Assembly: GCF_031432215.1 (NCBI RefSeq)
Contig: NZ_JAVKGN010000001.1
Coordinates: forward strand, 1,603,421-1,667,420
Reading direction: 5' to 3'
Length of the DNA: 64,000 nt
Origin: Halodesulfurarchaeum sp. HSR-GB
GTDB lineage: Archaea > Halobacteriota > Halobacteria > Halobacteriales > Halobacteriaceae
The number at the start of each line of letters is the position of its first letter. Positions within the stretch are counted from its first letter, which is position 1. The position numbers and the translations under genes were made by a program. Below the pieces are notes generated by a model that worked only from the letters and a program-made list of their open reading frames with translations, ran no database searches and was not told the DNA's origin. Of this stretch, positions 1 to 64,000 are shown piece after piece.

Positions 1-568
1 AGTTCCCGTAGCTGTTGTATTGATCCTCGGAGACGATCCCGTCCGGGATAAGCGTGTCCTGGACGACCGATTCACCAGTCGTCCCCTTCTGAGCGCCAAG
101 CGTCTGGCCTTCGAGATCAGCCAGTTCAGTCGGCGAGAAGTCCGAATCGTTGGCCACCAGGATCGCCTGGTTGGCGTCGTAGTACGGGTCCGAGAAGTCG
201 ATGCTCTCGTCCCGCTCGTCGTTGATCGTCATCGCGGCGGCGATCACGTCGATCTTGTCGTTCTGCAGGGCCGGGGAGAGCGAGCCGAACTCGTACTCCT
301 CCCAGCCGGCGAGTTCGTAGTCGGTCGCCTCGACGACCGCTTCGAGCAGGTCGATGTCGAAGCCGACCAGTTCCTCACCCTCCTTCTCCTCGAAGGGTGG
401 AAAGCCGGGGGCCGTGCCCGCGACGATTTCCATCGATGCTGCCGTCGTCGTCCCCGATCCGTCCTCGCCGTTCCCCGAACATCCGGCCAGGCCCGTGAGT
501 GTCAGAGTGCCAGCCACACCAGTGGCCTTGAGGAAATCACGCCGGTCGAACCGTGTTTGCTTCGTCAT
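1..568 (-). CDS. Amino-acid ABC transporter substrate-binding lipoprotein (C-terminus outside window)
   Basis: The frame is open from an ATG at 568 through the left edge, so only about 189 residues are seen. The N-terminus has a twin-arginine motif (DRRDFLKA), a hydrophobic stretch and a lipobox ending LAGC, followed by a Ser/Thr/Gly-rich linker. This is the usual Tat-exported, lipid-anchored form of haloarchaeal binding proteins. The mature part (FPPFEE, GFDIDLLEAV, and DVIAAAMTI followed by FSDPYYDANQA) is typical of the family 3 solute-binding proteins for polar or basic amino acids. It would capture an amino acid outside the membrane for an ABC importer; the permease and ATPase would lie left of the window. 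The exact ligand cannot be told. Confidence 0.88.
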   Translation of the reverse strand, partial: MTKQTRFDRRDFLKATGVAGTLTLTGLAGCSGNGEDGSGTTTAASMEIVAGTAPGFPPFEEKEGEELVGFDIDLLEAVVEATDYELAGWEEYEFGSLSPALQNDKIDVIAAAMTINDERDESIDFSDPYYDANQAILVANDSDFSPTELADLEGQTLGAQKGTTGESVVQDTLIPDGIVSEDQYNSYGN

Positions 569-590
569 GCTACTTCTTCCGCGGCCGCCG

Positions 591-596
591 GATAAA
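591..596 (-). promoter_or_regulatory. TATA-like box of the ABC binding-protein gene
   Basis: Read on the minus strand the box is TTTATC, centred about 26 bases before the ATG at 568. This is the spacing expected of a leaderless haloarchaeal transcript. Inferred from position and sequence only. Confidence 0.45.
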
Positions 597-741
597 GGGA
601 GTTGTGGTTTGAGTCCGGTAGACTGGCCGGGACCGCAGCATCCTTTTACAAGTAACCCGACCAAGAGCCATGGGACCGAACGGCGTGCCCGTAGCCGTGA
701 CAACCCGATCAGTCGGACCGGCCGCCGTGTGAGATGATATC

Positions 742-1617
742 ATGAAAGACGTACTCGACATCGACGACCTCAGCGAAGCGGAGATCACCGCACTGTACGA
801 CCGCACCGACGAACTCAAAGCCGACCCCGACGCCTTCGGCGACGCCCTGCAAAACGAGAGCCTGGTGATGCTCTTCGCGAAACCCTCGACGCGAACCCGG
901 ATCTCCTTCGAGTCCGGCATGACCGAACTCGGGGGCCACGCGATTCACTTCGCCGAGGAATCCTCACAGATCTCGCGTGGCGAATCGCTTCTGGACACCG
1001 CGACAGTCCTCTCCCGCTACGCGGGCGGGATCATGGCCCGCCTCTTCGATCACGAGACCTTGCTGGAACTCGCCGACGGTGCCGACGTGCCAGTCATCAA
1101 CGGGCTGACGGACAAACTCCACCCCTGCCAGGCACTCGCCGATGGGTACACACTCCGGGAGAAGGGGCTCCTGGATGGCCCGCTCGCGTACGTCGGCGAC
1201 GGAAACAACGTCGCCCACTCGCTCATGCAACTCTGTGCGACCCTCGACATTCCCTGTCGGATCGCCACCCCGAACGGGTACGAACCCGACGAGGACATTC
1301 AAGAACGGGTCGCCGACGCCGACGTGCTGGTGACGAACGACCCCGTCGAGGCGGTCCAGGGGGCACGCGCGGTCTACACCGACGTGTTCGTGAGCATGGG
1401 CGAGGCGGATTCGAAACGGGCCGACTTCGAGGGCTTCCAGGTCACCGAGGAACTGATGGCCGAAACCGACGACGCCGCGTTCATGCACTGTCTCCCCGCC
1501 CATCGTGGCGAGGAGGTATCCGCCGCGGTGATGGACGGCCCGAATTCCATCGTCTACGACCAGGCCGAGAACCGCAAGCACGTCCAGAAGGCGATCCTGG
1601 AGACGGTCTACGAGTAA
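742..1617 (+). CDS. argF: Ornithine carbamoyltransferase
   Basis: Transfers the carbamoyl group from carbamoyl phosphate to ornithine to give citrulline, in cytosolic arginine synthesis. The 291-residue protein has the carbamoyl-phosphate loop STRTR at residues 49-53, HPCQ at 127-130, an SMG motif near 218-220 that marks ornithine rather than aspartate as acceptor, and the catalytic HCLP at 249-252. Length is normal to slightly short for the family. No other arg gene is adjacent: it stands alone between a divergent binding-protein gene and a convergent gene that ends 3 bases beyond its stop. The start ATG directly follows GAGATGATATC, and no clear Shine-Dalgarno sequence is seen. Confidence 0.95.
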   Translation: MKDVLDIDDLSEAEITALYDRTDELKADPDAFGDALQNESLVMLFAKPSTRTRISFESGMTELGGHAIHFAEESSQISRGESLLDTATVLSRYAGGIMARLFDHETLLELADGADVPVINGLTDKLHPCQALADGYTLREKGLLDGPLAYVGDGNNVAHSLMQLCATLDIPCRIATPNGYEPDEDIQERVADADVLVTNDPVEAVQGARAVYTDVFVSMGEADSKRADFEGFQVTEELMAETDDAAFMHCLPAHRGEEVSAAVMDGPNSIVYDQAENRKHVQKAILETVYE

Positions 1618-1620
1618 CGA

Positions 1621-2955
1621 TCACAGACCGAGCTCCGCGGCGTGGGATTCGACCATCGACCGTAACGTCGGCGTCCCACGCTCCTCGACGTCGTATCGGA
1701 CGTTGACGATCGGTACGTCCACGTCCACGAGACGACCGAGATCGATCGGCGTTCCGGCCAGGATCAGATCACAGTCCACGTTCGCGATCGTCTGTTCTAG
1801 ATCCGCGATCTGTTCCGGCGAGTAACCCATCGCGGGGAGTACAGGGCCCAGGTGATCGTAGCGTTCGAACACCCGTGCGATCGAGCCGACGGCCCCCGGA
1901 CGCGGATCGACGATTTCGGCCGCGCCGAACTGCTCGGCGGCGATCAGTGCCGCGCCCGAGGCCGCGCCGCCATGGGTGACCGTCGGGCCGTCCTCGACAG
2001 CGAGAACTCGTTGACCCTCGATACGGGTCGGATCGGGAACCGTGACCACCGAGTCGGCGTGGATGATCTCGACGCCCGAGTTTCGGTCGACGGCGTTCTC
2101 GACCACCGTCCGAATATCGGCCGCTCGCGCGGAGTTCTCCTTGTTGATGAGCAGGTAATCGGCGATCCGGAGGTTCGTCTCGCCGGGGTGATACCGGATC
2201 TCGTGGCCGGGCCGAAGCGGGTCGGCGAGCACGACGTGGAGGTCCGGTTCGAAGAAGGGCAACTCGTTGTTGCCACCGTCCCAGACGATCACGTCGGCCT
2301 CGTCTTGAGCCTGGTCAAGCACAGCCTGGTAATCCACGCCCGCAAAGACCACATGGCCCGCGGCCAGGTGGTGTTCGTACTCCTCGCGCTCTTCGATGGT
2401 GACACCGGCGTCGTCGAGCTCCCCGAGTTCTTCGAAGCGAGAGACGGGCTCGAATTCGTCACCGTAGGGCATCGGCTCGCGGACGACTGCCACGTCTACG
2501 GATTCGCCCAGTATGGCTGCGAGCTTCCGGGCGACACTGGATTTCCCACAGCCGGTGCGAACCGCGTCGACGGCGACGACCGGCACTTCGGCCTGGAGCA
2601 TCATCGACTGGCCGACAATGTGGAAATCAGCACCGGCCGCGAGCGCCCGCGAGGCCTGGTTCATGACGTGTTCGTGGGAGACATCTGAGTAGGAGAAAAC
2701 CACCTCGTCTACGTTTCGAGATTCGATGACCGATTCAAGGTTGGCCTCGGGAACGATCGGAATTCCCTCGGGGTAGTTTTCCCCCGCAAGATGGGCGGGA
2801 TACGCCCGCTCCGGGACGTCCGGGAGTTCGCCCACGTTCTGATTGGGGGCCCGGGTGAAGGCCACGACCTCCCGATCCGGGTCGTCCCGAAAGCAGACAT
2901 TGAAGTCATGAAAGTCCCGGCCGGCCGCGCCCATGATGACCGTCCGTCGTGCCAT
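1621..2955 (-). CDS. Cyclic 2,3-diphosphoglycerate synthetase-like P-loop protein
   Basis: About 444 residues from ATG 2955; the frame also offers an upstream start at 2982, but homologues start at the MARRTV-type N-terminus. The N-terminal part (residues 1-120) looks like a Rossmann-type domain. A P-loop (VRTGCGKSS) lies at about residues 132-140 and starts a GTPase or dethiobiotin-synthetase-like domain. This order matches the family annotated as cyclic 2,3-diphosphoglycerate synthetase, which in methanogens makes the compatible solute and thermoprotectant cDPG. In haloarchaea the true substrate is not established, so the function is a family-level call. It converges on argF with almost no gap. 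Confidence 0.75.
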   Translation of the reverse strand: MARRTVIMGAAGRDFHDFNVCFRDDPDREVVAFTRAPNQNVGELPDVPERAYPAHLAGENYPEGIPIVPEANLESVIESRNVDEVVFSYSDVSHEHVMNQASRALAAGADFHIVGQSMMLQAEVPVVAVDAVRTGCGKSSVARKLAAILGESVDVAVVREPMPYGDEFEPVSRFEELGELDDAGVTIEEREEYEHHLAAGHVVFAGVDYQAVLDQAQDEADVIVWDGGNNELPFFEPDLHVVLADPLRPGHEIRYHPGETNLRIADYLLINKENSARAADIRTVVENAVDRNSGVEIIHADSVVTVPDPTRIEGQRVLAVEDGPTVTHGGAASGAALIAAEQFGAAEIVDPRPGAVGSIARVFERYDHLGPVLPAMGYSPEQIADLEQTIANVDCDLILAGTPIDLGRLVDVDVPIVNVRYDVEERGTPTLRSMVESHAAELGL

Positions 2956-3045
2956 GTCACCAATCAACGCAGGCCAGCACATTCAATTGCGGGGGCACCG
3001 CTTTTCGAACCGACGTTTCATACCGACCGCGGGCCCAGAGGGGGT

Positions 3046-4224
3046 ATGAACACGTTCGGGACGGTGACGGGCTTTCACTGTCGCAACTGTGAAACCACGT
3101 TCGAGGCCGAACAAGTCGGAGGATACTGCCCGTCGTGTGGCGGCGCCCTCACGGCCACCTGGGACATCGACGAAACTGGGTTGGCGAGTGTAACCGCCGG
3201 CCGGAGCCCACAGACGATGTGGGCTTACGAGGGATTGCTCCCCTTCGAGAGCGATGCGGCTGTCACGATGGGCGAAGGTGGGACCCCTCTCGTGGATGCC
3301 CCGAAACTGGCGGATTCGGTCGGTGTGTCCCAACTGCTCGTCAAAGACGAGGGCCAGAACCCCACCGGCTCAGTTGTCGATCGCGGGCTGTCACTAGCGA
3401 TGACCGCGGCGGCACGGACCGACGTGCGTGCCATTTCACTCGCCGCACCAGGTGCGGCCGGACAGTCGGCGGCGGCCTACGCCGCACGGGCCGACCTGGA
3501 CGCGACCGTCTATCTGCCCTCGCGAGCGGCCTTCGAGCGGAAGGCAATGACGAACGTCCACGGCGCGGCGTTGACCGTCGTGCAGGGTCGACTTCAAGAC
3601 ACCGAGAACCGCCTTCGGAGTGACCGCAATGCGCTGGAGCTGGGGACGCCACTGGGCCCCTTCGAGGCGCCGTTTCGACACGTCGCCCATCGGACGATCG
3701 CGTTCGAACTCCTCGCGGAGATGGACCGAGTTCCTGACGCCGTCGTCGTCCCCGTGGGGACTGGAACGGTCCTCGTTGGGATCTACACCGGCCTCGTGAC
3801 CTTGCGGGAGAACGGGCTGCTCGCCGAACTCCCCTCGCTCTATGCCGTCCAGCCGACTGGCTGTGCCCCGATCGTAGACGCCTGGGAGGGGGAGCGACCG
3901 ATCGAACCTGTGACCGTCCCGGACACCGTCTGTGGCGAACTCGAAGTCCCGGAACCGACCGGAAGCGAGTGGGTACTCGACGCCCTCCACGCGAGCGGTG
4001 GTGGGGCCGTCGCCGTCCCCGACGAGGTGATTCTCGACGAGGGACTCACAATCGCGCGTGAATCCGGTCTCGAACTGGCACCCGAGTCAGCGGCCGGACT
4101 GGCTGGGCTCCGGGAACTCGTCTCGACTGGCGAGATCGGGGCCGAATCGACGGTCGTGGCGGTGGGGACCGGAACCGGAGGTGCGGACCTGCTTCGAAGC
4201 CGCCTCGAAGCACGCCCGCGGTGA
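3046..4224 (+). CDS. Threonine synthase-like protein lacking the PLP lysine
   Basis: Fold type II PLP-enzyme family, about 392 residues, starting at ATG 3046; the frame is open further upstream, but that overlaps the divergent gene. Residues 10-32 form a zinc ribbon (Cys 12, 15, 28, 31) as in archaeal threonine synthases. The strand and loop that normally read NPTGSFKDRG read NPTGSVVDRG at 106-114, so the Schiff-base lysine is a valine. The SSGN loop that holds the PLP carboxylate is changed to APGA at 134-137. The C-terminal glycine loop (GTGTGGADLL) is kept. It is therefore probably a non-catalytic paralogue or a protein with another role. Codon use and length look normal, so it is not a decaying pseudogene. 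A LysE-type exporter follows 40 bases downstream. Confidence 0.75.
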   Translation: MNTFGTVTGFHCRNCETTFEAEQVGGYCPSCGGALTATWDIDETGLASVTAGRSPQTMWAYEGLLPFESDAAVTMGEGGTPLVDAPKLADSVGVSQLLVKDEGQNPTGSVVDRGLSLAMTAAARTDVRAISLAAPGAAGQSAAAYAARADLDATVYLPSRAAFERKAMTNVHGAALTVVQGRLQDTENRLRSDRNALELGTPLGPFEAPFRHVAHRTIAFELLAEMDRVPDAVVVPVGTGTVLVGIYTGLVTLRENGLLAELPSLYAVQPTGCAPIVDAWEGERPIEPVTVPDTVCGELEVPEPTGSEWVLDALHASGGGAVAVPDEVILDEGLTIARESGLELAPESAAGLAGLRELVSTGEIGAESTVVAVGTGTGGADLLRSRLEARPR

Positions 4225-4264
4225 CGGTGCCCTTTTTTCGACGCCCCACATAGCCGGTGGCAAG

Positions 4265-4909
4265 ATGTTGGTCGCGCTGCTCTCGATCGTCGCCGGTGCG
4301 CTCCTGGGACTCTCGCTTGCGGCCCCACCCGGTCCGATGAACGCGGTGATCGCCGAAGAGAGTGTCAACCGCGGCTGGCGAGCGGGTTTTGCCGCCGGTT
4401 TGGGCGCGATGACTGCCGACGCGCTCTTTTTCCTCCTGGCCGTCGCAGGGCTGGTCGCGTTTATTCAGAACGCACCGACCCTCAGAGGCGTGATGGTCGG
4501 TATTGGCGGCCTGTTGATGTTCTTTTTCGCTTACGGGGCTGTGAAGGGTGCTGGTGAGTTCAGTGGCAGCGACGGCGCTTCCCGGGCGGGATTCGGGAAG
4601 GCCTTCGCGCTTGCGGTGACCAATCCCTACCAGATCACGTGGTGGCTGACAGCGGGCGTCGGACTCCTCGATCCCGGCTCAGTCGAGGCGTTTGGCTACT
4701 CGTTTGCAGCCATGAACGGCGGCCTGACGATCACCGGGTTCTTCGCCGGGATCGTCCTCTGGATCACGGCCTTCCCGGCAGCGCTCAGGACCGCCGGTAA
4801 CGCCGTCGATGCGCTTGGTCGGGTGGTCGCCTACGGGAGTGGCACGGTGCTCGTCTGGTTCGGCGTCGCCTTCCTCTGGGACGCCGGGAGCACGCTGGGC
4901 GTTATCTAA
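4265..4909 (+). CDS. LysE/RhtB-family amino-acid exporter
   Basis: A 214-residue membrane protein with about six hydrophobic segments. The N-terminus has the family hallmark GLSLAAPPGPMNAV in the first helix, where the PGP motif lies. The downstream helix pair contains NPYQITWW, matching the NP motif of LysE-type carriers. These proteins export amino acids or other small amines. ATG 4265 is the first good start after the upstream stop at 4224, so the two may be co-transcribed. The last bases overlap the 3' end of the convergent HD-domain gene by 8 bases. Substrate unknown. Confidence 0.8.
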   Translation: MLVALLSIVAGALLGLSLAAPPGPMNAVIAEESVNRGWRAGFAAGLGAMTADALFFLLAVAGLVAFIQNAPTLRGVMVGIGGLLMFFFAYGAVKGAGEFSGSDGASRAGFGKAFALAVTNPYQITWWLTAGVGLLDPGSVEAFGYSFAAMNGGLTITGFFAGIVLWITAFPAALRTAGNAVDALGRVVAYGSGTVLVWFGVAFLWDAGSTLGVI

Positions 4910-5597
4910 GTAGTTCCTCGTCGTCGACACTCATCTCCGAGACCTCGCCCTCGAGCCACTCGCGGAACCACGCGACGCGCTTGAGTCGCTGGTGAGCGAT
5001 CGATTCGGCGGTGTCACTCTGGACCCGTTTCCGTGCGTCTTCGCCACGCCCCAAGACCCGCTGGACCATCTCGGCGGCGTCCATGTGGGTCCGGGCCTCA
5101 TAGCCCATCCGGAGCAGCATGAGCGTGATCCCGTTTGCCCCGACCTTGTCGAGGAGGTCGGCCTCGATTAGACACTGGGCCTCCAGGGATACCTCGTCCA
5201 GGTCACCCTGGTGACTGTGGTTCTCGATCGCTCGACACACCTGGTCGATAAACGAGTCGGGGAACTGGGCGTGGCTCTGGAGGTACTCGCGAGCGACCCG
5301 GGCCCCGGCCTCCGCGTGGACGTCCTGGTCGGCCTCGAGTTTGGCGATGTCGTGGAACAGCGAGGCGACCTTCACGACGTCCACGTTTGCGCCCTCCTTT
5401 CTGGCGATCTCGGTCGCCAGGTCCACCACGTTCATGATGTGGTTGAACCGGTACTCGGCGGAGTGCCAGGGGTACCAGCGCATCCGGCCCCCGTCCCCCT
5501 CGTTCTCCACGCTTGCCTGCAGGTAGTCGTACACGAACTCGGCCATCGACTCGAAGGACTCGTCGGTGACCGGCGCGTTGGCTATCTCGACCCCCAC
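4902..5597 (-). CDS. HD-domain metal-dependent phosphohydrolase
   Basis: About 231 residues from GTG 5597. The frame stays open to 5693, but the GVEIANAPVT start matches how I recall haloarchaeal homologues starting, so it is preferred. The metal-binding set is visible: H53 in the RFNHIMNVV helix, the HD doublet at 82-83 (LFHDIAKLEAD), and histidines near 94 and 127-129 (ENHSHQ). The arrangement is that of HD proteins acting on nucleotides or phosphomonoesters. The substrate is not known. The conserved WYPWHSAEYR stretch before the HD site is typical of this archaeal subgroup. It converges on the LysE gene. Confidence 0.8.
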   Translation of the reverse strand: MGVEIANAPVTDESFESMAEFVYDYLQASVENEGDGGRMRWYPWHSAEYRFNHIMNVVDLATEIARKEGANVDVVKVASLFHDIAKLEADQDVHAEAGARVAREYLQSHAQFPDSFIDQVCRAIENHSHQGDLDEVSLEAQCLIEADLLDKVGANGITLMLLRMGYEARTHMDAAEMVQRVLGRGEDARKRVQSDTAESIAHQRLKRVAWFREWLEGEVSEMSVDDEELLR

Positions 5598-5785
5598 GGT
5601 ATCGCCCCCGTTCCCGTGAGTTGGTTGTCGTTTCTCATTGTTGAGTGAAAACACGCTGTTCGCGCTCTTAGGCCTTTTGCAGCCAGCCGGCACTATTCGG
5701 ATAGCTATCTGGATAGCGCCGGGGCTACGAAAGAAGTGTTTCGAGGGCCACGTGGTCTGAGAAACCGCTCAACGAGCGGCTTCGG

Positions 5786-5980
5786 CTACAACCGCGTGAG
5801 GTTCTTCGCTCGCGGGCCCTTGTCTGCCTGTTCGATCTCGAATTCGACTTCCTGGCCCTCCTCCAGATCAGGCCCGCCGACGTCTTCCATGTGGAAGAAA
5901 ACGTCCTCTTCGGACTCGTCGCTCTCGATGAAGCCGTATCCTTTCCGCTCGTTGAAGAATGCAACCGTACCGGATGCCAT
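5786..5980 (-). CDS. cspA: Cold shock protein (CspA family)
   Basis: A 64-residue single cold-shock domain starting at ATG 5980 ([10 protein letters not shown]). RNP1 (KGYGFI) and RNP2 (DVFFH) are both present, so it should bind single-stranded RNA or DNA as a chaperone. The sequence is acidic, as usual for haloarchaeal versions. It stands alone, with its own strong TATA element about 30 bases upstream. The frame extends further upstream, but that stretch runs across the promoter and is not coding. Confidence 0.94.
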
Positions 5981-6010
5981 TGTACTCCACTTCCAACGAG
6001 AAGGCCCGGG

Positions 6011-6018
6011 TATATAAT
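6011..6018 (-). promoter_or_regulatory. TATA box of the cold shock gene
   Basis: ATTATATA on the minus strand, centred 34 bases before ATG 5980. It is one of the best TATA matches in the window and suggests a strong promoter with a leader of only a few bases. Confidence 0.6.
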
Positions 6019-6238
6019 CCCACCGCTGTCTGCGCGAGGACACTAGCGATTCCGGGTCGATACCCACTTCAAACGCCCCTCAAAGCCCGATTCACCCGCT
6101 TCGCCGATTGCGATCCTGCAGCGCCTCCACCGCCTTCCCCGCGGTGGAATTGTCCTTCGTTTCTCGCCGCAATCCGGTACCCACGGCGGTTGCTGTGATC
6201 ACAAGAATTAACTCTGTTGCCCAATGTTGTACAATAGC

Positions 6239-6643
6239 ATGGAAGACGTTTTCGTCGCCCGACTCATGACCTCGGAGCTGATCACCGCGAACCCGGACAC
6301 CTTCGTCGAGGACGCGGCCCAGACGCTCCTGGAAAACCACATCGGTTCGATCGTCGTCTCCTCCGAAGAAGGGGAGATCGAGGGTATCCTCACGAACACC
6401 GACTTCATTCGAATCGTCGCGGAAAGCAAACCGAAGGCAAAGACCACCGTCGAACGCTACATGTCCGACGCGGTCGTCACCATCGGCCCACAGGCCCACA
6501 TTCAGGAGGCCGCGGACGTGATGATCGAGGAGAACATCTCACACCTGCCGGTCGTCGACGAGGACGACCTGGTGATCGGGATTATCACCAAGACCGACCT
6601 CACGGCCTACCTCTCGGCGGTCCAGGAGCCCACGCCCGCCTAA
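6239..6643 (+). CDS. CBS-domain pair protein
   Basis: A 134-residue stand-alone protein made of two CBS motifs, one in residues 1-65 (MTSELITANPDTFVEDA, then GSIVV) and one in 70-130 (MSDAVVTIGP, then HLPVVD and GIITKTDL). Tandem CBS domains form a module that binds adenosyl nucleotides and senses energy or ligand state. The start at ATG 6239 (MEDVFVARLM) fits known homologues better than the ATG five codons earlier. No partner enzyme is adjacent, so the regulated target is unknown. Confidence 0.85.
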   Translation: MEDVFVARLMTSELITANPDTFVEDAAQTLLENHIGSIVVSSEEGEIEGILTNTDFIRIVAESKPKAKTTVERYMSDAVVTIGPQAHIQEAADVMIEENISHLPVVDEDDLVIGIITKTDLTAYLSAVQEPTPA

Positions 6644-6672
6644 CGGCTACGAACGCCCGGCTTTTGTCGCTA

Positions 6673-7251
6673 TCAGTTCCCCTCGATCGCGTCGATCACC
6701 ATCGCGGCCGCGATGACCGGCTCCCGTGGAACCTCACTTGCGTCCTCGATCTCGACGTCATAGCGGTCTTTGAGTCCAAGTTGGCCCTCGATGGTCCCGA
6801 CGTGATTCCCTCTGGGATCCGAGATCTCGTAGGCATGGGGCACGAACCCGAATACCGAGTGGAGGTGTCTGAGAAACTCCACGGCCCTGTTCTGGGTCTC
6901 GATCACGGCGATGAGGGCTTCAGTTGTGGGATCACGAATCTTCCACTGGTCGCCCATCCAGGACCACTGGTTGTCGAGCACGACGACCCGTTCGCCGGTC
7001 TGAGAGTCGATCAGGGCGTACTCCCCCGCGACGTCGGCAATCGAGTCGGCTTTGACCTCGAAGACGTCGGTCCCGTCGCTGTCTTCGAAGGGGAATTGCT
7101 CCTTTAGCTTCAGGCGCTTCTGGGAGCCACGCAGCACGACGTCCCCCGTGCTATTCCGGGCCACGTACTTGTTCCGAACCAGCGCCTGTTCGATCTCGTA
7201 CTGGTCATCATCGAGTTCGAGCCCGCGAATCTGGTGGGTTGCGGCCGACAT
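6673..7251 (-). CDS. LURP-one-related / scramblase-like family protein
   Basis: A 192-residue protein with the tubby-like LOR pattern: a repeated beta structure with DVFEVKAD, a central DNQWSWMGDQWKIRD, then IAVIETQ, and a C-terminal helix (PVIAAAMVIDAI) where tubby and scramblase-like folds place a hydrophobic helix. Members occur widely in haloarchaea, and the biochemical role is not established. It lies downstream of and on the same strand as the antiporter at 7294, but neither overlap nor clear linkage is seen. Confidence 0.72.
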   Translation of the reverse strand: MSAATHQIRGLELDDDQYEIEQALVRNKYVARNSTGDVVLRGSQKRLKLKEQFPFEDSDGTDVFEVKADSIADVAGEYALIDSQTGERVVVLDNQWSWMGDQWKIRDPTTEALIAVIETQNRAVEFLRHLHSVFGFVPHAYEISDPRGNHVGTIEGQLGLKDRYDVEIEDASEVPREPVIAAAMVIDAIEGN

Positions 7252-7293
7252 ACACCCGCCTGGTCCCGTCTTGGGACAAAAAGGTACGGCCAG

Positions 7294-8736
7294 TTACTGG
7301 GTGCCCGTCACGCTCTCGGCCTCGGGTTCCTGATAGTACATCTTCCAGCCAGTCACGCCCATGAAGAGGAGCACGAGCGGCGAGAGAATGCCAAAGAAGT
7401 AATAGGGCGCGTACTGGACGACCGGGACCCCCAGGGCAGAGGCCATATAGACACCGCCGGAACTCCAGGGGACAAACGCCGCCGTCGTCGTTCCCGACGC
7501 TTCCACGGCTCGAGAGAGGTTCCGACTCTCCAGTCCGTACTCGTCATAGAGGTTCCCGAGGGTCATCCCCGGGACGACGATCGCCATGTACTGTTCGGCC
7601 GCAAGCACGTTCATAGCGAAGGTACCGACGGCCGTCCCGGCCGTGAGACCAGCCACGCTCTCGACGGCCTGTCCGACGTTGTAGGCCACTGCGGCCAGAA
7701 CCCCAGTCTCCTGCAGGATTCCACCCAACGAGAGGGCGGCGACAACGATTGTCACAACCCAGACCGAGCCGTCAAGCCCACCGCTCTGGAGGAGTTCGTT
7801 CGTGAGCTCCAGCCCCGTCTCCGGGGCCGTGCCGTACTGGACGGCCTCCCAGGCCGCGGCGAAGCCACGCCCCTGGAGTGTCACGCTTACGCCGACCCCG
7901 GCAAAGATCCCCGCGCCCAGCGAGGGCAACGCCGGGAAGCCATACAGCGCCAGCGCGAACGTGATCACGAGCGGCAGGAAGGCGATCGGCGAGATCACAT
8001 AGGAACTCGCGATTGCCTGCTGAATATCCGAAACCCGGTCGACCGGGATCGCGCCGCTGGCGTTCAGGCCAAGTACGACGAACAGAACCAGGGAGATCGC
8101 GAAGGCGACCATCGTGCCCGGTCGCATCCCCCGGATGTGATCCATCAGGTCCGTGTTCGTAACCGCGGCGGCCAGGTTGGTCGTATCGGAGAGTGGGGAG
8201 TTCTTGTCTCCCGTGTAGGCACCGGAGAGCACCGCGCCGGCGGTCATCGGAGCCGGAATGCCCAGTCCCGATCCGATTCCAATCATCGCAACCCCGAGTG
8301 TCCCGGCTGTCGTCCAGGAGGACCCGATCGCGAAGGAAACCACGGCGGCCAACACGAGTGTAAAGGGCAGGAAGATCTTCGGCGAGAGGAATTCGAGCCC
8401 GTAGTACATGATGGCCGGTATCGTGCCGGCGTCGATCCACGAGGCGATGACCATGTAGATGACAAAGAGGATGAGCACCGCCTGCAGCCCCATCAAAATG
8501 CTCTCACCGACGCCACCGATGAGGTCATCCCAGGTGTATTTGAAGTAATAGCGGCCCATGAGCCCGGCCAGGACGATCCCCCAGAGCAGTGGGATCTGTG
8601 GGTCCAGTTCCAGGTAGATCATCCCCACAGCGAGGAACAGGATCATCCCCGCAACTGGAACGAGTGCCTCAGCGAACGACGGACGTTTTTCCGGCGGAAT
8701 CTCGTCGAACGTCTTCGGGGTGAAATCAAGGACCAT
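7294..8736 (-). CDS. NhaC-type Na+/H+ antiporter
   Basis: A 480-residue polytopic membrane protein with about 11-12 hydrophobic segments, starting at ATG 8736 (MVLDFTPKTF). It has family features such as the GSSWTTAGTLG stretch, SGAYTGDKNSPLSDTTNLAA (a conserved ion-path segment of NhaC carriers) and a C-terminal FVPWSSGGV. It would exchange sodium for protons, important for salt and pH balance in a halophile. An AT-rich element (AATTAT) about 30 bases before the start may be the promoter. The frame is open to 8850, but that part overlaps the neighbouring MscS gene and is not family-like. Confidence 0.88.
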   Translation of the reverse strand: MVLDFTPKTFDEIPPEKRPSFAEALVPVAGMILFLAVGMIYLELDPQIPLLWGIVLAGLMGRYYFKYTWDDLIGGVGESILMGLQAVLILFVIYMVIASWIDAGTIPAIMYYGLEFLSPKIFLPFTLVLAAVVSFAIGSSWTTAGTLGVAMIGIGSGLGIPAPMTAGAVLSGAYTGDKNSPLSDTTNLAAAVTNTDLMDHIRGMRPGTMVAFAISLVLFVVLGLNASGAIPVDRVSDIQQAIASSYVISPIAFLPLVITFALALYGFPALPSLGAGIFAGVGVSVTLQGRGFAAAWEAVQYGTAPETGLELTNELLQSGGLDGSVWVVTIVVAALSLGGILQETGVLAAVAYNVGQAVESVAGLTAGTAVGTFAMNVLAAEQYMAIVVPGMTLGNLYDEYGLESRNLSRAVEASGTTTAAFVPWSSGGVYMASALGVPVVQYAPYYFFGILSPLVLLFMGVTGWKMYYQEPEAESVTGTQ

Positions 8737-8806
8737 TGCCGTTGAACTAGCTTGGCGGACCCCGATAATTATGAATTTACATTCGCCGCCGAGCTGCGGC
8801 CGCCAC

Positions 8807-9670
8807 TCATCGGGCGGAATTCGAATCCGATCGATCGTGAACGGCGACACTCCCGGTCAACTCACGGTGCGGATAGGGCATATCGATACCGGCCGCATCG
8901 AGTTGTGCCTTCGCTTGCTCGAAGTACTCCGACTGGATCGACACGATCTCTGCCCGTTCCGGATCCCCGATCCAGAAAAGCACCTTGAGCCCGATATCCG
9001 ATTCGGCCAACTCCACGACGTGAATTGTTGGCGAGGGCCGATCCTCGATGCTCTCCTGGGCGAGAGCAACCTGCAGCAAAATGTCCCGGGCGGTCTGGAT
9101 ATCGGCGTCGTAGTCGATTCCGATCCGACAGGTAACTCGCCGTCGGTCCTTGTTTGCGGGGTTCCACACCTGATTGGTCGTTAACTGGGAGTTCGGAACC
9201 GTGATGAGTTCGTTGTCAAAGGTGTGCACGCGTGTCACTCGAAAGCCGATCGCCTCGATGACACCCTCCGTCTCGCCCCACCGGATCCAATCGCCGATCC
9301 GAAACTCCGGATCTAGCACCAGGATGACGCCACTGACGAAGTTCGAGAGGATCTCCCGGGAAGCGAACCCGACCGCGATCGTGCCACCGGCGGTGATCGC
9401 TGCCACGGTAGTCGGGGTCGTTGCGAGCCCGGAGAGTGGGAGCGCCAGGTAAAATCCCAGCAGCAGAAAGGCGGCCCCCGTCACTTTGTGGATGGTGTGT
9501 TTGAGCGTCTCGTCGGCCGTGACCGAGTCGAAGGCGTAATCGACTGTCGGGACGACAACGTACCGCCCGAAGAGATAGACGAGCCCGAAGACGACGATGA
9601 CGACGGCTAACGACTCCAGGGCCAGAAGCAGCCGCCGTAGCAACGTCAGAAGGGTCGAAATGACTGCCAT
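8807..9670 (-). CDS. Mechanosensitive ion channel, MscS family
   Basis: About 287 residues from ATG 9670; a GTG at 9685 is an in-frame alternative. Hydrophobic segments lie in the first 110 residues, then a Gly/Ala-rich pore helix (GGTIAVGFASREILSNF) and the cytosolic beta domain (GDWIRWGETEGVIEAIGFRVT, then VPNSQL). The C-terminal alpha/beta domain follows (FWIGDPERAE). Such channels open on membrane tension and release solutes during hypo-osmotic shock. It is near, and on the same strand as, the NhaC antiporter. Confidence 0.9.
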   Translation of the reverse strand: MAVISTLLTLLRRLLLALESLAVVIVVFGLVYLFGRYVVVPTVDYAFDSVTADETLKHTIHKVTGAAFLLLGFYLALPLSGLATTPTTVAAITAGGTIAVGFASREILSNFVSGVILVLDPEFRIGDWIRWGETEGVIEAIGFRVTRVHTFDNELITVPNSQLTTNQVWNPANKDRRRVTCRIGIDYDADIQTARDILLQVALAQESIEDRPSPTIHVVELAESDIGLKVLFWIGDPERAEIVSIQSEYFEQAKAQLDAAGIDMPYPHRELTGSVAVHDRSDSNSAR

Positions 9671-9753
9671 GGTTTCGAGTACCACGGGCTGACACCTTAA
9701 TCTGCGGGTGCGAAAGAAGTACAGTGACTGGGTGAGTTGGCCGAACCGAACAG

Positions 9754-9984
9754 ATGGTATTCGGCGAAGATGACACAGACAGACTGGCTCACGCGCTCGT
9801 CGAGGCGGAATTCGGCTTCGATGCCGTCGAACTGGGCTCGCTCCGAGCCGTTTGGGGGCCCGACAACACGTTTATCGAAGTCACCGACACCGAGTCGGGT
9901 GCGAAAACCAGGTATCTGGCGGACGATCTGGTCGTCGCGACCTCCGACCGCGAGGTTCGGAACGCCCGGGAGTCCGACCAGTAG
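9754..9984 (+). CDS. Small acidic hypothetical protein
   Basis: A 76-residue frame from ATG 9754 with haloarchaeal composition (rich in Asp and Glu, low Lys). It has no recognised motif, no Cys pair and no membrane segment. It sits alone on the plus strand between two minus-strand genes, and the competing frame on the other strand (9789-10175) is Ser/Arg-rich and reads as a shadow. The middle (AVWGPDNTFIEV) looks like beta structure. Function unknown. Confidence 0.55.
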   Translation: MVFGEDDTDRLAHALVEAEFGFDAVELGSLRAVWGPDNTFIEVTDTESGAKTRYLADDLVVATSDREVRNARESDQ

Positions 9985-9996
9985 TGGTTGGGCCCG

Positions 9997-10422
9997 TTAC
10001 TGTCCCCAGGTCCATCGCGCGTCGAGATAGAAGCGATAGACCCCGCTGACGAGAATCGCGACGGCGTTCGCGAGGAGATACGGGATCGCAGCGAACTCGA
10101 CCAGAACGAACAGCACGCCGAGTTGCAGTGGGATCGCCGAGCCCCGGACCAGGTTGGTCTTGACCAGCCCCGCATAATATTCGCGACGACCCGTGTTCTT
10201 CGCGGCCTCGAAGGTCCAGGCGTTGTTGAGAACGTACTGGAAGAGGATCGTAAACTCGATGGCGATAACGGCCCCGAGGAGGTAGTTCAGGCCGACAGCG
10301 TCCACGAGCAGCCAGAGCACGAGTAGCTGGATCCCGGCCGCGACGGTACCGACGATCACGAACCGCCGTAGCTGTTCAGCAACCGGACCGCTGTGTAACC
10401 CGCGGAGAAAGGACCTGAGCAT
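9997..10422 (-). CDS. GtrA-like flippase-type membrane protein
   Basis: A 141-residue protein with four hydrophobic segments. The pattern RRFVIVGTVAAGIQLLVLW at the start and LNNAWTFEA in the middle, together with the C-terminal YRFYLDARWTW, are classical for the GtrA family. Members help move lipid-linked sugars across the membrane or act with glycosyltransferases in envelope polysaccharide synthesis. Its ATG directly follows the stop of the sulfatase-like gene with no gap, so the two should form an operon concerned with the cell envelope. Confidence 0.88.
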   Translation of the reverse strand: MLRSFLRGLHSGPVAEQLRRFVIVGTVAAGIQLLVLWLLVDAVGLNYLLGAVIAIEFTILFQYVLNNAWTFEAAKNTGRREYYAGLVKTNLVRGSAIPLQLGVLFVLVEFAAIPYLLANAVAILVSGVYRFYLDARWTWGQ

Positions 10423-11853
10423 CTACCGATAGCCGAGTGCCGTCAACCGCTGCTCCAGATCACCGTTTGCGGCCGGGTCGGGCTCGTCGTCTGCCGGCGA
10501 GTCCCCCAGTGCGTCCGCGTGAGCCGCCACGATACCAGCAAACCGATCCATCACGGCTACCCCCTCCTCGCCAGGATCCTCACTCAAATCCGTCTGCTGA
10601 GTTGGATCTGTCGGTCGATAATAAAGCTCGCGTCTGTCTTTTGGAACACACTCGATATACGTCCAGTCTCGGTCCCGGACGCTCACCCAGAGGTCGCCGT
10701 CCTCGAGCGAGCGCGGGATCGGCTGGCTGGTGACCGATTCGCCCCGAACCGTCACCGAGACCACGGGTTCGGGGTGATCCACGGTGCCCGTCTCCAGGCT
10801 CGGTACAAGGGAGCGACCCGACCAGTCCGCCGCCGGGTCGACGTCCAGAAGGTCTGTCACCGTCGGCGGAATCGCGTCGAGTCCCACGGCCGAGTCGACC
10901 CGCGAGGGCTGCCGGCCCGGCACGTCGACGATTAGCGGGACGTGGATCAGTTCGTCGTAGAGTTTCGGATAGTGGGCGAGGTGGCCGTGTTCCTGAAACT
11001 CCTCGCCGTGATCGCCGGCCAGGACCACTGCCGTCTCGCCGGCCTGACCGTTCGATTCGACGGCCTCGAGGAGCCGGCCGATGCTCGCATCGACCTGCCG
11101 AACGGCCGCCTGATAGAGCATCCGGAGCTCCTCCAGGGTCTTCGGCCCGACCTCCCATCCTAGCCCCGTTCGGGTGTGTGCGTGGAGCATTCGATGGGTT
11201 CCGATCCGGGAGCCGGAGACCTCCCGAATGTATCGCGGGGCCGGCACGTACGGCGTGTGGGTGTCCATGTAGTGGATCCAGACAAACGACGGTCCATCGT
11301 TCGATTCGATCTCCTCGACTGCCGCTTCTTCCACGTCGAACATGCGGGAGGCATCGAGAAACGGCCGGTCCTCGCTCTTGCCCCGGACCCAGGAGTGCAA
11401 CCGGCGGATCGGGGCCGTCGCCAGTTGGACCCAGGCTTCGACCGTGGGGTGGGTCGCCAGATAGCGACTGTAGGCGTTCGAACCGACGCTCGCGACGAAG
11501 GACTCGAAACTGTCGAACCCCTCGTCGTACCCCCAGTGGTCGGTGAGAAACCCGTTGGCCGCGTTGAAACCCGCCGTCTCGATCCCAGCCTCGGAAAGGA
11601 CACTCGCGAGCGGCGAGAGCCCCTCCACACCGATCCGTCCCGTCTCCCGAAAGACTGGCTGGGAGGCCATGATTCCGGGAAAGGAAAACGGCGTCCAGTT
11701 CCCGGTCGCGAAGGCCTGCTCGTAGACGGTACCACGTTCGGCGAGGTCGTCCATGACCGGGGTGTGCCGCGAGTCGTCGTACGGGCTGATGGCGTCCGCT
11801 CGCAGCGAGTCGACCGTGATGAGAAGCACATTCGAGGGTGAATCTGAGCTCAT
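10423..11853 (-). CDS. Sulfatase-like alkaline phosphatase superfamily protein
   Basis: 476 residues from ATG 11853 (MSSDSPSNVLLITVDSLRAD). The first metal site (VDSLRAD) and the later metal site (LAGDHGEEF followed by HGH) are in place. The nucleophile region reads GNWTPFSFPGIM: it lacks the C/S-x-P-x-R formylglycine signature, so it is probably not a classical sulfatase. A threonine nucleophile, as in phosphoglycerol- or phosphoethanolamine-transferase-type members, is possible. No signal peptide or membrane anchor is seen. The directly following GtrA gene points to surface glycan or lipid work. Confidence 0.8.
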   Translation of the reverse strand: MSSDSPSNVLLITVDSLRADAISPYDDSRHTPVMDDLAERGTVYEQAFATGNWTPFSFPGIMASQPVFRETGRIGVEGLSPLASVLSEAGIETAGFNAANGFLTDHWGYDEGFDSFESFVASVGSNAYSRYLATHPTVEAWVQLATAPIRRLHSWVRGKSEDRPFLDASRMFDVEEAAVEEIESNDGPSFVWIHYMDTHTPYVPAPRYIREVSGSRIGTHRMLHAHTRTGLGWEVGPKTLEELRMLYQAAVRQVDASIGRLLEAVESNGQAGETAVVLAGDHGEEFQEHGHLAHYPKLYDELIHVPLIVDVPGRQPSRVDSAVGLDAIPPTVTDLLDVDPAADWSGRSLVPSLETGTVDHPEPVVSVTVRGESVTSQPIPRSLEDGDLWVSVRDRDWTYIECVPKDRRELYYRPTDPTQQTDLSEDPGEEGVAVMDRFAGIVAAHADALGDSPADDEPDPAANGDLEQRLTALGYR

Positions 11854-12026
11854 GAGTCGTGTGTTGGTTCCCGGCCGATGGGCCAGGCCGTCGCGATCGG
11901 GCGAGCGGTCACGTAGGTAGTGATAAAATCGGGACGATTGCACCTATACGTTCGGATTTCGATGAGCCGGCCGACAGGTTTGTTACGTGGAGGCTTAATG
12001 GACAACTGGCAGGGTCAAATTAGTCA

Positions 12027-13268
12027 TCACGGGACTCGGCACTTCTGTCTAATCGGGCTCATTATCAACCGGACAGTTACCACCGAGAGGAGCATTATTG
12101 AGAGAAGGGACGTTCCAACATACGCCAGTGATACCGTATCGAAGATCATATTTATCAACTGATTGGTCCCAATAATCACGCCCAAAATACCGAACGCTGA
12201 TAGTGCAACTTGTTTGCCGGCTTGATATTGCATATCGCGTCGGACTTTTATCACATCTCCAACACTAATATTCAATTTGTCTCGTTCTGTGCTCGGAATG
12301 CGTATTGAGAGGGATTGGTCCTCACCAAATGAATCTTCAGTCGACTCACTCGGTTCGAGTGCTCCATCTTCCTCCCACGCCGACTGACATCGTACATTTC
12401 GTCGTTTTAGATCATCCCCTCTCCAGGATAAGATCACACGATCGTTTTCTTCAATCCCGAGCCTTTTCATGCCATCTTCGTTTAGTCGGACCAGATTTCG
12501 GCCCTCATCTCGATCATACCCTGAGAGAACCCGGAAATAGGCATAACTGTAATCTACAAACCACCGGCCAATCCTATTATAGATTTTATGGGAAAAACCA
12601 GCAATCGGAGTTGTTTCAGTTGGAATGCGTAACCGAACACTATCGTTGTCCCCTTCGTCTTTGGATTTCACTTGAAGGAGTTTGCGAGCACTTCCATTCA
12701 GTCGAATAGTTCCCTCATTCCGGTTCTTGTGATAGTACGTCTCGACTGGTAACTGCAAACGCGCACCGTTTTCAGGATTGACGAGTTCGCATATATCCCC
12801 CTCTTCTAATTCTTTCATATTCTCCATATCGTTTGAAGATATGTACCCGGCGAGACCTTCCGTTGTTATATCACGACTTTCATTCTCCCAAGCCGAATCT
12901 CGGTGAACCCGGAGATTATCTATCGTATTCGTTTCAACTTCTTGGATTGTAACGGCCGGCTCGTCAGTATTCTCAACAGTAAGGCCAATTTCTTTTTGAA
13001 GTTTGGTTCGTATACAGGACCAATAGAGGCCATCTGTCGAAAACTCTTCAGCGTCATGTTCACTACTAAATGTAATTATTTGCGCTAGTGTACCCCCCGT
13101 TTCCGACCCCTGAGGAGTTACTTTGACATATTCATATTCGTTCGTATTATTAAATTTGGAAAGTACTGATTCCGGAACAATAACTGCATACCGAAATTTA
13201 TCTCCCTTCTCAAAGCTGGAGTCTTTAAAATCAGAAATTGTCTTGCTTATAACCCTCGCACTGGCCAA
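12027..13268 (-). CDS. Hypothetical membrane protein with barrel-like repeats
   Basis: 413 residues, probably from TTG 13268, since no ATG is near; it overlaps the end of the upstream gene by 22 bases. The DNA is clearly AT-richer than its surroundings, and codon use (ATA, AGA, TTA) differs. Residues 15-340 seem to hold two or three similar beta-rich units: compare the segment RLNEDGMKRLGIEENDRVI with RIPSTERDKLNISVGDVIKV, and an earlier GTIRLNGSARKLL. This spacing resembles double-psi beta barrels such as the CDC48 N-domain or AbrB-like folds. Two hydrophobic segments close the protein (about 350-405). No known family name is recognised, and acquisition by transfer is likely. Confidence 0.6.
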   Translation of the reverse strand: MASARVISKTISDFKDSSFEKGDKFRYAVIVPESVLSKFNNTNEYEYVKVTPQGSETGGTLAQIITFSSEHDAEEFSTDGLYWSCIRTKLQKEIGLTVENTDEPAVTIQEVETNTIDNLRVHRDSAWENESRDITTEGLAGYISSNDMENMKELEEGDICELVNPENGARLQLPVETYYHKNRNEGTIRLNGSARKLLQVKSKDEGDNDSVRLRIPTETTPIAGFSHKIYNRIGRWFVDYSYAYFRVLSGYDRDEGRNLVRLNEDGMKRLGIEENDRVILSWRGDDLKRRNVRCQSAWEEDGALEPSESTEDSFGEDQSLSIRIPSTERDKLNISVGDVIKVRRDMQYQAGKQVALSAFGILGVIIGTNQLINMIFDTVSLAYVGTSLLSIMLLSVVTVRLIMSPIRQKCRVP

Positions 13269-13933
13269 TCAGGATCACCCTTTAGCCGGTCATTTTCCTT
13301 GACGGTATTAAATTCTCTAGGGTCCTCTGAGTCATAGGCAGTTTCAAAGGTAGATTCACGGAAGTCATCATAGAACTGCTTGGCGAAGTCAGTATCATAC
13401 ATTTCGTCAACCATCTTTATTCCAGTGATTATTCTACTATGATATGTTTCGTTCCGTGTACGTTTAGTAGAAATTTTATCTATCTCATATGATTTTGAAA
13501 ATAGTTGGATTCGGTCGACATCAGCCAGATCCACGTTTGGAACGTCGTCAACATAAAATTCCAATTTTGGGTCTCGAACATCAGCGAATTCGTAAACGGA
13601 CTCTGTCTTTTTTACTTGGACTTCTTCTTCCTCGGACAAACCAAATATTAAAACTCCGTTTATCCAGTCGTTTGAGTCGTTCGTTCGAACAACCTCTAAC
13701 ATGGTTCCACCCCTGGGCGATTCAAGAGAGTAATAACGACGAAATCCCCAAATCTTCGCCGGAACATAGTATATTCTGTCTTTCCGATTTTGCCATTCTT
13801 TCAATGCATCTCCACTGATATTCCCATTCGTATTTCCCCGATACACGTCATCAATTGACGTGTCAAAGTCCTCAAACCGAGATACAAGACTTGTAGGGAG
13901 AATTAAACTGCCGTAGGCGAATAGTGGTGGCAT
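13247..13933 (-). CDS. Gamma-glutamylcyclotransferase-like (AIG2/GGCT fold) protein
   Basis: 228 residues from ATG 13933. The N-terminus PPLFAYGSLI is the YGSL signature of the gamma-glutamylcyclotransferase fold, where the loop binds a gamma-glutamyl group. WGFRRYYS and NGVLIFGLSEEE follow in family order. A glutamate in VKKTESVYEF lies where the catalytic acid is expected. The C-terminal helix GIKMVDEMYDTDFAKQFYDDF is also family-like. Substrate unknown: it could act on gamma-glutamyl amines or a modified peptide. It is AT-rich like its downstream partner, with which it overlaps, and they form a two-gene unit beside tRNA-Gln. Confidence 0.68.
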   Translation of the reverse strand: MPPLFAYGSLILPTSLVSRFEDFDTSIDDVYRGNTNGNISGDALKEWQNRKDRIYYVPAKIWGFRRYYSLESPRGGTMLEVVRTNDSNDWINGVLIFGLSEEEEVQVKKTESVYEFADVRDPKLEFYVDDVPNVDLADVDRIQLFSKSYEIDKISTKRTRNETYHSRIITGIKMVDEMYDTDFAKQFYDDFRESTFETAYDSEDPREFNTVKENDRLKGDPDWPVRGL

Positions 13934-14026
13934 GGATTAGTCAACCCCTCGAAACCCATGAGAACCCCCGGCAACGAGAGTTGTACTCCACATTTTAATT
14001 TGATTTCCTGAGACGCCTGTTGCCAT

Positions 14027-14127
14027 AGTCCCGGGCGGATTCGAACCGCCGTCATGGGCTGTCTTCCCCCCGCGGAATTCCACGAGAGTCCAAAGGCCCA
14101 TATGATTGGCCACTACACCACGGGACT
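14027..14127 (-). tRNA. tRNA-Gln (anticodon UUG) with an intron
   Basis: On the minus strand the acceptor AGTCCCG at 14121-14127 pairs with CGGGACT at 14027-14033, and the T arm GGCGG-TTCGAAT-CCGCC is perfect. An anticodon stem TGGGC/GCCCA forms only if about 29 bases (14061-14089) are removed. This gives a loop with anticodon TTG and places the intron after position 37, the usual archaeal site. Haloarchaeal tRNA-Gln(UUG) genes are known to carry an intron there. No CCA is encoded. The AT-rich gene pair lies beyond its 3' end. Confidence 0.93.
14061..14089 (-). other. Intron of tRNA-Gln
   Basis: About 29 bases between G37 and A38 of the tRNA, by fitting the anticodon stem. It should be removed by the archaeal splicing endonuclease at a bulge-helix-bulge. 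The exact ends were set from stem pairing and could be off by one or two bases. Confidence 0.75.
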
Positions 14128-14174
14128 GCAATCGGGTATTCGACTGAACCGAATAAAGATGTGACGGGTTCGGC

Positions 14175-15389
14175 TTACTCGGTCAGCCGCGCTGCGACGC
14201 CAGCCTCGAAGTCCTCGCGCAGCCCTTCGACGTCCATCTCCTCCAGGACCGGGACGAAAAAGCCCTCGACGAGCATGTTCCGAGCCCGTTGCTCGGGGAC
14301 CCCACGGGAGGTCATGTAGAAGAGGTCTCGCTGGTCGACCTGTCCCACCGAGGCCGCGTGGGAGGCCTCGGTGTCGTGGTTGTTGATGATGAGCTTCGGC
14401 GAGGCGTCGGCCTCGCTGTCGTCGGAGAGCATCAGGGTGTTCTCGCGCTGGTAGGAACTCGTGTCCCAGGCCTCGCGACCGACATCCTGGGTGCCCTCGT
14501 AGACCGAACGAGCGCGATCGTCTACGACACCGCGAGTGACCAGGTCCGCCGTGGTGTGCTCACCACGATGCCAGACCCGCGAGTCGAGGTCGAAATGCTG
14601 CTCGTATCGGCCGAAGAAGGCACCGACGGTCTTGGTCTCCGAGCCGTCGCCTTCGAGTCGCGTGCCGACCTCGGACTTGCGGAGCCGGGAGCCCAGATTG
14701 CCTTCCAGCCAGTTCACCGCCGCGTAGGTGTCCGCGACGCCCTCCGATTTGGTGTACGCGTAGGTGTCGTCGTCGAACTGCTGCAGCGAACCGTAGTTCA
14801 CCGTGGCGTTCTCGCCGGCCACGACCTCGACAGTCCCGCCGTAATACCGCGACGCGTCGATCGGATCGCCGGAGGAACGGCGGTCGACGACGGTCACGGA
14901 ACTGTTCGCTTCGGCGACGACCAACGTGTACTCCAGGCGCGACCGGCCGTTCATCTCGGTCTCGATCTGGACCGTTCCGGCGTCGACGTCGGCCGGCACG
15001 TGGACGACGGTTCCACCGGAGCGGAGTGCCGTCGCCAGGGCCACCAGTCGGTTATCGAGCGGGTCGATGACCGTTCCGTAGTGCTCCTCGAGGAGTTCCG
15101 GGTCCTCCTGAAGCGTCTCGGCGATCGAACGCACGGCGACCTCATCCCCGCCTGCTCGACCCGTCTCCGCGGGCTGGGAGAGCGGGTCGACCAGCGACTC
15201 GAAGTCCAGGTCATCCAGGTTGGTCCACTTCCGACCCGGCGTCTGAATGACCGAGGGGTAATCCAGTTCCTCGATCGCTTCCAGCGCTTCAAGACGGGTT
15301 TCGAGGAGCCACTCCGGCTCCTGGAACTGTTCGGCGAGTGCGGTGACGGTTTCGCGATCGACCGCCTCGCGGAACTGGGCACTGCTCAT
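14175..15389 (-). CDS. sufD: SufD, Fe-S cluster scaffold subunit
   Basis: 404 residues, the last gene of the suf operon. The right-handed beta-helix core is seen in the middle (GGTVHVPADV, then LEYTLVVAEANSSVTVVD and YGGTVEVVAGENATVNYG). The C-terminal part has ASHAASVGQVDQRDLFYMTSRG, the conserved SufB/SufD family end with the histidine used at the SufB-SufD interface. Together with SufB and SufC it assembles iron-sulphur clusters in the cytosol. Its ATG overlaps the sufB stop by four bases, so translation is coupled. Confidence 0.95.
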   Translation of the reverse strand: MSSAQFREAVDRETVTALAEQFQEPEWLLETRLEALEAIEELDYPSVIQTPGRKWTNLDDLDFESLVDPLSQPAETGRAGGDEVAVRSIAETLQEDPELLEEHYGTVIDPLDNRLVALATALRSGGTVVHVPADVDAGTVQIETEMNGRSRLEYTLVVAEANSSVTVVDRRSSGDPIDASRYYGGTVEVVAGENATVNYGSLQQFDDDTYAYTKSEGVADTYAAVNWLEGNLGSRLRKSEVGTRLEGDGSETKTVGAFFGRYEQHFDLDSRVWHRGEHTTADLVTRGVVDDRARSVYEGTQDVGREAWDTSSYQRENTLMLSDDSEADASPKLIINNHDTEASHAASVGQVDQRDLFYMTSRGVPEQRARNMLVEGFFVPVLEEMDVEGLREDFEAGVAARLTE

Positions 15390-16813
15390 CCCAGGCTCCC
15401 CTCCATTTCTAGCTCGATCAGTCGATTCAGTTCCACGGCGTATTCGAGCGGCAGTTCCTCGGTGATCGGCTCGATGAAGCCGGCGACGATCATCTGCTTT
15501 GCGTCGTCGTCATCGAGGCCGCGAGACTGCAGGTAGAAGACGTCCTCGTCGCCGATCTTGCCGACGGTCGCCTCGTGGGCCACGTCGACGGTGGACTCGT
15601 TGATCTCCATGTAGGGCATGGTGTCCGAGGTGGACTTGTTGTCGAACATCAACGCGTCACACTCGACGCTGGTCGAGGACTGGCTGGCCCCGTTGGCGAT
15701 GTGGACGAGTCCACGGTAGTTCGTCCGCCCGCCGTCCTTGCTGATGGACTTGGACTCGATCGTGGACTTGGTCTTCGGTGCGTTGTGATAGACCTTCGCC
15801 CCGGTGTCGATGTCCTGGCCCTCACCGGCGAAGGCGATGGTGATGTGGTTGTCCGTCGCGCCCTCGCCCTTGAGGACCGAACAGGGGTAGAGCATGGTCG
15901 CTTTCGATCCCATGCTGCCCGAGACCCACTCCATCGTGGCGTTCGCGTCGACCAGGGCCCGCTTCGTGTTGAGGTTGAACGTGTTCTTCGACCAGTTCTG
16001 CACGGTCGAGTACTGGACGTGTGCGTCCTCGCGCACGAAGATCTCGACGGCCCCGGAGTGCAGGTTGTGCGTGGCATACTGGGGAGCCGAACAGCCCTCG
16101 ATGTAGTGGACTTCCGAGCCGGGTTCGGCCACGATGAGCGTGTGCTCGAACTGACCCATCCCCTCGGAGTTCATCCGGAAATAGGCCTGAATCGGCATCT
16201 CGACGGAGACGTCCTCGGGAATGTAGACGAACGAGCCGCCGGACCAGACTGCCCCGTGAAGGGCCGCGAACTTGTTGTCGCTCGGGGGCACGGCCTTGGT
16301 CATGAAGTGCTCTTTGACGAGCTCGGGGTGCTCCTGGACCGCCCGGTCCATGTTCATGAAGACGACCCCTTTCTTCTCCCACTGTTCTTTCATGTTCTGG
16401 TAGACCACCTCGGACTCGTACTGGGCGCCAACGCCCGAGAGGGCCTCCTTCTCGGCCTCGGGGATCCCGAGTTTGTCGAAGGTGTCCCGGATCTCGTCGG
16501 GGAGATCCTCCCACGTCTCGGCCTCGCCGCGGGTCTCTACGTCCGGCCGGATGTAGGGGATGATCTTCTGGATGTCGAGTTCGGAGAGGTCGGGCTGGCC
16601 CGGCCAATCCGTCGGCATCGGCATGTTCTTGTAGTGCTCGAGGGCCTTCAGGCGACGCTCGAGCATCCACTCCGGTTCGTCCTTGTCCTCGGAGATGACC
16701 CGAACGGTCTCCTCGTTCAGGCCCATCTCGGACTCGAAGGCCGAGGACTGCTCCTTTTTGAACTCGAAGCGCTTCTCCGTGTCCGCGTCTTCGAGATCGG
16801 AATCTGAACTCAT
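15386..16813 (-). CDS. sufB: SufB, Fe-S cluster assembly scaffold
   Basis: 475 residues, the usual length. The beta-helix core (SGGSFVYIPEDVSVEMPIQA, then FEHTLIVAEPGSEVHYIEGC) and the C-terminal signature (ECDALMFDNKSTSDTMPYME, then HEATVGKIGDEDVFYLQSRGL) are intact, including the cysteine of VECDALMF that corresponds to the cluster or persulfide site. It is the scaffold on which the SufBCD complex builds Fe-S clusters. It starts 14 bases after the sufC stop. No SufS or SufE is adjacent, as is common in archaea. Confidence 0.97.
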   Translation of the reverse strand: MSSDSDLEDADTEKRFEFKKEQSSAFESEMGLNEETVRVISEDKDEPEWMLERRLKALEHYKNMPMPTDWPGQPDLSELDIQKIIPYIRPDVETRGEAETWEDLPDEIRDTFDKLGIPEAEKEALSGVGAQYESEVVYQNMKEQWEKKGVVFMNMDRAVQEHPELVKEHFMTKAVPPSDNKFAALHGAVWSGGSFVYIPEDVSVEMPIQAYFRMNSEGMGQFEHTLIVAEPGSEVHYIEGCSAPQYATHNLHSGAVEIFVREDAHVQYSTVQNWSKNTFNLNTKRALVDANATMEWVSGSMGSKATMLYPCSVLKGEGATDNHITIAFAGEGQDIDTGAKVYHNAPKTKSTIESKSISKDGGRTNYRGLVHIANGASQSSTSVECDALMFDNKSTSDTMPYMEINESTVDVAHEATVGKIGDEDVFYLQSRGLDDDDAKQMIVAGFIEPITEELPLEYAVELNRLIELEMEGSLG

Positions 16814-16827
16814 CTGGGAATCACCAT

Positions 16828-17724
16828 TCAGGCCGCCTCGTAGACTTGGTCACGGACCCAGTCATAGCCCTCTGCCTCCAGGTCCTTTGCGAGGTCCGCA
16901 TCGCCCTCCATCACGATTTCCCCGTCGAGCATGATGTGGACGCGGTCGGGTTCGACGTAATCCAGAATCCGCTGGTAGTGGGTGATCTGGAGCACGCCCG
17001 TGCCCTGTTCGTCACGGAGCGCGTTGATGCCATCCGAGACGTCCTGGAGACGGTCGATGTCCAGCCCGGAGTCGATCTCGTCCAGGACCGCCACGACCGG
17101 TTCGAGGATCGCCGCCTGGAGAACCTCGTTTTGCTTTTTCTCCCCGCCGGAGAAGCCGACGTTGAGATACCGTCGGGCGAAGGAGGCGTCCATGTCGAGC
17201 AGATCCATCTTCTCCTCCAGAAGGTCATGGAAGTCCGCGACGCTGACAGGCCCCTCGTCCTCGGGACCGTCTCGCGGGCTCGATTCGAACCCGTCCTCCT
17301 CGTCGGTTTCTTCCGCGCCGAAGAGCAGTTCCTCCCGCTCCTCGAGTTTCGCGTTGAGCGCGGTCCGGAGGAAGTTCGAGAGAGTGACGCCCTCGATCTC
17401 GACCGGGTACTGGAAGCCCAGGTAGATGCCCAATGCCGCCCTTTCGTGGGGTTCCAGATCGAGCAGGCTCCAGGTTCGCTTGTCCTCTGGAATCTCCACG
17501 TCATCGAAGTCATCGTCCTCGAGATGGAGCCGGATGTCACCTTCAGTTACCGTATACGCCGGGTGGCCGGCGATGACTTTCGCGGTCGTCGACTTCCCGC
17601 TCCCGTTCGGGCCCATGAGCGCGTGGATCTCGTTCGACGAGACCTCGAGATCGACGCCCGAGAGGATCTCTTCGTCCTCGTCTGTCACAGTTGCGTGAAC
17701 GTTGTCGAGTTCGAGTGTCGCCAT
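16828..17724 (-). CDS. sufC: SufC, ATPase of the Fe-S assembly complex
   Basis: 298 residues, longer than bacterial SufC (about 250) because of an acidic insert near residues 140-165 (EETDEEDGFESS and following). The ABC set is complete: Walker A GPNGSGKST near residue 38, signature NVGFSGGEKKQNEVLQ, Walker B VVAVLDEIDSGLDID, and the final H-switch in LQITHYQRIL. ATP-driven dimerisation reshapes SufB-SufD during cluster building. It is the first gene of the operon and diverges from the SDR gene; the 120-base spacer between them should hold both promoters. Confidence 0.97.
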   Translation of the reverse strand: MATLELDNVHATVTDEDEEILSGVDLEVSSNEIHALMGPNGSGKSTTAKVIAGHPAYTVTEGDIRLHLEDDDFDDVEIPEDKRTWSLLDLEPHERAALGIYLGFQYPVEIEGVTLSNFLRTALNAKLEEREELLFGAEETDEEDGFESSPRDGPEDEGPVSVADFHDLLEEKMDLLDMDASFARRYLNVGFSGGEKKQNEVLQAAILEPVVAVLDEIDSGLDIDRLQDVSDGINALRDEQGTGVLQITHYQRILDYVEPDRVHIMLDGEIVMEGDADLAKDLEAEGYDWVRDQVYEAA

Positions 17725-17845
17725 TGATTAGGTCATCCTAAACCAGGTCCGAGAAACGTTTAATGCTTGCGCATCCGGCGGCCAACCGGCGTTTCGCGCC
17801 GATCGAGCCCAACCCTCATGCCCCTCAAACCGGTAGGACGAGCCG

Positions 17846-18598
17846 ATGAGCGAGTCAACTCACCTCGACGGACAAACGGCGATCATCACCGGTGCCAGTG
17901 CAGGTATCGGAGCCGAAAGCGCGACCCAGCTGGCCGCGGCCGGGGCCGACGTGGTCCTCGCTGCGAGACGCGAGGACCGCCTCGAAAAGGTTGCAGCCAA
18001 CATTCGGTCGGACGGCGGGACCGCGATGGTCGCTCCGACGGACGTAACAGACGAGCAGGCAGTCGAGGCACTGGTCGAGACCACCATCGAGGAGTTCGGT
18101 AGCGTCGACATAGTGGTGAACAACGCGGGTGTAGGTCGTGGGGACAGCGTCGCCGAGATGGAGACAGAAGCCTATCGCCAGATGATGGACGTCAACGTCG
18201 ATGGCGTCTTCTTCCTCACGCGAGCGGCCCTCCCACACCTCATCGAGAACGAGGGGAATCTCATCTATATCGGCAGTTTCGCCGGGCAGTTCCCACGACC
18301 GTCCAATCCCGTCTACGCCGCCACGAAGTGGTGGGTACGCGGGTTCGCGAAGAGTGTGATGGCCCAGGTGGGCGAGGAGGGCCTCGCCGTGTCGATCATC
18401 AACCCCTCCGAGGTCCGGACCGAATTCGGGAGCGAGGACGGGCAGTCATTCAAGGAGCGCTTCGAGCCGGGGTCGGTGAGCGAGCCCGTCGAGGTGGCCG
18501 AGGCCGTCTGCTACGCGGCGGGCCAGGACCATTCGACCGCCGCCGAGATCGACCTGTTCCGGCGGGACAAGTTCGCGGCCTTCGAGAAAAAGCACTAA
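17846..18598 (+). CDS. Short-chain dehydrogenase/reductase
   Basis: 250 residues, a classical SDR. The cofactor loop TGASAGIGAESA lies at residues 15-26, NNAGVGRGD near 92, the catalytic serine in YIGSFAGQF, and YAATK as the YxxxK pair around residues 155-159. The basic pair after the second strand (AARREDRL) suggests NADP(H). The substrate is unknown; the sequence is closest in style to the general 3-ketoacyl or alcohol dehydrogenase group. A VOC-fold gene follows by 41 bases on the same strand. Confidence 0.9.
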   Translation: MSESTHLDGQTAIITGASAGIGAESATQLAAAGADVVLAARREDRLEKVAANIRSDGGTAMVAPTDVTDEQAVEALVETTIEEFGSVDIVVNNAGVGRGDSVAEMETEAYRQMMDVNVDGVFFLTRAALPHLIENEGNLIYIGSFAGQFPRPSNPVYAATKWWVRGFAKSVMAQVGEEGLAVSIINPSEVRTEFGSEDGQSFKERFEPGSVSEPVEVAEAVCYAAGQDHSTAAEIDLFRRDKFAAFEKKH

Positions 18599-18639
18599 GC
18601 TGGCAAACGTTTTTCCGACAGTTTGGCGACCGTTATCCC

Positions 18640-19050
18640 ATGGACGCCGTCGCGATAGACCACGTCAACCTGCGAATTCCAGCCGCGGGGCGGGACCGCG
18701 CCGTCGAGTTCTACGGGGAGAAGCTAGGCTTCGAAATCGAACTCGAGGACGCCTTCGACGCGGGGGAGCGACCGTTTTTCGCGGTCCGATTGACTCCACA
18801 GTCAGTGCTTCACCTCTGGCCCGACCCCGAGTTCGAGCCACCGCAGAAACAGAACTTTGACCACGTGGCCATCCATCTCGACGCCTCGATCGAAGCGATC
18901 CGCAACGATCTGGATGCGGCCGCCGTCGAAGTCCTCGACGATCGGGAGGTATTCGGTGCCATGGGAACGGCCCGCTCGGTGTACGTTCAGGACCCGTTCG
19001 GCTATCTCGTGGAGCTCAAAGCCCGACATAGCTCCGTTTCGGATGGATAG
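18640..19050 (+). CDS. VOC-superfamily (glyoxalase/dioxygenase-fold) protein
   Basis: 136 residues from ATG 18640 (MDAVAIDHVNLRIPA). Two beta-alpha-beta-beta-beta units are seen. Likely metal ligands are H8 in IDHVNL, H56-like in VLHLWPD, H75-like in FDHVAIHL, and the glutamate in GYLVELKA near the C-terminus. This is the spacing of type I extradiol dioxygenase or glyoxalase-fold proteins. Which reaction it performs cannot be told. The longer frame upstream overlaps the SDR gene and is not real. Confidence 0.82.
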   Translation: MDAVAIDHVNLRIPAAGRDRAVEFYGEKLGFEIELEDAFDAGERPFFAVRLTPQSVLHLWPDPEFEPPQKQNFDHVAIHLDASIEAIRNDLDAAAVEVLDDREVFGAMGTARSVYVQDPFGYLVELKARHSSVSDG

Positions 19051-19095
19051 GTGGGATGGGAACCCTTTTGCGTGGAAGGGATAGACACACCATCA

Positions 19096-20499
19096 ATGAC
19101 CACGGCCGAGCGCGATCCTGAATTCTTTCGGGATCTGTTAGATTCCGTGGTCCAGCTGTCGCCCGACCTCATCTACTTCAAAAACGCCGATCACGAACTC
19201 GTTTACGTCGGGCAGACCTACGCCGATCTCTTCGGAACGAGCCGGGAGGCGCTGGTGGGCAAGACCGCCCGAGACCTCTGGCCGGAAGCGGAAGCCGAGT
19301 CAGTGCTCGCTGACGAGCGGCGGGTCCTCGATGGCGATCCGGTAATCGATCGCGAGCGGCAGGTCACCCACCCCGACGGGACGGAACACTGGTACTCGAT
19401 CCACAAGCTCCCGCGATACGACCAGGGACGTGTCGTCGGGTTCGTCGCTATCGACCGTGAGATCACGGCTCGCAAACGCCGCGAGCGGGAGTGGCGACGG
19501 ATGAAACGGGCGGTCGACTCCTCCGGCCACGCGATCTACATCACCGATCCGGCGGCCACTATCGAGTACGTCAACCCGGCCTTCGAGCAGATCACCGGCT
19601 TCTCGGCCGAATTCGCGGTCGGTTCCACGCCCCGGATTCTGCGCTCCGGGGAAATGGAAACCGCCTACTACGAGCGGATGTGGGAGACGATCCTCGATGG
19701 CGAGGTCTGGGAAGAGACGGTGGTGAACAAACGCCAAAGCGGCGAGCAGTATCATGCCCACCAGACGATCGCGCCGATCAGCACTGACGGCGAGATCGAG
19801 GCGTTCGTCGCCATCCAGACGGACATCACGGATCGAGTAAAGCTCGAAGAGCGGCTCTCCGTGCTCAATCGAATTCTTCGTCACGATATCCGCTCCGCGG
19901 TGAGTGTCATTCGTGGGAACGCTGACCTGGCGATGGAAAGCACCCGGAAATCCGACACGGCCCTCGAGACGATCCGTTCGGAGGCCGAACGCCTCCACCG
20001 ACTCGGGGAGAACGCTCGCTACGTCGAGCGGGTCCTCTCAGATAGGCACCGGCCGACCGAGACGGTCCATCTACAGGAACTCATTCCGGCCCGGGCAATG
20101 CGGTGTCGTGAGGAGTACCCCCACACTTCGATCTCCTATGACGTACCCGACACGGCTGTCGTCTCGGCCTCGAGTGACATTCGCGAGGCACTGAGCGAAC
20201 TCTGCTCGAACGCCATCTTGCACTCCGATCGCGAGGAGCCAACAGTCGAGATAACCGTCGACGAAGGGGCGGACTGGGTCGCCATCCAGGTCGCCGACGA
20301 CGGCCCCGGGATCCCCGCGGACGAAGTCGCACCGCTCGAACGGGGCGGCGAGTCGGCCCTCGAACATACGAGCGGACTCGGGCTCTGGGTCGTCTACTGG
20401 ATCGTTCAGGAGTCCGGTGGCGATGTTCGTTTCGAAGGAAACGACCCGCGGGGCACGGTCGTCACGCTCAGGCTTCCGGCCGCAGATACCCGGGGCTGA
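19096..20499 (+). CDS. PAS-domain sensor histidine kinase
   Basis: 467 residues from ATG 19096. Two PAS domains with PAC-type ends lie at about residues 10-135 and 140-260 (IYFKNADHELVYVGQ; ITDPAATIEYVNPAFEQIT). A dimerisation helix with the phospho-accepting histidine follows (RILRHDIRSAVSVIRGNADL). The ATPase domain has its N box (LSELCSNAILHS), G1 (VADDGPGIP) and G2 (GLGLWVVYWIV). No transmembrane segment is seen, so it senses a cytosolic cue such as redox or ligand. No response regulator is adjacent, as is typical for haloarchaeal orphan kinases. Confidence 0.92.
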   Translation: MTTAERDPEFFRDLLDSVVQLSPDLIYFKNADHELVYVGQTYADLFGTSREALVGKTARDLWPEAEAESVLADERRVLDGDPVIDRERQVTHPDGTEHWYSIHKLPRYDQGRVVGFVAIDREITARKRREREWRRMKRAVDSSGHAIYITDPAATIEYVNPAFEQITGFSAEFAVGSTPRILRSGEMETAYYERMWETILDGEVWEETVVNKRQSGEQYHAHQTIAPISTDGEIEAFVAIQTDITDRVKLEERLSVLNRILRHDIRSAVSVIRGNADLAMESTRKSDTALETIRSEAERLHRLGENARYVERVLSDRHRPTETVHLQELIPARAMRCREEYPHTSISYDVPDTAVVSASSDIREALSELCSNAILHSDREEPTVEITVDEGADWVAIQVADDGPGIPADEVAPLERGGESALEHTSGLGLWVVYWIVQESGGDVRFEGNDPRGTVVTLRLPAADTRG

Positions 20500-23172
20500 T
20501 CACATGTACTGCCCGAGGCCGGTCTGGGTCTGACCGTCTCGAACCTCCTCCCAGGAGATATCCAGTGCTTCGAGGACCCGCGCGATCGGTCCTTTCAGGG
20601 TCTTTTCGAGCATCTTGTCCCAGTCCACGCTGAACTCCTCGGGTAACTGATCGGCGTACTCATAGCAGATCACGTCCGGATCGCGCTTGAACTCGAGGTA
20701 GAGGTCCATCTCCGCGATTTCGGGCTCCTCGGCCTCGATTCGCTGCCAGAAGGCGGGGTGGACTTTCTTCAGATATACGCGCTTGGGTTTGCTCCCCCGT
20801 GTGAAGTTCGTTCCCAGCAGGAGGTTCGCGTACTTCGCCCCGCGAACGTGGGCCGTGTCAGTCTCGTAGTCGGTCAGGCGTTTGCCGATCCCGCCCGGGA
20901 TCCCGACCTGGTCCAGATCGACCTGTCCATCCTGGAAGGACTCGATGACGTCGTGAACGTACTCCTTGGTGCCCTCGATATCCCCCTCCGTGACGATACG
21001 TTCGATCACGGTCTTCTGGACGTCCTTCGTGATCGGGGCGATGTCCGAGCGTTTGTACTCGAAGCCCGTGATGTCGATGTCATCGACTTCCTTGCCCTCC
21101 TTCCAGACGATGTGGCCGGCGTAGCGTTTCTTCTTGCCCGCCTGGAAGAAGCGACGATAGAGCTTCTCGAACTCGATCTGGAAGCGGTGTTCGTCGGCGT
21201 CGAGTTCCCGCTTTGCGAACTCGTCGTAGGATTGGTTGATGTAAGCCTCGAGTTCTTTGGACCGGTCGATGGCTTCCTCGACGGAGACGCCCTCCCCGAG
21301 TTCCAACATTACACTGTCCGTGTCGCCGTAGATGACCTCCAGGCCCTGCTCGTTGGCGGCCTGTTCGGTGAACTCGATGACCGACCGACCGGTGGCGGTT
21401 ACGGCGGCCCCCATCTCCTTGTCGTACAGGCGGAACCGCTCCCAGCCGAGCACCCCGTACAGGGAGTTCATGATGACCTTCACCGCGGCCTGCTGCTGAT
21501 CGTAGAGCCGGTAATTCTCGCTGTCCGGATCGTGCTCGTTCCGCCGGGCCTTCTTCTCCTCCCGCTCGCTGAGCAGTTCCGTCACCATCTCGCGGATGAT
21601 CCCGTCCGGTTCGGTCCGAAAGTGCGTGCCGTTCGGGGCCCGGTAGGTCGAGCCCTCGTACTGGTCGGGATCGACTTTCGTCTCCGGCGACGCGTTGATG
21701 GTCACCATACACATCGGGTACAGACTCTTCAGGTCGAGGACCGTCACCATCTCCCGGACGCCCGTGATCGGATCGAAGACGGCCCCACCTTCGTAATCTT
21801 CGCTCTCCTGGGTCCCCTTCGAGGGCACCGCGAACTCCCCGAACACCTTGTGGAGCACGTACATGTCCACGGCGTCCCCCGGGGTCGTGGCGTCCTCCAG
21901 TTTGCACCCGACGAACTCCGCGACCTCCTCCCAGAAGTCGATGATGTTCTGTCGCCGGTCGATCTCGACACAGAGTTCGACGTCCCGGAGGTTGTACTCG
22001 AGCAAGCGCTCGGGGTCCTGTTCCCAGAGGTCCCCGATGTCCCCGGAGTATCGCTCTTTCCCGACACCGACTTCCTCGGCGGCCACCGCCTCCAGGCGGT
22101 AGGAGTCCAGTTCGGAAAACTGGGTGCGCTGATAGCCATACAGGAGGTCGAAGACGACCCGACCCTTGATGCTGGGCCCCTGCCAGTCGCTGCGCCAGAC
22201 CTCGCCCACCCTGGAGAGACGGTCAGAGTCCAGACCCAACACGTCGAGTCGATCCAGGAGATAGGGGGCGTCGAAGTCCGCGAAGTTCCACCCGGTCAGT
22301 ACGTCCGGGTCCGTCTCGTCGATATAGTCCAGAAACGCCGTGAGCATGGCCGCCTCGTCCTCGAAGGCCCGAACCTCGATCGAGGGGTCCTCCTGGAGCG
22401 GGTCGTGATTGGAAAGCGTGTCGGGGGTCTCGCCCGTTCCCTTAGGGGCCTCGTAGAGCCAGGCGATATACTCGTCGCGATACGAGTCGTGACTGGAGAT
22501 GCTGATGATCGGTTCCTCCCCGTCCTCGGGGAATCCGGACCGGTCGTCGACCTCGATGTCGAACGTGTTCACCCGGAGGTCCGGACTCATGTCGATCGGG
22601 TCGACCTCGGTCGCGTGCGCGTAGATGGCCCCGTCCTCGCCCCGCCGCAGCGGAACCGTGATGCCACTCGTGATGTCCCGATCGACCAGGAAGCGATTCG
22701 GGAAGAGGATGTCCGCCTCGTAGTGGTCGAACTCGTCCCGGATGGTTCCCACATCCCGTGGAGTCTTCGCGTAGATCCGGGTCAGGTTCTCGCCACGGAT
22801 GCTCTCGAAGCCTTCCTCGTGGCCGGTGATCACGTCCCTGGCGAGATCGCCATCCGCAAGTGTCGCCGTTGGGGCGTAGAAGTACGGGCGAAATCCGTGG
22901 ACACGGACGTGTTCGAGATCGTTGTCCGCCGTTCGCCCGAAGACGTGAATGACCGGGCGCTCGTGCTCGCCCGACCCTTCGACGGTGTAATCGACCTGTG
23001 TGACCGCCAGGTCGATGGTCTCCTCGACGTCGGGGAGGGCATCCGCCTCCGCGGAGAGGATCTCGGAGACGACCGGGTCGGCGTCCCCGGCTACCGCCTC
23101 GGCCTCCGCGACTCGCGAGTCGACCGCGCCGCCGGGATCGCCGCCGAAATTCGAGAGGTCCGCGTTCTGCAT
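20500..23172 (-). CDS. polB: Family B DNA polymerase
   Basis: 890 residues from ATG 23172. The proofreading exonuclease motifs are FDIEVDD, GWNFADFDAPYL and YNLRDVELC. The polymerase motifs are LDLKSLYPM (motif A, with Met where many have Ser), KVIMNSLYGVLGW (motif B) and YGDTDSVML (motif C, the two catalytic aspartates). There is no intein at any of the usual insertion points. It is the main replicative-type or repair PolB of a haloarchaeon. It converges with the histidine kinase, with adjacent stops. Confidence 0.97.
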   Translation of the reverse strand: MQNADLSNFGGDPGGAVDSRVAEAEAVAGDADPVVSEILSAEADALPDVEETIDLAVTQVDYTVEGSGEHERPVIHVFGRTADNDLEHVRVHGFRPYFYAPTATLADGDLARDVITGHEEGFESIRGENLTRIYAKTPRDVGTIRDEFDHYEADILFPNRFLVDRDITSGITVPLRRGEDGAIYAHATEVDPIDMSPDLRVNTFDIEVDDRSGFPEDGEEPIISISSHDSYRDEYIAWLYEAPKGTGETPDTLSNHDPLQEDPSIEVRAFEDEAAMLTAFLDYIDETDPDVLTGWNFADFDAPYLLDRLDVLGLDSDRLSRVGEVWRSDWQGPSIKGRVVFDLLYGYQRTQFSELDSYRLEAVAAEEVGVGKERYSGDIGDLWEQDPERLLEYNLRDVELCVEIDRRQNIIDFWEEVAEFVGCKLEDATTPGDAVDMYVLHKVFGEFAVPSKGTQESEDYEGGAVFDPITGVREMVTVLDLKSLYPMCMVTINASPETKVDPDQYEGSTYRAPNGTHFRTEPDGIIREMVTELLSEREEKKARRNEHDPDSENYRLYDQQQAAVKVIMNSLYGVLGWERFRLYDKEMGAAVTATGRSVIEFTEQAANEQGLEVIYGDTDSVMLELGEGVSVEEAIDRSKELEAYINQSYDEFAKRELDADEHRFQIEFEKLYRRFFQAGKKKRYAGHIVWKEGKEVDDIDITGFEYKRSDIAPITKDVQKTVIERIVTEGDIEGTKEYVHDVIESFQDGQVDLDQVGIPGGIGKRLTDYETDTAHVRGAKYANLLLGTNFTRGSKPKRVYLKKVHPAFWQRIEAEEPEIAEMDLYLEFKRDPDVICYEYADQLPEEFSVDWDKMLEKTLKGPIARVLEALDISWEEVRDGQTQTGLGQYM

Positions 23173-23268
23173 TGCATGACCGTTGGTGGGGCCTACCTGA
23201 AAAGTCAACCGGGAAGCGGGGAAAGGCCTTTACTATGTGACCACATACCACATCACGAGGTGACTCCC

Positions 23269-23451
23269 GTGGACGACCACGCCAAGGGCGAAGATCGAGC
23301 GGCCGACGTCCCGCAATTACCGGACGGTGAGACGAGTGCGGAAACCATCGAATCCTACGAGACAGTCGACGGGATCGTATTCTACGACGGCGAAAATCCG
23401 CTGGCCTGGCTTCAGTCCACGGCCGTCGAATCGCTCGCGGAGAACCGCTGA
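23269..23451 (+). CDS. Small DUF7331-type haloarchaeal protein
   Basis: 60 residues from GTG 23269, chosen because a GAGGTGA Shine-Dalgarno-like stretch ends 4 bases before it; a GTG at 23260 is in frame too. The C-terminal part ESYETVDGIVFYDGENPLAW is the recognisable core, found in a family of tiny haloarchaeal proteins of unknown role. It is very acidic. It is transcribed away from polB across a 96-base spacer. A run of T follows the stop by about 12 bases. Confidence 0.7.
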   Translation: MDDHAKGEDRAADVPQLPDGETSAETIESYETVDGIVFYDGENPLAWLQSTAVESLAENR

Positions 23452-23491
23452 GGACGAAACCCCTTTTTAGTCGAGGGCGCTCCTGCCGAAC

Positions 23492-23734
23492 GTGACCGCG
23501 CCAGAGGTCGAACCGGACCCCGAGCAACTGGTCGAAGCCGACGTGCCGCCCAGGTTGCGGCGTGAGTTCCTCCTCCAGGCGGGTCTTCTGAACGTCGGCG
23601 TCCTGGCTGCAGGAGGTGGGATCGTCGCACTCGGGTTCACGCCCCGGCAACGACTCGGTATGGTGCTCCTCCTCGCTGGAACGCTCGCGATCGGACTTAC
23701 CTGGTGGCGATACCGCCGCGAGATCACGGACTGA
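23492..23734 (+). CDS. Two-TM DUF7322-type small membrane protein
   Basis: 80 residues from GTG 23492. The acidic N-terminal 25 residues (PEVEPDPEQLVEADVPPRLR) are followed by two hydrophobic helices (about 27-47 and 53-70), with charged ends RYRREITD on the cytosolic side. Small haloarchaeal membrane proteins with this layout are common, and none has a known function. It ends one base before the rad50 stop on the other strand. Confidence 0.68.
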   Translation: MTAPEVEPDPEQLVEADVPPRLRREFLLQAGLLNVGVLAAGGGIVALGFTPRQRLGMVLLLAGTLAIGLTWWRYRREITD

Positions 23735-23735
23735 C

Positions 23736-26405
23736 TCAATCGTCGGCTTCGGGGAGGACGAGTCCGTCAGTCTCGACTGTCGACCGGTTGGTCGTCGGAT
23801 CTTTCTCGACCCGGACGAGCTCATCAGCGGCCCCGATGAGTTCCTCGTCGTGGCTGACGACGATGATCTGCTCGACGCCCAGCTCCCGCATCGACTCCAC
23901 GAGTGCCACGAGCTGGGAGACGTGGCCGGAATCGAGAAACACCGTCGGTTCGTCCAGAATCAGCGGCGGCATCGGGGCGGCCCCGTCGATGCCCTCGACG
24001 AGCAGGCGGTAGATCGCCGCCCGGAGGCTGAGGTTGAAAAGCGCCCGCTCCCCACCGGAGAGCTGATCGGGCGAGAGCGGCGAACCGTCCTTCTGGTAGA
24101 CCGTCAGCTCGTAGTCACCGTCCAGTTCGATCCGGGCATACGAGTCGTTGCGATAGACCAGATCGAAGCTCTCGTTCAACAGGGTTTCGAGCCGGGAGAC
24201 GTTTCGCTGGCGGAGGTCGGTCCGGAGCCGCCCGTACATCGATTCCAGCTCGGACAGTTCCCCGTGCAGCGAGTCAAGGGATTCGACGGTCTCCGCGACG
24301 GCTGCCCGCTGCTCTTCGAGCCCCTGTAGCTCTTCCAGTTCGTTCTGGACCGCGCCGAGTTCACTCCGGCGCTCGTCCCGTTGCTCGCGTTTTTCGGCGA
24401 GTTCGCTCTCGACCTGTTCGAGGTACTCGGTGGCCTTTTTTTGGTCCTCCCTGGCCTGTTCGACTCGTTCGTCGTCGATCTGCTCGTCGAGGCTCCGTTT
24501 GCGCTCCCGTAGTTCTGAGAGGGTTTCCCGCCGCTCGTCGTTTCGGTCGTCGATCGACTCGCGGGTCTCCTGGGCCCGGTCAATCTCTTCCCGGAGCGAC
24601 TCGACTGCTTCGACCGTCTCCAGCAGCGACTCCAGGGCTTCGATGCGATCCACGTACTCGCCCCGCTTCTGGTTGTGCTCGCCGATCTCCTCGCGAGTCT
24701 CCGCCGCCCGTTTCTGGGCCCTTTCGGCCGTCTTGTCTGCGTTTTCTGCCTCTTCTTCGAGCTCGGTGGCTTCCGACTGCAGTTCGTTCCGCCGAGTCCG
24801 GGTTTCGACGAGTGACTGTCGTTTCTCGGCGAGCCGCTCACCGTGGGATTCGACCGTCGAAATTAGCCCCTCGATTTCGCGTTCGTGCTCCCTGAGGGCT
24901 TCGGCCGCTTCCAGCTCACCTTCGAGTTCCGTGCGGCGTTCGCGCACCGATTCGAGGGCCGCTTCGAGCTGTTCCTGTTCCTCGCGGTCGGCCTCAAGGG
25001 ACTCGACTTTGGGCGCCCCGTCGACGGGTTGCCCACATTCCGGGCACTTCCCCGCTTCGAGCAACGATTCGGCCTCCTCGATTCGAGACTGGACAGTCGC
25101 GAGTTCCTCGCGACGCTCCGTCTCCGTCTCCCGGGTCGTCTCCAGGGCCTTCCGACGGTCCTCGATAGCGCTTTCCCCCTCGCCGTACTCGATCGAAGCG
25201 TCAGCAAACGCCGAGAGATGGGATTCGATCTCCGCGGCGGCGTCCTTGATTGCCTCGCGCCCGGACTCGATCTCGGCTTCGAGCTGTGACTGCTTCGTTT
25301 CGAGCTCCGATGCGCGCTTCCGGTGATCGGTTGCCTGGGACTGGAGTGTTTCCGCCCGCTCGGTTGCAGTCTCGGCCTCGTGTTCGGCCCCCTGTACGGC
25401 CTCGCGGAGGTCCATGATCTCCTCGGTGAGCCCCTCCTTTTCCTCGCGAGCCGCCTCGATTGCCGCTTCGATCGCGTTCGGGTCGGTCGAGTCGAGATCT
25501 AGCTCCGCGGCCGTCGCCTCGATGGTGTCGGTGTGGCTCTCGATCTCCGCCCGTCGGTCCGATACTGTCTCAGCCAACTCCTGCCGTCGGCGCTCGGCCT
25601 CGGCGATCCGTTTCTGTAACGTTTCGATGCGCTCCGTGACGGTCGCAAGTTCCTCCCGGCGCTGTTCGTAGGTTTCGAGGGTCGATTCCGCTTCCGAGAG
25701 TGTCTCGCGGGCCGACTCCCGCCCCGATTCGAGTTGCTCGATCTCGGAGTCGAGGTCCCCGATCGCCGTCTCCAGTGTGTTGGCCCGCTCGTAGAGTGCC
25801 GACTCGTCTTTCTCCGCGATCTGTTCCTCGAGGGAGTCGAGTCGCCCCGAGCGGCGTTCTTTGAGATTTTCGACGCCCAGTCGAGCCTCGGCCGCACGCT
25901 CGCGATAGGTCTCCAGTCGGCCCAGCTGGAGGAGCCGGTCGATCATCCGTTTGCGATCGCCCGGACTGGCCTCGATGAGCTTGTTGATCTCGCCCTGTCT
26001 AACGAACGCGGAGTTCACGAACGCCGCGGCGTCCATTCGCAGCATCGATCGAACGCGATCCTCCACGTCGCCGACCCCGTCCAGCGTCGAATTTGGTCCC
26101 TCCAGCGTACAGTCTGCCGTCACGGCACGCTCGCCCGTGGCCCGGATTCGCCGGTGGAGGTGGTAGGACTCGCCCTCGTGGGAAAACCAGAGGTCGACTG
26201 CCGCCTCCTCCGCGCCGAGGGTCACGATTTCGTCGAGAGTCCGATCGATGGCGGTGGCACCGTAGAGTGCGAAGAAACACGCTTCCAGAAGCGAGGACTT
26301 CCCGCTCCCATTGACGCCGTGAACGACGGTCACGCCGGAACCGAGTTCGAAGTCGACGTCCGCAAAACACTTGAAATTCGTCAGAGAGAGTCGTTCGAAT
26401 TTCAC
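23736..26405 (-). CDS. rad50: Rad50 double-strand-break repair ATPase
   Basis: 889 residues. Walker A (GVNGSGKSS) is at about 30-38, followed by long heptad coiled coils on both sides of the zinc hook CPEC near residues 450-453. The ABC signature LSGGERALFNLSLR is near 780, and Walker B/D-loop LILDEPTVFLDS follows. Rad50 tethers DNA ends and gates the Mre11 nuclease. Its ATG overlaps the mre11 stop by four bases, so the two subunits are translationally coupled. Confidence 0.97.
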   Translation of the reverse strand: MKFERLSLTNFKCFADVDFELGSGVTVVHGVNGSGKSSLLEACFFALYGATAIDRTLDEIVTLGAEEAAVDLWFSHEGESYHLHRRIRATGERAVTADCTLEGPNSTLDGVGDVEDRVRSMLRMDAAAFVNSAFVRQGEINKLIEASPGDRKRMIDRLLQLGRLETYRERAAEARLGVENLKERRSGRLDSLEEQIAEKDESALYERANTLETAIGDLDSEIEQLESGRESARETLSEAESTLETYEQRREELATVTERIETLQKRIAEAERRRQELAETVSDRRAEIESHTDTIEATAAELDLDSTDPNAIEAAIEAAREEKEGLTEEIMDLREAVQGAEHEAETATERAETLQSQATDHRKRASELETKQSQLEAEIESGREAIKDAAAEIESHLSAFADASIEYGEGESAIEDRRKALETTRETETERREELATVQSRIEEAESLLEAGKCPECGQPVDGAPKVESLEADREEQEQLEAALESVRERRTELEGELEAAEALREHEREIEGLISTVESHGERLAEKRQSLVETRTRRNELQSEATELEEEAENADKTAERAQKRAAETREEIGEHNQKRGEYVDRIEALESLLETVEAVESLREEIDRAQETRESIDDRNDERRETLSELRERKRSLDEQIDDERVEQAREDQKKATEYLEQVESELAEKREQRDERRSELGAVQNELEELQGLEEQRAAVAETVESLDSLHGELSELESMYGRLRTDLRQRNVSRLETLLNESFDLVYRNDSYARIELDGDYELTVYQKDGSPLSPDQLSGGERALFNLSLRAAIYRLLVEGIDGAAPMPPLILDEPTVFLDSGHVSQLVALVESMRELGVEQIIVVSHDEELIGAADELVRVEKDPTTNRSTVETDGLVLPEADD

Positions 26406-27625
26406 AGGAACTCCTCCATGGTGGCGTTTTTGGTGGCCTGTCTCGCCGCCGATTTCGAGTCGTCGCTATCGACCGCGGGGCTGCCATCACGGTCCGCCGA
26501 ATCTGGCGACTCGGCCTCGGCCGGTTCGAACGCTCCAGGGTCGTCCAGTCGATCAGTGACGGTTTCGGAGACACGATCCCGGAGGTTGCTCTGTGCCAGG
26601 CTGTCATCGCGAACGAATCCCTCAATGGACCGGGCCACGTCGGAGAGCCCCATCTCACGCACTCGCTCTGTGACGGCCTCGTCGGGATCGGCGAAGGAGA
26701 CAGCGGCTTCGGCCTCCGAGTCCAGTTCCCGACGGTCGTTCACGCGAGTGACGAGCGCCCCGGCTTCCTCGCCCACGGCCTCGATCTCGGCTGGCGGGAT
26801 CGTCTCGCCCTCGCCTTCGATGGTAACGATGACCACGGCGTCTTCGACCTTTGCTTCTCGGATCCGCTCTTTTACGATCGCGGCACGCTCCGATGGCGCG
26901 AGTTCGACGTCGATGAAGACGAATTCCCGGGTGTCCAGGTCCCGCCGAGTGATCGAGACCCCGTCGTCGAACGTGACGATGTTGTACCCCCGGGGGTCAC
27001 GTTCCGAGGCGCTGGCCCGTTCGGTCGAGCCACAGTAGGCCGCCCACGCCCCCGCGACGCGTTTCCGGTCCGGGACGTGATCGTCTCCCAGAAGCGCAGC
27101 GTCGAACTCCAGTGTCGCTTCGGTGAGGACCGTTTCGAGGTCCCAGTCACCGTGGGGAAACGGTTTGAACCGGCCGTGAGAGACAAGTGCGGCGTGTGGC
27201 ACCGACCGGGGCTCGAACTCGTAATCGAGAGCGTCCCGTCTGGCCCGTGGAACGTAGTCAAGGCCGTAGAAGGCGGTGTCACCGATCACAGTCCCGTCGG
27301 CGTCGAGGTGGGTCGCAAGACCGAGTTGCTCGAAGAGGTCGATCCACTGGCCGTCCCGGGCGTCCTCGTGGTTACCGACGACGGCGAGAAACGGAATCTC
27401 CGCGGCTCGAAGGGTCTCCAGAACCGAGATCGTCTCCCGGAGGTCGATCAGGCCCGGCCGGCGGTCGTTGAAGAGGTCCCCTGCGTGGACGACGGCGTCG
27501 ACCCCGGCATCGACCGCGTCCTCGATCACCTGCCGAAAGGCTGCGAGGAAGTCCGCCCGTCGTTCCGGGAGGTGGTACTGGCGGTATCCGAGGTGGGTGT
27601 CTCCCGTGTGTATGACCCGAGTCAT
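26402..27625 (-). CDS. mre11: Mre11 nuclease
   Basis: 407 residues from ATG 27625 (MTRVIHTGDTHLGY). The frame is open far upstream across the PAN gene, but family homology starts here. The phosphoesterase motifs are complete: GDTHLGY, HAGDLFND, GNHED, and a later SHGRFKP. It is a Mn-dependent 3'-5' exonuclease and endonuclease that processes DNA breaks with Rad50. The C-terminal third is acidic and less conserved (PAEAESPDSADRD). No HerA or NurA gene is seen here, in line with haloarchaea having the mre11-rad50 pair alone. Confidence 0.96.
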   Translation of the reverse strand: MTRVIHTGDTHLGYRQYHLPERRADFLAAFRQVIEDAVDAGVDAVVHAGDLFNDRRPGLIDLRETISVLETLRAAEIPFLAVVGNHEDARDGQWIDLFEQLGLATHLDADGTVIGDTAFYGLDYVPRARRDALDYEFEPRSVPHAALVSHGRFKPFPHGDWDLETVLTEATLEFDAALLGDDHVPDRKRVAGAWAAYCGSTERASASERDPRGYNIVTFDDGVSITRRDLDTREFVFIDVELAPSERAAIVKERIREAKVEDAVVIVTIEGEGETIPPAEIEAVGEEAGALVTRVNDRRELDSEAEAAVSFADPDEAVTERVREMGLSDVARSIEGFVRDDSLAQSNLRDRVSETVTDRLDDPGAFEPAEAESPDSADRDGSPAVDSDDSKSAARQATKNATMEEFL

Positions 27626-27722
27626 CGAATTGGTGTCCCCTTGTGACCCATCACGTTTAGTTTCGATGGGCGCACCCGAACCCTGGCGCGAGCGGTGCAG
27701 ACGGTGCCCTGACCCGAACCCT

Positions 27723-27729
27723 CTTATGA
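27723..27729 (+). promoter_or_regulatory. TATA-like box of the PAN gene
   Basis: CTTATGA centred 26 bases before ATG 27752, in the spacer shared with the divergent mre11 promoter. Confidence 0.45.
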
Positions 27730-27751
27730 GGGAGTACCATATCGATCTGTA

Positions 27752-28963
27752 ATGACTGAAACCGTGGACGACGTCGATCTCCCCTACGACGAGGAGGCCT
27801 CCCAGCAGGAGAAACTCGACGTTCTCCAGGAGCGACTCGAAGTCCTCGAAGCGCAGAACGAGGAGATGCGTGACAAACTCCTGGACGCGAACGCCGAGAA
27901 CAACAAGTACCAGCAGAAACTCGAACGGCTCTCCCACGAGAACAAGAAGCTCAAGCAGTCGCCGCTTTTTGTCGCGACAGTTCAGGAACTGACAGATGAC
28001 GGCGTCGTCATCAAGCAGCACGGCAACAACCAGGAAGCACTCACCGAGGTCACCGACGAGATGCGCTCCGAACTGGAGGCGGGCGCTCGGGTCGCGGTGA
28101 ACAACTCCCTCTCGATCGTGAAGCGCCTGGACGACGAGGCCGACGTGCGGGCCAAGGTGATGCAGGTCGAGAAGAGCCCGGACGTGGGCTATGAAGACAT
28201 CGGCGGCCTCACCGAGGAACTCAACGAGGTCCGAGAGACCGTCGAACTGCCGCTCAAGAACCCGGATCTGTTCGATACGGTCGGGATCGAGCCCCCGAGT
28301 GGCGTGTTGCTCCACGGCCCGCCCGGCACGGGGAAGACCCTGATGGCCAAGGCGGTGGCAAACCAGACCGACGCGACCTTCATCAAGATGGCCGGGTCGG
28401 AACTGGTCCACAAGTTCATCGGTGAAGGGGCGAAACTCGTCCGGGACCTCTTCCAGGTCGCCCGCGAGCACGAACCAGCCGTGGTCTTCATCGACGAGAT
28501 CGACGCGATCGCCTCCAAGCGGACGGACTCGAAGACCTCCGGGGACGCCGAGGTCCAGCGGACGATGATGCAACTGCTCTCGGAGATGGACGGCTTCGAG
28601 GACCGCGGGGACGTCCGGATCATCGCCGCGACGAACCGCTTTGACATGCTCGACCGGGCCATCCTGCGCCCCGGCCGGTTCGACCGCCTGATCGAGGTGC
28701 CCCTGCCCGACGAGGAGGGCCGGGAGAAGATCTTCCGGATCCACACCCGGAACATGTCCGTCACCGATGACATCGACTTCGAGGCACTCGCCCGGGATAC
28801 CGAGGGCATGTCCGGCGCTGACATCCGGGCGATCTGCACGGAGGCCGGGATGTTCGCGATCCGCGACGATCGGGAGACGATCACGCTCCGGGACTTCCAA
28901 GAAGCCCGGGAGAAGTTAGAGGCCGACAGCGAGGACGACGAGGTCTCGAAGACTTTCGCCTGA
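27752..28963 (+). CDS. pan: Proteasome-activating nucleotidase (PAN)
   Basis: 403 residues. The N-terminal coiled coil is at 20-72, then an OB-like domain ([14 protein letters not shown]), and the AAA module has Walker A GPPGTGKT near 188-195, Walker [11 protein letters not shown] near 247-256, and the SRH ([16 protein letters not shown] then [11 protein letters not shown]). It forms hexamers that unfold proteins and feed the 20S proteasome. The C-terminus reads KTFA: the hydrophobic-Tyr-X docking tail seen in many PAN proteins is replaced by a Thr-Phe-Ala ending. Haloarchaea usually have two PANs, and which one this is cannot be told. Confidence 0.96.
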
Positions 28964-28975
28964 TCGGACGGCGCG

Positions 28976-29113
28976 TTAGAGCAACACCATTACGGCGTAC
29001 GGAATGAGGAAGAGGACGACGAGGATCAGTGCGAGTATCGCGACGTAGCCGGCACCCATCCCGATCATCGAAACCCACGACTCGTGTTTGAACTGGTCGA
29101 CTGAGAGTTCCAT
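28976..29113 (-). CDS. Single-span membrane micropeptide (45 residues)
   Basis: Starts at ATG 29113 and stops with TAA at 28976-28978. The polar N-terminus (MELSVDQFKHESWV) is followed by one long hydrophobic helix (about residues 14-45, with GAGYVAILALILVVLFLIPY). It is convergent with the PAN gene, 12 bases from its stop. The coding pattern is clean, without stops or rare codons, which argues for a real gene. Small one-helix membrane proteins of this sort are found across haloarchaea, and the role is unknown. Confidence 0.65.
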   Translation of the reverse strand: MELSVDQFKHESWVSMIGMGAGYVAILALILVVLFLIPYAVMVLL

Positions 29114-29137
29114 ACCGGCCGTTGTCAGCCCGCGGTC

Positions 29138-29353
29138 TTAATTTGTGCTGTTTTTCGCCTGGAGGATGTCACCGATTCGCCGCGGTTCACCAGTGAGATC
29201 CGGGTCCGGCTCCACGAGTTTGAGGACCTCGTGGTCGGTCACGTCCCTGAAGTCCGTCCCGGTCGCCTCCTCGATGAGGGCCCGCTCCATGCGGAACTCG
29301 GTGGCCTGATAGACGACGTCCACGCCGTCTTTGTCGAAGGATAAAACGGTCAT
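29138..29353 (-). CDS. DUF5800-family small protein
   Basis: 71 residues from ATG 29353, supported by a TATA element 27 bases upstream. The sequence DVVYQATEFRMERALIEEAT, then DHEVLKLVE and GEPRRIGDIL, matches the pattern of the haloarchaeal DUF5800 family. No catalytic motif or Cys is seen. The much longer frame on this strand covers the bactofilin-like gene and is a shadow. It is divergent from that gene and probably followed by the micropeptide 24 bases downstream. Function unknown. Confidence 0.75.
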   Translation of the reverse strand: MTVLSFDKDGVDVVYQATEFRMERALIEEATGTDFRDVTDHEVLKLVEPDPDLTGEPRRIGDILQAKNSTN

Positions 29354-29376
29354 GCCCCCGGCTTGGCCGGAGGTGG

Positions 29377-29383
29377 CCTTAAA
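29377..29383 (-). promoter_or_regulatory. TATA box for the DUF5800 gene
   Basis: TTTAAGG on the minus strand, centred 27 bases before ATG 29353, as for a leaderless message. Confidence 0.6.
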
Positions 29384-29410
29384 CAGTCCGGGTCGGGGTC
29401 CCTCGGGGCC

Positions 29411-29416
29411 TTTAAG
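29411..29416 (+). promoter_or_regulatory. TATA box for the bactofilin-like gene
   Basis: TTTAAG centred 27 bases before GTG 29441. The fit to leaderless spacing is the reason GTG 29441 was chosen as start over GTG 29420. Confidence 0.55.
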
Positions 29417-29440
29417 CCCGTGGCAATCAACCGAACAGGT

Positions 29441-30286
29441 GTGTTCGCGACCGATCCGATCGACCGGCTCACGATTCCCGACGGCACCGAGGTGCAGGAA
29501 CACGACCTGGTCACCGACGGGGACGTCCTCGTCGGCGGGGGCAGCACGGTCGAATTCGGGCTGCGCGGCCAGAGTCTGGTGGCCGGCGAGCGGGTCAGCT
29601 TCGACGGCGACATCGAGATGGAGGGGGACTGCCGGCTGGACATGTGGTGTGACGTGGACGGCAACGTGCTGGTCGGCGAGGACGCCTACCTGGGCGAACG
29701 GGTCTCGGTGACCGGCCGCCTCGTTGTCGGCGGGGACCTGGACATCGGCGACGACGTCGATATCGAGGAGGGCTTCGAGGCCAACGGCTGGATCGTGATC
29801 CGCAACCCCATGCCGACGGTCGTCTTCTTCATGGTCTATCTTACACACCTCCTCCGGATCGGCGACACCGAGGAGGCCCAGTCGCTCCTCGAAGAACTGA
29901 GTGCCGACCCCGAGGCCGATCCGGTGCGAATTCCCCACAACGCGACGGTGAGCGACGACGTCTGGCGCGTGTCGACCCCGGCGACGGTGGGCGATGACTG
30001 CCGAATTCACGGGAACATTCGCGCCGAGGACATCACGGTCGGAATGGACAACGATGTCTTCGGCAGTCTCCGGGCTCGTGGCGACATCGTCGTCGGGGAG
30101 GGAACCACCGTCCACGGGGATGTAACGACCCGAAACGGTGACATCACGATCGAGCCATCGGCCACAGTACTCGGCGACGTCTCGGGGACCGACGTGCACC
30201 TCCATCGGGAGGCTGACGTGGACGGCACCATCCGGGCCCGCGGGGCCATGCAACTGGACGGCAAGACCGAACGCGAGCCCGAATAA
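29441..30286 (+). CDS. Polymer-forming (bactofilin-like) beta-helix protein
   Basis: About 281 residues from GTG 29441; GTG 29420 is an alternative. The protein is made of short repeats such as GDVLVGGGSTVEFG, DGNVLVGEDAYLGERV, GDLDIGDDVDI and GDITIEPSATVLGDV, that is, stacked six-residue turns of a beta-helix as in bactofilins and polymer-forming cytoskeletal proteins. A hydrophobic segment (PTVVFFMVYLTHLL) splits two such blocks near residue 125. It may form filaments or a membrane-associated scaffold in the cytosol. The role in this organism is unproven. Confidence 0.75.
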   Translation: MFATDPIDRLTIPDGTEVQEHDLVTDGDVLVGGGSTVEFGLRGQSLVAGERVSFDGDIEMEGDCRLDMWCDVDGNVLVGEDAYLGERVSVTGRLVVGGDLDIGDDVDIEEGFEANGWIVIRNPMPTVVFFMVYLTHLLRIGDTEEAQSLLEELSADPEADPVRIPHNATVSDDVWRVSTPATVGDDCRIHGNIRAEDITVGMDNDVFGSLRARGDIVVGEGTTVHGDVTTRNGDITIEPSATVLGDVSGTDVHLHREADVDGTIRARGAMQLDGKTEREPE

Positions 30287-30333
30287 CACCGACGGACCGA
30301 AAGGTAGTTTCTGCTGGTGACAGTAGGGCCCCT

Positions 30334-31515
30334 ATGCTCTCGCTGGCCCTTGCCGGGAAGCCCAACGCCGGCAAGTCCACCTTCTACACGGCCGCCACCA
30401 TGGCCGAGGTCGACGTGGCGAACTATCCCTTTACCACGATCGACGCGAATCGGGGGATCTCACACGTCCGGACCCGCTGTCCCTGTCTCGATCTGGACGA
30501 CCGGTGTGACAACGACACCTGTCACGACGGCAAGCGCTACGTGCCGGTCGAACTGCTGGACGTGGCTGGGCTGGTCCCGGGTGCCCACGAGGGACGGGGG
30601 CTGGGCAATCAGTTCCTCGACGAATTGACCGACGCCGACGCCATTCTGAACGTCGTCGACGCCTCCGGGGGGACGAACGCGGAGGGTGAGCCGGTCGAAG
30701 TGGGAAGCCACGACCCGCTCGAAGACGTGGATTTCATCGAGCGCGAGATGGATCTCTGGCTGGCCTCGATCGTCGATCGAAACTGGGAGTCGATCCAGCG
30801 CCAATCGCGATCGCCGGGTTTTGACATCGACGAGGCGCTGACCGAGATGCTCACGGGCTTTGGTGCGACGACTGCCGACGTGGCTGCGAGCCTCCGCGAA
30901 CTGGAGTACCCCGAGGACCCGGTCAAGTGGGAAGACGAACAGCGTGAAAATCTGGCCCGGGAGATCCGGGCCCGCACCAAGCCCATTGTCGTCGTCGCGA
31001 ACAAGATCGACGTGGCCCCGACGGAGAACGTCGAGGCACTCCTGAACCTCGATCGACCCGTCGTTCCCGCGACAGCCGAGGGTGAGGTGGCCCTCCGTCG
31101 CGGCGTCGAACAGGGTGTCATCGACTACGACCCGGGCGACGAGGACTTCGAGGTCCAGTCCGAACTTCCCGAGGGAACCCAATCGACCCTGGATGCACTT
31201 ACCGAGACGATGGCCGAATGGGACGGAACCGGGGTCCAGGCGGCCCTGAACACGGCCGTCTACGACTTGCTCGACCATCGGACCGTCTTTCCGGTCCAGG
31301 ACCAGACCCACTGGACCGACGCCAAAGGGAACGTGCTGCCGGATGCCTTCCTCTTGCCCACGGGATCGACGCCGAAGGACCTCGCTTACGCGGTCCACTC
31401 GGACATCGGCGAGGGATATCTGCATGCCGTCGACGCGCGGTCGAATCGCGAAATCGGGGACGAGTACGTCCTCGAAGAGGGCGACGTAATCAAGATCGTC
31501 AGTACGGCGAACTGA
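30334..31515 (+). CDS. YchF-like translation-associated NTPase with TGS domain
   Basis: 393 residues. G1 is GKPNAGKST at about 8-16, the G2 region is YPFTTIDANRGI, G3 is DVAGLVPGAHEGRGLG, and the G4-like motif is NKID near 229-232 (VVVANKIDV). A helical middle follows, and a TGS domain ends the protein (KGNVLPDAFLLPTGSTPKDL, then EYVLEEGDVIKI). The archaeal YchF/OBG group binds ribosomes or tRNA-like surfaces, and some members hydrolyse ATP. A cysteine cluster RCPCLDLDDRCDNDTC in the first domain is unusual and might bind metal. The start lies 47 bases after the upstream stop, on the same strand. Confidence 0.88.
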   Translation: MLSLALAGKPNAGKSTFYTAATMAEVDVANYPFTTIDANRGISHVRTRCPCLDLDDRCDNDTCHDGKRYVPVELLDVAGLVPGAHEGRGLGNQFLDELTDADAILNVVDASGGTNAEGEPVEVGSHDPLEDVDFIEREMDLWLASIVDRNWESIQRQSRSPGFDIDEALTEMLTGFGATTADVAASLRELEYPEDPVKWEDEQRENLAREIRARTKPIVVVANKIDVAPTENVEALLNLDRPVVPATAEGEVALRRGVEQGVIDYDPGDEDFEVQSELPEGTQSTLDALTETMAEWDGTGVQAALNTAVYDLLDHRTVFPVQDQTHWTDAKGNVLPDAFLLPTGSTPKDLAYAVHSDIGEGYLHAVDARSNREIGDEYVLEEGDVIKIVSTAN

Positions 31516-31574
31516 CGAGGACTCGACAGCTTGGCCCGGGTTTTATCGTACCGGGCCAAAAATCGCCAGCCAGA

Positions 31575-32792
31575 ATGGGATCGTCCGGTGTCACCGTCCG
31601 TCACAATCTCCTCGGCCCGATCGGTCTGCTGGTTACCGGCTGGCTGCTCTGGCTGTTTATCGGCGCGTGGGCGATTACTCCCTCCAGCGTGCTGCCCCTG
31701 GTGATGGACGCGTTCGAAATCCAAGAGACAGCCGCGTCCTGGGTCATCACGGCCCCCCAGATCGCGGCACTTCTCGCCGGCCTCCCCGTCGGCATGCTCC
31801 TGGACCGGTTCGATCGGGGTCACAGTGTCCTCCTCTCGGTTGTCCTCTTGTTGGCCGTCGGACTGGTCAACACTGTACTTGCGGCCCGCGGCGAGTACCA
31901 TGCACTGCTCGGAACTCGTGTGCTAGGTGGATTCGGCCTGGTCACGATCTGGATCGCCCAGACGGCGATGATCACCCAGGCTTTTCCCGCCCACCGGGAA
32001 GCGACGGCGGTCGGCCTGTTCGTCACGGGCTATCCAGCCGGCTACGCCTTCGGGCAGTTCACCGGACCGCTGATCGCCAGTGTACTCGACTGGACGGCCA
32101 CGTTCGGTGTCTATGCCGTCGTTGGATTTCTCTTCGGACTCGCGTTCTGGTTGATCGACCGCGGGGTCGACACCACAGCCGCCGGAACCGATTCGCCGAC
32201 GCGATCTGACCTCCGGCGAGCCGTCACGAACCGGGGCGTTTGGGGTGTCGGGCTCCTCTCGATGCTCTCCTACATGATCTATATGATCTTCAACAGCTGG
32301 ATGCCGACCTACCTCGCGAGTAGTTTCGAGATCAGTCTGGCCCGGAGTGGGTTTTACACCGCCCTCTTTCCCGCGATCGGCATTCTGGCCAGACCGGGCG
32401 GTGGCTATCTCTCGGAACGGGTTTTCGGCGGTCGCTCCCGTCCAGTCATCGGAATTTCCCTGTTCGGGGCGGGTATCGTCGCCGCATTGATGGGCGTGAG
32501 TTCGACCCTCACGCTCATGGTCGCTGGCCTGGTCGTCGCCGGGTTCATCGTCCAACTCCAGTTCGGGCTGCTCTACACGCTGGTCCAGCGCTACGTGCCC
32601 CGAAAAGTCGGCGGAACGGCGGTCTCGGTGGTCAGTGCCGTCGGTTGGCTGGGAACGTTCGTCGGCCCGCCGATCGTCGGTGCCGTCATCGAAGGCACTG
32701 GAACCTACATCGCGGTGTTCGGGGCGGCCGTCGCGCTCTCCGTCGGTGGATTGCTCACGGTACTCGCCCTGAGCGAACCGGCAGTTCGCTGA
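31575..32792 (+). CDS. Major facilitator superfamily transporter
   Basis: 405 residues from ATG 31575 with 12 hydrophobic segments. The loop 2-3 motif (GMLLDRFDRGHS) and its C-half counterpart (GGYLSERVFGGRSR) fit MFS carriers. Substrate unknown; the sequence resembles the nitrate/cyanate-type and general anion or drug carriers, but no specific signature is seen. It abuts the convergent aminotransferase gene with no spacer. The frame upstream of the chosen start overlaps the YchF-like gene and lacks hydrophobic helices. Confidence 0.85.
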   Translation: MGSSGVTVRHNLLGPIGLLVTGWLLWLFIGAWAITPSSVLPLVMDAFEIQETAASWVITAPQIAALLAGLPVGMLLDRFDRGHSVLLSVVLLLAVGLVNTVLAARGEYHALLGTRVLGGFGLVTIWIAQTAMITQAFPAHREATAVGLFVTGYPAGYAFGQFTGPLIASVLDWTATFGVYAVVGFLFGLAFWLIDRGVDTTAAGTDSPTRSDLRRAVTNRGVWGVGLLSMLSYMIYMIFNSWMPTYLASSFEISLARSGFYTALFPAIGILARPGGGYLSERVFGGRSRPVIGISLFGAGIVAALMGVSSTLTLMVAGLVVAGFIVQLQFGLLYTLVQRYVPRKVGGTAVSVVSAVGWLGTFVGPPIVGAVIEGTGTYIAVFGAAVALSVGGLLTVLALSEPAVR

Positions 32793-33914
32793 TCAGGCGA
32801 CTGCGTCTGTTGCCGCCGCCATGATCTCCAGGGCCTCCTCGATCGTCTCCAGATCGGTCGCATAGGAGATCCGTGCATAGCCAGCTCCCTGTTCGCCGAA
32901 GGCCTCGCCGGGAACCACGACCACCCCGCGGTCGAGAACCTCGTCCACCCAGCCATCCGGTACCTTTGGCATGACGTAGAAGGCCCCACGCGGTTCGGGG
33001 ACGGGGAGTCCCATCGATTCCAGCCCGTCGAGTAACACGTCTCTTCGCTCCCGGAACGCCGCGACCATCTCCTCGACTGGCTCCTGGGGCCCAGTGAGGG
33101 CGGCTTCGGCGGCGTACTGGGCCGGTGCGCTCGCACAGGCCTGAATGTACTGGTGGACCCGGAGCATGCGCTCGATCCGGCGCTCGCTCGCCACGACCCA
33201 GCCGAGTCGCCAGCCAGTCATGGAGTAGGTCTTCGAGGCGGCGTTGATCAGGATCACGTTGTCCGACTCGGCGAACTCCATCGGCGAGCGGTGTTCGCCC
33301 TCGAAGAGCACCTGTTCGTAGACCTCATCGGAGATGACCAGGACGTCGTGTTCGTCCGCGATGCGAGCGAACTCCCGCATGTCCTCGGGCGGACTCACGG
33401 CCCCGGTCGGATTGGCCGGGCTGTTGATTATCACGGCGGCGGTATCCGGGGTAATCCGCGCTTCGACGGCCGCCGGTGAGAGCGTGAGATCATCGCGCAG
33501 CGGCACTGGAACCGGGTTCCCGCCCGCGAGTTTCGTGAGAGCGGAGTAGGAGACAAATCCCGGGTCCGGATGGAGCACCGACTCGCCCGCGTCGACGTGG
33601 GCTTCGAGTGCCAGATGGAGCGCTTCGCTGCCCCCTGCAGTCGCGATGATCTGCTCGCGACCGAGTTCGAGGTCGTTGTCACGGGCGTGTTTCTCGCGGA
33701 TCGCGTCCCGTAGCGACTCGGTTCCGTAGTTCGAGGTGTAGGCGTCGGCCGCCCCCGACTCGATCGCGGTCGTCGCAGCCTCGCGTGCGTGCTCGGGGGT
33801 TGGAAAGTCCGGCTGTCCGAGCCCAAGATTGATCGCGTCGCCACCCGCTGCCTCGAAGACTTCCCGGATGCCGCTGATCGACACCGACTCGACCCGGCCT
33901 GAGAACTCGACCAT
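32793..33914 (-). CDS. Class I/II PLP aminotransferase
   Basis: 373 residues. The substrate and PLP contacts are visible: GLGQPDFPTP, TSNYGTESLRDAI, then NSPANPTGA, ISDEVYEQVL, the PLP lysine in INAASKTYSMTGWRLGW, and ARISYA near the C-terminus with the carboxylate-binding arginine. It is of the AspC / alanine-glyoxylate / aromatic aminotransferase group (fold type I, subgroup I gamma) common in archaea. The exact amino donor cannot be assigned. It stands alone between convergent and same-strand neighbours. Confidence 0.92.
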   Translation of the reverse strand: MVEFSGRVESVSISGIREVFEAAGGDAINLGLGQPDFPTPEHAREAATTAIESGAADAYTSNYGTESLRDAIREKHARDNDLELGREQIIATAGGSEALHLALEAHVDAGESVLHPDPGFVSYSALTKLAGGNPVPVPLRDDLTLSPAAVEARITPDTAAVIINSPANPTGAVSPPEDMREFARIADEHDVLVISDEVYEQVLFEGEHRSPMEFAESDNVILINAASKTYSMTGWRLGWVVASERRIERMLRVHQYIQACASAPAQYAAEAALTGPQEPVEEMVAAFRERRDVLLDGLESMGLPVPEPRGAFYVMPKVPDGWVDEVLDRGVVVVPGEAFGEQGAGYARISYATDLETIEEALEIMAAATDAVA

Positions 33915-33958
33915 GTGTACTCCCGCGATCAGTCGCCTGTTAAGTGTACGGATCTCCG

Positions 33959-34705
33959 CTACTGGTACATCCGAAGCGGCTGCGCCTGGGTGCTCTCCTC
34001 CTCGCCGGCCTGTTGCATCCGTTTTGCCAGGGTCTCTTTCTGTTCCCGGATGTCTTCGGCCCGTTCGACGAGATCCTCGGTCGGGACTGACACGTCCGCG
34101 ATCGGTTCGATCCCACGTGTGATGAGCGTCTGGGCAGCGGCCGGATCGGGGAACTGCGGGTCGCTCTCGACGATCAATCCACAGGCGTCCACGTCCGTGT
34201 GACTGGTTCGGTTCATCAGGGCCCCAGTCGGGCCACCGATGGCGCCCCGTTCGTCCGGCGGGTCGATGTCGTTGGCCGTGAGGTGGGTCTCGGCCTCGCC
34301 AGACGCCACGCCGAACAGGGACGGCTGGACCGTCGGATCGGTCTCCTCCTGGGGTAGTCCACTGAGAAAGAGCGGCAACGCGTCCACCTCGACCACCCAG
34401 TCGACGAGGATCTCGGCGAACCCGGGCGCGGCCTGCCGGGAGACCGGGATGTCACTCTGCAGCGCGAGGAGGTCACGTTTCTCGTCGGCGTAGAGCCGGA
34501 CTGGCGAGGTCACCGCGTGTTTCCCGTCCCCGTATATGGCGATTTTCGGCAGGCCATCACAGTCGACATAGCCCACCTCGTCCATGTCCAGTTCCTCGAT
34601 CAGGTGGTCGGTCGCGATCTTCCCAACCAGTCCCACCCCGGGGAGCCCCTCGATGAGCGTCGGCCGGTCGAGGTCCAACTCCTGGTCAAGTACAACAGTA
34701 CCCAT
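33959..34705 (-). CDS. PAC2-family (proteasome assembly chaperone-like) protein
   Basis: 248 residues from ATG 34705. The family pattern is clear: PTLIEGLPGVGLVGKIATDHLIEEL at the start, then VDCDGLPKIAIYG, and a C-terminal helix with EDIREQKETLAKRMQQA. It is homologous to eukaryotic PAC2 and to DUF75 proteins. In archaea such proteins may assist 20S proteasome or other assembly, which is interesting given the PAN gene 5 kb away, though they are not in one operon. Another known branch has ATP-grasp-like roles. Confidence 0.85.
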   Translation of the reverse strand: MGTVVLDQELDLDRPTLIEGLPGVGLVGKIATDHLIEELDMDEVGYVDCDGLPKIAIYGDGKHAVTSPVRLYADEKRDLLALQSDIPVSRQAAPGFAEILVDWVVEVDALPLFLSGLPQEETDPTVQPSLFGVASGEAETHLTANDIDPPDERGAIGGPTGALMNRTSHTDVDACGLIVESDPQFPDPAAAQTLITRGIEPIADVSVPTEDLVERAEDIREQKETLAKRMQQAGEEESTQAQPLRMYQ

Positions 34706-34765
34706 ACCGATTGTTCGCTCGCCACGTGGATCAATCTTCGGCCGAGCCGAGGGGGTTCGAAACGT

Positions 34766-34770
34766 CTTAA
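34766..34770 (+). promoter_or_regulatory. TATA-like box for the RNA methylase gene
   Basis: CTTAA centred 28 bases before ATG 34796, which supports that start over ATG 34778. Confidence 0.4.
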
Positions 34771-34795
34771 CCCGGCCATGCCGAAACCCGGTCGA

Positions 34796-35704
34796 ATGGA
34801 ACCCCTGCAGCGCTACGAGCCACTCATACCGGACTTCGACGCCTTTCTCGACGCCCTGCACGAGCCACTCCCGACGACGGTGCGGGTGAACACCATCAGG
34901 GCGACACCCGAACGGGTTATTAAAGCTCTGCAGGATGAGGGAATCGAGACGACACGGCGGGCCCACGACGAGACGCTCCTCGAGGTCGACACGGACAAAC
35001 CCGGGAACACCTGGCCGTACGTCCACGGCTGGATTCACGGCCAGGAGGAGGTTTCGACGCTGCCGCCCCGTATTCTCGACCCCCAGCCGGGAGAGACTGT
35101 CTGGGCGGCGGCGGCCGCTCCCGGTGGGAAGGCCACCCAACTCGCGGCGCTGATGGACGATCGGGGACTCGTGATCGGAAACGACGACAACCTGGGCCGA
35201 CTCTCGGCACTCAGGGCCAACGCCGACCGGTTGGGGGTCACGTCGATGGCCGTGACCAACCAGGACGCCCGGAACTACTCGTTCAAACCACTCGGCATCG
35301 AGTCGGTAGATCGGGCCCTGGTCGACGCCCCCTGTACCTGTGAGGGCACCGTCAGGAAGAACCCGGACGCGCTGGACGAGGCCGGTCCGGGAGCCAGTCG
35401 GGGGCTCGCGAACATCCAACGGGACATCCTCGAACGGGCTGTGCAGGCCACCAGGCCGGGCGGCACGGTCGTCTACTCGACCTGCACGTTCGCCCCCGAG
35501 GAGAACGAGGCGGTCGTGGATGCCGTTCTGGACTCGACCGACGCGACGGTCATCGATTTCGAGAGTCCACTACCGGCAGAACCCGGCGTGAGCGCCTGGG
35601 AGGGAACCGAGTACGACCCTGCCGTCACGAAGACAAAACGGTATTACCCCCACCAGACGGACACCGGCGGGTTCTACGTCGCCAAACTGGAGGTGAATGC
35701 ATGA
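34796..35704 (+). CDS. RNA (cytosine-C5) methyltransferase, NSUN/RsmF family
   Basis: 302 residues from ATG 34796 (MEPLQRYEPL). The SAM site reads AAAAAPGGKATQLAALM, the acceptor-site cysteine lies in DAPCTCEGTVRKN, and the second catalytic cysteine in VYSTCTFAPEENE. The layout is that of the archaeal m5C rRNA or tRNA methylases without an N-terminal PUA domain. The next gene, overlapping by ATGA, codes for a PUA-like protein, which may be the missing RNA-binding part. Confidence 0.92.
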   Translation: MEPLQRYEPLIPDFDAFLDALHEPLPTTVRVNTIRATPERVIKALQDEGIETTRRAHDETLLEVDTDKPGNTWPYVHGWIHGQEEVSTLPPRILDPQPGETVWAAAAAPGGKATQLAALMDDRGLVIGNDDNLGRLSALRANADRLGVTSMAVTNQDARNYSFKPLGIESVDRALVDAPCTCEGTVRKNPDALDEAGPGASRGLANIQRDILERAVQATRPGGTVVYSTCTFAPEENEAVVDAVLDSTDATVIDFESPLPAEPGVSAWEGTEYDPAVTKTKRYYPHQTDTGGFYVAKLEVNA

Positions 35705-36207
35705 GCCGGGACAACCGGAGTGACACCTTCGAACGGTTGCCCGAAACGGACGACACGCGGGTCGTCGAGGGACGACCAACCCGTGAGGAAGTCTGTGACT
35801 ACTGGACAGATCGGTTCGGCGTCCCCGAGTCGACCTTCGACGGGTACTCGTTCTGGGAGAAGGGGGCGGGCCGGATCTGGGTGCTCAACCACGAGCTCCA
35901 GGGCCCGGTTCAGATCGAGGCGCTGGGACTGCCGATCCTTCGGACACGCCAGGAGTTCTGGAAGCCGACCACGGACGCCACGCTCCGATTCGGCTCACAC
36001 GCCACCAAGAACGTGCTCGAACTCGACCGCGACGCGGCAAAGCGGTTTCTCGCCGGCGAGGACCTGGAGCGTGAGTGGGACGGTGACTGGGGCTATCTGA
36101 TCGTGACCCACCAGATCGCCGGCGAAAGCGAACCCATCGGCGTCGGCCGCTACACCTACGGCACGCTCCAGTCGATGATCCCGAAGGGACGACGACGCAC
36201 GTTCTGA
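35701..36207 (+). CDS. PUA-like (DUF7122) companion of the RNA methylase
   Basis: 168 residues. ATG 35701 overlaps the stop of the methylase by four bases, so translation is coupled. The sequence (GYSFWEKGAGRIWVLNH, LGLPILRTRQEFWKPT, then AGEDLEREWDGDWGYLIV) resembles the C-terminal RNA-binding part of RsmF-type enzymes (PUA/NIP7-like). It probably guides the methylase to a structured rRNA site. This is inferred from fold pattern and coupling, and no catalytic residue is expected. Confidence 0.8.
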   Translation: MSRDNRSDTFERLPETDDTRVVEGRPTREEVCDYWTDRFGVPESTFDGYSFWEKGAGRIWVLNHELQGPVQIEALGLPILRTRQEFWKPTTDATLRFGSHATKNVLELDRDAAKRFLAGEDLEREWDGDWGYLIVTHQIAGESEPIGVGRYTYGTLQSMIPKGRRRTF

Positions 36208-36217
36208 CGTGAAGAAA

Positions 36218-36224
36218 CCTATAT
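36218..36224 (+). promoter_or_regulatory. TATA-like box for the small lipoprotein gene
   Basis: CCTATAT centred 29 bases before ATG 36250. Confidence 0.45.
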
Positions 36225-36249
36225 CCGGGGCTCGCTCGAAGCGCCACCG

Positions 36250-36603
36250 ATGGAGCGACGGACCTTCCTGCGAGGGATTGGGGTAGCCACACTGGGGGTA
36301 ACAGCCGGCTGTCTCGGCGACGACGAATCAGATTTCATGCTTCGGGTCGTCGATCAAAAATTCGGTGCCGGCGAGGACGGCGCGCTGACGGTGTGGGTCA
36401 CCGTCTCGAACCCCGGAAACGAGGCCCAGTTGGGAACAGTCTACATCCGTGGCGAACTGGAGGGAGATTCGTTCGTTCGGGTGCGTGAAGTCGAACTCGA
36501 CGCCCACCAGACGATCAAGCTCACCATCGTCTTCGAGATTGCCTACGACGAGGTCGGCTCGTTCAACTTCGATTCGAGCGTGGAACCGCCGGAATCCCAG
36601 TAG
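36250..36603 (+). CDS. Small Tat-type lipoprotein with a beta-sandwich domain
   Basis: 117 residues. The signal is RRTFLRGIGVATLGVTAGC: twin arginine, short hydrophobic core and a lipobox cysteine at 21, so it is exported folded and lipid-anchored outside. The remainder (LTVWVTVSNPGNEAQLGTVYI followed by HQTIKLTIVFEI) looks like one small beta-sandwich domain (FxLYD-like). No catalytic residues are seen. It lies just ahead of grpE but has its own promoter-like box. Confidence 0.8.
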   Translation: MERRTFLRGIGVATLGVTAGCLGDDESDFMLRVVDQKFGAGEDGALTVWVTVSNPGNEAQLGTVYIRGELEGDSFVRVREVELDAHQTIKLTIVFEIAYDEVGSFNFDSSVEPPESQ

Positions 36604-36617
36604 CGACGTATCTACAT

Positions 36618-36625
36618 ATTTAAAC
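36618..36625 (+). promoter_or_regulatory. TATA box of grpE
   Basis: ATTTAAAC centred 27 bases before ATG 36649. It is a good match in an otherwise GC-rich stretch. Confidence 0.55.
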
Positions 36626-36648
36626 GCTCCCAGCGGCTTCACTCTCCC

Positions 36649-37299
36649 ATGAGCGAGACCGAGGAATCCCCGGAGGAGCCCACCGTCGAGGACGGGGAGA
36701 ATTCGACCGAAACTGAATCTCTTGCGGGCGAGGATCTCGTCGCGGCAGTCGCCGCACACGACGAAAAGCTGGCCGAATCGGTCGGCGATCTGGTCGACCG
36801 GGTAGCGACGCTGGAAGACGAATTGGAAACAGTCGAGTCGGAACTCGAAACCGCCGAGGAACGACTCGAACACACCAGAGCGGATTTCAAGAACTACAAG
36901 GAGCGGGCCAAGCGTCGCCAGGAGGAGATCAAAGAGCGGGCGACCGAGGATCTGGTCGAACGGCTGCTAGAAGTTCGAGACAACCTCGGGCGCGCACTCG
37001 ACGAGGAGTCCGGCGACACCGAGTCGCTCCGTGACGGGGTCGATCTGACCCGAAAGCAGTTCGATCGGGTACTGACCGAAGAGAACGTCGAACGCATCGA
37101 ACCGGAGGTCGGCGCGGACGTCGACGCCCAGCGGCACGAGGTCATGATGCGAGTCGAGAGTGACGCGCCGACGGACACCGTGGCCTCGGTCTACCGACCC
37201 GGCTACGAGATGGCGGGGAAGATCCTCCGACCGGCCCAGATCACCGTTTCAGCGGGTAGCGAAGGGGACGCCGCCGAGGACGGGGAATCGTCGGAGTAG
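36649..37299 (+). CDS. grpE: GrpE, nucleotide exchange factor of DnaK
   Basis: 216 residues. A very acidic N-terminus (1-45) precedes a long coiled coil (about 45-105, rich in Glu/Leu heptads: ELETVESELETAEERLEH). The beta-wing domain then follows (VARILRPAQITVS-type end: KILRPAQITVSAG). The family stretch DFKNYKERAKRRQEE is present. It speeds ADP release from DnaK. It is the first of the grpE-dnaK-dnaJ cluster, but dnaK has a 200-base gap and its own TATA box before it. Confidence 0.95.
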   Translation: MSETEESPEEPTVEDGENSTETESLAGEDLVAAVAAHDEKLAESVGDLVDRVATLEDELETVESELETAEERLEHTRADFKNYKERAKRRQEEIKERATEDLVERLLEVRDNLGRALDEESGDTESLRDGVDLTRKQFDRVLTEENVERIEPEVGADVDAQRHEVMMRVESDAPTDTVASVYRPGYEMAGKILRPAQITVSAGSEGDAAEDGESSE

Positions 37300-37466
37300 T
37301 TTCGGGGCCTGGTTTTGCAGTCAATTCGCGATGATCTCGCAGGGGTGTCGCTACAGTGGTGAGATTGCGGTCCGTTTATAACCTGTGACCGTGCCTCCCA
37401 CCGGATCCCAAAAACCGCAAGAAGGCGTCGGGTCCCGTTTCCAGCCGGTCGAATCGCACTAGCAAG

Positions 37467-37474
37467 GCTTAAAG
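37467..37474 (+). promoter_or_regulatory. TATA-like box of dnaK
   Basis: GCTTAAAG centred about 31 bases before ATG 37502. The 200-base spacer from grpE (37300-37501) has no further gene. It carries another AT-rich element, GTTTATAAC, near 37374, which may be a second or heat-shock promoter part. Confidence 0.45.
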
Positions 37475-37501
37475 GTGAACGGAAGTATACACCCATCCAA
37501 G

Positions 37502-39400
37502 ATGGCTAGTGAGAAGATTCTCGGTATCGACCTCGGGACCACGAACAGCGCGTTTGCAATCATGGAAGGTGGCGATCCGGAGATCATCGTCAACGGGGAG
37601 GGCGACCGGACGACCCCCTCGGTCGTCGCCTTCGACGACGGCGAGAAGATCGTCGGCAAGGCGGCCAAGAACCAGGCCGTCCAGAACCCGGAGAACACCG
37701 TTCAGTCGATCAAGCGCCACATGGGCGAGGACTACAGCGTGGAGCTGGAGGGCGAGGAGTACACGCCCGAGCAGGTCTCCGCGATGATCCTCCAGAAGAT
37801 CAAACGCGACGCCGAAGAGTACCTCGACCAGGAAGTGAACAAGGCCGTCATCACTGTTCCGGCGTACTTCAACGACAAGCAGCGCCAGGCGACCAAGGAC
37901 GCCGGCGAGATCGCCGGCCTCGAAGTCGAGCGGATCGTCAACGAGCCCACGGCTGCAAGTATGGCCTACGGCCTCGACGACGAGTCCGAGCAGACGGTCC
38001 TCGTCTTCGACCTCGGTGGTGGCACCTTCGACGTCTCGATTCTGGAACTCGGTGGCGGCATCTACGAGGTCGTCGCGACCAACGGGGACAACTCCCTCGG
38101 CGGGGACGACTGGGACGAGACGATCATCGACTGGCTCGCCAACGACTTCGAGAAGGAACACGGCATCGACCTGCGCGAGGACCGGCAGGCCCTCCAGCGG
38201 CTCAAAGACGCCGCCGAGGAGGCCAAGATCGAACTGACCTCCCGCAAGGAGACCACGATCAACCTGCCGTTCATCACGGCGACGGACGACGGCCCGGTTC
38301 ACCTGGAGAAAGACCTCACGCGGGCGAAGTTCGAATCGCTCACCCAGGACCTCCTCGAGCGGACCGTCGACCCGACCGAACAGGCCCTCGAAGACGCAGG
38401 CCTCTCGAAGAACGACGTCGACGAGGTCATCCTCGTCGGCGGGTCCACCCGCATGCCCCAGGTCCAGGAGAAAGTCGAGGAACTGACCGGTAAGGAACCC
38501 AAGAAGAACGTCAATCCCGACGAGGCCGTCGCGCTGGGCGCGGCAATTCAGGGGGGCGTACTCGCCGGCGAAGTCGAGGATATCGTCCTGCTCGACGTGA
38601 CCCCACTCTCGCTGGGCGTCGAGGTCAAGGGCGGGCTCTTCGAGCGACTCATCGAGAAGAACACGACGATCCCGACCGAGGAGTCCAAAATCTTCACGAC
38701 TGCCGCCGCCAACCAGACTTCGGTCCAGATCCGGGTTTTCCAGGGCGAGCGTGAAATCGCCGAGGAGAACGAACTGCTCGGGGAGTTCATGCTCTCGGGC
38801 ATCCCGCCCGCCCCCGCAGGCACCCCACAGATCGAGGTCACGTTCTCGATCGACTCTGACGGCATCGTCAACGTCTCCGCGGAGGACCAGGGCTCGGGCA
38901 GCAAAGAGGAGATCACCATCGAGGGCGGTGTCGGCCTCTCCGATGAGGAGATCGACGAGATGAAATCCGAGGCCGAGGCACACGCCGAGGAAGACCGCAA
39001 GCGCCGCGAGCGGATCGAAGCTCGCAACGAGGCCGAAGGGGCCGTCCAGCGGGCCGAAACCCTCCTCGAAGAGAACGAGGAGATGGTCGATGGGGACCTC
39101 GAAGAGGACATTCGCGTCGAGATCGAGACCGTCGAGGAGGTCCTCGAAGACGAGGACGCAACGACGGAGGAGCTCCAGGAGGCCACCGAGGCCCTGACCG
39201 AGGCCCTCCAGGAGATCGGCAAGCAGGCCTACCAGCAGCAACAGGCCGGCGCGGCCGGAGCCGGTCCCGGTGCAGGCGCAGCCGGTGCCGGACCCGGTGC
39301 AGCCGGAGCTGGCCCGGGTGCCGCGGGCGCTGCTGATGGCACCGACGAGGAGTACGTCGACGCCGACTTCGAGGACGTCGACGAGAGCGACGACGAGTAA
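37502..39400 (+). CDS. dnaK: DnaK (Hsp70) chaperone
   Basis: 632 residues from ATG 37502 ([21 protein letters not shown]). Phosphate loops are GIDLGTTNS and [13 protein letters not shown], with the adenosine loop [16 protein letters not shown]. The interdomain linker is [11 protein letters not shown] near residue 370. The substrate lid is helical and acidic. The tail (residues 580-610) is a low-complexity Ala/Gly/Pro repeat (AGAGPGA units), followed by the acidic end [17 protein letters not shown]. The tail repeat makes the DNA there locally repetitive. Confidence 0.98.
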
Positions 39401-39482
39401 CCACCTGATCCACCGCTTCTAACTTAGTCGTGTCCCGATGCAACAAAACCAAGTACGTGACTCCGCTACCGACAGCGAGGAG

Positions 39483-40631
39483 ATGAGTGAGGACTTCTAC
39501 TCGTTGCTCGGGGTCTCCCGCGACGCGAGCGAGGACGAGATCAAACGCGCCTATCGGCAGAAGGCGGCGAAGAACCATCCCGACGTCAGCGACGACGAGA
39601 ACGCCGAGGAGAAGTTCAAGAAGCTCCAGAAGGCAAAGGAGGTCCTCACCGACGAGGAGAAGCGTCGCATGTACGACCAGCTCGGCCACGACCAGTTCAT
39701 GCAGGCCGACAAACAGGGCGCCACCGACAGCGGTGGCCGCGGCGGTCGCCAGCGAGCCGGCGGGGATCCGTTCGGCGGCATGGGCGGCATGGGTGACATC
39801 TTCGATCAGTTCTTCGGCGGTGGCCGTGGCCAGTCACGCCGAAACCGCCCATCCAAGGGGAAGGATCTCCGTACCTCGGTGACGATCAGCCTCGAAGAAG
39901 CCTACGAGGGCGTCACAAAGCAAGTGACTATCAACCGTCCGGAGACCTGTGAAGCCTGTGACGGTCGTGGGCATCCCCCCGACGCCGAACTGCGAACCTG
40001 TCCGGAGTGCAACGGGCGTGGGCAGGTCAGACAGGTACAGCAGACCGCGCTCGGCCGGGTCCAGCAGGCTCGCACGTGTCCGCGCTGTGACGGACAGGGC
40101 GAGATCCCGGAGGAGGTCTGTTCTGAATGTGGCGGGGACGGCACCGTCCGCAACCGCGCGTCGCTCTCGGTGGATGTCCCGGCCGGCATCAAGAGCGGCC
40201 AAACCCTTCGGATGAACGGCGAAGGCGCTCCCGGTGACCGAGGCGCGCCAAACGGTGATCTACTGATCGAGGTCGGCGTCGAGGACCACCCCGATTTCGA
40301 GCGGGACGGGGACGACCTCCACATGGAACAGCCGATCTCGTTCCCCCAGGCGGTCTTCGGCGATACCATCCAGATCGAAACCCTGGGTGGTCGCGTCGAG
40401 GTCGACGTGCCAAAGGGCACCCAGAGTGGCGAAACCCTGCGGCTCCGGGACGAGGGAATGCCACACCTCCGGGGCCGCGGTCACGGCGACCTGTACGTTC
40501 ACCTCCAGGTCGTCACGCCCGAGGACCTGACCGAGGAGCAAAAAGCGGCGCTCAAGCAGTTCGCGGAGGCCGGCGGGGAGTCAGTCGAAGTCGGAGAGGG
40601 CTTTCTGGAGCGACTTCGCAACTCCCTGTGA
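39483..40631 (+). CDS. dnaJ: DnaJ (Hsp40) co-chaperone
   Basis: 382 residues from ATG 39483 (MSEDFYSLLGVSRDAS); ATG 39438 would add 15 residues and cannot be excluded. The J domain has the HPD motif (KNHPDVSDDE). Next is a Gly/Phe-rich linker (GGMGGMGDIFDQFFGGG). The zinc domain has four CxxCxGxG units between about residues 155 and 220 (CEACDGRG, CPECNGRG, CPRCDGQG, CSECGGDG). The C-terminal substrate domains follow. It stimulates DnaK ATPase. Confidence 0.96.
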   Translation: MSEDFYSLLGVSRDASEDEIKRAYRQKAAKNHPDVSDDENAEEKFKKLQKAKEVLTDEEKRRMYDQLGHDQFMQADKQGATDSGGRGGRQRAGGDPFGGMGGMGDIFDQFFGGGRGQSRRNRPSKGKDLRTSVTISLEEAYEGVTKQVTINRPETCEACDGRGHPPDAELRTCPECNGRGQVRQVQQTALGRVQQARTCPRCDGQGEIPEEVCSECGGDGTVRNRASLSVDVPAGIKSGQTLRMNGEGAPGDRGAPNGDLLIEVGVEDHPDFERDGDDLHMEQPISFPQAVFGDTIQIETLGGRVEVDVPKGTQSGETLRLRDEGMPHLRGRGHGDLYVHLQVVTPEDLTEEQKAALKQFAEAGGESVEVGEGFLERLRNSL

Positions 40632-40674
40632 GCGGCCCACAAACCATTTTGCCCGTGCAGGCCATGTGTAAACT

Positions 40675-41241
40675 ATGCACATCCGGGACGCGAAAAACCA
40701 CGAGGAGGTCTGGCTCCTCGATCAGCTTGCTGAGTTCGACTTCGAGGACCCGGCCTTTCGCTCCCGTGATTATGTCATCGCCATCGACGAACGAACTGGC
40801 GAAAAGACCGGATTCGGGCGGCTTCGCGTCCATCGAACCGAAGACGGGGAGACGTGTGAACTCACCTGCATCGGCGTCCGGCCCGACTGGCGGGGCCAGG
40901 GTATCGGTGCCCACATCGTCGAACGACTGATCGAGATGGCCCGAGATCAGGGCTTCGATTCGGTGTATGCACTCACCCCGGCCCCCGAGTACCTCTCCCA
41001 GTTCGGCTTCGAAGCAGTCGATCACCCGCTCCCATCGATACTCGAGGAACGGCTCGAATCAATGCGCACACGCCATCCAGACGCCGCAGCGACACACATC
41101 AACATCGACGAATTTTCGGTCCCCCGACGACTCAAACGCCGGTACGAAGACGGGGGCGAGGACGAAGCGGTCGAAGAGCAGCCCGAAGATTTCGGCGTCG
41201 ACCCCGAAACGGCGACCTACAAGTACGACGTTGACCAGTAG
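40675..41241 (+). CDS. GNAT-family N-acetyltransferase
   Basis: 188 residues. The acetyl-CoA motif A is CIGVRPDWRGQGIGAHIVERLIEMA, with the pyrophosphate loop R/Q-x-x-G-x-G/A. Motif B follows (YLSQFGFEAVD). The C-terminal tail (150-188) is acidic and has no known domain. Substrate unknown. It follows dnaJ by 43 bases on the same strand and could be co-transcribed. Confidence 0.86.
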   Translation: MHIRDAKNHEEVWLLDQLAEFDFEDPAFRSRDYVIAIDERTGEKTGFGRLRVHRTEDGETCELTCIGVRPDWRGQGIGAHIVERLIEMARDQGFDSVYALTPAPEYLSQFGFEAVDHPLPSILEERLESMRTRHPDAAATHINIDEFSVPRRLKRRYEDGGEDEAVEEQPEDFGVDPETATYKYDVDQ

Positions 41242-41320
41242 ATAGCGGTGACTGGTGCCGGTTTCACCCGGGTCGGTCCCGCGAGTTTTTTAGGAGGCGG
41301 CCGTGGATTGATAGACAACC

Positions 41321-42688
41321 ATGCCCACTGAGTCCTTCGACGTTGTCGTCGTCGGTGGGGGAACGGCCGGTACCTTCGCCGCGGCGACGGTCGCGGATGC
41401 GGGCCTCGACGTCGTTCTCCTGGAGCGCAAGCCGGAGTCGGAAGCCGGACATATCGCTTGCGGTGACGCCATCAAGGGCAAATCTACTTTCCCTGATGTC
41501 ATCGATCGAGACTATCTCAAGGAGGAGGCCTTCACGAACGAGAACATCCAGTATGCCCGGTTCGAGAACCCACAGACCGACGAAGTCCTGGAAATTCCAT
41601 TCGACGAGCCCGGTGCGGTCGTCGACCGGCGACGCTATGGTGAGGTCCTCCTCGAGGAGGCCGACCGACTGGGCGTCGACATGCGGTATGACACTGTCGT
41701 CCAGGACGTGCGACAGGACGGCGATCAGGTCATCGGAGTCACGGCGACGAAAAACGGCACGACGACGGAGTACGACGCCAGCGTTGTTATCGACGCCGCA
41801 GGCGCGATGTCGATCCTTCAGGATCAGGCGGACTTTTCCGAGACGACCTTCGACACCAACGTTCACTACCGACAGTTCTGTTCGGCCTACCGGGAGATCA
41901 TCGAGGTCGAGGAGCCGGTCGAGTACGAGGACTCGATCGTCTTCATGCCGACCGAGGAGCTTGGCTATCTCTGGTATTTCCCCCGGACGGAGACCACGAT
42001 CAACGCCGGCCTGGGCTTCCAGATGAACAAGCCGCCGATGCAACTGGTCGACGTGCTCAAACAGGACCTTTCGAACCGCTCCGAGTTCGAGAACGCGGAA
42101 GTCATCGACAAGCTGGGGGCCGCCCTGCCCACCCGGCGCCCCTACGACTCCGCGGTCGCGCCGGGCTACGCGGCAGTCGGTGACGCTGCGGCCCACGTCA
42201 ATCCTGCAACTGGTGGTGGCATTCCCGGTGCGGCCAAGGCCGGTCACTGGGCCGCCGAGGCAGCCATCGAGGCGATCGAAGACGGCGACGTGAGCGAATC
42301 GGCCCTCTGGGAGTACAACCAGCGAGTGATGACGGACTTCGGCAAGCGGTTTGCCGCGATCGACCTCTACAACATCTGGGCCGGGACGTACTCCGTCGAG
42401 GAACTGACAAGCATCGTTACGGCACTCCCCGGCCAGGCGCTCATCGACGCGCTGGGCACCGGCGCGGCCGGCATGTCTCTCGGACTCAAACTGGAAACGC
42501 TCGGTCGCACCTTCGGCCACTGGCGAACGCTCTACAGCCTCTATCAGGTGCATCAGCAGGCCAAATCCCTCAAAGCGGTCTACGAGGACTATCCCGATTC
42601 GCCCGCGGACTTCGATCGCTGGCAGTCTCGACGCGACGAGATCTACGATCGGGTCTATGACATAACGGGCGCTGATTCGAAGTACTGA
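41321..42688 (+). CDS. Geranylgeranyl reductase-family FAD protein
   Basis: 455 residues. The N-terminal dinucleotide loop VVGGGTAGTFAAATVA is at about 10-25, and a second FAD contact VGDAAAHVNPATGGGIPGA is near 287-305. The layout is that of GGR enzymes, which saturate the isoprenoid chains of archaeal lipids or reduce geranylgeranyl groups. Other haloarchaeal members reduce menaquinone side chains or serve unknown substrates, so the substrate is an inference. CGDAIKGK after the first motif is typical of the archaeal group. Confidence 0.85.
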   Translation: MPTESFDVVVVGGGTAGTFAAATVADAGLDVVLLERKPESEAGHIACGDAIKGKSTFPDVIDRDYLKEEAFTNENIQYARFENPQTDEVLEIPFDEPGAVVDRRRYGEVLLEEADRLGVDMRYDTVVQDVRQDGDQVIGVTATKNGTTTEYDASVVIDAAGAMSILQDQADFSETTFDTNVHYRQFCSAYREIIEVEEPVEYEDSIVFMPTEELGYLWYFPRTETTINAGLGFQMNKPPMQLVDVLKQDLSNRSEFENAEVIDKLGAALPTRRPYDSAVAPGYAAVGDAAAHVNPATGGGIPGAAKAGHWAAEAAIEAIEDGDVSESALWEYNQRVMTDFGKRFAAIDLYNIWAGTYSVEELTSIVTALPGQALIDALGTGAAGMSLGLKLETLGRTFGHWRTLYSLYQVHQQAKSLKAVYEDYPDSPADFDRWQSRRDEIYDRVYDITGADSKY

Positions 42689-42741
42689 GTTCGGTTCGCC
42701 GGCCACAATTTCTTTCCCCGTCGCCGCCGTTTTGGTTACCG

Positions 42742-43551
42742 ATGACAGCACCAGCGACGGTGAACGGAATGCCCCAACTCGGCATCGGTACCTGGGAGAA
42801 CACCGACCCTGAAGAGTGTACCAACGCCGTCAAGACGGCCCTGGAAATGGGCTATCGACACGTCGATACCGCCCAGATCTACGGAAACGAGGCGGAGGTC
42901 GGGCGCGGCATCGCAGCGGCCGAAGTCGATCGCGAGTCGATCTTCCTGGCGACGAAGGTCTGGATCGACAGCCTCGATCCCGAGGCCGTTCGCGCGACCA
43001 CCAAGGAGAGTCTCGAAAAGCTCGGGGTCGATTACGTCGACCTGCTCTATGTCCACTGGCCGGCGGACACCTACGATCCGGACGAAACCCTCCCGGCATT
43101 CCAGGAGCTGGTCGAGGCCGGACTCACCGAACGCATTGGTGTGAGCAACTTCGAGCCCGAGCATCTGAAGACTGCGAGTTCGGTTCTGGGCGAGGATCCC
43201 TTCGCCAACCAGGTCGAGATGCACCCACTGCTCCCCCAGGTCGAACTCCGCGACGCCGTCGCGGAGATGGACACCGAGATCGTCGCCTACTCGCCGCTCG
43301 CCAGGGGACGGGTCTTCGACGTCCCGGAGATCACAGACGTGGCGGACAAACACGAGGTGAGCGAGGCCCAGGTCAGCCTGGCCTGGTTACGCGAGAAGGG
43401 CGTCACCGCAATTCCCAAGGCCACCTCGGAGGACCACATCGCTGACAACTGGGCGAGTCGCACACTCGAACTCGACGCGGCAGACATCGAGAAAATCGAC
43501 GGGATCGACCGAACCGACCGCCAGGTCGATCCGGACTTCGCTCCCTGGTAA
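42742..43551 (+). CDS. Aldo/keto reductase
   Basis: 269 residues in a TIM-barrel AKR. The catalytic tetrad is visible: Asp and Tyr in VDTAQIYGNEAEVG (near 41-46), the Lys in IFLATKVW, and the His in LLYVHWPAD. The NADP site near the C-terminus is AIPKATSEDHIADNW. Length is normal for the short 2,5-diketo-gluconate reductase-like group. The natural substrate is not known. It converges with the PAPS-reductase-like gene. Confidence 0.92.
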   Translation: MTAPATVNGMPQLGIGTWENTDPEECTNAVKTALEMGYRHVDTAQIYGNEAEVGRGIAAAEVDRESIFLATKVWIDSLDPEAVRATTKESLEKLGVDYVDLLYVHWPADTYDPDETLPAFQELVEAGLTERIGVSNFEPEHLKTASSVLGEDPFANQVEMHPLLPQVELRDAVAEMDTEIVAYSPLARGRVFDVPEITDVADKHEVSEAQVSLAWLREKGVTAIPKATSEDHIADNWASRTLELDAADIEKIDGIDRTDRQVDPDFAPW

Positions 43552-43581
43552 GTACTCTCGGTAAGTGTTTTTCGTCGACCG

Positions 43582-44553
43582 TTACATGTAGCCCAGATCG
43601 CGGAGGCGTTCCATGAGGTCCTCCTTGTCCTGGGCCCGTCCGGCACGCTCGGTTGTTCCTTCGAGGTCCTGAAGCCAGGCCGGTTCCTGATCGGACTTCT
43701 CGGTGCTCACCTGGCTACCGAGCGAGCGGAAGCCCTCGAAGTACTTCGGCGAGACGGGAATATCCTCCCGAGTCACCCCTTCGGGCAGGTCATCAAAGGC
43801 CTGGGGAACGTAGCCGTCCTCGGGGAAGGCGGAGACGGTCTCCGGGACGACGAAGTTCCAGAAGGCCTCCCAGACGTCAGCCTCGTCGAACTGCAGGATC
43901 GGTTGGATGCGATCGTGCGGCGGGTAGATGTCCGGATCGTGGCGCGGACTGAAGAAGGTCTCCTCGGCACGGGCCTCCTGCTCGTCCCAGCGAACGCCGG
44001 AAATAACACCGTCGATGTCGTGCGCTTCGAGCGCGTCGTTGAGCGCCACGGTCTTGAGAAGGTGGTTGCCGACGTACGTGTCGAGCAGGAACGGGAAGGT
44101 GTCGTCCTCGTACTCCAGGATCTCCCGGACGTGATGCTGATTGTGTTCGGAGAGTTCGGAAACGGAGATTTCGTCGCCCGGCTCCAGGTCACGCTCCGCG
44201 ACAATGTCACCGATATTCTCGTTCCGGGCGTAGATGACGTCGAGATCCCAGACCGCCGCCCAGTGGTCCACGAAGTCGAGGAGGTCATCGAAGTGCTGGA
44301 AGTGGTCGATGAACACCGCCGGTGGCATGTCATACCCCAGCTCCCGGGCGACTTCCCGGACCAGATAGAGAGTCAGGGTGGAATCTTTCCCGCCGGTCCA
44401 CATGACTGCCGGGTTCTCGTACTCAGAGAGGCCCTGTTTGACGACCTCGATCCCCTTCTGGATCTTCGCCTCGATATCGGGGTAGGTGGCCGGGCTCTCC
44501 CCCTCGCCGTCGGTGTAATCTACGTCGACGTAGTCGGGAAATCCGTCGCGCAT
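43582..44553 (-). CDS. PAPS reductase-like ATP pyrophosphatase-family protein
   Basis: 323 residues from ATG 44553 (MRDGFPDYVDV). The PP-loop reads WTGGKDSTLTLYL near residue 55, and the family partner motif GVRWDEQEARAEE lies mid-protein, followed by RIQPILQFDEADVW. It resembles phosphoadenosine phosphosulfate reductases and ATP-sulfurylase subunit CysD. It has no Fe-S cysteine cluster and no sulfate genes around it, so a different sulfotransfer or nucleotide role is possible. The upstream part of the frame to 44652 is not family-like. Confidence 0.82.
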   Translation of the reverse strand: MRDGFPDYVDVDYTDGEGESPATYPDIEAKIQKGIEVVKQGLSEYENPAVMWTGGKDSTLTLYLVREVARELGYDMPPAVFIDHFQHFDDLLDFVDHWAAVWDLDVIYARNENIGDIVAERDLEPGDEISVSELSEHNQHHVREILEYEDDTFPFLLDTYVGNHLLKTVALNDALEAHDIDGVISGVRWDEQEARAEETFFSPRHDPDIYPPHDRIQPILQFDEADVWEAFWNFVVPETVSAFPEDGYVPQAFDDLPEGVTREDIPVSPKYFEGFRSLGSQVSTEKSDQEPAWLQDLEGTTERAGRAQDKEDLMERLRDLGYM

Positions 44554-44596
44554 CGGCGGCGATTTGGCGGCCTGCAGGGATAAAGGAACGGATTCA

Positions 44597-45601
44597 CTAC
44601 AGGTCGGGGGCCGGAGCGGCCTTCTGGAGGGCCGTCTCCGCGATATTCCCACCGTAGTCCGCGCTCCGGGACAGCGAGTCGACGATCAGCCCCAGATGGC
44701 GGGCACGTGCCGGATCGAGTTCCCGCAACTGATCGTCGATCCCGCGAGCCCGATCGTCGATCGCCTCGACCTTCGCGCGGGCCTCGTTTGCGAGTTCGGT
44801 TGCCGTAGCAGCATCATCTGCAAACAGCGCCTCGAAGGCCGTTTCGATGATGGTGGTCGCTTCCTCGCATAACTCGCCCAGTGAGTCGGTGACCTCGGCG
44901 GGCACGCTTCGATCGAGTTCGCGAGTGACCTGGCTAATCTTGGCAGCGTGGTCCGCAATCCGTTCGAGCTGGCGGGCACTGGAGTGGTAATCAAAGCAGT
45001 TCTCCCGTGAGAGGCCGATCTCCCGGGCCATCTCGGGGGATCGGAGGGTGCTCCGGAAGATTCGCGAGACGACATACCAGAGCCGGTCCACGTCGTCATC
45101 CCGGGAGACGACATCTGCGGCCAGATCCAGGTCGTGTTCCTGCAGCGCCGTCACCGCGTCTTCGAGCATCGATCGAGCGATGAGGTGCATCCGTCTGACG
45201 GCGCTGTGAACGGATAGTTCGGCCGAATCGAGGAGATCCTGGATCACGACCGTGTCTGCTGTCTCCTCGAGGACCTCCAGACCAACGAGTCGCTGGGTCG
45301 CTTCTCGAATGACTCGGCGCTGAGCCGGAGAGATCCGATCCGCGGTCAACTCGATCTCGTCGAAGCCGCTCACGTACATCGTCATGACCCCACGCATCAA
45401 CGCGTCTCCCTCCCGATCCTTGATATCCAACACGCCCCGGGTCGGCTCGTCGGAGGAGACCGGTGTCATCAAAAGCGAGCCGTTGTCCGGATGGAAGGCC
45501 ACTTCCTCGCCGGCCGTGATGTCGTGGTCCCGGGCCCAACCCTTTGGGATCGACACCGTGTATGTGGACCCACCCGTCAGCTGCACCTTGCGACGTTCCA
45601 T
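44597..45601 (-). CDS. AbrB-PhoU regulatory protein
   Basis: 334 residues from ATG 45601. An AbrB/SpoVT-type N-terminus (RKVQLTGGSTYTVSIPKGWA) lies at 1-45. Two PhoU-like helical repeats follow at about 110-325, with SVHSAVRRMHLIARSM and DDVDRLWYVVSRIF in the first. Such fusions are found in archaea and probably regulate phosphate uptake or other genes. Here no pst or phosphate gene is adjacent, so the target is unknown. It diverges from the large empty region. Confidence 0.85.
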   Translation of the reverse strand: MERRKVQLTGGSTYTVSIPKGWARDHDITAGEEVAFHPDNGSLLMTPVSSDEPTRGVLDIKDREGDALMRGVMTMYVSGFDEIELTADRISPAQRRVIREATQRLVGLEVLEETADTVVIQDLLDSAELSVHSAVRRMHLIARSMLEDAVTALQEHDLDLAADVVSRDDDVDRLWYVVSRIFRSTLRSPEMAREIGLSRENCFDYHSSARQLERIADHAAKISQVTRELDRSVPAEVTDSLGELCEEATTIIETAFEALFADDAATATELANEARAKVEAIDDRARGIDDQLRELDPARARHLGLIVDSLSRSADYGGNIAETALQKAAPAPDL

Positions 45602-45623
45602 ACGAGAAGGTTCCTCCCAGCGA

Positions 45624-45630
45624 CTATAAG
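45624..45630 (-). promoter_or_regulatory. TATA box of the AbrB-PhoU gene
   Basis: CTTATAG on the minus strand, centred 26 bases before ATG 45601. Confidence 0.5.
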
Positions 45631-46581
45631 TCACGTGTTTTCTATATAGATGGGGCCAAGACTGGCGGAAACCCGGCGTACAACCGCTATAACCGGCTAC
45701 ATTAGAAGTGCCAAATACTCACTCATGTGAATTGGACCGACCAGGTTTTCTGAAACTATATAATTTCGAACGTCCTGCCACTATTCCCGCAAAGCCCCCG
45801 GTGACGAGATCACCGATCCCTGTTCAGGAGCAGATTCGGGCCCCGGCAATGATATAGCAGTATGAGGTTTATTTCACGGTTCTCGATCACGCTGGTACCC
45901 GAAACCCAGCACCCAATCAGAAAGTAGCCACCGGAGAAGCCCGATTCGAACAGAACCGGCAGAATCGAGTTCAGCCGTTTCCGGCACTAGGTTTTCCAAA
46001 TGCCCGGTCGGGCGACAGTTCAGCGAGGCAAATCCTACCGGATCGGGCAGGGATTCGAAGAAGTCCGTAACGATTCACAGGAGGACCACACCATACACAT
46101 CCAACCTTGAAGTCTCAGGCATCAGACCTACCGAGAAACGGTCGAAAGGAGCCGCATGGACCCCGTCTACGGGTCATCTTGAACACGCGGATACGATGAG
46201 GTGAGAATTCGACCCTGGCCAACAAGCCAGTTCAGCGACGTCTGACCAACTGTGAACTCAGTCTTCAAACCCAGTTTCGTTTGCGGACCCAAATTTACCT
46301 GCCGAGGAGCCCGAGTCGGACACAGTAACGAAAGCCCAAATTAGATAGTTTCCTGGACAAGATCAGCTCGACTCCACAGACATGGACCGACAAGAAACGA
46401 GATGCAACTCGTTAACAATCTCTTTTGATGCAACCTCGAGTTCGATTCCATCTACATTTATATTTAGAAACTTAGAGTGCAACCGGCAAATAGACTTTAG
46501 TAATACAAATATACCATAACAACAGGCCCCATTTCTAATGCCCCCGCTCCAAATAAGATACTTTATTTTGATATCTGCAAA
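45631..46581. other. 950-base region without a supported gene
   Basis: No frame longer than a few dozen codons has haloarchaeal composition, and AT content rises towards the right end. A TATA-like ACTATATAAT near 45755-45765 has no gene downstream. A GGTGA-CGAGA-TCACC dyad lies near 45800, a perfect dyad AACGAG-ATGCAA-CTCGTT at 46396-46413, and GATGCAAC recurs at about 46401 and 46428. It lies directly before the DUF5805/recombinase pair. It may hold a recombination site or the eroded remains of older genes. Confidence 0.5.
46396..46413. repeat. Perfect inverted repeat with 6-base spacer (Xer-site-like)
   Basis: Arms AACGAG and CTCGTT are exact complements around ATGCAA. Tyrosine recombinases often bind two inverted arms about a 6-8 base spacer, but arms there are usually longer. 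It is 200 bases upstream of the recombinase operon. A related GATGCAAC plus CTCGAG stretch follows 25 bases on. Confidence 0.35.
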
Positions 46582-46588
46582 CTATAAG
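46582..46588 (+). promoter_or_regulatory. TATA box of the DUF5805/recombinase operon
   Basis: CTATAAG centred 28 bases before ATG 46613. It supports that start over the upstream ATG at 46538, which would add 25 non-haloarchaeal residues. Confidence 0.55.
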
Positions 46589-46612
46589 GGGTTGGTAGGC
46601 AAATGTCCGACC

Positions 46613-47002
46613 ATGTCCGACTCCGAGCAAGGCACCGACCGATCGGCCGTCACCACCTACGTTCCGACCTACCAAAAATCAGAGTGGGCCGACCACGCCG
46701 AGGAGCTAGGGATGACTCAATCCGAATTCGTCCGAACCATGGTTCAGGCGGGCCGTCGCGGGTTCGGCGATACCGAGCCCGATTCGACCCAATCTTCGGA
46801 CGCTAACCCCAGGGGTAACGTCCGGGAAACGGTCCTCCAAGCCCTCGGCTCGAACGGCCAACTCTCATGGGAGCAACTTCTCGAAACAGTCACCGACGAT
46901 CTAGAGTCTCAGCTCGAAACAGCCCTCATCGAGCTCCAGGAGGACGGACAGATCGGCCATCGGCCACGGGACGGAACCTACACCCTTCAGGACGAACCAT
47001 GA
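46613..47002 (+). CDS. DUF5805-family protein
   Basis: 129 residues from ATG 46613. The N-terminal core (TTYVPTYQKSEWADHAEELG then MTQSEFVRTMVQAGRRGF) has a ribbon-helix-helix-like pattern and matches DUF5805, a haloarchaeal family usually found before a tyrosine recombinase. The C-terminal half (RETVLQALGSNGQLSWEQLL, then DGQIGHRPRDGTYTL) looks like a winged helix. It is likely a DNA-binding partner or regulator of the recombinase. It overlaps the recombinase start by four bases. Confidence 0.85.
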   Translation: MSDSEQGTDRSAVTTYVPTYQKSEWADHAEELGMTQSEFVRTMVQAGRRGFGDTEPDSTQSSDANPRGNVRETVLQALGSNGQLSWEQLLETVTDDLESQLETALIELQEDGQIGHRPRDGTYTLQDEP

Positions 47003-48012
47003 GCACTGTCGAGGATCCAATCGCGTACTTCCTCGAGGATATGGCGTACCACGGCCGCTCACAACGGACGCGTGACGCCTATGAGCGGGTGTTACGACGG
47101 TTCGAGGCCAGTCTCGATGATGGGTCCGACCTCGGCTCTATCTCCCACAGAGACTGCCTCGCCTGGCTCAGCGAGCTTCGTGGGGGCACAGCCGAGAGTA
47201 CCGTCGCGAGCTACGCTTCGTATCTCCACCGATTTTATGCCTACATGAACGAGGTCGGGGTCTTCGACGAGAACCCGATGACGCTTGTGATGGAGGAACT
47301 CGACGAGCAGATCACCACCGATCCGAATCGTCGAGACATCTCTATCCCGGAGATGGAAACGTTCGTCCAGTCGGTCAAACATCCACTCGATCGAGCCCTC
47401 ATCGTGTTACTCCTCAAATCCGGTATTCGGGCCGGAGAAGCCTGTAACCTCGACCTCAGGGATATCCACATCTCCGATGCCCCAGTTCCAACAGGTCCGG
47501 TTCGTCCACAGTTAGACGGCCGCCCGGATTCGCTTTTCGTCTCCCAGAACCCCCAGCGGGGAAACGAGACGAACGGCGAGCAACGAGGATCATCAAACAA
47601 GCGAAAACGGGACACCGTCATCCCAATTGACGGCGAGCTTCGCCAGGTACTGATCGATTGGCTGGCCATCCGTCCAGATCCCCGGTCAACTGCTGAACCG
47701 CTCTTCGTGAGCACTGCGCGAAATTGGGGTCAGCGGCTCACCGGAAGCGACGTGCATCACCTCGTTACCAGCCACACCAGGGAGCAAGGCTGGTACAAAT
47801 CGGGAGCAGGCGCGGGGGAAAACGTCACCCCCCACTACTTCCGACACTTCTTCACGACACACCTCAGGGACCGCACTGGTGATCGTGGAATCGTCAAATA
47901 TCTCCGCGGAGACGTCGCGACGGACGTGATCGACACGTATACGCACAACTGGGGCGACCGCGTCCGAGAGGTCTACGAGCGAAATATCTACTCGTTGGTC
48001 GACGAATCGTGA
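46999..48012 (+). CDS. Tyrosine recombinase / XerC-D-like integrase
   Basis: 337 residues from ATG 46999. The N-terminal SAM-like core-binding domain (residues 1-95, DPIAYFLEDMAYHGRSQRT) is followed by the catalytic domain. The first Arg is in KSGIRAGEACNL near 143, the H-x-x-R box is HYFRHFFTTHL near 278, and the nucleophile Tyr lies in DTYTHNW near 313. The His-Tyr-Phe-Arg-His box is intact. It is coupled to DUF5805 by an ATGA overlap. The pair has no element around it that I can define, which fits a chromosomal Xer-type or an orphan recombinase. Confidence 0.9.
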   Translation: MSTVEDPIAYFLEDMAYHGRSQRTRDAYERVLRRFEASLDDGSDLGSISHRDCLAWLSELRGGTAESTVASYASYLHRFYAYMNEVGVFDENPMTLVMEELDEQITTDPNRRDISIPEMETFVQSVKHPLDRALIVLLLKSGIRAGEACNLDLRDIHISDAPVPTGPVRPQLDGRPDSLFVSQNPQRGNETNGEQRGSSNKRKRDTVIPIDGELRQVLIDWLAIRPDPRSTAEPLFVSTARNWGQRLTGSDVHHLVTSHTREQGWYKSGAGAGENVTPHYFRHFFTTHLRDRTGDRGIVKYLRGDVATDVIDTYTHNWGDRVREVYERNIYSLVDES

Positions 48013-48178
48013 ACAAATAAACTGTATTTCGCTATATCGAATGGGGGAATGGGGAAAACACTCAGCTCCGAGTTACAGAGTGAGAAGACCACCGCGTCCC
48101 ACCAGGATAACAAACAGTGGTGTCCAGGCAGCGAGAATCAATTGATACAAATAACCACATTCGAAACGAGCGGGTAAC

Positions 48179-48325
48179 ATGGAAGAGGGGTTGGGATTGA
48201 TCGACTGGCTCGGCCTGGTCGTCCCGTTTGTCCTGTACTTCATCATGCTCTGGGTGTGGTACGTCTGGGAGGGCAAACGCGAGAAACGACTACGTAAGGA
48301 ATTCGAGGAGGCACAGAATGGCTGA
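48179..48325 (+). CDS. Small subunit of the sodium:solute symporter
   Basis: 48 residues from ATG 48179. One hydrophobic helix (LGLVVPFVLYFIMLWVWYVW) is flanked by a charged tail (EGKREKRLRKEFEEAQNG). It overlaps the symporter start by 8 bases, and the pattern matches small partner proteins found ahead of SSS transporters. A structural or stabilising role in the membrane is inferred. Confidence 0.7.
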   Translation: MEEGLGLIDWLGLVVPFVLYFIMLWVWYVWEGKREKRLRKEFEEAQNG

Positions 48326-50000
48326 CCCGATCGCCACCGGGGCGAGTAACTACGTCCTGGTAACCTTCGCCGCGTATCTCCTCGTACTCGTCGGGATCGG
48401 GCTGTTCTCGGCGCGGTTCATGGACACGGTCGGGGATTACGTCATCGGTGGGCGCCGTGTGGGCCCAGTAGTCACCGGATTCTCGGAACGGGCCTCGGAA
48501 ATGAGCGGGTGGCTGACACTGGGAGTCCCAGCCGACGCCTACAGTAGCGGGATCATCGCCTTCCTGAACGGTCTCGGGATGATTCCCAGCGACCTGTTCG
48601 CCTGGGCGGGGATCGCAAAGCGACTTCGAAAGTACACCGAGGTCGTCGAGGCAGTGACCCTCCCAACCTTCTTCGCCACACGACTAGGCGACGAGTCGGG
48701 TGTGGTCAAGGCCGTCTCGGCGCTGGTGCTCATCATCTTCGAAGGTGGCTACGTCGGGGCCCAGATCGTCGCCGCAGGAACGTTGCTCCAGGTCCTGACG
48801 GGAATGGAGATGTGGCTGGGGGTCGTCATCGGCGGCATCATCGTCGTCGGCTACACCTTCCTCGGTGGCTACTTCGCCGTCGCCTGGTCGGATTACTTCC
48901 AGGGCGCGATCATCTTGATCGCGTTCATCGTGCTTCCAATCCTGGCATTCGCTACCTACGGCCCGCCATTTGCAGCACTGGCAGAACTCGACGGTGGGGC
49001 TTCGCTGACGAGCATCACCGGCGGTGCCAGCGGGTGGGCCGCCCTCTTTGGAATTATCTCTTATGCTGCGATCGGCCTGGGTGTTCCGGGGAACCCCCAC
49101 ATTATGGTACGGTTCATGGGCATCGACCGCATCGAAAACGTCCGGAAAGCCGCCCTGGTCGCCCAGTTGTTCATGTTCGTCGCGTATATCGGCGCGGCCC
49201 TGGTCGGGATCTACGCGCTGATACAGATCGGGGCCGGACTCGATAACCTCGACAACGCGATGCCGATGTTGACCCTGGAGCTGCTGCCCGGGGTCATGGC
49301 CGGGATCGTACTCGCGGCCGCTCTCGCAGCCATGATGTCGAGTGGCGACTCTCAACTCCTGGTCGCCACGAGCGCCGTCGTCGAGGACGTCTACCACGGC
49401 TTTATCAATCCGGAGGCGAGCCAGGAGCAGTTAGTCCGGTACTCCCGAATCGTGACCCTCGCCATTGGAGCCCTCTCGATCGTGTTCGCGTTCGTCGCCC
49501 GAGACACCCCAATCTACACGCTCGTGTTGGATTACGCCTGGGGTGGCCTGGGTGCGTCGCTTGGCCCTCTCCTAATCGCGACCCTCTGGTGGAAACGGCT
49601 CACCAAATGGGGCGCCGTCGCGAGTATGATTACGGGGACGACGACCATGATCCTCTGGACGCAGTGGACGAGTATCCTCGGCGAAGAGACCATCGCCGGG
49701 TTCTCGCCCTTCCTCGAGGGGCTGCTCACGGTCTACGGCCTGGCCCCGGCCTTTGTCCTGTCTGCACTCGTGTTGGTCGTCGTTTCACTCCTGACGACAC
49801 CGCCAGCACAGGAGAACGTGAGCCGACACTTCGCGGCCATGCGACAGCCCCTCGAAGCCTTCGTCACCGAGAACACGGACGACAATGACGGGGCCACGGC
49901 GCTCCGTCCCGACGGTGGAGCCCCTGACCCGAAAGCCATCACTGAAATGGACAACGTCCGCGGGCACGTCAAAGCCAGCGAGTACTGGTCCGACCGATGA
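48318..50000 (+). CDS. Sodium:solute symporter (SSS family, PutP-like)
   Basis: 560 residues from ATG 48318. It has about 13 hydrophobic helices. The early motif GGRRVGPVVTGFSERASEMSG and the later SSGDSQLLVATSAVVEDVYH match the family, and the latter contains sodium-site Ser/Thr residues. It would import proline, another amino acid or an organic acid with sodium. The acidic C-terminal tail (after 520) is not part of the family core. It forms a translationally coupled set with the small subunit before it and the unknown gene after it. Confidence 0.92.
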   Translation: MADPIATGASNYVLVTFAAYLLVLVGIGLFSARFMDTVGDYVIGGRRVGPVVTGFSERASEMSGWLTLGVPADAYSSGIIAFLNGLGMIPSDLFAWAGIAKRLRKYTEVVEAVTLPTFFATRLGDESGVVKAVSALVLIIFEGGYVGAQIVAAGTLLQVLTGMEMWLGVVIGGIIVVGYTFLGGYFAVAWSDYFQGAIILIAFIVLPILAFATYGPPFAALAELDGGASLTSITGGASGWAALFGIISYAAIGLGVPGNPHIMVRFMGIDRIENVRKAALVAQLFMFVAYIGAALVGIYALIQIGAGLDNLDNAMPMLTLELLPGVMAGIVLAAALAAMMSSGDSQLLVATSAVVEDVYHGFINPEASQEQLVRYSRIVTLAIGALSIVFAFVARDTPIYTLVLDYAWGGLGASLGPLLIATLWWKRLTKWGAVASMITGTTTMILWTQWTSILGEETIAGFSPFLEGLLTVYGLAPAFVLSALVLVVVSLLTTPPAQENVSRHFAAMRQPLEAFVTENTDDNDGATALRPDGGAPDPKAITEMDNVRGHVKASEYWSDR

Positions 50001-50485
50001 CTCGGGCTTCCATGAGCGGCGTTCCCGAAGAACCGATCGAACTCGAAATCGTTGAACCGAGTATCGACCGGGAAGCGGTTCAGTCAACCGGGAGCGTCGG
50101 CACCGTCGCATATCCGTACCGATTCTACCAAGGAACAGCGACCATTTCGCGGCCGCTCCTGGATGATCGCACGGAGAAGTACGTTGTCGCAGTCGACCGA
50201 TCCCGACGGCTAACGCTCCGTGCCGACACCGTCCCTGACAATATCGATCGCCGGTTCGAGGACGTACTCGTCTTGCCGAGCGAAGTAACTGAGGACCACT
50301 GTCGAGACATGGCCGAGGAGGCCGTTTTCGAGTGGGCAATGCGGTCGTCGATGCTCCACGGCAGCCCGGAAATCAGCCTCGAGGGCCCCCGAGACGTCTA
50401 CAAACTATTCTGGCTGGCCGAACGCGAGGACGGAGACGTTTTAATCGACAGTGTCGAAGGCACGGAGCGCCCGTTCGAAGACTGA
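49997..50485 (+). CDS. Hypothetical protein coupled to the symporter
   Basis: 162 residues; its ATG at 49997 overlaps the symporter stop by four bases. No family is recognised. It is soluble, acidic and mixed alpha/beta (RFYQGTATISRPLLDD, KYVVAVDRSRRLTL, EEAVFEWAMRSSML). The tight coupling suggests a role with the carrier, such as regulating it or processing its substrate. A second ATG at residue 6 (MSGVPEE) is also plausible. Confidence 0.7.
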   Translation: MTRASMSGVPEEPIELEIVEPSIDREAVQSTGSVGTVAYPYRFYQGTATISRPLLDDRTEKYVVAVDRSRRLTLRADTVPDNIDRRFEDVLVLPSEVTEDHCRDMAEEAVFEWAMRSSMLHGSPEISLEGPRDVYKLFWLAEREDGDVLIDSVEGTERPFED

Positions 50486-50522
50486 AAACCGAAGTGCGGG
50501 CCGACAACCCACCCGCAACGGC

Positions 50523-52364
50523 TCAGAGTCCCCAGAAGAGCAAAATTCCGAGCGTCGTGACGACTGCCAGAATCGCCTGCAAGGGTGCACCGACCCGGAA
50601 GAAGTCCGAAAACTCGTACCCACCCGGGCCAAACACCATGAGATTGGTCTGGTAGCCAAGCGGCGTCAAAAACGACGTACTCGCCGCGAACGTGACCGCG
50701 AGAACGAAGGAGAAGGCATTCACGCCGATAGCCAGCGCGACGTCGATCGCAATGGGTATGAGAAGCACGACCGTCGCGTTCGGGAGAATGACGTTCGTGA
50801 GCAGGGCTGCCAGCACATAGAAGAGAAGTAACACGGCGACCGGCGGCATCATGCCTGCCATCTCCGCGACGAGTTGTGCGATCCAGGCAGCACCACCCGA
50901 GTTTTCCAGCGCCATTCCAAGCGGAATCATCCCGGCCAGCAGGAAGATGACGTTCCAGGAGATGGCCTCGTAGGCTTCGTCCGGTTCGAGAACACCGGTA
51001 ACGATCATCGCCACGACACCACCAAGAGCAGCGATTGCAATAGAGAGTAACCCGAGAGCGGCCACGAGAACCACACCAACGATGATGGCCACGGCGACTG
51101 GCGCCCGGTTGGCCCGAACCTTGCCGGCAGCCGTTCCCTCGAATTTTCCCGATCCGGCAACGGCCGTCAGGGTCAGATTAGTCGTGTCCCGCAGCACATC
51201 CACGTTCCCGCTCGCCGTCCGGAAAACGAGCGTGTCCCCGCGTTCGAGAACCAGATCGTCGAACTGCTCGTGGAAGATCTCACCGCCCCGCTGCACTGCA
51301 AGGATCGTCGCCTTGTAGCGCTCCCGGGGCCCGATCGCACCCACGGCCTGGCCCACGAGATCCGACCCAGTGGGCACGCTGACCTCGACGAGCGTCCCAA
51401 TTCCGGCCGGCACGGTTCTGTCTCGGTCCGCTACGGACATCCAGGGGAGTTGCCATAGATCGAGGGCCGGTGCTGCCGCCCGGAGAGCTTCTTGGTCGGC
51501 CCGGACGATCATCACGTCACGAGCTTCCAGGACGAAATCCGGGCCTGGTGCTGCGTGGCGATCCCCGTCCCGAACCACCTCCAGAATCTGGTGATCAGAG
51601 TTTACCGGCAGGGATTCTGCGGCTTTCACAATCGTCTGTCCGACGATCGGGGATCGCTCGCGGACATAGAGCCGCGAGACGTACCGCCGAAGGTCGAAAA
51701 GGTCGATCAGATCGATCGAGGGGGCCACTCGGGCCGGAAGCAGTCGCTGCCCAATCGTCGAAAGGTAGACGATTCCGACACCCAGACCGAGCAATCCCAG
51801 GTGGGTGAACTCGAACATGGAGAACGGATGATCGATGAGGCGTGCGGAGATAGTACTCGCAAGCAGGATCGTCGAGGACCCGATCAGCGTGAGCGTTCCA
51901 CCTAACATCGCCGCATAGGAGAGGGGCAACAGCAGTTTCGACGGCGAGATTCGATACGTGTCGGCGAGGTCGGTGACCATCGGGATGAGCACGGCCACTA
52001 CTGGCGTATTGTTGACCACCCCCGCCAGCCCACCAGCGAGCAGAAGAGTCGTCTGGGTCATTCGGGACGGACTATCCTGGGCCATTCGGGAGATGAGGGC
52101 CCCAAGCCGACGGACAACCCCCGTCCGGTGGACCCCCTCACTGAGCATGTACATCGCCGCGACCGTCACCGTCGCCGTGTTGGCAAAGCCCATGAAAGCC
52201 TGCTCCGCCCCGACCCCAGTCCACGGTTCGAGAACGACCAGGGCGACGATGACCGAGAGCGCAGTCACGTCGGGTCGCATGAAATCAGTAACGAAAAACA
52301 GGATGGCGACACCCACAAGACCGAAAACGACGAGTACGTCCGTCGTGAGTGCCGGCAATGCCAT
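50523..52364 (-). CDS. SLC13/DASS-type transporter with two RCK C-domains
   Basis: 613 residues. Hydrophobic helices lie in the first 190 and from about 415 to the end. Between them are two soluble TrkA-C-like domains (about 215-300 and 320-400; SLPVNSDHQILEVVRDG, and LVEVSVPTGSDLVGQAV). The membrane part has ANTATVTVAAMYMLSEG and VVNNTPVVAVLIPMV, with a second NNTP-like element ALLTNVILPNATVVLL. The family imports dicarboxylates, sulfate or other anions with sodium. The RCK C-domains probably sense a ligand. Confidence 0.88.
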   Translation of the reverse strand: MALPALTTDVLVVFGLVGVAILFFVTDFMRPDVTALSVIVALVVLEPWTGVGAEQAFMGFANTATVTVAAMYMLSEGVHRTGVVRRLGALISRMAQDSPSRMTQTTLLLAGGLAGVVNNTPVVAVLIPMVTDLADTYRISPSKLLLPLSYAAMLGGTLTLIGSSTILLASTISARLIDHPFSMFEFTHLGLLGLGVGIVYLSTIGQRLLPARVAPSIDLIDLFDLRRYVSRLYVRERSPIVGQTIVKAAESLPVNSDHQILEVVRDGDRHAAPGPDFVLEARDVMIVRADQEALRAAAPALDLWQLPWMSVADRDRTVPAGIGTLVEVSVPTGSDLVGQAVGAIGPRERYKATILAVQRGGEIFHEQFDDLVLERGDTLVFRTASGNVDVLRDTTNLTLTAVAGSGKFEGTAAGKVRANRAPVAVAIIVGVVLVAALGLLSIAIAALGGVVAMIVTGVLEPDEAYEAISWNVIFLLAGMIPLGMALENSGGAAWIAQLVAEMAGMMPPVAVLLLFYVLAALLTNVILPNATVVLLIPIAIDVALAIGVNAFSFVLAVTFAASTSFLTPLGYQTNLMVFGPGGYEFSDFFRVGAPLQAILAVVTTLGILLFWGL

Positions 52365-52452
52365 GGGGTGATTTCTCAGGGATGGAGGATCACGTTTTCG
52401 GCCGTTCGATGGCGGTTGGGTTTATGCCACTGCCCGGCCTACCTGGACGTGG

Positions 52453-54546
52453 ATGCCAGACGCCAACGGGTTGTTCGACCCGGACCGGGTCGCCGTGGTC
52501 GGCGCGACCGACCGCGAGGGCTCGATCGGCCGTGCGATCATGGAGAACCTCGAGGAGTTCACGGGAACTGTCGTCCCGGTCAACCCCTCGCGGGAGTCCG
52601 TCCTCGGGTACCCCGTCGCCCAGGAGATCGCCGACATAACGGAACCGATCGACCTCGCAGTGGTCGTCGTCCCGCCAGACATCGCCGTCGAGGCGACGCG
52701 GGAACTCGGCGAGCACGGGGTCAAAAACGTCGTCGTGATCACGGCCGGGTTCGGTGAAGCGGGCAGCGAAGGTGCAACGCGGGAACAGGAACTCAAATCG
52801 ATCGCGGCGACCTACGACATGAACCTCGTGGGGCCGAACAGCCTCGGGGTGATGAGCACGCCGAGTCGAATGAACGCCACGTTCGGCCCATCGAACGCGC
52901 GCCCGGGAAAACTCTCCTTTATGAGCCAGTCGGGGGCGTTCATCACTGCCGTCGTCGACTGGGCAAATGACCAGGGAATCGGGTTCAAGGATGTCGTCTC
53001 GCTTGGCAACAAAGCCGTCCTCGACGAGTCCGATTTCGTCGACATCTGGGACGACGATCCCAAGACCGAGGTCATCCTCGGCTATCTGGAAGGGATCGGC
53101 GACGGCCGGGGTTTCATCGACGTGGCCCGCGAGGTGACCAAAGAGACCCCGATCGTACTGGTGAAGTCCGGTCGCACGGAAGCCGGCGCGCAGGCAGCGT
53201 CCTCACACACGGGGACAATCGCCGGTAGTGAACGGGCCTACGAAGCAGGTCTCGATCAGGCCGGGGTCCTCCGCGCGGAAAACGTTCAGGAACTCTTCGA
53301 TTACGCCCAGATCCTGGCCGGCCAACCGGTTCCCGAGGGGAACGGTGTCGCCGTGATTTCCAATGCTGGTGGGCCCGGGGTCATGACGACCGACGCCATC
53401 GGCGATTCGAACCTCGAGATGGCAAGTTTCGACCAGGAAACCCTGGAAGGGCTTCGCGAGGCCCTCCCGGAGGGGGCGAACATCTACAACCCGGTCGACG
53501 TGATCGGCGATGCGGACAACGACCGATTCGAGGCCGCCATCGACCTGGTGCTCGCCGATCGGAACGTCGATGCGGCGATCGTCGTCGCTACCCCGATCGC
53601 GGTACTGGATTACGGCCAACTCGCGACGGATATCGGTGCCCTACAGGAAAAACACGAAATTCCGGTCGCAACCGCGCTCATGGGCGGGGAACGGATCGAC
53701 GCCCCCGCTCGAACGCTCCGGGAGTCCGGGATTCCAAACTACTTCGATCCCGCCCGGGCGGTCACCAGCCTCGACGCCTTGCTGACCTACCGTGACATCA
53801 CCCGGATCGAATACGAACAGCCCCAGACCTTCGACGTGGACCGGGAACGAGTCCAGGAGATCCTCGAGACCGCCGCCCAGCGCTCGAACCGACTCGGCGT
53901 CGAAGCGATGGGGATCCTGGATGCCTACGGAATTCCCACCCCCGAGGGGAAGATCGTCGAGACACCCGAGGCCGCCCAGGAAGCCGCCGAATCGATTGCC
54001 GGAGACGTCGTCATGAAGATCGTCAGCCCGGACATTTTACACAAGTCCGACATCGGGGGTGTGAAAGTCGGCGTCAGCGAGGATGGGGTGCGCGACGCCT
54101 TCGAGGACCTGATCACGCGCGCGAAGAACTACCAGCCCGACGCGCAGATCCTGGGGGTTCAGGTCCAGGAGATGGTCGACCTGGAGACCGGAACCGAGAC
54201 GATTCTCGGCATGAACCGGGACCCGCAGTTCGGCCCCCTCCTCCTCTTCGGTCTCGGCGGGATCTTCGTCGAGGTGCTGGAGGACACGACCGTGCGGGTC
54301 GCGCCAGTGAGCGAGCGGGAGGCCACCGCGATGCTCGGCGAGATCGATTCAGCGCCCCTCCTCCGCGGGGCGCGAGGTCGCGAGCCGGTGGACGAGCCCG
54401 CACTCATCGAGAGTATCCAGCGACTCTCCCAGCTCGTGACCGACTTCCCGGCGATCCTGGAACTGGACATCAACCCGCTCGTCGCCAGCCCCGAGGGCGT
54501 ACAGGCCGTGGACAGCCGACTCACCGTGGATCCTGACAAACTATGA
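52453..54546 (+). CDS. acd: ADP-forming acetyl-CoA synthetase, alpha-beta fusion
   Basis: 697 residues. Residues 1-460 are the CoA-binding and ligase part (VVGATDREGSIG, PNSLGVM, then SHTGTIAG with the phospho-accepting His near 252). Residues 475-697 are the ATP-grasp beta part (VVMKIVSPDILHKSDIGGVKVG, MNRDPQFGPLLLFGLGG). It converts acetyl-CoA, ADP and phosphate into acetate, CoA and ATP. Both halves are joined, as in haloarchaea. The gene overlaps its downstream neighbour by four bases. Confidence 0.93.
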   Translation: MPDANGLFDPDRVAVVGATDREGSIGRAIMENLEEFTGTVVPVNPSRESVLGYPVAQEIADITEPIDLAVVVVPPDIAVEATRELGEHGVKNVVVITAGFGEAGSEGATREQELKSIAATYDMNLVGPNSLGVMSTPSRMNATFGPSNARPGKLSFMSQSGAFITAVVDWANDQGIGFKDVVSLGNKAVLDESDFVDIWDDDPKTEVILGYLEGIGDGRGFIDVAREVTKETPIVLVKSGRTEAGAQAASSHTGTIAGSERAYEAGLDQAGVLRAENVQELFDYAQILAGQPVPEGNGVAVISNAGGPGVMTTDAIGDSNLEMASFDQETLEGLREALPEGANIYNPVDVIGDADNDRFEAAIDLVLADRNVDAAIVVATPIAVLDYGQLATDIGALQEKHEIPVATALMGGERIDAPARTLRESGIPNYFDPARAVTSLDALLTYRDITRIEYEQPQTFDVDRERVQEILETAAQRSNRLGVEAMGILDAYGIPTPEGKIVETPEAAQEAAESIAGDVVMKIVSPDILHKSDIGGVKVGVSEDGVRDAFEDLITRAKNYQPDAQILGVQVQEMVDLETGTETILGMNRDPQFGPLLLFGLGGIFVEVLEDTTVRVAPVSEREATAMLGEIDSAPLLRGARGREPVDEPALIESIQRLSQLVTDFPAILELDINPLVASPEGVQAVDSRLTVDPDKL

Positions 54547-55598
54547 AAACGCTACTGCTCGCATCGACCGAGGACAGCACCGGAAAGACCGCCGTCGCCC
54601 TGGCCCTGGGCCAACTGGCCCAGGCCGAGGACCGCTCGGTCGGCTACATGAAGCCGAAAGGGACCCGCCTCCAGTCGAACGTCGGGAAGACTCTCGATAC
54701 GGACCCGATGCTCGCCCGCGAGGTGCTCGGGATCGACGCCGAGATGCACGAGATGGAGCCGATCGTCTACTCCACGACGTTCATCGAGGGGGCCATCCGC
54801 GGCCAGGAGAACCTGGCGGACTTACACGAACGGATCGATTCGGCCTTCGAAACCCTGGCGGCGGAGAAAGATCTCATGGTGATCGAGGGCGCGGACGTGT
54901 ACACCACCGGCGGCATCGTCGACCTCGCGGACGACGACGTCGCTGCACGGCTCGACGCGGACGTGCTCCTGCTCGAACGCTTCGAGTCAGCAGGAGACAT
55001 CGACCACCTCCTCGCGGCGGCCGACCGGATGGGCGACCGGGTCGCCGGCGTGGTCTTCAACGCCGTGCCCGACTCCATGTACGACCTCGTCGAGTCCGAC
55101 GTGGTCCCGTTCCTGGAAGGACGGGACATTCCCGTCCTCGGCGTCATCCCCCAGAACCGGGAACTGGCCGGGGTCACACTCACCGACCTCACCGACGAAC
55201 TCGGTGGGTCGGTGCTGACCGGGGCAGAAGAGGACGTGTTCATCGAGCGGGTCCTGGTCGGGGCGATGGGCGGGGAGGCCGCACTCTCACACTTCCGGCG
55301 CACGAAGGACGCGGCGGTCGTCACAGGAGGCGACCGCGCGGACATCCAGCGGGCGGCCCTGGAGGCCCCCGGTGTCAATGCCTTGATCCTGACTGGCGGA
55401 TTCGAGCCACCGGGAGCAGTCCTCGGGACCGCGAGCGAGCGCAACGTCCCGGTTCTCTCCGTCCAGTCCGACACGCTCGCGACGGTCGAGCGCGCCGAGC
55501 GCCTGATCCGTGGCGGCCGGGTCCGAGACGCCCGAACCGTGGAGGCGATGGCCCAGTTGCTTCACGACCACGTCGATGTCACGACGCTGCTCGACTGA
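54543..55598 (+). CDS. Phosphotransacetylase N-terminal-like (BioD/DRTGG) protein
   Basis: 351 residues. The P-loop-like N-terminus (STEDSTGKTAVALALG) belongs to a dethiobiotin-synthase-like domain (1-210). A DRTGG domain covers about 225-335 (DVFIERVLVGAMGGEAALSHF, AVVTGGDRADIQRAAL). In bacteria this pair forms the regulatory N-terminus of phosphotransacetylase, but the catalytic PTA domain is absent here. Its four-base overlap with acd suggests it regulates acetyl-CoA/acetate conversion. Confidence 0.84.
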   Translation: MKTLLLASTEDSTGKTAVALALGQLAQAEDRSVGYMKPKGTRLQSNVGKTLDTDPMLAREVLGIDAEMHEMEPIVYSTTFIEGAIRGQENLADLHERIDSAFETLAAEKDLMVIEGADVYTTGGIVDLADDDVAARLDADVLLLERFESAGDIDHLLAAADRMGDRVAGVVFNAVPDSMYDLVESDVVPFLEGRDIPVLGVIPQNRELAGVTLTDLTDELGGSVLTGAEEDVFIERVLVGAMGGEAALSHFRRTKDAAVVTGGDRADIQRAALEAPGVNALILTGGFEPPGAVLGTASERNVPVLSVQSDTLATVERAERLIRGGRVRDARTVEAMAQLLHDHVDVTTLLD

Positions 55599-55615
55599 CA
55601 TCTGTCGGTCAAACA

Positions 55616-55621
55616 GTTAAG
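55616..55621 (+). promoter_or_regulatory. TATA-like box for the PRC-barrel gene
   Basis: GTTAAG centred 27-28 bases before ATG 55646. Confidence 0.45.
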
Positions 55622-55645
55622 GGGGTCCGGTTTCTCCGTTGGCAC

Positions 55646-55936
55646 ATGGACGCAGAACCGCAGGAAATTACGAACCTCGTCGGCAGAGAGGTATACTCGA
55701 AAAACGGCGTGTTCGTGGGCGAAGTAGAAGATCTCAGACTCGATCTGGACGCTGAAGTGGTCAACGGGCTCGCGGTCTCGGCGCTGAACCCAACCCTGTT
55801 CGAGAGCGAGGAGACCGGTTCCAAGGGCGTCATCGTTCCCTACCGCTGGGTCCGGTCAGTCGGCGACATCGTGCTGATCAGCGACGTGATCGAACGGCTC
55901 AAAAACGACGAGGACGAGGAGAACCTGCTCGCCTGA
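55646..55936 (+). CDS. PRC-barrel domain protein
   Basis: 96 residues, one PRC-barrel: LVGREVYSKNGVFVGEVEDLRLDLDAE, then GVIVPYRWVRSVGDIVLI. PRC barrels form small beta barrels in ribosome maturation, photosynthetic and division proteins. In haloarchaea some PRC-barrel proteins act with SepF in cell division (the CdpB group), so that role is possible but not shown here. It stands alone, leaderless, and converges with the DHH gene. Confidence 0.85.
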   Translation: MDAEPQEITNLVGREVYSKNGVFVGEVEDLRLDLDAEVVNGLAVSALNPTLFESEETGSKGVIVPYRWVRSVGDIVLISDVIERLKNDEDEENLLA

Positions 55937-57388
55937 TCAGCTTCCGTTCCCGTTGTTCTCCTGTTCGACCCCCATCGCGTCGAACAGCGTTCGAGTGACG
56001 GCTTCTCCCGTCAGCGTGAGCAGCGTCTCGCGGTTTTGCTCGGTGGTCTCCAGGCCGTTGAAAATGCCCAGGGGCACTTCGGCACTCGCCTGCGTAGAGT
56101 GGCCGGCTGCTTCCCCGATGTCTGCAAAGGCGTCCTGGAGCACGGAACCGATGTTGAGGCGGATGTCCTTGGATCGCGCGGAGAGGTAGATCGTGTCGTC
56201 GATGATTCCGAAGACGGCCGTCGTGGTGACTCCTTCGAGGTTGAGGAGTTGTTGGGCCGCTTGCGCGAGGGCGTCCCGTGAGTTGATGAACCCCGCGTTG
56301 GAAATCAGGTGGCTCCCCTGAACCTCCCGATTGGCGATCGCCTCGGCGAGAACATCCAGAGTCTCCGGGCTCATGTTCGGCGACTCGACCTGTTCGAGGG
56401 TGTCGTGGTTGGCGAAGGGGTAGAGGTAGGCTGCCGCGGTGAGGTCGGCGGGGGTCGTATCGCGACGGAAATCCAGTGTTTCGGAACGGATACCGTAGAG
56501 AAGTGCCGTCGCAACCGTCTCGCTGACGGTCATGTCGAACTCCTGGAGGTACTTCGTCAAGATCGTCGAGGTGGCGCTGACGTTCGGGCGGACGTCGGCG
56601 AACTCGGCATCGAGTTCGCCGGCGGCCTCGTAGTGGTCGATGTAAATGTCGACGGGTTCCTCGATCGAGACCGCCCCGGCTTTGGCCTGGTCGACCATCG
56701 CGAAGGTGTCGTAATCCTCGATGTCGACACTATCATGGTGGGTCAACTCGATGTCGAGCAGGTTGACGAAGGCCCGGTTCTCCTGGTGGCCGATGTCACC
56801 GAAGTAGAGGATGTCGGCCTCGACGCCCAGATGGGTCGCGATAGATTCGAGTGCCGCCGCGCTGGCGATCGAATCCGGATCGGGGTTGTCGTGGGTCAAA
56901 ATTGCGACCTTCCGCTTTGCGCCGGTCAGTACGTCAGCGAGGTTCCGGGCCTTGAATTCGAGTTCGCCGGACTCCAGCGCGCGGAGCGCGGCGTCGGCGA
57001 TGACTGTCGAGGGGTTGATGACCACGTCCGCCCCCAGTTCCGAGAGTTCGTCGCTGGTGACGGGATCACTCGCGCGGGCGACGATGAACTGATCCGCGTC
57101 GTCTTCGCGGATCAGCGAGACGGCTGACTTGTTCGCCTCGACGTCGGAGGCGAGGATCAATACGACATCAAAGCCAGCGACCTCGCTTTTGATCTCCGGG
57201 TCGCCGATATCGGCCTGCCGGGCCTGCAGGTCTTGGTCGCGGAGGGCCTCGACCCGGGATTGGTCCTTGTCGAGGATCAAGACCTCTTTGCCCCGCTCGA
57301 CGAGTTCTTCGGCCACGGAGTGCCCGACACTCCCACAGCCCAGGATCGCATACGAAGACATCGAAGAGATCGTTCCACGTGTACTCAT
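55937..57388 (-). CDS. RCK-N and DHH phosphoesterase fusion protein
   Basis: 483 residues from ATG 57388, supported by a TATA-like element 28 bases upstream; ATG 57361 is an alternative. Residues 10-130 are an NAD-binding RCK domain (ILGCGSVGHSVAEELVERG). Residues 155-350 are a DHH domain: THDNPDPDSIASAAAL, then DTFAMVDQAK. The position that names the family reads IDHYEA, with Tyr instead of the second His. A DHHA1-like C-terminus follows. Members cleave cyclic dinucleotides or nanoRNA, so here NAD/NADH or another nucleotide may control the activity. Confidence 0.85.
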   Translation of the reverse strand: MSTRGTISSMSSYAILGCGSVGHSVAEELVERGKEVLILDKDQSRVEALRDQDLQARQADIGDPEIKSEVAGFDVVLILASDVEANKSAVSLIREDDADQFIVARASDPVTSDELSELGADVVINPSTVIADAALRALESGELEFKARNLADVLTGAKRKVAILTHDNPDPDSIASAAALESIATHLGVEADILYFGDIGHQENRAFVNLLDIELTHHDSVDIEDYDTFAMVDQAKAGAVSIEEPVDIYIDHYEAAGELDAEFADVRPNVSATSTILTKYLQEFDMTVSETVATALLYGIRSETLDFRRDTTPADLTAAAYLYPFANHDTLEQVESPNMSPETLDVLAEAIANREVQGSHLISNAGFINSRDALAQAAQQLLNLEGVTTTAVFGIIDDTIYLSARSKDIRLNIGSVLQDAFADIGEAAGHSTQASAEVPLGIFNGLETTEQNRETLLTLTGEAVTRTLFDAMGVEQENNGNGS

Positions 57389-57413
57389 TGAGGCCTATTT
57401 CCCGGCCATCGGC

Positions 57414-57419
57414 CTTAAT
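57414..57419 (-). promoter_or_regulatory. TATA-like box of the RCK-DHH gene
   Basis: ATTAAG on the minus strand, centred 28 bases before ATG 57388. Confidence 0.45.
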
Positions 57420-57488
57420 CCCCACGACCGGTTCATCGCGGTCGCGATCCAGAACGTATTTCAACGGGGCTCTCTCAAAATCAGGTGA

Positions 57489-57562
57489 GGGCCGGTAGCT
57501 CAGTCCGGCAGAGCGTCTGACTCTTAATCAGACGGTCGCGTGTTCAAATCGCGCCCGGCCCG
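57489..57562 (+). tRNA. tRNA-Lys (anticodon CUU)
   Basis: The acceptor GGGCCGG pairs with CCGGCCC at 57555-57561, with discriminator G at 57562. The anticodon arm TCTGA-CTCTTAA-TCAGA gives anticodon CTT. The T arm contains GTTCAAATC, and no intron is needed. No CCA is encoded. It is the left boundary of the island that follows; its 3' end is a typical attachment site for haloarchaeal integrating elements. Confidence 0.95.
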
Positions 57563-57642
57563 CTCTACCCTTGTATTTTTCCGTGGTTTAGTGACAGTTA
57601 TAGGGCCTGTAAGGCCGCTGTCAGCGATTTGAGGTGGTCGGC

Positions 57643-57753
57643 GTGAGCCGAACCGCTGGCGACACTGTTCTGATATGTCGCTACTGCGGTGAGGAGATCG
57701 AGGAGCCGAACCAGCAGTGCCCTGCCCTCGACGACGGGAGGTGTTCGCCGTGA
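57643..57753 (+). CDS. Micro zinc-finger protein (36 residues)
   Basis: GTG 57643 follows a GAGGTG Shine-Dalgarno-like stretch by about 8 bases. The protein (ICRYCGEEIEEPNQQC plus a last cysteine in GRCSP) has a CxxC pair and two more Cys, enough for one zinc site. Its stop overlaps the next start by four bases (GTGA), the same coupling seen along this operon. No family name is known. It is too short for common gene callers. Confidence 0.6.
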   Translation: MSRTAGDTVLICRYCGEEIEEPNQQCPALDDGRCSP

Positions 57754-57977
57754 GCCTTCGTCACTCGACCTACAACGGGCACAAGAAGGGGACCGTCCTC
57801 GAGGCCTGCCCCGCGTGCGGCTACGAGTTCGACGAGAACGAGGACCGCGATCACCACATCTCGACGCACGTCCCATCGGACTTCGGCCTAACCCCACTCG
57901 GAGAAACCGCCGAAGGGCAGCAGCCGCTTTTTGACCCCATCGAGGAGATTCCGGAGACGGAGGTGAGTAAGGCGTGA
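57750..57977 (+). CDS. C2H2-type zinc-finger protein of the element
   Basis: 75 residues from GTG 57750. The finger reads ACPACGYEFDENEDRDHHISTHV: CxxC, then His-His-x3-His, at about residues 21-41. Such C2H2-like proteins are common in haloarchaeal viruses and elements and probably bind DNA. The tail is acidic. The gene is coupled on both sides by GTGA overlaps. Confidence 0.72.
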   Translation: MSLRHSTYNGHKKGTVLEACPACGYEFDENEDRDHHISTHVPSDFGLTPLGETAEGQQPLFDPIEEIPETEVSKA

Positions 57978-58285
57978 GTACGCCATCGTACTACAACGCC
58001 ACTCGCCGGCCCCTGGAGACTGTGGAGGTCGGTTTCGACGACGTCGAGATTCACGACCAGGTGGTCGTCGAGTTCACTCAGGCGCGTCAAACGACTCCGA
58101 AAACCGCCCTAACCGGGCGTGTCGAAGAGCGCCACTGGGGACAGGATTACGAGGAGATCGTTCTCGAGGACCAGGCTGGCGAAAGGTACGCTGTCGAGGA
58201 TCATGGCCTCATCTTTCGCGAGCCCGCCCACGTCTTAGTCGGCGAGTCGGCCTCGATCAAGGCTGTTCGCGAGGTGGCGCCGTGA
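57974..58285 (+). CDS. Hypothetical small element protein
   Basis: 103 residues from GTG 57974. It is beta-rich, with KTALTGRVEERHWGQDYEEIV and LEDQAGERYAVEDHGLIFR, perhaps a small SH3-like barrel. No Cys pair and no catalytic pattern are seen. The position within the coupled operon is the main evidence that it is real. Confidence 0.65.
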   Translation: MSTPSYYNATRRPLETVEVGFDDVEIHDQVVVEFTQARQTTPKTALTGRVEERHWGQDYEEIVLEDQAGERYAVEDHGLIFREPAHVLVGESASIKAVREVAP

Positions 58286-58467
58286 TCCGGAAGACCTTCT
58301 ACTGTCCCGAGTGCGGGGAACGGACCCGGCACGTCCATCTCGGGAAGAACGACGTTCTCGCCGATCGCTACGAGTGCGAGGAGTGCGCAGATCGGCACAC
58401 TGGCCCCACACTTCTGCGGAGTGACGTCGAGCAAGCTGTAGCGACCGACGGAGGTGAGCGGCAGTAA
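58282..58467 (+). CDS. Zinc-ribbon protein of the element
   Basis: 61 residues from GTG 58282. FYCPECGERTRHVHLG and RYECEECADRH give two CxxC pairs at about 8-11 and 31-34, the spacing of a zinc ribbon. The stop TAA shares one base with the ATG of the large downstream protein. It is probably an accessory DNA- or RNA-binding factor of the element. Confidence 0.72.
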   Translation: MIRKTFYCPECGERTRHVHLGKNDVLADRYECEECADRHTGPTLLRSDVEQAVATDGGERQ

Positions 58468-60098
58468 TGGAGACAGTGCAGCCAGGTCCCCACGAATTTA
58501 GTGCGAACTTCCTTTACAACGAGCATGGTTTGCAGCCGTATTTTGCGGCTGACCATCTCGTTAAGGAAGGCGACGGGAGCCAGGCTGCACAGTTTACCCT
58601 AAACGGCGAGCAGTGGGTTGTTAAGCTGTATTACCAAGACTCGGGAATACTGCATCCCGATCGTCGAGCCCAAGCCGAGCCCAAAAACGTCGACTGGCGG
58701 ATTGATGAGGTTCGGGAGTTTCGTCTTGCCGTTCGTCGACATCCCGACGAGGACGACGTTGGTGAGCAGAAGGCCAACTTTCACCTTGCTCCTCGCTGGC
58801 AGAGAATGAAAGCCGAGACCAAATCTGGCGACATCAAGGAGATCTCGGTTCCGCCTCAGTTTGGGATTGGAATTAACGTGGGAGTCAAAGGCTCGAACAT
58901 CGATTTCCACCGCTACAAGGAGCTTTTACGAGTCGCCGCTGCGTCGGTCGGCTTCAACTCGTCGTATTTCGATGAGCCTCATCCGTATTCAAACACCCAG
59001 GACGCGGAGAAGTACCTCAGGGTCGCCGACGATCAGTCCGGCCCCATACACGCCCGTGATGGGCCAATTGCCCGGATGGGCCACCTACTGGAAAACGATC
59101 GCTCTGGCTACCGAAAGGTCGTTCAAAACGATCGATCGCAGCAGGGTAACAACGTCCCAGGGTACTATCACACTGTCACCCTCGGCCCCGAGCGCGTTCG
59201 CGAAGCGTTTCCTGACCACGAGTTGCCCGTCGAGGTCAAGCATTACTACACAAGAAACCCGGAGAGCTTTTCGGACTCTCACCCACTGAGTAACCCGAAG
59301 CTGGGCGCATCGTATCAGGTGAATCGGTGGGATGAAAAGATCGGTGTGACCGACGAGGAACTCACCCAGCTCGAGCGCGAACTCGATCGGATTGTGTTGT
59401 CAGTTGCTGCCGATGCCGGGCTCGACATCGCACCCCAAGAAGGAGACGGGCCTTTCGTCGAAGACGCCTACTGGGAGATCGAAACATCCGAGGCCGGTGC
59501 CAATCCGATCGATCTCGACCTTACCCGTATTCGCCAGGAAAGCGAGAGCGTCGTCGTGCGTCAGCTGGCTGATGGCTTGTCTCCGGTGCAGTGGGAGACT
59601 TTAGAGACAGCCGTTTCAGACGGTGGCGTTGTTTCCCCTGCAGACGTCGCCGAGGAACACGATCGGCACATCAACAGTGTCTATCGGGCGCTGGCCGAGA
59701 TCGACGACCTCCTCGATCGAGCGTACAATCAGATCGCGCTCAAGAACGAGCACGTTGCCGAGCTGGTTCTCGATGCTGTTCAGCGGGCGAAGCAGACGAA
59801 CGAACGAGCGTTCGACGCAGTTGCATCCGCGAAGGAAGCTGCCGATCGCGGCCTCGAGGCCGGTCAGAGTGCATTCGTTGCCTGGGCGGCGAAACACGGC
59901 ATCGACGTTCAGAACCGCGACGAAGCCCGACTCGTGTTGCGGATGGAAGGTTTGTCGAATGAGGAGCAGCGTCGGAAGATCCGCCAGGGCTTCGAACTCT
60001 GGACTGAGGCGAACAACGACCCCATTGAATACCTGAACGCGAAGATCGACCTCGGTCCGCGAATGGCATCGACGGCTCGCTACTACATTGAAGCCTGA
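58467..60098 (+). CDS. Large conserved element protein (DUF7845-type, HTH-containing)
   Basis: 543 residues, the last gene of the rightward operon. The N-terminus (HEFSANFLYNEHGLQPYFAA) and the middle (GYRKVVQNDRSQQGNNVPGYY) match a protein family I recall from haloarchaeal integrated elements. Residues about 360-440 look like a winged helix (SDGGVVSPADVAEEHDRHIN). The last 130 residues are helical and probably coiled. It may start replication or control the element; this is an inference from size and context. No catalytic motif of known Rep proteins is seen. Confidence 0.68.
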   Translation: METVQPGPHEFSANFLYNEHGLQPYFAADHLVKEGDGSQAAQFTLNGEQWVVKLYYQDSGILHPDRRAQAEPKNVDWRIDEVREFRLAVRRHPDEDDVGEQKANFHLAPRWQRMKAETKSGDIKEISVPPQFGIGINVGVKGSNIDFHRYKELLRVAAASVGFNSSYFDEPHPYSNTQDAEKYLRVADDQSGPIHARDGPIARMGHLLENDRSGYRKVVQNDRSQQGNNVPGYYHTVTLGPERVREAFPDHELPVEVKHYYTRNPESFSDSHPLSNPKLGASYQVNRWDEKIGVTDEELTQLERELDRIVLSVAADAGLDIAPQEGDGPFVEDAYWEIETSEAGANPIDLDLTRIRQESESVVVRQLADGLSPVQWETLETAVSDGGVVSPADVAEEHDRHINSVYRALAEIDDLLDRAYNQIALKNEHVAELVLDAVQRAKQTNERAFDAVASAKEAADRGLEAGQSAFVAWAAKHGIDVQNRDEARLVLRMEGLSNEEQRRKIRQGFELWTEANNDPIEYLNAKIDLGPRMASTARYYIEA

Positions 60099-60356
60099 TC
60101 GCGAGTAGAGGCATCGCCGCCGATCCCGGCCTGTTTTTCAAGCTCACTTGGGCATTTTGGGCAGTTAGTACAACCTGAGTTTAGTTACCAGCTCCTTTTT
60201 GGGTAGCTACCAGTTCGAGAGGTTGCTCCAACTGGTTTTGAACCCTCACCCGAGGGGTTAGGTATCCCGTTAGACGTGTGGCTAAGGCCACGGTCTCAAA
60301 ACACTCCGTACCGCTAGCGCAAAATTTCCAGGTGATGCAGATGAAAGAGGGGTTCG
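60099..60356. other. Dyad-rich gap between convergent element operons
   Basis: A perfect palindrome GGTAGCTACC (60202-60211), the pair ACCAGTT (60209-60215) / AACTGGT (60230-60236), a near dyad AACCCTC/GAGGGGTT just after it, and a hairpin GTGGC-TAAG-GCCAC at 60278-60291 crowd into 90 bases. No gene is supported. Terminators, a replication origin or a regulatory RNA are the main options. Confidence 0.45.
60202..60236. repeat. Overlapping palindrome and inverted repeat
   Basis: A 10-base palindrome shares its right end with a 7-base inverted repeat spaced by 14 bases. The arrangement is typical of protein-binding or origin sites, but no iterated copies are seen. Confidence 0.5.
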
Positions 60357-60797
60357 TTACGGCCGGTCGCCGAACCCTTCTTCGATCTTTGCGAGCTTCT
60401 GTCGCCACTCGACGACCTCCAGATGCGCGGCCTTTGCTTCGACGATCAAATCCTCGCTGTCCTCGCGGACCTCCTCGTCTTCGAGGCGCTGCATTCCCAG
60501 CTCCGGGTACTCTTGGGCTTCCAGGTTGGCGACGGTCTTAGCGAGCTTCTCAACCTTCTCTCGGTAGTTCGAGAGCGCCCACTCGTGGAGGTCGTTGAGA
60601 TACTTCTCGTAGCCGAGTTTCTGCTCGTCGTAGTCGTTACGATCCGGTGATCCAGGCTCGTCGATCAGGATCTCGCCGGAGACCTTCTCGAAGATCGCGG
60701 CCACGCCGTCGCTCGCCCGTCCGGGTGCGCCTTCGAGTCGTGATTCTTCGACGCCTTCGAGGCGTTCTTCCAGGGTTTCGGGTTCGTTGAAGTACAT
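60357..60797 (-). CDS. Helical/coiled-coil hypothetical protein of the element
   Basis: 146 residues from ATG 60797 (MYFNEPETLEERLEG). It is almost wholly charged helix (YREKVEKLAKTVANLEAQ and EEVREDSEDLIVEAKAAHLE), likely coiled. No known domain is recognised. It ends the leftward operon. Frames upstream of the chosen ATG are Arg-rich shadow. Confidence 0.7.
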   Translation of the reverse strand: MYFNEPETLEERLEGVEESRLEGAPGRASDGVAAIFEKVSGEILIDEPGSPDRNDYDEQKLGYEKYLNDLHEWALSNYREKVEKLAKTVANLEAQEYPELGMQRLEDEEVREDSEDLIVEAKAAHLEVVEWRQKLAKIEEGFGDRP

Positions 60798-60832
60798 GAT
60801 TGTGGGTTGTTGTCGTGGGGTTGAATACCTTC

Positions 60833-61243
60833 TTACAGTTCTTCCAGGAGTCGGCTCATCAGCTGGTCGTCGCTGTCGAGCATCTTCTGCTTCGCCCGCT
60901 TTCGGTGGCTCTTGATTCCGGTCCCGAGTTCGCCGTGGATCTTGCTGTACGTGAGATCCGTCGCGACGAGGTAGGCCGTCGCTTGTGCCTGGCGGGTGGA
61001 CAGCAGCGTTTCGGCTTCGAGGTGATCGGCGAAGCACTCGGTGCAGCGGACCCCGTCGCCCTCGCGAAGGGGCACTCGGGCCACGTAGTGGCCCGCCTCG
61101 GCGTTCGCTGCCCTGCCGCATCGCTCACACAGCTGGGGATTCTCGGCGGGCTCCTGGAGCGATCTGAGCAGCGAGCGGGCTGTCTCGACGGTGGCCCCGG
61201 CTGATTCGGCCGCGGATTCGAGCGGTGTTTCGGATTCTGTCAT
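60833..61243 (-). CDS. Zinc-site plus HTH regulator-like protein of the element
   Basis: 136 residues from ATG 61243. A Cys pair (CERCGRAANAEAGHY) and a second pair (VRCTECFADHL) form a zinc site at about 38-72. The C-terminal part LSTRQAQATAYLVATDLTYS, followed by KIHGELGTG, follows a LuxR/sigma-4-like helix-turn-helix pattern. It is likely a DNA-binding regulator of the element. A stable hairpin GGCGGG-5-CCCGCC (61252-61268) lies just before the start and may affect translation. Confidence 0.72.
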   Translation of the reverse strand: MTESETPLESAAESAGATVETARSLLRSLQEPAENPQLCERCGRAANAEAGHYVARVPLREGDGVRCTECFADHLEAETLLSTRQAQATAYLVATDLTYSKIHGELGTGIKSHRKRAKQKMLDSDDQLMSRLLEEL

Positions 61244-61271
61244 TGTTTGCTGGCGGGTCGAGCCCGCCGAA

Positions 61272-61296
61272 GCCCCGCCAGGGAGTCGAACCCTGG
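61272..61296 (-). other. tRNA 3'-end fragment (T arm plus acceptor strand)
   Basis: On the minus strand CCAGGG-TTCGACT-CCCTGG is a perfect T arm with an exact B-box-like GGTTCGACTCC, followed by CGGGGC as an acceptor 3' strand. No matching 5' half, D arm or anticodon arm is found in the preceding 60 bases, which code for the end of the next gene. It may be an old attachment-site remnant. Confidence 0.55.
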
Positions 61297-61310
61297 TGCG
61301 CCGACCGGGG

Positions 61311-62795
61311 TTAGAGGTCGCGAGTGTCGCGGATGTATCGCCGGCGCTTCTCTTCATCGTGGCCGGTCTTCTCGAAGTCCCGGGCGTGATCCGAATCGTT
61401 GACGTTGACCATGATGCTCCGCTCGGTCCCTTCGCGCTCTATCTTTAGCCGCGGCCCCTCGGTCGAGGTCAGTTTCTCGATCCTGTAACTCCGCCAGGTT
61501 CCGCCCTCGCGTTTTGCTACCTCGAGGCGGTTAACCGTGTGAGTCCCACGGAAGTAGTGGACTCGCGTCACGACGAACTCACCGGAGCGACCCTCGATTA
61601 TCAGCGTGTCGCCGGTATCGAGTCGCGACAGGTCCCACTTGTCGGGAATCTCGTCGTTCTCTTCTGCTTCCGCGTCGGGGTCGACCGTCTCGCCGCAGCG
61701 CTCACACCGTGGCTTCCCGACATCGTACCATCGGCCGGGCTCGCCGCATGCGGGGCAGACAGCCGGCGCGTCGTCGGGCTCGTCGGCGTCCGGCCAGTGG
61801 GTCGGCTCGGGCAGATCGCCGATATCGCTTTTCTCGTTCGCGCCGGACTGCGGACCTGGCGCGTAGTTCGAGGATTGGGTGCTTCTGTATCGGCCCGGGG
61901 TGTAAATCTCGTACCCCGTCGAGTCGCGGTATTCGGACTCACCGCTAAAGATCGTCTCCGCATCCAGCCGGCGCCGGCCGTGGATGCTATCGGAGTCTTC
62001 CGGGATCATGACGGACTTGCCGGAGCTGGACACTTCGGCTTCCAGGATATTCGGCGCCGTCATGCGACCGATCGCGACGTCCTCGATCACGAGCACAGTA
62101 TCGCCGGCCTCGTATTCGCCGGGCTCTTTCGCCGTCTCGATGGTTTCGCCGCCGTCCGTCGCGACGGCTTGCTCCTCGGCCCCCGCATCCGGGTGGGTGT
62201 TTTCGACGCCTCGCGGATCGGCCGCGGCTGCCTTTTCGGCCCATTCCTCGATCCGGTCCTCGCGGTCTTGCTCGCGTTTGTGACTGGACCAGTCCGTAAT
62301 ATCCGACAGCGAAAGCCCCGAGTCGGGGATCTCCCGGCGATCGACGAGCTCGCCGCCGGATTCAAAGAGCGCCCCGAGCTCCGGTTCGGGGAGCGGTTCG
62401 TTCATCGTTGGCCCCCAGTCTTCGGGTTCGTCGTTCTGGTTGTCTTGGAGCGCTTCGCCGATCAGAGTCCGGGCAGACCGGAGTTTCTCGGCACGGGCTG
62501 AGCCGACCCCAGCGAGCGAGGTTGGCCGTGCGATCGAGTCGAAGACATCCGCAGCGGTCTCCCACTGATATTTCTCGATTAAGTCTCTCGCGAGCATATC
62601 CGGGAGCCCGGCCGATCGGAGCAGTGAGGGGAGGTTATCGTGCTTCGCGTGGTGTTTGATCCGGCCGCGCTCCTCGCCGTCGAAGGGGCGGGAGTCCTCG
62701 GGTTCGGGCTCCGGTTCGTCCGGTTCGGCGTCGGTTTCGCTGGTTTCCTCGGGCGATTCGGCGAATCGGTCGAAACTCGTTTGCTGGGAGCTCAT
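61311..62795 (-). CDS. Large element protein with helix-hairpin-helix and zinc-ribbon segments
   Basis: 494 residues from ATG 62795. Near residues 50-105 lies a helix-hairpin-helix-like pair (SAGLPDMLARDLIEKYQW, then LAGVGSARAEKLRSART). A zinc ribbon follows at about 345-375 (CPACGEPGRWYDVGKPRCERCG). The C-terminal part (IDTGDTLII-type: RLDTGDTLIIEGRSGEFVV) is beta-rich. The rest is acidic and probably disordered. Binding of DNA by the element is likely. No catalytic motif is seen. Confidence 0.68.
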   Translation of the reverse strand: MSSQQTSFDRFAESPEETSETDAEPDEPEPEPEDSRPFDGEERGRIKHHAKHDNLPSLLRSAGLPDMLARDLIEKYQWETAADVFDSIARPTSLAGVGSARAEKLRSARTLIGEALQDNQNDEPEDWGPTMNEPLPEPELGALFESGGELVDRREIPDSGLSLSDITDWSSHKREQDREDRIEEWAEKAAAADPRGVENTHPDAGAEEQAVATDGGETIETAKEPGEYEAGDTVLVIEDVAIGRMTAPNILEAEVSSSGKSVMIPEDSDSIHGRRRLDAETIFSGESEYRDSTGYEIYTPGRYRSTQSSNYAPGPQSGANEKSDIGDLPEPTHWPDADEPDDAPAVCPACGEPGRWYDVGKPRCERCGETVDPDAEAEENDEIPDKWDLSRLDTGDTLIIEGRSGEFVVTRVHYFRGTHTVNRLEVAKREGGTWRSYRIEKLTSTEGPRLKIEREGTERSIMVNVNDSDHARDFEKTGHDEEKRRRYIRDTRDL

Positions 62796-62920
62796 GCTGG
62801 GCAGTTGAAGACGTGCACGTGAACCTGGTCGGCCGGGACGATCTCGCCGCAAGCTTTGTGGATAAACTCGTTCTCCTCCTCGACGTGCCAGCTGTAGCCT
62901 TTGGGGGGTTCTTCAAACAT
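62792..62920 (-). CDS. Micro-protein (42 residues) of the element
   Basis: From ATG 62920 to a stop that overlaps the next start by four bases (ATGA). The sequence (SWHVEEENEFIHKACGEIVP, then VHVHVFNCP) has two Cys and several His that could hold one zinc. It is placed exactly in the chain of coupled genes, which is the main support for it. Homologues are unknown to me. Confidence 0.62.
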   Translation of the reverse strand: MFEEPPKGYSWHVEEENEFIHKACGEIVPADQVHVHVFNCPA

Positions 62921-63162
62921 CACGCGACCCCCTCCGCGATCCCGATTTGTTCGGCGAATTCCACCAGCGTATTGTAAACCTGGGTGGTCTGCATGCCGTC
63001 ACCGCGGGCGATTACAGTCCGGCTTTCGTTTTCGTCGACGACCTGAACGACATTCTCCCAGTCGTCGGGAGTGCCCCGGCCGCGAAGGTGGATTTCCTCG
63101 CCGGTCGTTAGTTCCTGGAACGCTTCGAGTCGGTCTTGCTGGCGTTCGCTGTTGATACTCAT
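62920..63162 (-). CDS. Small hypothetical element protein
   Basis: 80 residues from ATG 63162. A beta-rich middle (GEEIHLRGRGTPDDWENVVQ, DENESRTVIARGDG) and an amphipathic C-terminal helix (QVYNTLVEFAEQIGIA) are seen. It is coupled to both neighbours: it overlaps the upstream gene by four bases and the downstream ATG by one (TGATG). No family is recognised. Confidence 0.68.
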   Translation of the reverse strand: MSINSERQQDRLEAFQELTTGEEIHLRGRGTPDDWENVVQVVDENESRTVIARGDGMQTTQVYNTLVEFAEQIGIAEGVA

Positions 63163-63410
63163 TTGTCCCACCCCGGCGCTTCCCCGGCCGTTTCACCGGA
63201 TAGATCCATCTGGTTTCCATCGTCGACGGTTTCCACCGTGAGTGCCGCCTGTTCGCTGGTATCCGGGGACTCCTGGATTTCTTGCCGATCGTCGACGAGC
63301 TCGTCACTTCCGCCGCGATCGAGCTGGGTTTCCGGTTCCGGCCGATTTGCGACGTTTGGGTCTTTAATTAGCGATTCTTGCTTGGGTCGGTTGTCGACGA
63401 AGTCTTTCAT
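63159..63410 (-). CDS. Acidic disordered hypothetical protein of the element
   Basis: 83 residues from ATG 63410, rich in Asp, Glu, Gln and Pro, with no predicted fold (PKQESLIKDPNVANRPEPE). It starts 5 bases after the stop of the partial upstream gene. It overlaps the next start by ATGA. Function unknown. Confidence 0.62.
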   Translation of the reverse strand: MKDFVDNRPKQESLIKDPNVANRPEPETQLDRGGSDELVDDRQEIQESPDTSEQAALTVETVDDGNQMDLSGETAGEAPGWDK

Positions 63411-63415
63411 GGGTT

Positions 63416-64000
63416 TCAGTAGGTGCTAAGCGTTTTCTGGGATTTTTCGCCAGTCTGTGCGTTTTTCGAGAATTTCCCGGAGTCTTCCATACCCGCCCTA
63501 AACGAGGCTTTGAGAAATTCGCCAAGAAGTCGAAAAGTTCCGAAAACGCCCGAGTAATCCGGTTTTGCCGGCGTTTCGGCTTCGGCCGTAGCTTCGATGG
63601 GTTCCGGTTCGGGTTCGGCCTGGATCGAGGGAGTTTCCGGTTCGGCCGGCGTTTCGACGGGTTCCGGTTCGGGTTCGGCCTGGATCGAGGGAGTTTCCGG
63701 TTCGGTCGGCGTTTCGACGGGTTCGGGCGCCCGGATATCTTCGGCCGGCGTTTCCAGCGCTTTCGCTTCGGCGATCGCGGCCGAAACGAAGGACTCGCCG
63801 AATTCGTCGGCGATATCCCCTCGCAACTTGTCGGCTTCGCCCGACTCGATCCAGTTTTTGCGGTCTTCTTTTATGGTGCTTTCAAGTTCCTTCCCGCCCT
63901 TCTGCAGGATTTTCCGAAGGTTTGCACCATAGGAAACGGTCGGATCAATGAGACTTTGCCAGTCGTCGATCCGGCCGTTTTCCCCGCTCGCCCGCCGGGC
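63416..64000 (-). CDS. Proline/glutamate-repeat hypothetical protein (N-terminus outside window)
   Basis: The frame is open to the right edge, so the start is not seen; 194 residues are visible. After a helical part (NLRKILQKGGKELESTIKED) comes a PE-rich tract with the unit PEPEPVETP-EPETPSIQAE repeated, coded by a 60-base tandem repeat. The C-terminal 45 residues are again helical and basic. The tract is probably a flexible spacer between domains. Confidence 0.65.
   Translation of the reverse strand, partial: ARRASGENGRIDDWQSLIDPTVSYGANLRKILQKGGKELESTIKEDRKNWIESGEADKLRGDIADEFGESFVSAAIAEAKALETPAEDIRAPEPVETPTEPETPSIQAEPEPEPVETPAEPETPSIQAEPEPEPIEATAEAETPAKPDYSGVFGTFRLLGEFLKASFRAGMEDSGKFSKNAQTGEKSQKTLSTY
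63601..63720. repeat. 60-base tandem direct repeat, two copies
   Basis: 63601-63660 and 63661-63720 are identical apart from one base (C at 63646, T at 63706). The repeat keeps the reading frame (20 codons). A degenerate third copy precedes it. The near identity implies recent duplication. Confidence 0.9.

Follow-up and report, generated by a model that had tools for sequence, protein, structure and literature searches.

An AT-rich overlapping gene pair of Halodesulfurarchaeum encodes a GGCT-fold protein and a predicted membrane protein with CDC48-N-type barrel architecture

The genome of Halodesulfurarchaeum sp. HSR-GB contains, next to a tRNA-Gln gene, two overlapping genes that are conspicuously AT-rich, here called gene A and gene B. 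The locus raises the question of what the two encoded proteins are, whether they belong together, and what they might do. To answer it, we analyzed a stretch of 64,000 nt around the pair (hereafter, the window) and the homologues of both genes in other archaea. The features of the locus are compiled in Table 1.

Table 1. Coordinates of the gene pair, its protein regions and the adjacent tRNA gene in the window
Feature	Position	Strand	Evidence and remarks
Gene A: GGCT-fold enzyme, 228 aa	13247..13933	-	ATG start; ORF, AF2 model, Foldseek, homologues
YGSL motif, A residues 7-10 (substrate-binding loop in the GGCT fold)	13904..13915	-	Conserved in relatives; PMC7022552
E111...Y114 of A (ExxY), with the glutamate presumed to be catalytic	13592..13603	-	Invariant in alignments; cf. 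ChaC2 E83/Y87 (PMC7022552)
Gene B: 413-aa barrel protein ending in a membrane hairpin	12027..13268	-	TTG start; ORF, Pfam CDC48_N
B 1-125: N-terminal domain, possibly third barrel	12894..13268	-	AF2 beta pattern
B 126-235: second barrel-like unit	12564..12893	-	hhalign to B 236-350, weak PanD match
B 236-350: double-psi barrel, CDC48-N type, both halves	12219..12563	-	hhalign, PDB profile, Pfam
B 354-406: two transmembrane helices	12051..12209	-	Hydropathy, model, alignment
tRNA-Gln(TTG) with 29-nt intron	14026..14127	-	ARAGORN intron mode; context/insertion site, not part of the system

The locus and its setting

Gene A comes first and gene B follows, with an overlap of 22 bp. The position of the TTG start of gene B and an overlap of 19-22 bp are common to the orthologues (five loci measured). 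The GC contents of A and B are 41 and 44%, compared with about 63% for the neighbours, and the local GC content is 39-46%. The GC3 values, 0.39 for A and 0.41 for B, are the two lowest in the window, the corresponding value for the 48 other called ORFs being 0.755 ± 0.075. An earlier reading made from the sequence alone (the sequence-only reading) had described two overlapping genes with base use unlike their surroundings, and the ORFs, the overlap and the GC and GC3 values bear this out.

The same reading had placed the pair just beyond the 3' end of a tRNA-Gln gene, and the intron mode of ARAGORN indeed located this tRNA, with its 3' end facing the gene pair and 92 bp between it and the ATG of gene A. 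The default ARAGORN scan missed the tRNA because of its intron. Beyond the tRNA gene, upstream of the pair, lies the suf operon. The tRNA intron is situated in the anticodon loop, and two congeners (G001 and G002) have the same intron arrangement.

No integrase was found within the gene pair, nor any convincing tRNA-derived (att-like) direct repeat flanking it. Recombination at the tRNA end was considered as the integration route and was rejected, because no att-like repeat is present. The far end of the pair (12025-12036) matches the 5' end of the tRNA gene (14116-14127) at 11 of 12 nt, which is at chance level; moreover, a typical att site would be expected at the other end of the tRNA.

The two proteins

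The sequence-only reading had proposed a GGCT fold for A, and the structure comparison agrees. When the AF2 model of A (pTM 0.75, from only four alignment rows) was compared with the PDB using Foldseek, the top six matches all had the GGCT fold, namely B. subtilis YkqA, an Arabidopsis AIG2-like protein, human GGCT, the mouse AIG2-like GGACT and, twice, human GGACT (best E-value 5.5e-4, probability 1.00). Below these six there was a clear gap, followed by unrelated folds and noise. The TM-scores to the GGCT-fold structures were moderate, 0.30-0.41 by query length.

The active-site signature is also conserved. Residues 5-10 of A read FAYGSL, and YGSL is kept in 15 of 16 relatives; in the convergent copy of G254, Ile replaces the tyrosine of the motif. 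E111 and Y114 are invariant, divergent non-haloarchaeal relatives included, and Y127 and Y164 are further conserved positions. Work on human ChaC2 counts YGSL and a catalytic glutamate among the hallmarks of the GGCT fold and lists a conserved Tyr-Gly-Ser together with three further tyrosines (PMC7022552); E111 and Y114 of A correspond in position to the Glu/Tyr pair E83/Y87 of ChaC2. The spacing of the residues in A suggests the same active-site constellation as in ChaC2.

A second line of evidence for GGCT kinship, at the level of sequence and independent of structure prediction, comes from a non-haloarchaeal homologue (L135, 594-1133), which matches the A profile at 5e-26 and the NCBIfam family FTN_0599_fam_GGCT at 1.7e-7. 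For A itself, searches of Pfam, NCBIfam, PADLOC and PHROGs gave nothing significant; A stayed below the curated cut-off of the Pfam GGACT family PF06094, and a search of the window genome with this family was likewise empty. Searches of the PDB with the sequence of A or its own profile yielded only chance matches to haemagglutinin, and hhalign against haloarchaeal GGACT aligned the YGxL region alone (probability 24%).

Thus, A resembles the GGCT-fold cyclotransferases (human GGCT, GGACT and ChaC, B. subtilis YkqA, and AIG2; PF06094/PF13772) in its predicted fold, in the YGSL loop, in the invariant Glu followed by Tyr and, via L135, in a weak sequence link. It differs from them in lacking a Pfam match, in the greater length of the window clade (20-40%, with extra sequence inserted around residues 22-55), and in its fixed partnership with, or fusion to, a membrane barrel protein. 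A is a member of the GGCT-fold superfamily that keeps the active-site signature (YGSL and the invariant Glu and Tyr), and it may share the cyclotransferase chemistry.

Protein B matched the Pfam family CDC48_N (PF02359) at 2.4e-11, with 44.1 bits against a cut-off of 35.1. In hhalign, residues 236-350 aligned with the N-domains of haloarchaeal CDC48 over 87 columns that include both halves (E-value 1.6e-14), and the profile of B matched double-psi beta-barrel (DPBB) proteins in the PDB at 4e-11. A non-haloarchaeal B has an independent CDC48_N match (2.4e-12). The preceding region, residues 126-235, is related to residues 236-350 (hhalign probability 90%, 1.8e-6). The AF2 model of B, although of low confidence (pLDDT 57), is structurally closest to a CDC48 DPBB domain. 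Residues 1-125 are the best-modelled part of this weak model and have a weak sequence relation to the other barrels; judging from the model, they probably form a further beta domain.

The sequence-only reading had proposed repeated barrels in B on the basis of the segments RLNEDGMKRLGIEENDRVI and RIPSTERDKLNISVGDVIKV. A double-psi CDC48-N barrel and a second unit are indeed recognizable, whereas the two segments turned out to be the halves of one and the same barrel. The description of the barrels as tandem is still valid, because residues 126-235 constitute a related barrel-like unit. The two-helix membrane anchor of the same reading was recovered as well: hydropathy predicts two membrane segments in all members of the B family, and the model of B contains two long helices. 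Conserved basic stretches flank this hairpin, RRDMxYxAGKQ before it and RQKC after it. By the positive-inside rule, basic flanks of membrane segments lie on the cytosolic side, so that both ends of the hairpin and the barrels of B would be cytosolic.

With its full two-half barrel, B 236-350 is like the N-terminal double-psi barrel of CDC48/VAT/p97 (PF02359). However, B gave no AAA hit and ends in the membrane hairpin; in contrast to CDC48/VAT/p97, it lacks the AAA ATPase domain, and its barrels are repeated and placed on a C-terminal hairpin. There is also weak profile similarity to aspartate decarboxylase (PanD) and other DPBB proteins (B 122-191 versus PanD, 7.7e-4) and to the half-barrels of AbrB/MazE (B 318-345 versus MazE_antitoxin, 4.9e-5), but B remains below the curated cut-offs of these families, and nothing points to decarboxylation or DNA binding. 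Taken together, B combines at least one complete double-psi barrel of the CDC48-N type with a second, related unit and a C-terminal hairpin, and is predicted to be a membrane protein.

Linkage, distribution and evolution of the pair

Matches of the B profile to CDC48 N-domains in 325 of 394 haloarchaeal genomes were set aside as CDC48 ATPases, their open frames being mostly 700-900 aa long. Full-length B was found at 15 loci in 14 of the 394 genomes. An A-type gene neighbours B in eight genomes, and one extra locus is a fusion. At six loci A overlaps B (G000, which is the genome of the window, G001, G219, G290, G337 and contig 2 of G352), and at two others the neighbour is a shorter GGCT-like gene convergent with B, 15 and 70 bp away (G254 and G036, respectively). 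The fusion is found on contig 21 of Halobellus rarus (G352; L031, 8359-10320), where A and B form one protein of 653 aa in which A is joined to the N-terminus of B; A and B therefore reside in the same compartment. In five genomes (G062, G230, G231, G221 and G291), a GNAT acetyltransferase gene lies beside B without a GGCT neighbour, and in one (G067) B has neither neighbour. The GNAT partner or lack of a partner at these six loci indicates that B does not always depend on A. The GNAT neighbours (L034, L035, L036, L037 and L039) are of two unrelated types and are twice found within lysine/DAP biosynthesis clusters.

Divergent versions of the pair also exist. In the haloarchaeon G144, a GGCT gene of 222 aa overlaps a gene for a barrel-plus-membrane-helix protein of 364 aa, and this pair has 45% GC within a region of 59% GC. 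Outside of the haloarchaea, a phylum scan revealed relatives of B in two genomes, G487 and G507, and when their whole class was searched, only two of 58 genomes had the B type. Upstream of B in G487 lies a clear GGCT gene, which stops 1 nt short of the B gene. The gene in the corresponding place in G507 has a YGSN...E..Y pattern and is GGCT-like by motif only, with a profile score that is not significant. A contig scan with the B profile, based on one short pattern, found haloarchaea only and is weak as a negative elsewhere.

These overlapping, fused, convergent and divergent adjacent loci, the last in G144 and in the non-haloarchaeal class, are in line with the sequence-only reading, which had made the co-occurrence of homologues a check of the pair. 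Within the haloarchaea, A and B co-occur in eight genomes compared with 0.6 expected (Fisher p 5e-9, a value inflated by relatedness); counted by genus, the number is three and p is 0.01. Adjacency and fusion are stronger evidence of linkage than these co-occurrence statistics. Solitary A-type genes occur in several haloarchaea. In one genus (g33; L093, L095 and L096), a solitary short GGCT-like gene adjoins a conserved gene of 217 aa (MTDFERRxAVDRV...) and is apparently vertically inherited. Altogether, A and B recur as linked genes with translational overlap and, in one case, as a fusion; both their linkage and their domain architecture are well supported.

At the sufD-tRNA-Gln site of the third species of the genus (G002), the pair is absent and other genes follow the tRNA; loss in this species and gain in G000/G001 are indistinguishable explanations. 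The site differs again in other genera of the family. Composition, patchy distribution and this absence in the third congener speak for the import of the pair, as the sequence-only reading had suggested.

The flanks of the locus are mostly 97-99% identical between G000 and G001. From the 3' side of the tRNA to about codon 170 of B, a stretch that includes A, the identity is only 75-91%; the rest of B is 98-100% identical. Accordingly, dS is 0.64 for A and 0.50 for residues 1-160 of B, whereas it is 0.02 for residues 161-413. This mosaic indicates that A and the N-terminal part of B have been swapped as a block allele. Such a block exchange suggests that A works with the N-terminal part of B, as does the fusion, although it represents a single event in one genome pair. 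In comparison with the locus L026 of a congeneric species, the mosaic spans window positions 12750-14040. The dN/dS ratio of the pair, about 0.15-0.18, indicates purifying selection on both alleles.

Neither A nor B turned up in searches of viral contigs, phages and mobilisable plasmids; among plasmids, two relatives of B were recovered. One of these is encoded on a plasmid of Halobacterium hubeiense (G067; L033, 5241-14778), where B lies among AT-rich genes together with a DUF4145 gene, which matches PADLOC PD-T7-4 at 2.1e-48, and a gene for a PLD-family nuclease. This neighbourhood is possibly a defence island. Overall, the locus is an accessory module of two proteins and has spread horizontally.

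Possible roles of the pair

As for the substrate and the physiological role of the pair, we infer a membrane-tethered complex in which the barrels of B position a partner or substrate and A cleaves a gamma-glutamyl-type amide, with a conditional role in the cell. This reading is favoured tentatively. A and B would form the complex on the cytosolic side of the membrane. CDC48 N-domains bind adaptors, substrates and ubiquitin-like folds, and the barrels of B may likewise be the binding or regulatory part, placing A beside a substrate that is located at the membrane or recruited to it. A would then cleave the gamma-glutamyl-type amide by intramolecular cyclization, releasing 5-oxoproline. The distribution of the pair as occasional cargo suggests a conditional role, in stress or conflict, rather than a housekeeping role. 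A more specific version, in which a dedicated GGCT-fold "eraser" receives its substrate, a gamma-glutamyl-tagged peptide or protein, from the CDC48-N-type barrels, as part of a modification pathway at the archaeal membrane, is speculative and on balance unlikely.

Anti-virus defence or abortive infection, with B sensing infection at the membrane and switching on A for metabolite depletion or protein modification, also appears unlikely, but several features of the locus would fit. The pair is patchily distributed, AT-rich and, in the window, adjacent to a tRNA; A and the N-terminus of B diverge fast and recombine; the sensor-plus-effector layout is like the two-gene sensor-plus-enzyme layout of anti-phage systems in PADLOC 2.0; and the homologue on the G067 plasmid lies beside the PD-T7-4-matching gene and the nuclease gene. 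However, neither A nor B matches any PADLOC family, and the appearance of a defence island is confined to one examined locus. The absence of the pair from viral and phage records was counted as neutral.

Somewhat less probable than defence is thiol turnover, in which A would degrade gamma-glutamylcysteine to 5-oxoproline and cysteine at the membrane under regulation by B. Gamma-glutamylcysteine is the major low-molecular-weight thiol of halobacteria (PMC7278568), a ligase of the GCS2 type, which makes this thiol, is encoded in 16 of 16 haloarchaeal hosts tested, and human GGCT and ChaC, which act on gamma-glutamyl thiols (PMC7022552), provide a precedent. Yet this thiol is made by nearly all haloarchaea, while B is restricted to 14 of 394 genomes, and a soluble thiol substrate requires no membrane anchor. 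In the class that harbors the G487 and G507 pairs, the search for GCS2-type ligases gave no match in 57 genomes, which are incomplete. Simple turnover of gamma-glutamylcysteine is disfavoured because this second host class lacks GCS2 matches and because the thiol is much more widespread than the pair. As gamma-glutamylcysteine is an unlikely common substrate, the proposed membrane-tethered complex would more likely act on a gamma-glutamyl-modified peptide, protein or amine.

The CDC48-N type of the barrel, and the affinity of CDC48 N-domains for adaptors and ubiquitin-like folds, could also point to a protein-quality or SAMP adaptor, whose barrels bring clients or modifiers to the membrane, where A removes an isopeptide-linked group. 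The pair of G487 adjoins a gene for a PAN-like ATPase (L137, 4803-6035), but this adjacency was seen once only, and SAMP, E1-like or proteasome genes were not noticed near other loci, which makes such an adaptor rather improbable.

We consider a toxin-antitoxin system, in which one protein would be toxic alone and be neutralized by the other, very unlikely. The overlapping two-gene unit, the mobile distribution and the MazE/AbrB-like half-barrels of B would be compatible with it. However, half-barrel ancestry in common with DPBBs accounts for the below-cut-off MazE similarity, which the CDC48_N match clearly outscores. In addition, B is a large membrane-bound protein, it would be uncommon for a toxin to be fused to its antitoxin, and each of the two genes also occurs without the other. 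That the linkage arises solely because both genes insert at the same hot spots (genomic islands), without joint function, is scarcely credible: both genes are mobile, some loci lie in variable regions and GNAT genes also recur beside B, but the single-protein fusion, the coding overlaps at the five measured loci, the near-zero spacing in unrelated hosts and the occurrence of the same pair at different insertion sites all argue against it.

The sequence-only reading knew of no described system of this make-up, and the combination of A and B was found neither in a paper of the open-licence literature searched nor in the family libraries. Both folds are known; what appears to be new is their fixed, membrane-bound partnership. 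By way of conserved linkage and a gene fusion, this partnership ties the ubiquitous but poorly understood GGCT fold to a membrane-anchored CDC48 substrate-binding barrel across distantly related archaea. A putative gamma-glutamyl chemistry at the membrane of archaea thereby becomes open to direct tests in a genetically tractable host, and the function of the CDC48 N-barrel apart from its ATPase can be studied in a compact system.
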